In this document: positions 1-25,194 of the stretch, piece after piece
Layout: every line of letters begins with the position of its first letter
Position numbering within the stretch: the stretch's first letter is position 1
From: a virus
Strand: one strand, 5' to 3'
DNA: 25,194 nucleotides
IMG/VR virus record: IMGVR_UViG_3300030429_000008
Span: 1 to 25,194 of that record
Position numbers and translations under genes: made by a program
Notes under the pieces: model-generated
Told to the model about the DNA's origin: nothing
Database searches by the model: none
Seen by the model: only the letters and a program-made list of their open reading frames with translations

Positions 1-279
1 CCGGTGCGCTGCGCGTGGCGATCCGGACAGGGCTTGCAGACGCGCCAGAGGTGCCGCCGGATGCGCCAGCGCGACCCGAGACGAGAGTGGCTGCCGCGTC
101 GGCACCAGATGTTCCGCCGGAGGTCGCAGCGCGGCCCTGCACGATAACGGGGGCCGCCGTAGCTCCCGATGTGCCGCCGTTCGATGCGGTTCGTGAGAGC
201 ACGGAGACAGGAGCGGCGTTCAGACCCGAGGTGCCGCCACTCGATGCGGCGCGCTCAGAAACAACCGTCCCACCGCCAC
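1..279 (-). repeat. 60-bp in-frame tandem repeat (20-residue SGGTSG units)
   Basis: Four full 60-nt units and one degenerate leading unit sit head to tail, with SGGTSG or NGGTSG recurring exactly every 20 residues. The consensus is roughly R-A-A-S-S-G-G-T-S-G-A-x-A-A-P-V-x-V-x-S. On the plus strand the same core (GAGGTGCCGCC or close variants) recurs near the end of each 60-nt block. The array continues past the left edge, so its copy number is unknown. Codon wobble differs between copies, so the units are not recent perfect duplications. Confidence 0.9.
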
Positions 280-964
280 TAGGGATTTCCTCGATATACT
301 TGTTGCGAAGATAGGCGTTCGTCTCAGCCAACTGCGCCGGATTATGCGCCCCGGCATAGATCAAAACAGCGGCACAATCCATGAAGGCACCGCTGTTGTT
401 GCTGAGTTTGTAATTGATATAGAGGCGTTCCAGTACCGTGTTGAGCGTGGCCGGGGTGCCGCCCATCAGGTTCACGTTGTCGATGAACCCTTCAACATCT
501 TCCCCGTCAAAAGTGACCGCTAGCACATGCCAAAGGTCATCGTTGAAACTATCGACCGACGCATAGCTGGCCGCCCAGAAGTCGGTGAGCACTTTTTCAG
601 TGCCGCTCATCACCATACCGAATGCCTGGCGCGTAGAGGGATTGCCATACATCACGCCGTTGAAGTTACCGGCGTTCACTTGGTTAGGATAACGGGCAAC
701 GATGTACATCGTACGAGGCTCCGCCCCGTCTGGCAGATCGTGGTCGTATAAGGTGTCATTCCCAAGTCCGTCAATGCTACCGACAAACTGAAAATAACTC
801 GCTCCAGTAGGTGTTCCCTCTTCGCCTGTCCGCAACACTGGCGCAGTCATAAGGTGTTCTTGGACTAGCTCAATCCCGGCGACTTCGTCCACCCACAGCG
901 TCGGGGAGACAACCGTGTTGGTTGTCTCGAACTGAGCTTTAAGATTCGTGGTGATCAGCGCCAT
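1..964 (-). CDS. Tail-fibre-like protein with LamG-like domain and 20-residue repeats (3' end beyond window)
   Basis: This frame opens at ATG 964 (MALITTNLKAQFETTN) and runs to the window edge without a stop, giving at least 321 residues. The first ~220 residues look like a concanavalin/LamG-type beta-sandwich, with phrases such as TLYDHDLPDGAEPRTMYIVA, GVMYGNPS and FDGEDVEGFIDN and an ending LAETNAYLRNKY common in such domains. After a Gly-rich hinge the protein becomes a perfect 20-residue tandem repeat built on SGGTSG. A LamG-like head followed by a low-complexity shaft fits a tail fibre or host-surface binding protein, and the gene lies at the end of the tail cluster. The family name is inferred from sequence style; I could not confirm it. 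The start lies 23 nt after the upstream stop. Confidence 0.75.
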   Translation of the reverse strand, partial: MALITTNLKAQFETTNTVVSPTLWVDEVAGIELVQEHLMTAPVLRTGEEGTPTGASYFQFVGSIDGLGNDTLYDHDLPDGAEPRTMYIVARYPNQVNAGNFNGVMYGNPSTRQAFGMVMSGTEKVLTDFWAASYASVDSFNDDLWHVLAVTFDGEDVEGFIDNVNLMGGTPATLNTVLERLYINYKLSNNSGAFMDCAAVLIYAGAHNPAQLAETNAYLRNKYIEEIPSGGGTVVSERAASSGGTSGLNAAPVSVLSRTASNGGTSGATAAPVIVQGRAATSGGTSGADAAATLVSGRAGASGGTSGASASPVRIATRSAP

Positions 965-986
965 CTTTGGGCTTCCTTACGTGATG

Positions 987-1205
987 TCACAGCTTGAGAG
1001 CGCGGAGATCCCGCTTGAGTGAGGCCGCGAGATCCATCCGCCCCGCGTCGAACGTGTCCGAACTTAAGGTCTTGAGGCTCACATTCGGGCGCTCGTATTT
1101 TTCGAGCAGGTCGATTGCCGCCATGAGAGCCGCGTTCCAGGCGTGGATGGCGCGAACGCCATCCACCACCGGGCCGCCGTTGCTCTCATAGGCGACGCGG
1201 TTCAT
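987..1205 (-). CDS. Small hypothetical protein, tail-fibre region
   Basis: This 72-residue protein (MNRVAYESNGGPVVDGVRAI...) has no family I recognise. It is soluble, mostly helical by composition, and rich in Leu, Ala and charged residues, with no signal peptide or membrane segment. Its start codon overlaps the preceding stop by one base (TGATG), so it is probably translated by coupling with the upstream fibre-related gene. It sits directly before the large LamG-like fibre gene, which makes a small structural or chaperone role in fibre assembly possible, but that is inference from position only. Confidence 0.65.
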   Translation of the reverse strand: MNRVAYESNGGPVVDGVRAIHAWNAALMAAIDLLEKYERPNVSLKTLSSDTFDAGRMDLAASLKRDLRALKL

Positions 1206-1609
1206 CAGGAAAGGAATTCCTTGAGTTTCGACGCCGGGAACTTGATCTCCGCGCCCACGCCCAGATCGGCGGGGGGGATTGCCGACCAGCTCAGAAAATT
1301 GCCCCCTGTCGCCGCATCGTAATAGGCGACGGCAACAACGCTCTGCACCGGATCGTGGGTCGAGGAAAACACGACGTCCGGGCCGTTGAGCACCGCCTGT
1401 CGGGTGCCATCCTCCGGATCGGCAGCGGGCGCGGCAAAGGTCACGGCCGCGCGGGCATAGCCGCTGCCGGTCACTTCAGTGCCGCCGCCTGCGTCAGTGG
1501 GCGCGGCCGTAAAGAGCGCCAGATACACCGCCTCGGGGCTGGGCAGCGGGGTGTTGCGAAAAACGTGATTGAGCAGGGCGGCTTCGAGGTAGGTGGAGAA
1601 GGTCGACAT
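1205..1609 (-). CDS. Phage tail-fibre-related protein (Gp80-like)
   Basis: This 134-residue protein begins MSTFSTYLEAALLNHVFRN and then has VYLALFTAAPTDAGGGTEVTG-SGYARAAVTF. That pattern (an N-terminal helix, then a LALFT..PTDAG strand and a GYAR motif) is shared by many small tail proteins annotated as tail-fibre or minor tail proteins and resembles the mycobacteriophage Gp80 family. The C-terminal half contains VAVAYYDAATGGNFLSW, typical of the second half of that fold. A purine-rich ribosome binding site (AAAGGAAA) lies just before the ATG. It is probably an accessory baseplate or fibre component. Function is inferred from family resemblance and position. Confidence 0.7.
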   Translation of the reverse strand: MSTFSTYLEAALLNHVFRNTPLPSPEAVYLALFTAAPTDAGGGTEVTGSGYARAAVTFAAPAADPEDGTRQAVLNGPDVVFSSTHDPVQSVVAVAYYDAATGGNFLSWSAIPPADLGVGAEIKFPASKLKEFLS

Positions 1610-1642
1610 GTCAGTTTCCTTTTGGTTTGGGTGTTCGTGGTT

Positions 1643-1984
1643 TCAGTGTCGGGCCGCGAATTCCGCGACCCCGGTTGGTACGTCTGGCCAGACGGGTGCA
1701 TCCCCGTCCTCGATGGCGCGACGGCTCTCCGCCTGCATCGCCTTGCGCCACGCGGTCCATGCAACGGCGCGCTCCTGGTCGCCCTCGATGAGGCCTGCGA
1801 GTGCCAGCGCGTCGGCGCGCGCCGCGCCGTTGATGGTGGCTGTCGAGAACAGGATGCCCGCCTGGGCGATGTTGCTCTGTGTTTCCAAGTCGGCCACGGA
1901 GAGGATGAGGGTCCTGCAGTCCGCCTTGATTTGGGCGGCGCGGATGGCCTGTGCGCGGGGTGTATTTTGGCGGAACTCAGGCAT
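1643..1984 (-). CDS. Hypothetical tail-region protein
   Basis: This is a 113-residue helical protein (MPEFRQNTPRAQAIRAAQIK...). It has no recognised catalytic motif. The C-terminal part (AVAWTAWRKAMQAESRRAIEDGDAPVWPDVP) resembles the Trp-rich tails of small proteins found next to tail fibres, some annotated as fibre assembly factors. The ATG overlaps the preceding stop by eight bases (ATGCCTGA), so it is likely coupled to the upstream gene. A role in fibre assembly is possible, but I cannot support it beyond position and general character. Confidence 0.6.
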   Translation of the reverse strand: MPEFRQNTPRAQAIRAAQIKADCRTLILSVADLETQSNIAQAGILFSTATINGAARADALALAGLIEGDQERAVAWTAWRKAMQAESRRAIEDGDAPVWPDVPTGVAEFAARH

Positions 1985-2384
1985 CGCTTACCTCCACCTC
2001 TGCATCAAACCCGACCCACGGAAACGGCGGGGCGACGGCGAGGGCGTACACGCCTGCATCGACCAGCGTCAGAGGCTCCGACAGGTTCATGATGACGAGC
2101 TCGTCGCCCACTTCGTTGCGCACTGTTACCGCGCTCCCGACGGGTAGCAGGGACAGGTCATAAACCCAGCCGGTGTCTTGCGTGGTGGCAGGCGGCGTGA
2201 TCGTCGGGCGCGCCTCGATGCGCAGCGGGTCCGACGCAATGTAGTGTGTCGCAGTGTCTGCCAGCGCACCGACAAACAGGCCCCGCTCAGGCGTGACATT
2301 GGCGGCAATGGTGCTTGCCGATGCCTCAACGTGGCCCGTGATCTGACCCGTGGCCGGGTTATAGATGTTGGCGCTGACGGTCAT
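1977..2384 (-). CDS. Hypothetical tail-fibre-associated protein
   Basis: This 135-residue protein starts MTVSANIYNPATGQITGHVEAS, with the form of proteins that begin with a 'phrase-like' beta strand (I-Y-N-P-A-T-G-x-I) and are common just downstream of phage tail-tip genes. It is beta-rich with several Pro and Val strands (EARPTITPP, GSAVTVRNEVGDELVIMNLSEPLTL) and no signal peptide. It follows the 1047-residue tail-tip gene by only three bases. It is probably a minor tail or fibre component. I recognise no exact family. Confidence 0.6.
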   Translation of the reverse strand: MTVSANIYNPATGQITGHVEASASTIAANVTPERGLFVGALADTATHYIASDPLRIEARPTITPPATTQDTGWVYDLSLLPVGSAVTVRNEVGDELVIMNLSEPLTLVDAGVYALAVAPPFPWVGFDAEVEVSDA

Positions 2385-2387
2385 GCG

Positions 2388-5300
2388 TTACCTCTTGAGG
2401 ATCGTGGCGACGGAATGGACGTTCTGGATCAGGAAGGGCACACCCGAGCCGCGCTGGCATTCCAGCGTGATTGTCTGATTGCCAGTCCCCACTGAGATTG
2501 TTCGCCGAAACGGAACAAGCTCCTGAAAATGTGCACCACCCTGAGAGTCAAAGGGCGACCCGCTCAGCAGCAGACGCAGCCCCCACGACCCAGCAGTTGG
2601 CCCGCCGTTCAGCAGCCAATTCACATGGCAGTCAATCATCAGAAGCGAGCCACTATCCGGCACGTTCACAATGAAAGACGTCGCGTTGTTCCATGCCGTG
2701 GCTGTCGCGGGCGTCTTGGTGCCGCCGCCGTAGTTCTCGAAGAACGTGGACGGCTCAGTGACAGCGCGTCCGTTGATCTTGGCCGTTGTGATTGCATTCG
2801 TAGCGATTTGCCCGGCGTTGATCGCAGCCGTCGCGATCAGTGCGCTCGTTATCGTGTTGGCGGAAATCTTGTCGCCTGTGATGGTGCCCGCCGCGATCTC
2901 AGCGGCGGTGACAGTTCCCGAGGCGATCTTGGCCGCAGTAATCGTATTGCCGGCGATCTTGTCACCGGTGATCGTCGTGCCCGCAATCTTATCACCCGTG
3001 ATTGTCGCGGCGGCGATCTTGACCGCTGTAACAGCACCCGTCGCAATCTCAGAGGCAGTGATGGTGCTGGCCGCTATCTGTGACGCGGTGATCGTGTTTG
3101 CGGCGATGTTGGATCCTTGGATCGTGCCTGCCGCGATCTTGGCAGAGGTAATGGTGCCCGATGCAATCTCAGTTGCTGTAATCGTGCCGGATGCGATCTT
3201 GGCGGCTGTGATCGTGTCTGCTGCGATCTGCGAGGCGGTCACGGCACCCACAGCGATCTTGGGTGTCGAAATCGCGCCGTCCGTGATTTGCGTACCGGTG
3301 ATTTGCCCCGTCACCTTTGCGGCTGCGATGGCGGCAAGCTGCGCGTTGGTTAACTGACCCGTAACTTTCGAGGCAGCAAGCCCCGCAATTTTGGCGTCCG
3401 TGACTGCGCCGGTCGCGATCTGCGGTGTCTGTATCTGCCCGGTCAGTTTTGCCGCCGCCAAGGCCGCGATCTGCGCATCGGTCAACTGCCCAGTGACATC
3501 AACGGCAGGCACCGTGGCGACATAGGCCGTGCCGCTCCAACGATAGAGCTTGCTCTCAAACATGATCGCCTCGGTCAGCTTGACCGTTGGGAGCGTGCCC
3601 TCGACAATCGTGACGGGTTCGATACCGGCAGCAAAATCAGCCCGCTGGATACGCACGTCGTCAGTGGTCACCCAGATCCATGCAGTCCATGTGCCTCGGC
3701 GATTGTCAGAAAGCGCTTTGGCGCGCACGCGCAGGTTCGTGAGTGGCGGCACGGGCTGGATGGTCATTGCGCCACGCTCGACATCGAGCACGGTGCCGCT
3801 CCAGACCTCCTCCTCGGTCTCGCGCTTTTGGCATTCAATGGCGATGCCCTTGATAGTCTCGGCGATCCCGGAGGCATCCCAGAAGACGTCGACGGCCGCA
3901 TGCGCACGGGTGCCTGCCTGATTGGTGACAATGCGCGCGTCGGCGTCGAAAAAGGGCAGGCCTGCGTCTGTAGGGATTGGGCGGGGCAGGATAGAGGCGC
4001 GGTCGGGGATCTCATACGCCGGGTCGATCTCGAAATCATCCGGGTCGCGCTCGCGTAGCGAGGTGACAATGGTCAACCGGTGCAGATCGAGCACGATCTC
4101 CGTGACCTCGAAGAGCTTGGCGTCGTAGTCGTTCCAGGCGCTGGTGACGACCACAGTATTGAGGGGGCGCAGACCGGCATAGTCGGGCGGCAGTGGCCAG
4201 GCGTGACGCCGCCAGCGGCGATGGTCGCGCAGCGTGTCCTCGGCCAGTTGCCCGGCCTGTCCCGGGTTAAACACGGCCGGAAGGTCCAGCTCGAAATTCC
4301 GCACGATACCGTCCTCTGCCTCCCAGTCGGGATTGCGGATCTGATCGAGGGGCACGCCGTTCCAGAGCGCGCCGGGCGAGACATATTTGGCGGTGACCCG
4401 GTTGAAGATCTCAAGCAGTTCGGGAAACGGGTCTTTGGTGGCGGCGTCCGTCACCAGAAGATCGTCGTCCGTGATCGCGGCCACGGCGATGTCGGGTGCG
4501 CCGACCTGAATATACCAGAAGCCCCCGAACTCCGCGATCTGGCCGTTGCAGGCGGCGAGCAATTCGTTGATCACATCTCCGGACGTGTCCTCGGCGAATT
4601 TGATCTCATAGCCGGACTGGTACTGAGGCCGCCCGTCCACGTCCACGTCGCAGGCGTTCATGCCCGGCACCCAGTTCCAAAGCGGCAGATCCTCTGCGTC
4701 GGCCTCGCCGCCCCAGATCGAGCCGTCATGGAGCGACAGGCCGCGCAGGATGTTGTAGGTCTTCACGATAGGATTGCGTGTCGGCCCCCATGTCGTTGGA
4801 TCGTCCCAGCGGTGCAGGCCTGTGCCGCCGACCGTGCTATCGAGGCGGGGATCGTAGAACGGGATGCCGTTCTCCTCATAGCGCTGCTCCGGCGCTCCAT
4901 TGGGCCAGACCTTGGAGCTCACTTCCATCGTCAGGATCGCGTAGGGGATGCCGTGCCCGATATGTGCCTCTGTCCAGGGCGTCTCGGGGTCCTCGGCATA
5001 TTTGGCGACGAGTGTCGGATCTGCGCCGGTCTGGGTGCCGTCGTAGACCTTGATCCATGCATAATCGACGCCAAGGTCGCGCTTGGCGAGGACTGGAAAG
5101 CCGTAGTCGGGATGTTCCTCTGTCCCCAACTCGGAATAGACGCCGTCCACCATCAAGCGGCTGAAGGTGGCCCCGGGCAGGCCGCCCAGCTCGATGACGG
5201 TCTGGTAGTATTTGTTATTGGGGCCGTGGCTGTTGTGATAGATCAGATGCCCTTTGGTGGCGTAGAGGCCGACGATTGTGGTCTCGCTCTCCAGCTCGCC

Positions 5301-5531
5301 GCGCGTGGTCGCGGTCACCTGCAGCCCGAAGGCGGTGTTGCGCCCGCGCCGGGCTCGGCGCTGTTGCAACAGGCTTAGCCCGACCGATGCGAATAGCCGC
5401 AGGGCAAAGAGCGCGACGGCTTTGACCGTGATCCCGGCAAAGATGGCGGCGGCGGCGGCGGCCAGCGGCCCGGCCGAAGCGGGTGCCGTCGAGGCGAGCA
5501 CGAGTGCCGCTATCCAAGCAAACAGTCTCAT
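2388..5531 (-). CDS. Large tail-tip / host-specificity protein with repeat shaft
   Basis: At 1047 residues this is the largest protein in the window. It starts at ATG 5531, overlapping the DUF6950 stop as ATGA. The first ~58 residues are hydrophobic, opening with a signal-peptide-like stretch (MRLFAWIAALVLASTAPASAG) and a second hydrophobic segment. Residues ~60-600 look like a tail hub/tip core comparable in position to lambda J or GTA gp15. Residues ~680-922 are a 10-residue repeat (x-x-I-T-x-x-x-I-A-x) likely to form a trimeric or helical shaft. The last ~115 residues (ending VHSVATILKR) are a compact beta-rich domain that could bind the receptor. Order after tape measure, two hub proteins and a peptidase matches the host-recognition protein of long-tailed phages. 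Family-level assignment is by context and architecture. Confidence 0.8.
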   Translation of the reverse strand: MRLFAWIAALVLASTAPASAGPLAAAAAAIFAGITVKAVALFALRLFASVGLSLLQQRRARRGRNTAFGLQVTATTRGELESETTIVGLYATKGHLIYHNSHGPNNKYYQTVIELGGLPGATFSRLMVDGVYSELGTEEHPDYGFPVLAKRDLGVDYAWIKVYDGTQTGADPTLVAKYAEDPETPWTEAHIGHGIPYAILTMEVSSKVWPNGAPEQRYEENGIPFYDPRLDSTVGGTGLHRWDDPTTWGPTRNPIVKTYNILRGLSLHDGSIWGGEADAEDLPLWNWVPGMNACDVDVDGRPQYQSGYEIKFAEDTSGDVINELLAACNGQIAEFGGFWYIQVGAPDIAVAAITDDDLLVTDAATKDPFPELLEIFNRVTAKYVSPGALWNGVPLDQIRNPDWEAEDGIVRNFELDLPAVFNPGQAGQLAEDTLRDHRRWRRHAWPLPPDYAGLRPLNTVVVTSAWNDYDAKLFEVTEIVLDLHRLTIVTSLRERDPDDFEIDPAYEIPDRASILPRPIPTDAGLPFFDADARIVTNQAGTRAHAAVDVFWDASGIAETIKGIAIECQKRETEEEVWSGTVLDVERGAMTIQPVPPLTNLRVRAKALSDNRRGTWTAWIWVTTDDVRIQRADFAAGIEPVTIVEGTLPTVKLTEAIMFESKLYRWSGTAYVATVPAVDVTGQLTDAQIAALAAAKLTGQIQTPQIATGAVTDAKIAGLAASKVTGQLTNAQLAAIAAAKVTGQITGTQITDGAISTPKIAVGAVTASQIAADTITAAKIASGTITATEIASGTITSAKIAAGTIQGSNIAANTITASQIAASTITASEIATGAVTAVKIAAATITGDKIAGTTITGDKIAGNTITAAKIASGTVTAAEIAAGTITGDKISANTITSALIATAAINAGQIATNAITTAKINGRAVTEPSTFFENYGGGTKTPATATAWNNATSFIVNVPDSGSLLMIDCHVNWLLNGGPTAGSWGLRLLLSGSPFDSQGGAHFQELVPFRRTISVGTGNQTITLECQRGSGVPFLIQNVHSVATILKR
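2764..3490 (-). repeat. 30-bp / 10-residue tandem repeats in tail-tip shaft
   Basis: About 20 degenerate 10-residue units follow each other, for example NTITAAKIAS, GTITATEIAS, GTITSAKIAA and NTITASQIAA. Ile or Val occupies position 3, Thr position 4, Ile position 8 and Ala position 9. On the plus strand GTGATCGT..GCGATCTT patterns recur at 30-nt spacing. Units near the N-terminal side (VTGQLTDAQIAALAAAK) are longer and less regular. Boundaries are approximate. Confidence 0.85.
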
Positions 5532-5929
5532 GGCCGATAAATCCGGATGGCGCGATTTAGTGGGGCAGCGCCAAGGCCGCGACCGGGACGCAGTGCGTGA
5601 ATATGACCGCCACCGATGATGCCCATGACCTCCTCGCCTGCCTCGATCAGCACGGCCACGTCGCCGGTCTGCGCCTGCATCCAGCCTGCGCCCGGCAACA
5701 GGATCGGTGCCAGAACCTCGGCGGGCGACGCGAACCCGTCGGCGGCTAGAAGCGTGCGACCCTCCTCAATGCTGCGATAGCGCCCGCGCCACCGTGCGGC
5801 CGGATCCTGCCCGGTCAGCACGGCGATCCAGTCGGCCGCGAACATTGCGCAGTCGGACAGGCTCGGCCGGAATGCTACCGCGCGCCGGGCGTCGAGGAAT
5901 TGCCGCAGAAGATGCACGCGTCCCGTCAT
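5528..5929 (-). CDS. DUF6950 / NlpC-P60-like tail cysteine peptidase
   Basis: This 133-residue protein has a DCAMFAADW motif with Cys27, the likely nucleophile, and GGGHIHALRP with His109 and His111 as candidate catalytic partners. It also has the DPAARWRGRY segment typical of DUF6950 phage proteins. It sits in the slot usually filled by an NlpC/P60 endopeptidase, between the distal-tail proteins and the tail-tip protein, where such enzymes cut peptidoglycan cross-bridges as DNA enters the cell. I chose ATG 5929 because it overlaps the preceding stop as ATGA. A longer in-frame ORF exists upstream but would run deep into the preceding gene. Activity is inferred, not shown. Confidence 0.75.
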   Translation of the reverse strand: MTGRVHLLRQFLDARRAVAFRPSLSDCAMFAADWIAVLTGQDPAARWRGRYRSIEEGRTLLAADGFASPAEVLAPILLPGAGWMQAQTGDVAVLIEAGEEVMGIIGGGHIHALRPGRGLGAAPLNRAIRIYRP

Positions 5930-6585
5930 CGCCGGTTGTCTCCGTCCACGTTCAAGGGCGGTGGCGCTGGCGGGATCTCGGTCACGACCGTTTCCTGACC
6001 CCATGGGATCGGGCGGTCGGCGATGCTGGCGGCATATTCGCGGAACCTGTCGGCCGGGTCGCGCAACCGTTGTGCCGCGTCAGATTTGAAGAGAGGCTGG
6101 CGAAACGTAAGCCGCCGCGCGGCCGAGGAAATCACCAGCTCCGTGCGCGACTGATCGCCGAGCTTGCCCAGCGTCTCCGGTGCCGTCTCTAACCATCCCT
6201 TGATGACGCGCTGTGGCGTGCCCAACGGCGCGCCGGTGTAGATATCCATCGGCTGTGACCAGACCCGCACCCGCGCCTGTGAGGCCTGATAGACCTGCAA
6301 GGCGAGCTTTGCGGCATCCGTCATTGGCGGCAGGATGACCCGGTTGCGGCGTACCTCAAGGCCAATCCCGGCGCGGATCGGCGGCACCTCGATCACATTG
6401 CCCGCGCCCAGAAAGAGATGGGTTTCGCCGTCGACGCTAAAGGTCTGGTGATCGTCCCCTGTCCAGAGCCCCATCTGGACGATCTCGCCCGTGACCCGGT
6501 CGCGTGGCTCGATCAACACGAGGATATGCGCATCCGTGCCGCTGCGCTCGGCCAACTGATCTGTCTGCGCGAGATCAAAGCTCAT
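5926..6585 (-). CDS. Tail hub-region protein (DUF2163-like position)
   Basis: This 219-residue protein begins MSFDLAQTDQLAERSGTDAHILVLIEPRDRVTGE. It contains VWTGDDHQTF-like and RVWSQPMDIYTGAPLG segments that look like a distal-tail or hub beta-barrel. The C-terminus ends in a Pro-rich tail (PPAPPPLNVDGDNRR). It is flanked by another tail protein and the DUF6950 peptidase, matching the slot of gene-transfer-agent gp13 (DUF2163) or lambda L in siphovirus-like clusters. Its ATG overlaps the upstream stop (ATGA). The precise family is uncertain; a role in building the tail tip is the supported part. Confidence 0.65.
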   Translation of the reverse strand: MSFDLAQTDQLAERSGTDAHILVLIEPRDRVTGEIVQMGLWTGDDHQTFSVDGETHLFLGAGNVIEVPPIRAGIGLEVRRNRVILPPMTDAAKLALQVYQASQARVRVWSQPMDIYTGAPLGTPQRVIKGWLETAPETLGKLGDQSRTELVISSAARRLTFRQPLFKSDAAQRLRDPADRFREYAASIADRPIPWGQETVVTEIPPAPPPLNVDGDNRR

Positions 6586-7253
6586 ACGCCGCCCCCCAGC
6601 GTCTGTTGCCAGGTGAAGCTGCCGCCCTCGGTGCGGCGCGAGCGCCCCGGTCCCGGTTTGAAGCTGAGTAGTTTTGCCCGCGCCTGCGGGCGATCAACGA
6701 CCACTGAGGCCCCGACCACGACGCCGGGTCGCAGGAAGGGGGACACCTCGAACCGGGCAGTCGCCCCGGTGCTATCCGCCGTGACGGTCGCATTGAGAAT
6801 GCGGTGGACGTTATATCGGACGGGGCTCGTCAGATACTGAAACCCGATTTTCTGCCCGCGCCGCAGGGTGAAGTTCGGCGGCAGGCCTTGCAGGCTCAGT
6901 TCGCGGTTGCCGGGCACGAGGCTCTTGATCGTGACCGGTTGCGCGGCCCAGTTGATGCCTGCCGGATAGGCGGGGTCTTGGGGCGCGAATTGACGGCGGT
7001 CATAGATCATAAAGGACGCCCCCGGCTCGAGCAGGTGCTCGATCAGCGCGTCTTGCGCCGCGATCACGTCGGGCTCCGACTTGCCCAGAACGACCTCGCC
7101 CTGCCAGAGCCGTGCCCCTCGCCGATGGGTGATGACCTCGCCCCCGGCCGTGACAGAGCTTGTGCTGTCGCCCGGCAGATAAAAGGTGGCCTCTTCGATC
7201 CCCAAGAGGTCGAAAAATCCAGACGTCGGAATGGGCCAAACCTGGACCGCCAT
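6582..7253 (-). CDS. Distal tail protein-like, directly after tape measure
   Basis: This 223-residue protein starts MAVQVWPIPTSGFFDLLGIE with the ATG sharing one base with the tape-measure stop (TAATG). The sequence alternates beta strands (SSVTAGGEVITHRRGARLWQ, VRYNVHRILNATVTADS) and has no enzyme motif. Proteins right after the tape measure in long-tailed phages usually form the first ring of the distal tail (Dit or lambda M-like), and this is the best contextual reading. I do not see a decisive family signature, so GTA gp12 (DUF2460) equivalence is only positional. Confidence 0.65.
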   Translation of the reverse strand: MAVQVWPIPTSGFFDLLGIEEATFYLPGDSTSSVTAGGEVITHRRGARLWQGEVVLGKSEPDVIAAQDALIEHLLEPGASFMIYDRRQFAPQDPAYPAGINWAAQPVTIKSLVPGNRELSLQGLPPNFTLRRGQKIGFQYLTSPVRYNVHRILNATVTADSTGATARFEVSPFLRPGVVVGASVVVDRPQARAKLLSFKPGPGRSRRTEGGSFTWQQTLGGGV

Positions 7254-9862
7254 TATCCCCTCCCCAGCGGGTCGCGCCGGATCGTCTCGACCCGGAGCGG
7301 CAGCTGCTCGTTTGAAAAGTTGTCGACTACGTCCACGGCCACGTCCCGCGCGCGGTCCTCGACGACGACACGGAACAGGTCCGACGGCTCGATCCGCAGG
7401 CGTGTCATGCCCTCCGCCGAAGCGCCCGCGCCGCCACCTCTTGCCGGCGCTGCGCCCGCAGCCTGCACAGGCAGGGGCAGGCCGCCCCCGGCAAAGCCCG
7501 GAATGATCGCGCCTGCGTTCATGGCCTCGAGCACCGCGCGGTTGCGCGCTGTGGCCTCGGCCGTCATGATGAATTCCCCGGCACTCACCATCGCGCGAAT
7601 ACGGTCGCCCCGGCCCGTGCCTGCGCCCAAGAGGAGGCCGGGACGGGTGACAAGAGGATCGCCGCCGCTGGCAAAGCCGGGCAGGCCGCCATTGGCGAAG
7701 GAGAGCAGCGAGCCTCCCGAGAAAAGGTCAAAGAGATCGCCAAGCCCGCCGCCGCCGAAGATCCCGCTCAGGAGACCGCCGCCGCCGCTGCCCCCAAAGA
7801 GACCGGACAGCGGGCCAGAGCCGAGGATGAGCGCTTCCTTGGCCGCGCGGATGATCATGTCGCCGATCCCCTCCCAGACGTCCCGGAGGCTTTCGGCCTC
7901 GAGCAGCACGTCGTCGACGGCGTTGCCGAATTCCTCCTTGCGCTCCATGGCGACGCGCTCGTTTTCATGGGCCTCGACGAGAGCCTCGATCTCCGCACGT
8001 TGCTTTGGCGTCGCGGCGGTCAGGCGTTCACGCAAGCGGATCATCTCGCGCTGCACCGGATCGCTTTCGCGCAGGGCCTCTATCTCGCGCTGTTTGGATG
8101 CGATCAGCCGGTCAAGGGCCTGCTGTTCGCGCAGGGTCTCGTTGGTCGATGTGCCCCGCGCGCCGCTGCCGGACCGCGTGGGTCGGGCCTGCTCGTTGAG
8201 GCGCGCAATTTCGCGGGCCTGCTCGATGGCGGCTTGCCGTTGGCTGTTGAGAAAGGCTTCCTCCCCGGCGTTCGCAAAGCCGTCGCGGCGAAGTGGTTGT
8301 GTGTCTCTGTCAAAACGTGCACCGGCCAAGGCCCCCGCACGTCCAACAGGGTCGTCGCGGAACTCGGCACGGATACGCGCGGTCTCAAGCTGGGCCTGCC
8401 CTTGAGATTGCAGGTCGAACATTGCGTCGACAGCGCCGCGCACCTCGGCCGAGAGGCGGGCTGCCTCATTTGCGGCGGCGTTCAACGCGCCGGAAACATC
8501 TACCGTCGACAGATCAAATGCAGCTTCAGCCGCCTCGCGCAGTGCCTCCTTGGTTGCCTCGCTTGCGTCCGAAGCCGCGATCTCCTCCAGCTTGGCGTTG
8601 AGGGCGAACTGCGCGCGTAGGCGCGAGACTTCGACGCTGTCCGCGCCGGTCCGGGCGATAGCCTCCGCGACCGCATTCTGCTCGGTCAGCGTCAAAAGCA
8701 TGGCCTGCGCCGCCGCCTCGGCCTTCAGCTGCTCGCCGGTGCTTTTGGTCACCAGGTCGAGGAAGGTCAGCATTTCCTCGGACTGGCGGTTGTCCTCAGG
8801 GTTTTGCGATTGAAGCTCGGCGACTTCGGCCAAGCGGATACGCATCTGGTCAAGTGTCAGAAGTCGGGCTTCTTCTGCCTCGGATATTGTCCCCACCGCT
8901 TCGGCGGCGGCGGTGTAGCTTAGAATGAGCGCCTCAATGGCGCCTTGCTGCTGTTCAATTGTCCCGCCAGCGGCGTCCTGCAGCGCGATCAGGTCCTCTG
9001 CGACGGCTTCCGCAAGCCTGCGTTGTTCGTCAAATACGCTTCGGTCTCGGATAATGCCGCCGAAGTCGAATTCGTCTTCGATGGCACGGCGGTTAAATCC
9101 GACGCCACGCGAGGGGTTTATGCCCGTCTCGCCGACAAACGAGCCGATATTTGACGCCGCCTCGCGCTGTGCCGCGCGCTTTTCTGCCTCGACGATGCGG
9201 TCGAGAATGTCCTGCGCGCGGTCAACGAAGCCTTCACCAAACCGGTCGGCCAGCTCCAGCCGGGTGGCAGAGGCCTCGGCGATCTTGTCCTTCAGGCTGT
9301 CGATGCGGGTCTCGAGCGCTTCAACGCTGTCCGCGAAGCTCTCGGCCTCTTCTGACGATGACATGAACCAGTTGACCACGGTAGCCGTCGCCGCGAGCGC
9401 GCCGATGGTGATCAGATTAATGGGGCTCAGCATCGCAAGAACCGCGCCGCCCAAAGCCCGGAACGCGCCTGCAGCCCCGAGCGGGCCTATGACTTGAGTG
9501 ATCTGCGTGCCCTGCTGGATAGCCAGTGTCAGCGGGTTCTGCCCCGCTGCCAGCATGACGAAGACGTCATTGCCCTGCGCCACCAGGTTGCCCATCGAGC
9601 CTGCGGCAAGGCGATTGGCCGAGGCCATTTTCTGAGTTGCAGCAGTGTTGACATTCGCAGCGGAACTGGCAGCGGTCAGGCCCGTTGCCGAGGTCCGCGC
9701 GGCGGTCTCGAGTTGTTTCACACCGCGCGCTGCATTGGCCCCTTGGGTGCCCACGCCGCGAATGTCTTGGGCGGCCCCTTTGGCGGCGGTGCCGGTTGCC
9801 TGCAGCTCCGCCTTCGCCTGGTCGGCGTCCATGAGGATTTCGGCCCGTGCGACCAATGTCAT
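7253..9862 (-). CDS. Tail tape measure protein, lambda type
   Basis: This 869-residue protein is rich in Ala, Gln and Glu and mainly alpha-helical. The N-terminal part has the signature GNLVAQGNDVFVMLAAGQNP and LAIQQGTQITQVIG found in lambda-family tape measure proteins, followed by a hydrophobic segment near residues 130-165. The centre is long coiled coil. The C-terminal part has Gly-rich GGLPGFASGGDPLVTRPG and a conserved block ending SAGEFIMTAEATARNRAVLEAMNAG. It sets tail length and helps DNA cross the cell envelope. By the usual ~1.5 angstrom per residue the tail should be about 130 nm, close to lambda (853 aa). Its ATG lies one base after the preceding stop, right after the two chaperone frames, as expected. 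Confidence 0.92.
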   Translation of the reverse strand: MTLVARAEILMDADQAKAELQATGTAAKGAAQDIRGVGTQGANAARGVKQLETAARTSATGLTAASSAANVNTAATQKMASANRLAAGSMGNLVAQGNDVFVMLAAGQNPLTLAIQQGTQITQVIGPLGAAGAFRALGGAVLAMLSPINLITIGALAATATVVNWFMSSSEEAESFADSVEALETRIDSLKDKIAEASATRLELADRFGEGFVDRAQDILDRIVEAEKRAAQREAASNIGSFVGETGINPSRGVGFNRRAIEDEFDFGGIIRDRSVFDEQRRLAEAVAEDLIALQDAAGGTIEQQQGAIEALILSYTAAAEAVGTISEAEEARLLTLDQMRIRLAEVAELQSQNPEDNRQSEEMLTFLDLVTKSTGEQLKAEAAAQAMLLTLTEQNAVAEAIARTGADSVEVSRLRAQFALNAKLEEIAASDASEATKEALREAAEAAFDLSTVDVSGALNAAANEAARLSAEVRGAVDAMFDLQSQGQAQLETARIRAEFRDDPVGRAGALAGARFDRDTQPLRRDGFANAGEEAFLNSQRQAAIEQAREIARLNEQARPTRSGSGARGTSTNETLREQQALDRLIASKQREIEALRESDPVQREMIRLRERLTAATPKQRAEIEALVEAHENERVAMERKEEFGNAVDDVLLEAESLRDVWEGIGDMIIRAAKEALILGSGPLSGLFGGSGGGGLLSGIFGGGGLGDLFDLFSGGSLLSFANGGLPGFASGGDPLVTRPGLLLGAGTGRGDRIRAMVSAGEFIMTAEATARNRAVLEAMNAGAIIPGFAGGGLPLPVQAAGAAPARGGGAGASAEGMTRLRIEPSDLFRVVVEDRARDVAVDVVDNFSNEQLPLRVETIRRDPLGRG

Positions 9863-9863
9863 G

Positions 9864-10552
9864 TCAGCTCTCCCGCATCGCGGCCACGGCCGCGCTTTCG
9901 ATCACCTGTACCTCGGCCCAAAGTTGGGGCGTGATCCGTATCCCGCTCATGCGCAGGCCCGCCCGTGCAGCGGTGTAGTCGAGGCCCACGACCCGGAAAC
10001 CGGCCAGCCCGGCCGAGACAGTGCGCCATTGATTGCAGACCGCGAGGAAGGCCCGAACGACCGGGACGTTTTGCGGCCAGATGCCAGTGCCAGTGCCAGA
10101 GCCGGACGGATCGCGAGTGAGCTGGCCCGGGTCGATCCCCCAGAACGCCGCCTCGTCATCATGGTCGCTGCCCTGGTCATCAGCGATCAGGTCGCCGCGC
10201 GCCCATGCCCGCCCGGCCCATTTCAGTTTTTTACCCGCTTCCCCATGAGCGCCGCGTGATAGGCATTGACCAGGGCGACGCGGACATAGGCCAGACCGAT
10301 CAGCCGGTCGCGCAGGCTGTGGCTGTAGGGCAGCGTCTTGCCCTTCTCGTCTTCGACGTCGTCAAAGCCCACCACGGCCGCCGCTAGAAATTCCCGCTCA
10401 CCGCGTGTGGTGCGCATGTCGAAAGCCTCGATTTCATCGTCGGGCAGCACGCGGAACGTGACTTGCAGGTCCTGCAAGTCATGGCCCCCGTCGGTGGGCA
10501 CCTTGATCTCGACGCGGTGGGTAAAGGCCGGGGTCGGGTCGATCTTGAACAT
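9864..10552 (-). CDS. Tail assembly chaperone, long form made by -1 frameshift (C-terminal DUF1799-like)
   Basis: The frame after base 10226 is open to a TGA at 9864-9866 and has no early start codon of its own. Its only in-frame ATG near the beginning of a domain lies far downstream. Joined at the A-AAA-AAC site it gives a ~229-residue product: 109 residues of the short form plus 120 more. The added part reads GIWPQNVPVVRAFLAVCNQW and RVVGLDYTAARAGLRMSG, which fits the DUF1799 family of tail chaperone C-termini (W-P-x-N-x-P-x-V-x-x-F and GLDY). The long form, like lambda gpGT, would bind tape measure and tail tube during assembly. The frameshift is inferred from sequence; I am confident in the reading frame. 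Confidence 0.8.
10223..10552 (-). CDS. Tail assembly chaperone, short form (gpG-like)
   Basis: This 109-residue protein (MFKIDPTPAFTHRVEIKVPTDGG...GKRVKN) lies between the tail tube gene and the tape measure, the invariant slot of the lambda gpG-type chaperone. It contains VTFRVLPDDEIEAFD and a helical Ala/Val-rich C-terminal half. It ends at a TGA that directly follows a slippery A-AAA-AAC. Most ribosomes should terminate here to give the abundant short form, with a minority continuing into the next frame. Its ribosome binding site is weak (GAAAGAGAG, about nine bases before ATG 10552). Confidence 0.8.
   Translation of the reverse strand: MFKIDPTPAFTHRVEIKVPTDGGHDLQDLQVTFRVLPDDEIEAFDMRTTRGEREFLAAAVVGFDDVEDEKGKTLPYSHSLRDRLIGLAYVRVALVNAYHAALMGKRVKN
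10226..10232 (-). promoter_or_regulatory. Probable -1 programmed frameshift site A-AAA-AAC followed by TGA
   Basis: On the minus strand the zero frame reads GTA AAA AAC TGA. The seven bases A-AAA-AAC form a canonical X-XXY-YYZ slippery heptamer, and the stop comes immediately after. A one-base back-slip continues as CTG AAA TGG into the open DUF1799-like frame. A Shine-Dalgarno-like GGGGA lies about 9-10 bases upstream, a known stimulator of bacterial -1 frameshifting. I could not identify a convincing downstream hairpin. Confidence 0.75.
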
Positions 10553-10600
10553 GGGGTAAACTCTCTTTCAAAGTGGCGTTGAAGGGCGCGTTAAAGCCCC

Positions 10601-11536
10601 TCAGGTGAGCGTCATCGTCCACTGGTCGGCAGCGGTAGCGGTGGTGGGCAGCGGCACAAGGCGCAGCGGCCACTCCTTGCGACCCTGACCGTCCTCAAGC
10701 CCTTCAGGACGCTGCATCTGCGCATTCGGGGCGGCGATATTGACGATGTTGCCTGCCGTCTTGCCGTGCTCGATCTCGAGCGCGACCTTGGCTTTGGTGG
10801 CGGCCATGGTGAACGGGTTGAACGTGGCCAGCGCCACGGCACGCACCCGCGCCTCGACGGTGTTCTCATGCCCGTCGAGTAGCACTTCCTCCTCACCGAT
10901 CAGGAATTGCGCCTCGACGCGATTGGCGAGGGTGAGCTTGAAGCTCCGCATCACAAGCGACGTCTCATCAATCGTGAAGGTGGGCGTGTTGGCATCCGAG
11001 GCCGCGAGCGGATCGGGAATGCCGGTGAAATCTGGGGTCGGGATCGCCACGTCGGCCGGGGCCACGTAGAGGGCGGTGAACTCGAACTCGATATAGGGAA
11101 TGCCCGAGGCCGAGACGTCAAAGGCGGCGGTCCCGCGCACCCCCACCATGGCGTAGAGCGTGCCGCCGATATTGAGGTGCAGCGTGACGCTCTCAAGGTT
11201 CGAGTAAACCCGATTGTAGACCACAGACGTCGCCGCCGTCACGGTCTCGGCACAGCCACAGGCCCGCAGGAGGCGGCCCCAGCGGGGCGCGGTTCCGGCG
11301 GTGCCGGAGCCTGCCAGTTCGACCTTGAACGAGATGGTGCGGTGCAGATCGACCGGGATCGTGCCGGTGGGCCCGCCGTGCGGCGTGTCGAGATTGCGGT
11401 CGAGATCCTGACCCTGCATCGGCGACAGGCGCACATCGGTCGCGAGGATTGCGTCGCCGCCAGTAGGGGTGGCGTCCGTTCCATAGGTGGTTTCCAGCTT
11501 CGCGAGCAGGACTTTGCGTCTCCAGAGCAGGCTCAT
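10601..11536 (-). CDS. Siphovirus-type tail tube protein
   Basis: This 311-residue protein starts MSLLWRRKVLLAKLETTYGT, the common opening of long-tail tube proteins (a strand followed by KLE.TYGTD). It then has beta-rich domains with SYNSV-type motifs: VVYNRVYSNLESVTLHLNIG, GIPYIEFEFTALYVAP, and a C-terminal Ig-like stretch. It precedes the chaperone and tape-measure genes, which fixes its role as the major tail protein that polymerises around the tape measure. Its ATG overlaps the stop of the 41-aa ORF (ATGA). The presence of this protein instead of a Mu sheath and contractile tube implies a non-contractile tail. Confidence 0.85.
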   Translation of the reverse strand: MSLLWRRKVLLAKLETTYGTDATPTGGDAILATDVRLSPMQGQDLDRNLDTPHGGPTGTIPVDLHRTISFKVELAGSGTAGTAPRWGRLLRACGCAETVTAATSVVYNRVYSNLESVTLHLNIGGTLYAMVGVRGTAAFDVSASGIPYIEFEFTALYVAPADVAIPTPDFTGIPDPLAASDANTPTFTIDETSLVMRSFKLTLANRVEAQFLIGEEEVLLDGHENTVEARVRAVALATFNPFTMAATKAKVALEIEHGKTAGNIVNIAAPNAQMQRPEGLEDGQGRKEWPLRLVPLPTTATAADQWTMTLT

Positions 11537-11658
11537 TTGTCGGCATCCTTCTTGTCAGATTTGGGCGCGGACGTGGGCTTGGGGCTGGCCCCGGCAGGTT
11601 TCAGCGCGCCCTTGTCGTCGCGGGTGTAGGATCCGCCGGAGGTGGGAAGTTTGGTCAT
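11533..11658 (-). CDS. 41-residue hypothetical protein between terminator and tail tube
   Basis: This short ORF encodes a Pro/Lys/Ser-rich protein (MTKLPTSGGSYTRDDKGAL... ending KKDADK), 42 codons with stop. Its ATG overlaps the upstream stop and its stop overlaps the next ATG, both as ATGA, so it is translationally wedged between the tail terminator and the tail tube gene. The precise end-to-end fit makes it a real gene rather than chance. It has no recognised domain; the sequence is mostly disordered. Comparable tiny proteins sit at this place in many Mu-like clusters, but I do not claim a function. Confidence 0.7.
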   Translation of the reverse strand: MTKLPTSGGSYTRDDKGALKPAGASPKPTSAPKSDKKDADK

Positions 11659-12086
11659 GAGATGATCCTCAGTTGATCGTCGATGGAGAAATCGAGTTGA
11701 TAGGCGAGGCGACCGGCCCCGCTCTCGATGAGCTGGCCACGCTCAAAACGGTGCACGCCGACCTCGTCACCCGGTGCCCAGCCCGCCAAGGCGCGGATCA
11801 CGCGCATCAGGAACTGGTCGATCTTGTCGAGGGCGGTGGCCCCCGTGCGGTCAAAGGATTGCACGAAGATCACCACGCTCGTGCGATAGGTCAGCATCTG
11901 GCTGTAGACGCCCGCCGCGGCATCGGCGCGCCCGCCCTGCATGCCGGAGGGAAAGACGTAGGCCGCGACCGATTGCGCGGGCAGCTTCTTGGAGCGGATC
12001 AGATCGACAAAGGCGCGCCCGCCGTCGACACGACCGGCAAGCTCGGGCACCTCAGCCTCGATCCGGGTGATGACGTCGCCGATCAT
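11655..12086 (-). CDS. Tail terminator-like protein (Mu gp37-type)
   Basis: This 143-residue protein (MIGDVITRIEAEVPELAGRV...) follows the DUF1320 protein and precedes the tail tube. It has a mixed alpha/beta pattern with a long central strand-helix (SQMLTYRTSVVIFVQSFDRTGATALDKIDQFLMRVI) typical of proteins that cap the growing tail and connect it to the head. It resembles the Mu gp37-type family. Its start lies one base after the upstream stop. Confidence in function comes from gene order; no active-site motif is expected. Confidence 0.7.
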   Translation of the reverse strand: MIGDVITRIEAEVPELAGRVDGGRAFVDLIRSKKLPAQSVAAYVFPSGMQGGRADAAAGVYSQMLTYRTSVVIFVQSFDRTGATALDKIDQFLMRVIRALAGWAPGDEVGVHRFERGQLIESGAGRLAYQLDFSIDDQLRIIS

Positions 12087-12087
12087 T

Positions 12088-12513
12088 TCAAAACCCTTTC
12101 AGGCTGTCGCGGCTGAAGGTGCCCTCCGGCGCGCTGATCTGCGGAAGCTGGGGGTTGCCCCGCACAGTGTCCCCGGGCGTCTCGTCGCCGAGCGAGGCCT
12201 CGCCCTTGCGCACCTGCCGCAGAAAACTGACGGCGTCCTCATAGCCTTCCTTGGCCCCGTCAAAGGCAGCGGCCCGCGCGCCGAGAAGCCGATACCAGGC
12301 AATCGCGGCGGCGTGCATGGTGAGCGCACGCGGTGGGTTGGACGTATCATAAAGCCCCGCGACATAGCTCTCGGCGACGGAGACGGCATCGTCGACGGCC
12401 ACCTGCAGCGCCGCCGTGTCGATCACCCCGGGCATTGTGTCACGCGCAGTGACTTGGGCGAGAAACCCCTCGCCGTAGCGGTCGATCATGTCGCTGGGCA
12501 AAAGATAGGGCAT
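12088..12513 (-). CDS. DUF1320 head-tail connector-like protein (Mu gp36-type)
   Basis: This 141-residue protein begins MPYLLPSDMIDRYGEGFLAQ and contains ALQVAVDDAVSVAESYVAGLY and a long helical C-terminal part with FLRQVRKGEASLG. The M-x-x-R-(F/Y)-G-E opening followed by D-A-x-x-x-x-x-x-Y is the DUF1320 signature. In Mu-like phages this protein sits at the head-tail junction after the capsid genes. A strong ribosome binding site (GGAGGCGGAC) precedes the ATG, after an 84-base gap; this is one of the few genes in the window with its own spaced leader. Confidence 0.8.
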   Translation of the reverse strand: MPYLLPSDMIDRYGEGFLAQVTARDTMPGVIDTAALQVAVDDAVSVAESYVAGLYDTSNPPRALTMHAAAIAWYRLLGARAAAFDGAKEGYEDAVSFLRQVRKGEASLGDETPGDTVRGNPQLPQISAPEGTFSRDSLKGF

Positions 12514-12597
12514 GTCCGCCTCCGGGTCCGTTGTTTGGGTGCCGGTCTCTCCCGGCTGTCACGCCTGATCCTAGGCGGCGTCCCCTCGGGGGTATTC
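12514..12597. other. 84-bp non-coding gap with short inverted repeats
   Basis: Between the 118-aa gene and DUF1320 there is no ORF of note. On the plus strand the gap contains CCCCTCGGGG followed by GTATT (12582-12596), a GCCGG/CCGGC hairpin with a six-base loop, and an ACGCC/GGCGT inverted repeat around CCTAGG. None has a T-run, so a classical terminator is not supported. The GGGGTATT core recurs in the 314-bp gap at 15381-15694. Confidence 0.5.
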
Positions 12598-12954
12598 TCA
12601 GGTGGCCGCGTTGGCGGCGGCCTGCATCTCAGCCCAGACGGTATCCCGCGCGGCTGCGGTGATCCGGTCGGCGATGCTGGGGGCTGCGTCCTGCAACGCC
12701 TTGACCTTAGGCTTGCCGCTCTTGTCGAAGGCGTCGCCGGGCAGGTCGTTGATGGCATTGGTCAAGGCCGCGCGCAGTGCGTCGTCCATCTCGAGTGGGG
12801 TCACGGTTCCCGCCTCGTCTCCGGCCTTTTCGATTGCGCCCAGGGCGAGGAGGCGCGCAACCTGCGCCTCGGTGCCGATATCCTTGGCGTTTACCTGGTC
12901 GCCGATCTCCAGCCGTTTGGCCGCGATCACAGTGCGTTTGATGCGATAGCTCAT
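12598..12954 (-). CDS. Hypothetical protein after the major capsid gene
   Basis: This 118-residue protein (MSYRIKRTVIAAKRLEIGDQ...) starts at an ATG overlapping the capsid stop (ATGA), so it is coupled to major-capsid translation. The N-terminal segment LEIGDQVNAKDIGTEAQVARLLALGAIE has the form of a small HeH/LEM-like helical domain seen in small proteins next to phage capsid genes. The C-terminal half is a helical Ala/Asp-rich segment. A larger in-frame start at 13107 would lie inside the capsid gene and is not used. It may be a minor head component; function unknown. Confidence 0.65.
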   Translation of the reverse strand: MSYRIKRTVIAAKRLEIGDQVNAKDIGTEAQVARLLALGAIEKAGDEAGTVTPLEMDDALRAALTNAINDLPGDAFDKSGKPKVKALQDAAPSIADRITAAARDTVWAEMQAAANAAT

Positions 12955-13910
12955 GCTGCGTCCTCGATCAGATAGCCGGTGGCGGGGGCCGCGATGACTT
13001 CGCGGAGCTGCTCGCCCACGCGCAGCGTGGTGGCCCCTTTTAGACCGACCTTGGGGTCGAAGAAGCGCCCCGAGACGCGGCCATCGAACTGTGCGGTCCA
13101 GCCCCATGCGGGGGCGGTGCCGTCGGGGCCTGCCTGCATGTTGCGGTGGATCAGGGCGATATTGCCGCCCCAGACCTTCTCAAAAGCGGCCGTTTGCCCT
13201 TTGCGGGCTGAGTTGATGTAGCTGTCGCCCACGAGGATTTCCGACAGCTCGAACAGCTCTGCCACCGCCTCGCGGCTGGCGCGGCCCTTGTCGCCCGACG
13301 TGCGGTTGATGGCCTTCAGGATATCGGGATGGGTTGAGAGCGCCGTCCAGGCCTTGCGGCCCATTGCGGCCACGTTCGGGCGCATGATGAAGGTGGCGTC
13401 GAGGGCAGCAGAGATCACGCCGATAGGGTCGGAGGCGGGATCGCTGAACTGGCCCGCGCCCGACAGCACCACTTTCTTGTCGGCGTCATAGTTTGCGGCG
13501 TCCTGCACCATGGCCGCGACGCGCTTTTCGCGGTCGAGCTGGATCAGATGCGTGACGCCTTCGACCGCGCGGGCCTCGGGATCGAAGGCCGAGTTGCCAG
13601 CGGCGCGCAGGCTGCGGGCAGTATCGATGTCGCGCTGCGGCACCACGTCGTCGAGACCGTAGTCCTTGACCGAGGAGGTGCGCTCTTCGCCGGTGAACTC
13701 GACCTGTTGGACCAGACCTTTGCGGCCCACTTCCGTGTCAGGCACCGTGAACATCTGTTCAGGCGGGAAATAGGTCCATTTGAAATCCGTGCCCATGACC
13801 GGAACGCGGGGCATCACCTGGTCAGCAATGAACGAGATATCGGGGTTGCGGTAGTTGACGGCGATGGCGGTCAGGACCGGATCGACGACGAAGGGGGTGG
13901 GTGTGCTCAT
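12951..13910 (-). CDS. Major capsid protein (HK97-like, not Mu gpT type)
   Basis: This 319-residue protein (MSTPTPFVVDPVLTAIAVNY) contains ADQVMPRVPVMGTDFKWTYF, VPDTEVGRKGLVQQVEFTGEE and the glycine-rich C-terminal GATTLRVGEQLREVIAAPATGYLIEDA. This kind of opening with PVLTAIAVNYRN and a spelled-out 'DFKW..YF' strand is common to capsid proteins of non-Mu tailed phages. It differs from the Mu gpT opening I know. Order (scaffold/protease, small decoration-like protein, this protein, DUF1320) fixes it as the major head protein. The fold is inferred, not demonstrated. Confidence 0.85.
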   Translation of the reverse strand: MSTPTPFVVDPVLTAIAVNYRNPDISFIADQVMPRVPVMGTDFKWTYFPPEQMFTVPDTEVGRKGLVQQVEFTGEERTSSVKDYGLDDVVPQRDIDTARSLRAAGNSAFDPEARAVEGVTHLIQLDREKRVAAMVQDAANYDADKKVVLSGAGQFSDPASDPIGVISAALDATFIMRPNVAAMGRKAWTALSTHPDILKAINRTSGDKGRASREAVAELFELSEILVGDSYINSARKGQTAAFEKVWGGNIALIHRNMQAGPDGTAPAWGWTAQFDGRVSGRFFDPKVGLKGATTLRVGEQLREVIAAPATGYLIEDAA

Positions 13911-13930
13911 TGATCAGCGCTCCTTGAGGA

Positions 13931-14296
13931 TCAGGTGACGGAGTGGCGGGCAATCGCCACATCGATGATGTCGCCAGCGACACCGGCCTGCAGCGCGTAG
14001 CCGACGGCGACGTTTCCGGCCCCGGCGGCGGCTGCGACGCCCAAACCTGCGGCATTTGACGTGACAGGGGCACCTGCAGCGACCGTGCCTGCAAGCTCAA
14101 GCTCGGCGGAGCCGGACATGATCACGTCCTGAAGATCGCCAAGTTTCGCGTCGAGCTGGTCCGAGATGCCAATCGCGAGATTGGTCGCGGAGGCGGCCAC
14201 AAGGACGCCGCCAGCCGCGCCGAATTTGACGATCCGGCGACCGGGCACTGCCGCCTCGGCGGCGTAGGATTTGATGAACAGTCCGGGATTAGCCAT
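13931..14296 (-). CDS. Small head protein, DUF2190-like (possible decoration protein)
   Basis: This 121-residue protein (MANPGLFIKSYAAEAAVPGRRIVKFGAAGG) is small, Gly/Ala-rich and beta-strand-rich, with AATNLAIGISDQLDAKLGD and GNVAVGYALQAGVAGD. It matches the DUF2190 type found between protease and capsid genes, which may stabilise the capsid or act in decoration. Its ATG overlaps the protease stop by eight bases (ATGGCTAA). The gene is followed by 20 bases and then the capsid start region. Confidence 0.75.
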   Translation of the reverse strand: MANPGLFIKSYAAEAAVPGRRIVKFGAAGGVLVAASATNLAIGISDQLDAKLGDLQDVIMSGSAELELAGTVAAGAPVTSNAAGLGVAAAAGAGNVAVGYALQAGVAGDIIDVAIARHSVT

Positions 14297-14765
14297 TGTC
14301 GCTCTCCATGGTTGCCTCGATGTGGCGTGCGGCCTCGGCGAAGCTCAGCGTGCGGCCCTCCGCCTCGGCGTCCTTGATCAGACGCTTGGCGGCGGCGGTG
14401 ATATCGTCCGACCCCTTGACCTGCGGCGTGGCATCACCGCTCGCCCGCTCGCCGAATTCGATCAGCGGCTTGGTCTGTTTGGAGAGCAGGTCGCGGAACC
14501 AGTCGCGCGGGCTGGCGCTCTTGCCTTCGGCAAAGGCCACCTCGTCTTGCGCATCGAGGCTTTCCATAAACGCGGCCATTTCGTCCTTGAGGCCCGGCGC
14601 GATGCGCCCGTCCTTGGCAAGGGCGTCGAGGAGGGCGGCATCTTCGGCGCGGCGGGTCGTGCTCTGCGCCTCGGCGAAAGCCGCCTCTTTCGCGGCGATC
14701 TCGGCCTCGCGCGCGTCGAGCGCGGCTTGGCGGTCTTCGGGGGTTGGCGTGTCCTTGCCGGACAT
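14289..14765 (-). CDS. Nested in-frame scaffold protein (Mu gpZ-like)
   Basis: Within the protease gene, ATG 14765 (Met206, starting MSGKDTPTPEDRQAALDARE) is preceded by AAGGAG eight bases upstream, an almost perfect ribosome binding site, whereas the protease's own start has none. The product would be 158 residues of highly charged helix, in the same frame and with the same stop as the protease. That arrangement is established for Mu I/Z and lambda C/Nu3. The scaffold would fill the procapsid and be removed by the protease. The internal start is inferred from the strong signal. Confidence 0.75.
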   Translation of the reverse strand: MSGKDTPTPEDRQAALDAREAEIAAKEAAFAEAQSTTRRAEDAALLDALAKDGRIAPGLKDEMAAFMESLDAQDEVAFAEGKSASPRDWFRDLLSKQTKPLIEFGERASGDATPQVKGSDDITAAAKRLIKDAEAEGRTLSFAEAARHIEATMESDNG

Positions 14766-15380
14766 ATCGGTCTCTCCTTCTTGGGTTTCTGCAAAGGGGG
14801 CTTGTCCGTCCTCGGGCACGTCGATGGCGTGGCGGAGCGCGTCTTGGCCTGCGGGCGTGCGTGCCCAGGACAGGACGGCGGAAACCGCGCCTTTCAGGGC
14901 GTCCGCGAAACTGGCGGCAGGCGCGTCGGCCTCCGCCTCTGAGAAGGCGATCTCTAGGGTCACGGCCTCGGCGTCCTCGGCGAACTCGGCGGCCTTCAGC
15001 CCTTTCACGGCGGGGGGCTGGGCACCCAGAAAGCCCACATGCTTAAGGTAGTAGGTGCCGGGGCTCGGGTTTGCTGCGGCTTTGGGGGGATAGAAGCAGG
15101 CGCTAATGCGCTTGAAGCGGCCCGCGCGCACCATCTCGGCGAAGGCGGGTTCGACCTGGTCAGGCTCGGCAAAGAGCTCCGAGCCGTCGGCGCGCAGGCT
15201 CTTGACCCAGCCATAGGCCGGGGCATCGGTGCGGGGATGGCCCACGACGATGGGGGCCTCATGGAGGGCGGGATCATAGGCGGCGGCGATGCCCTCAACC
15301 TCGGCCTCGGAAAAGTCGAGGCTCTGCCCGGATTGGGCGGTGTGGCGGCCAGCGCGGAAGATGTGAAGCGGTTTTGTCAT
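14289..15380 (-). CDS. Head maturation protease with C-terminal scaffold (Mu gpI-like)
   Basis: This 363-residue protein starts MTKPLHIFRAGRHTAQSGQS and has EAPIVVGHPRTDAPAYGWVKSL and ISACFYPPKAAANPSPGTYYLKHVGFLGAQPPAVKGL, both features of Mu gpI-type proteases. The second half (from residue ~206) is a charged coiled-coil-rich scaffold (ALDAREAEIAAKEAAFAEA). Phage Mu uses one gene with an internal start to make protease and scaffold; this protein has the same layout. No strong Shine-Dalgarno precedes ATG 15380; its leader is the 314-bp gap. The nucleophile cannot be assigned from sequence alone. Confidence 0.85.
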   Translation of the reverse strand: MTKPLHIFRAGRHTAQSGQSLDFSEAEVEGIAAAYDPALHEAPIVVGHPRTDAPAYGWVKSLRADGSELFAEPDQVEPAFAEMVRAGRFKRISACFYPPKAAANPSPGTYYLKHVGFLGAQPPAVKGLKAAEFAEDAEAVTLEIAFSEAEADAPAASFADALKGAVSAVLSWARTPAGQDALRHAIDVPEDGQAPFAETQEGETDMSGKDTPTPEDRQAALDAREAEIAAKEAAFAEAQSTTRRAEDAALLDALAKDGRIAPGLKDEMAAFMESLDAQDEVAFAEGKSASPRDWFRDLLSKQTKPLIEFGERASGDATPQVKGSDDITAAAKRLIKDAEAEGRTLSFAEAARHIEATMESDNG

Positions 15381-15466
15381 GACCCGACATTAAGCCGGGG
15401 CGACGGGCCAGATCAGATGAAGGACTTCAGGGGAAAGCGGTCCTGGTGCAGAGGCCGCCTTGGATC

Positions 15467-15496
15467 AGAGTAGCGCCCGAGGGGTGGGCGCGGCAA
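15467..15496 (-). promoter_or_regulatory. Possible promoter for protease and head genes
   Basis: On the minus strand TTGCCG (15496-15491) and TACTCT (15472-15467) are separated by 18 bases, with a CTTG start to the -35 as is common in alphaproteobacteria. Transcription from here would give a leader of roughly 80 bases before ATG 15380. The -10 matches the standard consensus at only three positions. A GCGCCC/GGGCGC inverted repeat lies in the spacer. Weak support. Confidence 0.3.
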
Positions 15497-15570
15497 GCCC
15501 GGAATGCACAAGGCCACTGAACGCCCCACTGAGTGCGCTCATACCTCTGGCGGGGGTTGGGTCGCAAAAT

Positions 15571-15600
15571 CCCCGAGGGGGGTATTAAAGGGGTATTTAA
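15571..15600. repeat. Adjacent 11-bp direct repeats, GGGGTATTAAA / GGGGTATTTAA
   Basis: The two units abut exactly, one helical turn per unit, and differ at one base. They are preceded by the palindrome CCCCGAGGGG. A third copy of the core, GGGGTATT, follows CCCCTCGGGG in the gap at 12582-12596. Position only in non-coding gaps suggests protein binding sites or a transcription-control element. Confidence 0.6.
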
Positions 15601-15694
15601 TGAGGCGCTCAGAGGCCATTGCGGGACAAAGGCCGGGTTGCAGGCCCCGCTCTCAGAGAAATTTGGCCCTGTTAGCCCTGAAGCGGGGTGCAAA

Positions 15695-16210
15695 TCACTG
15701 TCCGGCGGCACTGTCCAAATACTCTTCGATGGTGGCGACGATGGAGTCGGCGTCCTCATCGCCGACCCCGAGATAGGGACGTGCGGGAATGTCTCCCCAC
15801 GGGATCGATATCATGAATTCGCGCCCATTCTTGTCCCGCCCGGCGCGCGCGCCGAACGCCCCGGCCTCGGCTCCGAACTGCATCACGGCGGCCTGAATGA
15901 CGTTCGAACCCCATGCGACCCGGTCCGCCGATGGCTCGGCATTGATTGTGGTCGACAGGATGCGCGAGGGGCCGATCAGGGGCCGGGTGGGCTGGCCGTC
16001 GCCCCGCCGCCGGTACGCCTCGAGCGTGGCCGGGCTCTTGGGTGCCCAAGGATTGCCATCCGGATCGGTGCCGTCTTTGAAGTTCTCCCGCGTGCTATTG
16101 ACCATCAGTTCGCCGATATCCTGCATCAAAGGGGTCATGTCGGTGAGGGCAGCGGACACGCGGGCGAGCGCTTGGGTGATTTCCTCTTCATTGATTTCGA
16201 CGGTGATCAT
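15695..16210 (-). CDS. Mu G-like virion morphogenesis protein
   Basis: This 171-residue protein begins MITVEINEEEITQALARVSA and contains LMQDIGELMVNSTRENFKDG and DGNPWAPKSPATLEAYRRRGDGQP, a well-known signature of the Mu gpG/virion-morphogenesis family (also annotated as tail completion). The family acts when heads and tails join. The start is set by a clear ribosome binding site (AGGAG, seven to eight bases before ATG 16210); an in-frame ATG at 16252 lacks one. The gene ends just before the 314-bp gap. Confidence 0.85.
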   Translation of the reverse strand: MITVEINEEEITQALARVSAALTDMTPLMQDIGELMVNSTRENFKDGTDPDGNPWAPKSPATLEAYRRRGDGQPTRPLIGPSRILSTTINAEPSADRVAWGSNVIQAAVMQFGAEAGAFGARAGRDKNGREFMISIPWGDIPARPYLGVGDEDADSIVATIEEYLDSAAGQ

Positions 16211-16289
16211 GGCTATTCTCCTTTCTGTCGGCTGTGCATCCACCCACCGCATTCAGGTTGCGGGAACGCGTCTGGGCGTACGGGAGGGG
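16211..16289. other. 79-bp spacer between Mu F-like and Mu G-like genes
   Basis: No gene, repeat or clear hairpin is seen. The 3' part (minus strand) holds the ribosome binding site of the G-like gene. Longer than most gene junctions here, so the G-like gene has its own leader within the operon. Confidence 0.4.
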
Positions 16290-17549
16290 TCAGCCGATAT
16301 TTTCCACCCAATAGGTCAAGAGTACGAGCCGCTGGCGTCGCGGTCGCGCGACGAAATGCGCGACATAGCGCCGTGCGCCGATAGTCTTAGTCAGACGCAA
16401 GACCCGAGACTGCACGCTACGGGCATCCGTCCATTCAAAGCTGTCTGGGCGCTGGAATATCTCGGGCAACCGTCCCAAGTCTTCCGGGGTGACCGCTATC
16501 TGCCCACGGGAGGCCTCGCGCTCTGGGTTCCCGTGGCGTGCAAAAATATGACGGATGGAATCCGCGTCAACGGCCACGTCGTAGCGGTCTAGATCGCGCC
16601 GCGCACCCTCGCGGTTGAGCCGGGCCTGAGTGGTAGTCATCAACCCGAGGGACTGGATCGGCTCCCGCTCGGAAATGGTCTTCCGTGCGGCTTGGGTGTT
16701 CGCGGTCTCGACGCGCGCTGCGTAGCGCCGGATATTGTCAGCCAATGACGGCAGGCCTCGGTATCCTTCGACCAGAAGATCGCGGGTCCGGTCCGGGAGG
16801 CTGGCCATGTAGGCCACCGCGAGGTTATACCGCCAATCGACGACCTTGGCCGCCATCGTGCGAATTTCGTCCACGGTGCTGGCCCCGGGCGTGTAATCCC
16901 AGCCCTTGTCGATCCCTTTCGGCGCGCCGGTGCGCGGATCCCGGGATTGCCAGTCGTCGGGCAGGCGCTTGTCCGGGTCGCCGCCGCGACGACGTGCGCC
17001 GTCCTCAGAGCGCGCGCCGATCACGTAGCAGCTGCAGCCCCAGCCGTTGGGCGGGCCATGCGTGATCCAGAACGGGTGATCAGGTGGCAAGACCAGCCCG
17101 TCCCAGCCAAGATGGATCAGGCGCGGCTCAGTTGAGCCGCCGTGCTGGTAGACCCAGAACGCAAAATTGCCCTCGATGAGCTGCGCCATCCGCCCGGCCG
17201 CGTAGCTGGTCGCGATGTTGGTGCGGTAGATCACCCGCGTGCGCCATGCCTCGCCGCGCGTGCTGCCTTCGCCGGTCCAGCCGTGCCAGCCGCGTCGGGT
17301 GACGGTGGCGCGAAAATCGCGGCGGAACTCTTCCAGAGACGTGCCCTGCGAGATGGCCTTATCAACAGAGGCCGCCAGATCCGCCAAGAGGTCGGCCTTC
17401 TGTGCCCCTGCCACCATGAAAGCCCGGTCGTGCTGGGCGAGGGTGATGTCATCCCACCGCGCCGTCGGCACGAGATCGCCCAGGCGCAGGCGAAAGGCGG
17501 CGATCTGCTCGCGGAAGGGACGGCGAAACGTCGCGCCGAGATCAGCCAC
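16290..17549 (-). CDS. Mu F-like head morphogenesis protein with C-terminal BECR-type nuclease-like domain
   Basis: The frame encodes 419 residues from a GTG at 17549. GTG is preceded by GGAGGAAGATA and overlaps the portal stop by eight bases (GTGGCTGA), so I prefer it to the longer ATG at 17582. Residues ~40-180 have the Mu gpF/SPP1 gp7 core: RTRVIYRTNIATSYAAGRMAQL, the usual RT..N...AY..GR motif, and downstream a Cys-containing NGWGCSCYV. The last ~110 residues carry DSIRHIFARHGN and VTPEDLGRLPEIFQRPDS and an ending LTYWVEN, matching the phage Barnase-EndoU-ColicinE5/RelE-like domain pattern. Such domains are often fused to F-like proteins and may act on host RNA or DNA at injection. Domain call is from motifs only. 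Confidence 0.8.
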   Translation of the reverse strand: MADLGATFRRPFREQIAAFRLRLGDLVPTARWDDITLAQHDRAFMVAGAQKADLLADLAASVDKAISQGTSLEEFRRDFRATVTRRGWHGWTGEGSTRGEAWRTRVIYRTNIATSYAAGRMAQLIEGNFAFWVYQHGGSTEPRLIHLGWDGLVLPPDHPFWITHGPPNGWGCSCYVIGARSEDGARRRGGDPDKRLPDDWQSRDPRTGAPKGIDKGWDYTPGASTVDEIRTMAAKVVDWRYNLAVAYMASLPDRTRDLLVEGYRGLPSLADNIRRYAARVETANTQAARKTISEREPIQSLGLMTTTQARLNREGARRDLDRYDVAVDADSIRHIFARHGNPEREASRGQIAVTPEDLGRLPEIFQRPDSFEWTDARSVQSRVLRLTKTIGARRYVAHFVARPRRQRLVLLTYWVENIG

Positions 17550-19035
17550 TATCTTCCTCCAACGCGGCGCGGCCTCCGGCATGCGCCGCCGTGAGGGCCG
17601 ACGCGATCACGTCGCGGAGTGCTGCATCGTCCAGGTCCGGAAACCCGGCCAGCAGCCGCTCGCGGAACTCCGCAAGGCTGGTCGACGTCTCCAGCATCGC
17701 CTCGATTTGTTCGAGCATCGCCAGCATCGGCACCGACGCCTCGTTCGCCAACCGGTCTGCCAGATCGCCCACAGGGCCGTCGAGCGCGCCGTCATGTTCG
17801 GCGAAACCGGCCTCGGGCGTGTCCTCGTCTGGCGGTGTGTTCTCCGGGGGCGTGGCGCGCTCATAGCCGTCGCCGTAGATTTCCTTGACGCGGTCTTCGG
17901 TCATCTGCCAGCCGATCCGATGCAGCTTTTCATCGCGGTCGACGGCGGCGGTTGTATCCTCCGGGTCCTCCATCTTGCGCCACACCCTTGGCGGCGCGAC
18001 ACCGGGGAAGTTGAAACCGCAAAGCCGCGCCACCGGCCCTTCGTTGAAGGATTGGCACACGAGATCCGCGTCGGATTTCTTGACGGCGTCGCCCACGTCG
18101 TCATGCACCTCGGCTTGCGACCGACTGGAGCCATTGTCGGTGGTCATGGTCTGGGACAGCACGATCTTCGAGATGGCGGCATCCATCGTGTCGTGCAGTT
18201 TCTGGTAATCCAGCGAACTTGCCCCCGAGGGCGCTGACAAAAGCTCAATATCCATGCCCTCGGGAATGATGATCCCGGCCTCTGAGCGTATGGCCATGAC
18301 GGCCTCTAGCAGTTTCTTTTGCTCGGCCTCAGTGGCTTGCGACGGGTATTTGCCGCGTGCGGTCGGCATGCCGAATTTGTCGAGGGCGATCAGCCAGAGC
18401 TTCAGCCCGTTGCGTTTGAACCAGACCGGCCAGTAGAGCCAATGCGCGAGGCCTAAGCCGTAAGGTTCGTCGTCGTGATCCGCGCCGGTCGAGAAGACCC
18501 AGAACTTCTCGGGTGGCATTTCCTCGCCTGTGAGCATGTTGGACATGGTCAGCAGGCGCAGGCCGCACTCCTCATCAAAGCGAAACCGCACCCGGTCGCG
18601 CACGCGGATTTCCTCCCAGCCCCAAAGCTGCCCGTCGCGGCGAAACATCTGTTCGGCGACGGAATAGCCATAGAAGAGGCCCCAGAGCATCTTCTCGGTC
18701 AGGCGGTCGAATTTCATGGCCGAAAGCTCGTCGCGCAGCCAGTCGGCCGCGCGTTTGCCCGCCGCCGTTTCCTCGCCCGGCACCACTTCCCATTCCCGGC
18801 TGGTCACGGCCGAGATGCGCTGCGTCATCACTGATTTGACCTGCGGGTCGGTCAGGATCGGCTTGTAGATGTCGAAACTGCCGCCGCCGCGCGTGCGCAG
18901 GATCGGGTCCGTCGGCTCCAGCAGCGGGCCGATCCATGGTCGGGTGATGTCGCGCCCGTGCTGGATGCCCGACAGCTCCATCGGGTTGCGCAGCCGAACC
19001 GAGCGCAGCCGCATTGTGCCGGTTTTTCTAGCCAT
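17542..19035 (-). CDS. Portal protein, DUF935 family (Mu gp29-like)
   Basis: This 497-residue protein begins MARKTGTMRLRSVRLRNPMEL from ATG 19035. I prefer this start to 19077 because GGAGGG lies eight bases upstream and the ATG overlaps the terminase stop (ATGGCTAG). It contains the DUF935 features TDPQVKSVMTQRISAVTSREWEV, LWGLFYGYSVAEQMFR, and LIALDKFGMPTARGKYPSQA. The portal forms the dodecameric ring where DNA enters, at the head vertex, and docks with the terminase coded just upstream. Residues near the C-terminus (DEDTPEAGFAEHDGALDGPV) are acidic and probably exposed. Confidence 0.9.
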   Translation of the reverse strand: MARKTGTMRLRSVRLRNPMELSGIQHGRDITRPWIGPLLEPTDPILRTRGGGSFDIYKPILTDPQVKSVMTQRISAVTSREWEVVPGEETAAGKRAADWLRDELSAMKFDRLTEKMLWGLFYGYSVAEQMFRRDGQLWGWEEIRVRDRVRFRFDEECGLRLLTMSNMLTGEEMPPEKFWVFSTGADHDDEPYGLGLAHWLYWPVWFKRNGLKLWLIALDKFGMPTARGKYPSQATEAEQKKLLEAVMAIRSEAGIIIPEGMDIELLSAPSGASSLDYQKLHDTMDAAISKIVLSQTMTTDNGSSRSQAEVHDDVGDAVKKSDADLVCQSFNEGPVARLCGFNFPGVAPPRVWRKMEDPEDTTAAVDRDEKLHRIGWQMTEDRVKEIYGDGYERATPPENTPPDEDTPEAGFAEHDGALDGPVGDLADRLANEASVPMLAMLEQIEAMLETSTSLAEFRERLLAGFPDLDDAALRDVIASALTAAHAGGRAALEEDSG

Positions 19036-20677
19036 CCGAGAACCCTCCAAAATCCAAGCCCCCGCCGCCTCTGGCAAAGCCCATGCGCCGTCCGCCCATC
19101 GGGCTGATAAAGTCTTCGGCCGTCAGGGCGGTGCGCCGTCCGGTCGATTGAAACTCCATCGGCACCACGTCCTGATTGCTCGCATACCAGGCGAGCGCGC
19201 CTGCGATGGCGCTGTCGCCGTGCCGGTCGAGCCCGTCCGATCCTTTGAAGCGGAAATTCTCAGGCACGCGGATGATGCCGTTGGTGTATTGCAGCGCCTG
19301 ATGGTCGCGCAGCACGTCCTCATGCGCGGGCAGAACGATGGTGCGATCCGAGAAGGCCTCGATATAAGGCGGCATCTCGAGCTCGTACCATTGCCGCGTG
19401 AAGGCCACCTCGACGATCCGCGCGCCGTAGCGTTGGGCCGCGACCTCGGCGAGATAGGCCCCGTTGCCGGTGCGGTCCATCGCGCCTTTTTGGAAATTGG
19501 GCAGCCGGTCGAGCAACCAGAAGAGCACGTCGCGCTGCTGATCGAAGGGGATGTTGCGCAGCTCGACGATGAGCTTGGTGCGCCGGGTGAGATCGACGCC
19601 CTGCTCGAGAATGATGATGTCGGTCGCGTCACCCGAGCGCGCAAAGTCCTCGCCCATGAAATGCGGCCGGGTTCGATCGAGGGTTTCAAGCACGGGTTCA
19701 AGGTGGGTTTTGCACCAGGTAACGGCGGCGGCCTTGCGCACCGCCTCGTCGGCATTCTTGAAACTGTCGGGCTGCGTCCAGCGATGGAACGGGATGCCCT
19801 GCGCCATGCAGGCCTCGATCTGGACGCGCGTCAGTGCCGCGCCCTGCATCTCGGCGGGTTCGGCATCGAGTTCCTGACGCATGGCGGCTTCGCGCGCCCC
19901 GTAGGAGCGCCGGATCGTGCCCTCCCACTCCGCCTCGGCCTCCGCGCCCCACGCCTTGCCCTGCATCATGCAGACGCGTTTATAGAGCCCGTTGGCGACC
20001 GCATCGCCGAAGGTGTAGCGGTGGACCTTAAAGCCGTTCTTGCCCGAGCGCGCCTCGCGGATCAATTCGTTGAAGGCGTTGAGATAGCCGTTGTGGGTCG
20101 AGATGATCCGGACCTTGCCGCCCCAGATCAGCATGGCGTTCACCGCATCGATCACCTCGCGCACGTCCTTGTGGAAGGCCGCCTCGTCGATCACCACGGT
20201 ACCCTGAAGGCCTCGGATATTGGCCGGGTTGGAACTCAGCGCCTCTACGCGGAACCCGGAGGCAAAGCGCACCCGGTAGGCGTTGATGAACTTAGTGGTG
20301 CCATCGGGCTGTTGATCCTCAAAAAGAAACTCCTCGATGGGGTGTGCTGCTCCGGCAATCACCCGCGCGAAATGCGCGACATAGCCGATGGCCTCGCGAC
20401 CCTTGTCCTTGGTGTCGCCGATGTAAAAACAGTTCTGCCCGCCCGCACCACGCGCGGCGGCGGCAATGAGCGCGCAGCCCAGCATCTCGGCAAAGGTGAT
20501 GCCGGTGCGTCGGCCCTTTTCGCAGACCTTGAGGTCGCTCTCATCCGCAAGCCAGCTGCGTTGATGGGCCATCAGAATGCCGTCGGCCAGCGGATCGAGG
20601 CTCTCGGGGATCTCCGAGCCGCGCGGCAGTTCTTCGGGCAGGGCGTCGGGGTCGCGGGTGAGGACCGGCTCTGTCAC
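19028..20677 (-). CDS. Terminase large subunit (Mu gp28-like)
   Basis: This 549-residue protein carries a Walker A-like EKGRRTGIT (residues ~53-61), a Walker B VVIDEAAFH (~161-169) and the coupling motif IISTHN (~191-196), the ATPase part that pumps DNA into heads. The C-terminal half contains SGDATDIIILEQ, VVEL/VELRNIPFDQQ and a late GDSAIAGALAWYAS, with Asp residues fitting an RNase H-like nuclease. ATG 20677 overlaps the upstream stop (ATGA). The Walker A is degenerate (no GKS/T), as in Mu-type terminases. Mu-like phages package from replicated or integrated DNA by headful, which this protein would carry out. Confidence 0.9.
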   Translation of the reverse strand: MTEPVLTRDPDALPEELPRGSEIPESLDPLADGILMAHQRSWLADESDLKVCEKGRRTGITFAEMLGCALIAAAARGAGGQNCFYIGDTKDKGREAIGYVAHFARVIAGAAHPIEEFLFEDQQPDGTTKFINAYRVRFASGFRVEALSSNPANIRGLQGTVVIDEAAFHKDVREVIDAVNAMLIWGGKVRIISTHNGYLNAFNELIREARSGKNGFKVHRYTFGDAVANGLYKRVCMMQGKAWGAEAEAEWEGTIRRSYGAREAAMRQELDAEPAEMQGAALTRVQIEACMAQGIPFHRWTQPDSFKNADEAVRKAAAVTWCKTHLEPVLETLDRTRPHFMGEDFARSGDATDIIILEQGVDLTRRTKLIVELRNIPFDQQRDVLFWLLDRLPNFQKGAMDRTGNGAYLAEVAAQRYGARIVEVAFTRQWYELEMPPYIEAFSDRTIVLPAHEDVLRDHQALQYTNGIIRVPENFRFKGSDGLDRHGDSAIAGALAWYASNQDVVPMEFQSTGRRTALTAEDFISPMGGRRMGFARGGGGLDFGGFSDG

Positions 20678-21243
20678 GCGCGCACCCCCAGAAACTCGCG
20701 ACGCAGCTTGCCGATGACGTCGCTCGATAGTCCCAGCTCATCGCGGGCACTGTCCAATGCTTCGACGGCATTGGCGCGTTCCTCGGCCGCGATGCGGGCG
20801 CGTTCCTTGACCATCAGCTGCTCGCGGATGCCAGCGCTCGACATGATGTCCTTCATCATCTTGCCCAGAAAGTGCAGCTCGCGTGGGTCGATATCCTCGC
20901 CCTCCTTGCTCATCTGCGATTTCAGGACCTTGAAGGCCACGCTGGTCATCATCTGGAAGAGGACGCGGTGACGGTCGGCTTCCTCGGAGAGGTCATTGTC
21001 GGCCAGCCATTGTTGCGCCCAGGCTCCGGCCTCGTCCTGCAGCTTGACGAATTGCTCGTATTCCTGCCCATAGGCATGCAGCGCGCTCTTGCCGATGCGC
21101 AGCTCGAGCCCGTCTTCGGCGAGGCGAAAGTTCAACTCCTCGGCAAGTTCCTCATAGCCGTGAAACCCTTTCGCCTTCCACCAGTCGTGCAGCCACTGGC
21201 GAAGCTCGGCGGGGAGCAGCTCGACCTTGCGGGGTGGGGGCAT
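20674..21243 (-). CDS. DUF3486 protein (Mu gp27-like, possible small terminase)
   Basis: This 189-residue protein begins MPPPRKVELLPAELRQWLHDWW, the DUF3486 opening (R-K-V-E-L-L-P). It continues with KSALHAYGQEYEQFVKLQDE and FKVLKSQMSKEGEDIDPRELHFLGKMMKD. An N-terminal helix-turn-helix with a long helical rest fits a DNA-binding packaging partner; the family lies just ahead of the large terminase in Mu-like phages, so it may be the small terminase. The longer ORF start at 21348 lies inside the preceding gene; ATG 21243 lies directly after its stop. Confidence 0.85.
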   Translation of the reverse strand: MPPPRKVELLPAELRQWLHDWWKAKGFHGYEELAEELNFRLAEDGLELRIGKSALHAYGQEYEQFVKLQDEAGAWAQQWLADNDLSEEADRHRVLFQMMTSVAFKVLKSQMSKEGEDIDPRELHFLGKMMKDIMSSAGIREQLMVKERARIAAEERANAVEALDSARDELGLSSDVIGKLRREFLGVRA

Positions 21244-21244
21244 G

Positions 21245-21547
21245 TCAGAGCCTCCGTGCGCTTGGGCGCTGGATCTCCGGATGCACCGCCTCGCCGCGCG
21301 CGACCTCGATGCCGCGCCGTGTGGCCTCGGCAATGACAAAGTCGCCATGATCGGCGACGGTGACCATGCCCACCTCCTGCAGCCATGCCAGTTCGGTGGT
21401 CACCTGGTCAAAGGTTGAACCCACGCCCACGCCATTGAGGACGTCGCGCAGGATCGAGGCATTGGCGGTGTAGCCCGAGACCTGTTCGAGATGCCGCAGG
21501 ATTGCGAGGCGGCGGTGTTTGCGCAAGGTTGCCTGATAATCGCTCAC
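21245..21547 (-). CDS. Small winged-helix-like phage protein (VpaChn25_0724 type)
   Basis: This 100-residue protein (MSDYQATLRKHRRLAILRHL...) starts at GTG 21547, with GGAGGCAAGA just upstream, and overlaps the previous stop as GTGA. A helix-turn-helix-type pattern (AILRHLEQVSGYTANASILRDVL, then LAWLQEVGMVTVADHGDFV) resembles ArsR/winged-helix domains and the Vibrio phage VpaChn25_0724-like family. In Mu-like phages it sits just before the gp27-type gene. Its role may be in packaging or regulation; I cannot tell which. Confidence 0.75.
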   Translation of the reverse strand: MSDYQATLRKHRRLAILRHLEQVSGYTANASILRDVLNGVGVGSTFDQVTTELAWLQEVGMVTVADHGDFVIAEATRRGIEVARGEAVHPEIQRPSARRL

Positions 21548-21888
21548 GTCTTGCCTCCGTTTAGCAGGTGTTGTTCGTGCCGTGACACGATGGCCTCTAG
21601 CCGCGCGGTGATCATGGCGTTGCCCTCCATGACAGCCGCCATCTTCTCCATTGATCCGGTCTGTCTGACGAGTTCGAGCTGCAGCGAGTGCATGTCATCC
21701 TTGCCCGGCATGTTCTGGACCGACTGCTCAAGCCGCGAGATCCGCGCCTCGTGCCGGTCCATACGCTCGTGTCCCGCCTCCAGCCTTTGATCGAGGTCTT
21801 TGCGACGGGTGGCGATGAAGGTGTAGATGGCCACAATCACTGGTAAGATGACACCCGAGGCCTTCCAGAAGAGATCCCAGTCCATCAT
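21544..21888 (-). CDS. DUF2730 membrane-anchored coiled-coil protein (Mu gp25-like)
   Basis: This 114-residue protein has one N-terminal membrane segment (residues ~6-26: LFWKASGVILPVIVAIYTFI) followed by a long coiled coil (RRKDLDQRLEAGHERMDRHEA...). This is the DUF2730 layout. Two ATGs in a row open the gene; the first overlaps the holin stop as ATGA. One TM plus coiled coil is also the layout of inner spanins, so it could help disrupt the outer membrane, but no outer-membrane lipoprotein partner is seen. Family assignment is firm by pattern; spanin role is a guess. Confidence 0.75.
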   Translation of the reverse strand: MMDWDLFWKASGVILPVIVAIYTFIATRRKDLDQRLEAGHERMDRHEARISRLEQSVQNMPGKDDMHSLQLELVRQTGSMEKMAAVMEGNAMITARLEAIVSRHEQHLLNGGKT

Positions 21889-22457
21889 GCCGCGCGCTTC
21901 CAGTCATCAATCGCCAGATTGTCGCTTGTAGCGACAGCAGCCAGCGCTACCTCGGCGTCCGGTCCCGTATCGGCCGCGCCCGGGCTATCCGCCCGCAGCG
22001 CCCGCAACTGGGCGATGTTGCTTGCCACTTTGGGGGCCTGTGCGATGATCCGGACGGCCTCTTTCTGCATCGAGACGCCCCGAAACTTGTGCAGCTCGCG
22101 CGCGCCGAAGTAGAACGCGACAATGGCACCCATCAGCGCCCAGAGCGGTTCCGGGACCAGGGCGAGGCCCTGCATGCGCTCGGCAAACCAGATCGGGTCC
22201 GACATGGCCGACCAGAAGAGAAAGATGCAGCCAAAAGCCATGGCCGGGCGCGGCAGGCGGTTGAGCCCGTCGATCAGCGCTGACCACCAGTTGTTGCCAT
22301 GGCCGAACTCCGCAGCCATCTGCGAAAGGGCAGCTTGCTGAAAGGACGCCTCGCGCGCATCCGCCGCCTCGGCATTGGGTCGAAAGACCTCCGCCGTCTC
22401 GGCAATGACATTGCGCCCGCCACCAAAGAGCGCGCCCAGTAATCGGATCAGCCCCAT
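21885..22457 (-). CDS. Holin, GTA 3-TM type
   Basis: This 190-residue protein begins MGLIRLLGALFGGGRNVIAETAE, with the conserved opening of the GTA holin 3TM family. A hydrophobic block lies at residues ~71-118: PAMAFGCIFLFWSAMSDPIW, GLALVPEPLWALMGAIVAF, YFGARELHKFRG. This gives two strong and one weaker membrane segment. It would form inner-membrane holes through which the endolysin upstream reaches the cell wall. Its ATG overlaps the endolysin stop by ten bases (ATGGGGCTGA), so expression is coupled. Confidence 0.85.
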   Translation of the reverse strand: MGLIRLLGALFGGGRNVIAETAEVFRPNAEAADAREASFQQAALSQMAAEFGHGNNWWSALIDGLNRLPRPAMAFGCIFLFWSAMSDPIWFAERMQGLALVPEPLWALMGAIVAFYFGARELHKFRGVSMQKEAVRIIAQAPKVASNIAQLRALRADSPGAADTGPDAEVALAAVATSDNLAIDDWKRAA

Positions 22458-23059
22458 GATACCACCCTTTGTTTGAAATCTGCGTCGGACATGCGGTAGC
22501 GCGCTGCCATGAATTCCTCGGCGCGCCTGATCCAGCCGCCTTTGCCGCCTGCGCGGGCGCGCGCGAACTTGCGGCTTGCGGGCCGCGCATCGGCGAGGCG
22601 GAAATAGTAGTTGCGCCGGGCAATCGCGTAGGCGTCGGCGATATGGGCGGGGGCCGCGTCATGGGCGGCCTGCACCGCGCGCAGGGTCGCCGGTCCGATT
22701 GCGCCGTCGGCAGTGGCGGGAAAGCCCATCTCTGTCACAAGGAGCTGCAGGATTTTCACGGAATTGGACCCGGCGTTGACCTGCATGTCGAACACGCTCG
22801 CCTGCAGCGCCTCGGGCAGTTCCGCGATGCGTGGCCGCACGAAATAATGCTCGATGAAAATATCGACGGCGCGGGCGCGGGTCATAAGGCGAACATCGGC
22901 CACGTCCACGTCGCCATCCCGGTCGAGATCAAGACCGAGGCTGCGCATGGTGTGGATCGTGACGCCAAAATTGGTGGCCCCACCGGGATCGGCCGGGTCA
23001 TTCACAAAGCCGCCCTCGCGGGCAACAATCTCTTCGGCAATGGTTCGGACTGTTTGCAT
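22448..23059 (-). CDS. Endolysin, GH108 N-acetylmuramidase with EF-hand-like loop
   Basis: This 203-residue protein has the GH108 motif EGGFVNDPADPGGATNFGVT with Glu15 the likely catalytic acid. DFNVNAG-like FDMQVNAGSNSVKILQ follows, and a peptidoglycan-binding-type GAIGPATLRAVQAAH region in the C-terminal part. Residues 44-55 (DLDRDGDVDVAD) form a calcium-binding EF-hand/dockerin-type loop inserted after the active-site region. No signal peptide is present, so it needs the holin downstream. The ATG is at 23059, five bases after GGGGGG, and the ribosome site lies in a hairpin (see separate entry). It cleaves the glycan backbone of peptidoglycan at lysis. Confidence 0.9.
   Translation of the reverse strand: MQTVRTIAEEIVAREGGFVNDPADPGGATNFGVTIHTMRSLGLDLDRDGDVDVADVRLMTRARAVDIFIEHYFVRPRIAELPEALQASVFDMQVNAGSNSVKILQLLVTEMGFPATADGAIGPATLRAVQAAHDAAPAHIADAYAIARRNYYFRLADARPASRKFARARAGGKGGWIRRAEEFMAARYRMSDADFKQRVVSWG
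22895..22930 (-). other. EF-hand/dockerin-like Ca-binding loop within endolysin
   Basis: Residues 44-55 read D-L-D-R-D-G-D-V-D-V-A-D, matching the D-x-D-x-D-G-x-(I/V)-x-x-x-(D/E) calcium loop at positions 1, 3, 5, 6, 8 and 12. Only one such loop is seen. It lies between the catalytic motif and the central helices. Confidence 0.7.
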
Positions 23060-23063
23060 GGGT

Positions 23064-23093
23064 GCCCCCCTTTCCCGTCAGGATAAAGGGGGC
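23064..23093 (-). promoter_or_regulatory. Strong hairpin covering the endolysin ribosome binding site
   Basis: In the 42-bp gap after the Mor-like gene, the minus strand has GCCCCCTTT, an 11-base loop and AAAGGGGGGC, an 8-9 bp stem with mostly G-C pairs. The 3' arm is the purine-rich ribosome site of the endolysin, five bases before ATG 23059. No T-run follows, so it is more likely a translation or attenuation control than a plain terminator. Function inferred. Confidence 0.6.
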
Positions 23094-23101
23094 CGCAAAG
23101 C

Positions 23102-23491
23102 TTATTCAGATGAAGCCTTTCGCATGACCTTGAGGAGGGGTGGTTCTTCCTCCTCTGCCAGCTCCGCCTTGACCTGCAAGACGCGGCGGGCGGTGACGCC
23201 GAAACGGTTGGCCAGTTCATTAACCGGCGTATCCGGGGCCTCGCGCAGGGCTTGTTTGAGCCCCTCCCGGGCCTGAGCGCGGCCCGAGGGCACGTCCAGA
23301 TATTCGCCAGCGTAGCGGGCGGAAATCCATCTGGCAATATCCCGACCCGCCAGCGTCACTAGGAGGCTGTCGGCAAGGCGGGTGCCAGGCACATAAAGCC
23401 GCATACCGCCTACGCGCGACAGGAACCGCTCGACCGGGGTGTCGCCCAGATCGGCGCGCATCTCGTCAATCCAAGAGGGTTCACGCTCCAT
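23102..23491 (-). CDS. Mor-like transcription activator
   Basis: This 129-residue protein has a Mor/C-family layout: an N-terminal acidic helical part (MEREPSWIDEMRADLGDTPV), a central beta strand (GGMRLYVPGTRLAD) and a C-terminal helix-turn-helix (residues ~88-108: TPVNELANRFGVTARRVLQ). The 'G-G-x-R-x-Y-(V/I)-P' strand followed by R-D-x-x-(I/L)-W is the classic Mor signature. In Mu, Mor turns on the middle promoter and C the late ones. Here a single family member lies right before lysis and packaging genes, so it may trigger them. The ATG overlaps the 83-aa ORF stop by eleven bases. Confidence 0.85.
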   Translation of the reverse strand: MEREPSWIDEMRADLGDTPVERFLSRVGGMRLYVPGTRLADSLLVTLAGRDIARWISARYAGEYLDVPSGRAQAREGLKQALREAPDTPVNELANRFGVTARRVLQVKAELAEEEEPPLLKVMRKASSE

Positions 23492-23732
23492 GGGGGGCCT
23501 TCCTGCGCCGCCGCCCCGGGGGCTGGGTGTGCCGCCGGGTGATGGTCACGACGCAGCCGCCCTCGATCCTGTAGACGAACCCGCCGCTGATCACGCCGCA
23601 GGCTCCGGCCTCGAGACCTTGATCCACCACGCGCCCGATCTCGCGGCGCACCGCGTCGATATCCATGCCCTTGACCCGCTCGAGATAGCGGATCACGGCA
23701 TGGTCAGAGGCGGGGTGGCGGGGCTTTTTCAC
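23481..23732 (-). CDS. Small hypothetical early protein (possible DUF4258/BECR-like)
   Basis: This 83-residue protein begins at GTG 23732, overlapping the GemA-like stop as GTGA. It reads KKPRHPASDHAVIRYLERVK and then DIDAVRREIGRVVDQGLEAG and GGFVYRIEGGCVVTITRR, ending in a basic tail (RRRRKAPHGA). The H-A-x-x-R-x-x-E-R start and final V-V-T strand resemble DUF4258, a small RelE/BECR-related fold. The match is loose. A small nuclease or RNA-binding role is possible. Placement between GemA-like and Mor-like genes suggests an early or middle regulatory function. Confidence 0.6.
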   Translation of the reverse strand: MKKPRHPASDHAVIRYLERVKGMDIDAVRREIGRVVDQGLEAGACGVISGGFVYRIEGGCVVTITRRHTQPPGRRRRKAPHGA

Positions 23733-24181
23733 CGGCGGTGATCCTCCCAGTCAAAGTCGATCTGGGCGCGCTCACCCCAAGACTTGAGCGCTTGGATCAC
23801 GTCGTCGATCAGCTTCCACTCGCGCAGCATGTCGACGTCGGCCGGGACCGATCCCCAGACGCCTCCGAACCGAGCGCGGATGAACTTGTTGAGCCCGGCG
23901 CGGGAGGGGTCGCGCAACGCGCCCGACTGGCCGAGCTTGCGCCAGAGTACATGGATCATGCGCAGATCGGCGCGCGGTGCGGGCTTGTGGCGCGGGTTGT
24001 GGGGCTTGTCCTCGAACCCGGCCTGCTTCAGCCGGTTAACGATCAACCGCAGCTCGCCGTCGTTCATGTCGCGCAAGCTGACCTTGCCGGTGACGCTGAC
24101 CTGCAAATCGCGGCGCGCGTCCTCGTCGAGCCCCAACTGGCGGCAAGCCGCGAAGATCAGTTGTTGCAGCGCGCGGTTCAT
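23729..24181 (-). CDS. gemA: GemA-like regulatory protein (Mu gp16 type)
   Basis: This 150-residue protein begins MNRALQQLIFAACRQLGLDED and has VTGKVSLRDMNDGELRLIVNRLKQAGFE, the GemA family signature (L-G-L-D, then T-G-K-x-S, then L..V...L...GF). The C-terminal half (ADLRMIHVLWRKLGQSGALRDPSRAGLNKFIRARFG) is a second conserved helical domain. In Mu, GemA affects host DNA gyrase-related gene expression and supercoiling. I chose ATG 24181 because TGAGGGA lies upstream and the longer frame has no such signal. It follows the DUF3164 gene by four bases. Confidence 0.8.
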   Translation of the reverse strand: MNRALQQLIFAACRQLGLDEDARRDLQVSVTGKVSLRDMNDGELRLIVNRLKQAGFEDKPHNPRHKPAPRADLRMIHVLWRKLGQSGALRDPSRAGLNKFIRARFGGVWGSVPADVDMLREWKLIDDVIQALKSWGERAQIDFDWEDHRR

Positions 24182-24185
24182 TCCC

Positions 24186-24836
24186 TCAGACCTTCGCCAG
24201 ATCGATGGTGATCGGCTCCCATGACGCATCATGTGCCGCCCTGTGCCAGCAGCGCACGTAGGTCTTTGAGCCGACGGTGCGCATCGCGTCGCGGATTGCG
24301 TCCTGCCCACGTTTCCAGCGTGCATCGGTGCTGTCACGGCGCAGGAGCATGAAGATCAGAGCGCGGTTGATCTGGCCCTGCTTGTCAGTGTTGAAGGCAT
24401 CGGTCACAAGGCCACGCAACTCGGCGCGCGCCTCTGCGGACCACTCGTTCAGACACTCGTCGAAGAGCTGCTTTGCCGTCTGCAATTCGGGGCCAAAATC
24501 AATCCGGTCGGACACGCGCACCTCGACCTTGTAGAGCTGGTCGATGCTCATCAGCGTCTTGTTGCCCTTCTTGCCGCCAATCCTTGCGTCGTATTCTTGA
24601 GCAAGGATCGCCTCGAAGGCGCTGATGTCGTCGAAAGTGTGTGCCTTAAAGCGCTTGACCTGTTCGGACAGCGGCAGGCCGTAGCTGACGATCTTGCGCA
24701 CGGTTTCATCCTCGAGCAGATGCTGCGGCTTGACCGTTTCCAGAGGCTGCCAGCCGCCCCGGCCGTCGCCCATATAGATATTGCCGTCGATCTCGCGGCG
24801 TCCGTCCGGGATGTGATGAGGGGTGAATTCAGACAT
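24186..24836 (-). CDS. DUF3164 family protein, Mu-like early gene
   Basis: This 216-residue protein begins MSEFTPHHIPDGRREIDGNIYMGDG, and contains LLEDETVRKIVSYGLPLSEQVKRFKAHTFDDI and FALLAQEYDAR-type helices, then VEVRVSDRIDFGPELQTAKQLFDECLNEW and a late AIRDAMRTVGSKTYVRCWHR. This is the DUF3164 pattern found in the early region of Mu-like phages; its biochemical role is not known. I chose ATG 24836 (AGGAG eight bases before it, just after the preceding TAA); a longer frame at 25004 would read antiparallel into another gene. It is conserved and probably acts in early phage replication. Confidence 0.8.
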   Translation of the reverse strand: MSEFTPHHIPDGRREIDGNIYMGDGRGGWQPLETVKPQHLLEDETVRKIVSYGLPLSEQVKRFKAHTFDDISAFEAILAQEYDARIGGKKGNKTLMSIDQLYKVEVRVSDRIDFGPELQTAKQLFDECLNEWSAEARAELRGLVTDAFNTDKQGQINRALIFMLLRRDSTDARWKRGQDAIRDAMRTVGSKTYVRCWHRAAHDASWEPITIDLAKV

Positions 24837-24837
24837 T

Positions 24838-25038
24838 TTACTCTCCTGTTGAAGGGGGTGTTGAAAGCAGGCGCGGACCCACGCCATGCAGTGCGCAGAC
24901 GGCGGCCATGGCGGCGATCTCGTCCATCGAGCAGAGTGTGCTGCCGCGCGGACCAAGGAGGTCCACCTTGGCCACGCCCGAGGCCGCGAGGCGCAGCATC
25001 TCATCGGGGCTCCAGCGGTTGAGTTCGGGGGCGTTCAT
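24838..25038 (-). CDS. Small early hypothetical protein
   Basis: This 66-residue protein (MNAPELNRWSPDEMLRLAAS...) reads across a helical, Ala/Met-rich sequence with CSMDEIAAMAAVCALHGVGP and a short Pro-rich tail. Its ATG overlaps the previous stop (ATGA) and its TAA is one base before the DUF3164 ATG; its 3' end carries that gene's ribosome binding site. No recognised family. The tight fit between neighbours supports it as a real gene of the early operon. Confidence 0.65.
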   Translation of the reverse strand: MNAPELNRWSPDEMLRLAASGVAKVDLLGPRGSTLCSMDEIAAMAAVCALHGVGPRLLSTPPSTGE

Positions 25039-25194
25039 GCGTCGGTCTCCTTGTCGTCAAGAATGGCGTCGATCAGATTGTCGCGGATCACGACCTCGAG
25101 AATGCGGACGGCGAGCGCCTTGGTCTGCACGCCCCGCGCGAGGGCATGCGGCTCGAGCGCGCCACGGACTTCGGCGTTGAGCCGGGTCAGCTGC
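25035..25194 (-). CDS. C-terminal part of an early gene (5' end beyond window)
   Basis: The frame ending in TGA at 25035-25037 is open to the right edge, giving 52 residues: QLTRLNAEVRGALEPHALAR, then GVQTKALAVRILEVVIRDNL and IDAILDDKETDA. It is helical and charged. No family is recognised from this fragment. It continues the same strand and operon as the genes to the left. Confidence 0.6.
   Translation of the reverse strand, partial: QLTRLNAEVRGALEPHALARGVQTKALAVRILEVVIRDNLIDAILDDKETDA

Follow-up and report, generated by a model that had tools for sequence, protein, structure and literature searches.

A predicted lambda G/GT-type programmed -1 frameshift joining a tail assembly chaperone to a DUF1799 frame in a Mu-like phage

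Two overlapping frames between the tail tube and tape measure genes

How is an open frame of 120 codons translated when it opens inside a tail chaperone gene, has no usable start codon and ends just ahead of the tape measure gene? This question is raised by the window analyzed here, the whole stretch of 25,194 nucleotides from a virus contig, which represents a Mu-like phage read on the minus strand and carrying a siphovirus-type tail module. Profile matches identify the Mu-like genes as GemA, DUF3164, the Mu portal, Mu F, Gp36, and the tail terminator. A Mu F-like head protein (positions 16290 to 17582, minus strand) bears a PBECR3 nuclease-like domain at its C terminus (PF18812, E = 3e-9), and the C-terminal half of the tail tip protein (2388 to 5531, minus strand) contains a long run of imperfect TITAAKIASGTITATEIASG-type repeats. 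A search for plasmid carriage of the region returned zero matches.

The gene order at the locus is tail tube (PF18906), TAC_4, DUF1799, and tape measure (TMP_2), all on the minus strand. The tail tube protein (10601 to 11536; PF18906 Phage_tube_2, E = 5.7e-13) is encoded directly upstream of a gpG-like tail assembly chaperone of 109 amino acids (10223 to 10552), which matches PF08748 Phage_TAC_4 (E = 1.8e-5; 25.4 bits, with a curated cut-off of 21.1) and phrog_569 (E = 4.1e-21). The -1 frame extension, comprising 120 codons and a stop (9864 to 10226), carries a DUF1799 domain and is the putative gpT-like half; its resemblance to DUF1799, proposed in the preliminary description from the letters alone, is borne out by alignment to PF08809 (E = 2.5e-12; 47.3 bits, with a curated cut-off of 26) and by a match to phrog_680 (E = 2.9e-18). 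The tape measure protein (7253 to 9862; PF06791 TMP_2, E = 1.6e-18; phrog_25241, E = 1.8e-75) follows directly downstream, and its ATG at 9862 lies just after the TGA of the -1 frame (9866 to 9864). Two overlapping frames are thus found between the tail tube and tape measure genes, as in loci of the lambda G/GT type.

The chaperone ORF (10552 to 10223) ends in GTA AAA AAC TGA, in which the slippery heptamer A_AAA_AAC (10226 to 10232), with 0-frame codons AAA and AAC, is adjoined by the 0-frame stop TGA (10223 to 10225). This canonical X_XXY_YYZ heptamer is correctly phased and lies close to where the first frame ends, which is a further feature of the lambda G/GT type. Read from 10226, the -1 frame begins CTG AAA TGG GCC and remains open for 120 codons; from stop to stop it opens at 10361, and no ATG, GTG, or TTG occurs in this frame of the window upstream of the DUF1799 core. 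The preliminary description had given the same chaperone end, heptamer, and startless frame of 120 codons, as well as the predicted junction peptide ...GKRVKN-LKWAG, and the sequence agrees with it on each of these. The string AAAAAAC occurs once on both strands of the 25.2-kb window, at the junction, and the listed genes of the window, with 7,708 codon positions, contain only 2 in-frame X_XXY_YYZ sites (Y being A or T). The presence of the heptamer at the junction is not due to chance.

Conservation of the junction and alternative explanations

Relatives were collected from viral scans, annotated phages, and three Roseovarius genomes, the last three loci coming from a single-sequence scan of bacterial genomes, and clustering at 75% DUF1799 identity gave 70 clusters, in which junction heptamers were scored by a phase-based test. 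A_AAA_AAC followed by TGA is kept at the junction in all 35 nearest viral loci, and a heptamer lies where the chaperone frame ends in 68 of the 70 clusters, being A_AAA_AAC in 27 and G_GGA_AAC in 41. Elsewhere in the same genes of the relatives, in-frame heptamers occupy 7 of 12,833 positions. The stop adjoins the heptamer in 62 of 69 scored clusters and comes one codon later in 5. The isolate phages HK639, phiES15, JL1, Kenya-K19, and pAEv1818 have A_AAA_AAC and then a stop. Loss of the heptamer in close relatives, named in the preliminary description as evidence that would speak against a frameshift, was not encountered; it is retained in all close relatives, and the distant ones, with few exceptions, either retain it or have G_GGA_AAC in its place. 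The canonical heptamer is absent in three relatives, namely, Microcystis phage yong1 (L044), the relative L252, in which the A-run is one base shorter (five As), and Klebsiella phage Op1_ER4 (L288), in which the chaperone frame ends in CAA AAG CGC TAA.

The codons used at the site differ from those used elsewhere in the relatives' genes, where GGA accounts for 78 of 955 glycine codons (8%) and AAA for 113 of 421 lysine codons (27%); at the site, the respective counts are 41/41 and 27/27, and the asparagine codon is AAC in 68/68 clusters. The exchange of Gly-Asn for Lys-Asn with retention of the slippery property indicates selection on the nucleotide pattern rather than on the peptide. The final base of the heptamer is C in all 68 cluster representatives and never G, which is the final base in the lambda and dnaX heptamers. 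In addition, the first base 3' of the heptamer is T in all 68 representatives, belonging to either a stop or a TCN codon, so that the first codon of the -1 frame is always CTN, encoding leucine.

The exchange between A_AAA_AAC and G_GGA_AAC, which changes the amino acid and keeps the capacity for slippage, argues against sequencing error, transcriptional slippage, and initiation at a CTG alike. An assembly or sequencing indel in the run of six As could in principle produce the frame break, as could decay of the gene, since homopolymer runs are error prone and the window is a virus contig. The identical break nevertheless recurs across some 70 clusters and in genomes of isolates, among them Roseovarius sp. 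217 and R. mucosus DSM 17069, while 41 clusters have G_GGA_AAC, which contains no six-base run, and both frames are intact with significant Pfam matches. The G_GGA_AAC relatives and the isolates refute an indel, and an artifact or decayed gene has a negligible probability. Slippage of RNA polymerase on the same run, which would give a mixed mRNA pool, might operate in the window and in the 27 clusters with six As, but the frame relation is unchanged in the 41 G_GGA_AAC clusters that have no comparable run, and the motif is phased to codons in the X_XXY_YYZ manner, a requirement of ribosomes and not of polymerases. The lack of an A-run in these 41 clusters makes transcriptional slippage exceedingly improbable.

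Translation of the DUF1799 frame as a separate gene through coupled reinitiation, for example, at a CTG overlapping the TGA stop, has several points in its favor. The window has a CTG precisely at the junction, the RefSeq records of RC1 and RS1 begin the second CDS at the junction CTG, a G-rich Shine-Dalgarno (SD)-like motif is present upstream, and some relatives have an ATG, GTG, or TTG further downstream in the -1 frame. Counts of the next codon show, however, that 18 of the 68 clusters have CTA or CTC instead of CTG (the stop being TAA or TAG, or the codon being TCN), so that initiation at the junction CTG fails as an explanation. The distance of 13 nt between the SD-like element and the CTG is large for initiation, and reinitiation leaves both the strict X_XXY_YYZ constraint and the use of rare codons upstream unexplained. 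An alternative start for the -1 frame was sought in the relatives, and no conserved position was found, which also answers a further point on which the preliminary description had considered a frameshift open to refutation. Absence of a conserved start codon in the second frame is a trait shared with loci of the lambda G/GT type, and reinitiation is very unlikely.

Some loci in the collection showed features of their own. In the relative L086 (approximately 1500 to 1530), an in-frame TAA lies just inside the DUF1799 frame after the start of the match and the heptamer is intact; the TAA is possibly a sequencing error or the mark of a decayed copy. Contig IMGVR_UViG_3300002544_000025 (L002 and L023) and its sister contigs, of approximately 73 to 82 kb, carry two DUF1799 loci approximately 41.7 kb apart that are 100% and 86% identical to that of the window, which suggests that a single host carries two related Mu-like prophages next to each other. 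In Pseudomonas phage PS-1 (L042), genes for a partition ATPase and an anti-repressor (2763 to 5138) follow the DUF1799 frame at the position expected for the tape measure gene.

Stimulatory elements and the proposed mechanism

An SD-like GGGGA (10240 to 10244, minus strand) lies 7 nt 5' of the heptamer, with a predicted duplex with the anti-SD sequence of -5.5 kcal/mol, and is a probable stimulator of frameshifting. SD-like upstream stimulators are established for bacterial -1 frameshifting (PMC4066793). Among the cluster representatives, anti-SD pairing is optimal for 8-mers starting 11 to 15 nt upstream in both heptamer classes. Compared with resampling of synonymous codons, pairing is stronger in one heptamer class (-5.05 versus -3.62 kcal/mol, standard deviation 0.42) and in the other (-3.61 versus -2.60 kcal/mol, standard deviation 0.29), with 0 of 1,000 synonymous nulls as strong in each class, a significance that is only approximate because codon usage was pooled and phylogeny ignored. 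The SD-like element, raised as a possible stimulator in the preliminary description, is supported across the family, and a stimulatory role is predicted for it. In the lambda G/GT type, a stimulator, whether SD-like and upstream or structural and downstream, is an optional feature. Downstream of the site, the 83 nt 3' in the window fold no better than shuffled sequences (z = +0.56); folding in the relatives is weak on average (mean z of -1.09, with 18 of 68 below -2), and structure may thus help in some of them.

These features point, with very high probability, to a programmed -1 ribosomal frameshift of the lambda G/GT type in a Mu-like phage whose tail module is of the siphovirus type. The analysis shows the sequence signal, the conservation of this signal, and that the second frame is coding; from these we infer that slippage takes place, how often it does so, and what each half does, as follows. 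Most ribosomes would stop at the TGA and release the 109-amino-acid G-like chaperone, and a minority would probably be paused by pairing of the GGGGA with 16S rRNA. These would slip back by one base, the P-site tRNA-Lys (on AAA) and A-site tRNA-Asn (on AAC) re-pairing on A AAA AA, and would translate through DUF1799 to give a GT-like fusion of approximately 229 amino acids. A point against this model is that, in E. coli, A_AAA_AAC slips less readily than A_AAA_AAG (PMC5009743).

In lambda, gpG attaches to the tape measure protein, and gpGT brings in the tube protein through its T half (PMC5009743). By analogy, the 109-amino-acid product may be a G-like chaperone and the predicted fusion of about 229 amino acids its GT-like counterpart; both products would form a coat on the tape measure protein, and recruitment of tail-tube subunits would fall to the DUF1799 half as the putative T-like half. 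AlphaFold2 gave confident models (pLDDT of 88 for DUF1799 and 91 for TAC_4). Foldseek searches of both halves against the PDB gave no match at an E value of ≤0.001. When compared with predicted structures of viral proteins, the DUF1799 model is similar to proteins that bear the name tape measure chaperone in Enterobacter phage F20, Salmonella phage Shivani, and Proteus phage Stubb (Foldseek probabilities of 0.96, 0.94, and 0.82), with modest E values of 0.06 to 0.4, so that the likeness of fold is supporting and not decisive. Profile searches for homology of DUF1799 and TAC_4 to solved structures returned only weak hits, confined to a short segment, to ribosomal protein L20 (E = 0.0015), which were judged to be due to chance, and nothing convincing for TAC_4.

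Relation to known systems and annotation of the family

The lambda G/GT heptamer is reportedly G_GGA_AAG, and the present locus differs from it in having A_AAA_AAC with an adjoining stop and in that its halves fall in PF08748 and PF08809. The likeness to lambda claimed in the preliminary description nonetheless holds for the strategy, including the position between the tail tube and tape measure genes, the short chaperone with a longer -1 fusion (predicted here), and the tandem slip on X_XXY_YYZ; the heptamer is indeed not that of lambda, though it has already been reported elsewhere. The programmed -1 frameshift of lambda G/GT was described by Xu, Hendrix and Duda (2004), a work cited in both PMC5009743 and PMC3711429. 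AAAAAAC and GGGAAAC have precedents at phage tail chaperone frameshift sites (PMC3556154, PMC5009743, and PMC3483164). The pre-tape measure chaperone frameshift of phiCbK-group Caulobacter phages uses AAAAAAC, with GGGAAAC in phage Colossus (PMC3556154), and A_AAA_AAC has been reported for halovirus HCTV-2 (PMC5009743). The phiCbK group, which consists of large lytic phages, unlike the window phage, was compared at its slippery sites and shares there the two heptamers of the TAC_4/DUF1799 clusters.

A homologous pair is present in Serratia phage vB_SmaS-Smarc2 (MT980831), whose host belongs to another class; its DUF1799 half is approximately 40% identical, the junction has the same A_AAA_AAC TGA, and the pair was deposited as a joined CDS, "pre-tape measure frameshift protein." Rhodobacter phage RC1, Rhodovulum phage RS1, and Thiobacimonas phage vB_ThpS-P1 have the same gene order and a DUF1799 half that is 37 to 44% identical but differ in having G_GGA_AAC and two separately annotated genes, with the frameshift unremarked. 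The mechanism is classical, and both heptamers and one joined homolog are already on record. None of the papers searched connects DUF1799 with frameshifting, and the family-level pattern of only two heptamers, always AAC and then T, with an SD-like element upstream, is a modest extension for which no earlier statement was found.

In PHROGs and many RefSeq phage records, TAC_4 and DUF1799 proteins (phrog_569 and phrog_680) are labeled "tail length tape measure protein," which is apparently a propagated mislabel. DUF1799 proteins are called tape measure or "hypothetical" proteins with arbitrary starts in many phage records, and these annotations could be corrected, as the proteins are most likely produced solely through frameshifting, as fusions. 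It is slightly more likely than not that the whole TAC_4/DUF1799 tail module of phages of Alpha- and Gammaproteobacteria is one conserved recoding cassette, in which an SD-like element is followed almost only by A_AAA_AAC or G_GGA_AAC, never by an AAG-ending heptamer in the surveyed clusters, then by T and usually a stop, and in which DUF1799 would be T-like and translated only as a fusion. The alternation of two heptamers over approximately 70 clusters provides a clean natural data set on the use of slippery sites by bacterial ribosomes and prompts a question open to testing, namely, why AAC is invariably the second codon. If the cassette reading is true, the restriction to AAC, a codon that is weakly slippery in E. 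coli, would implicate an uncharacterized determinant, for example, the modification of tRNA-Asn or the neighboring stop.
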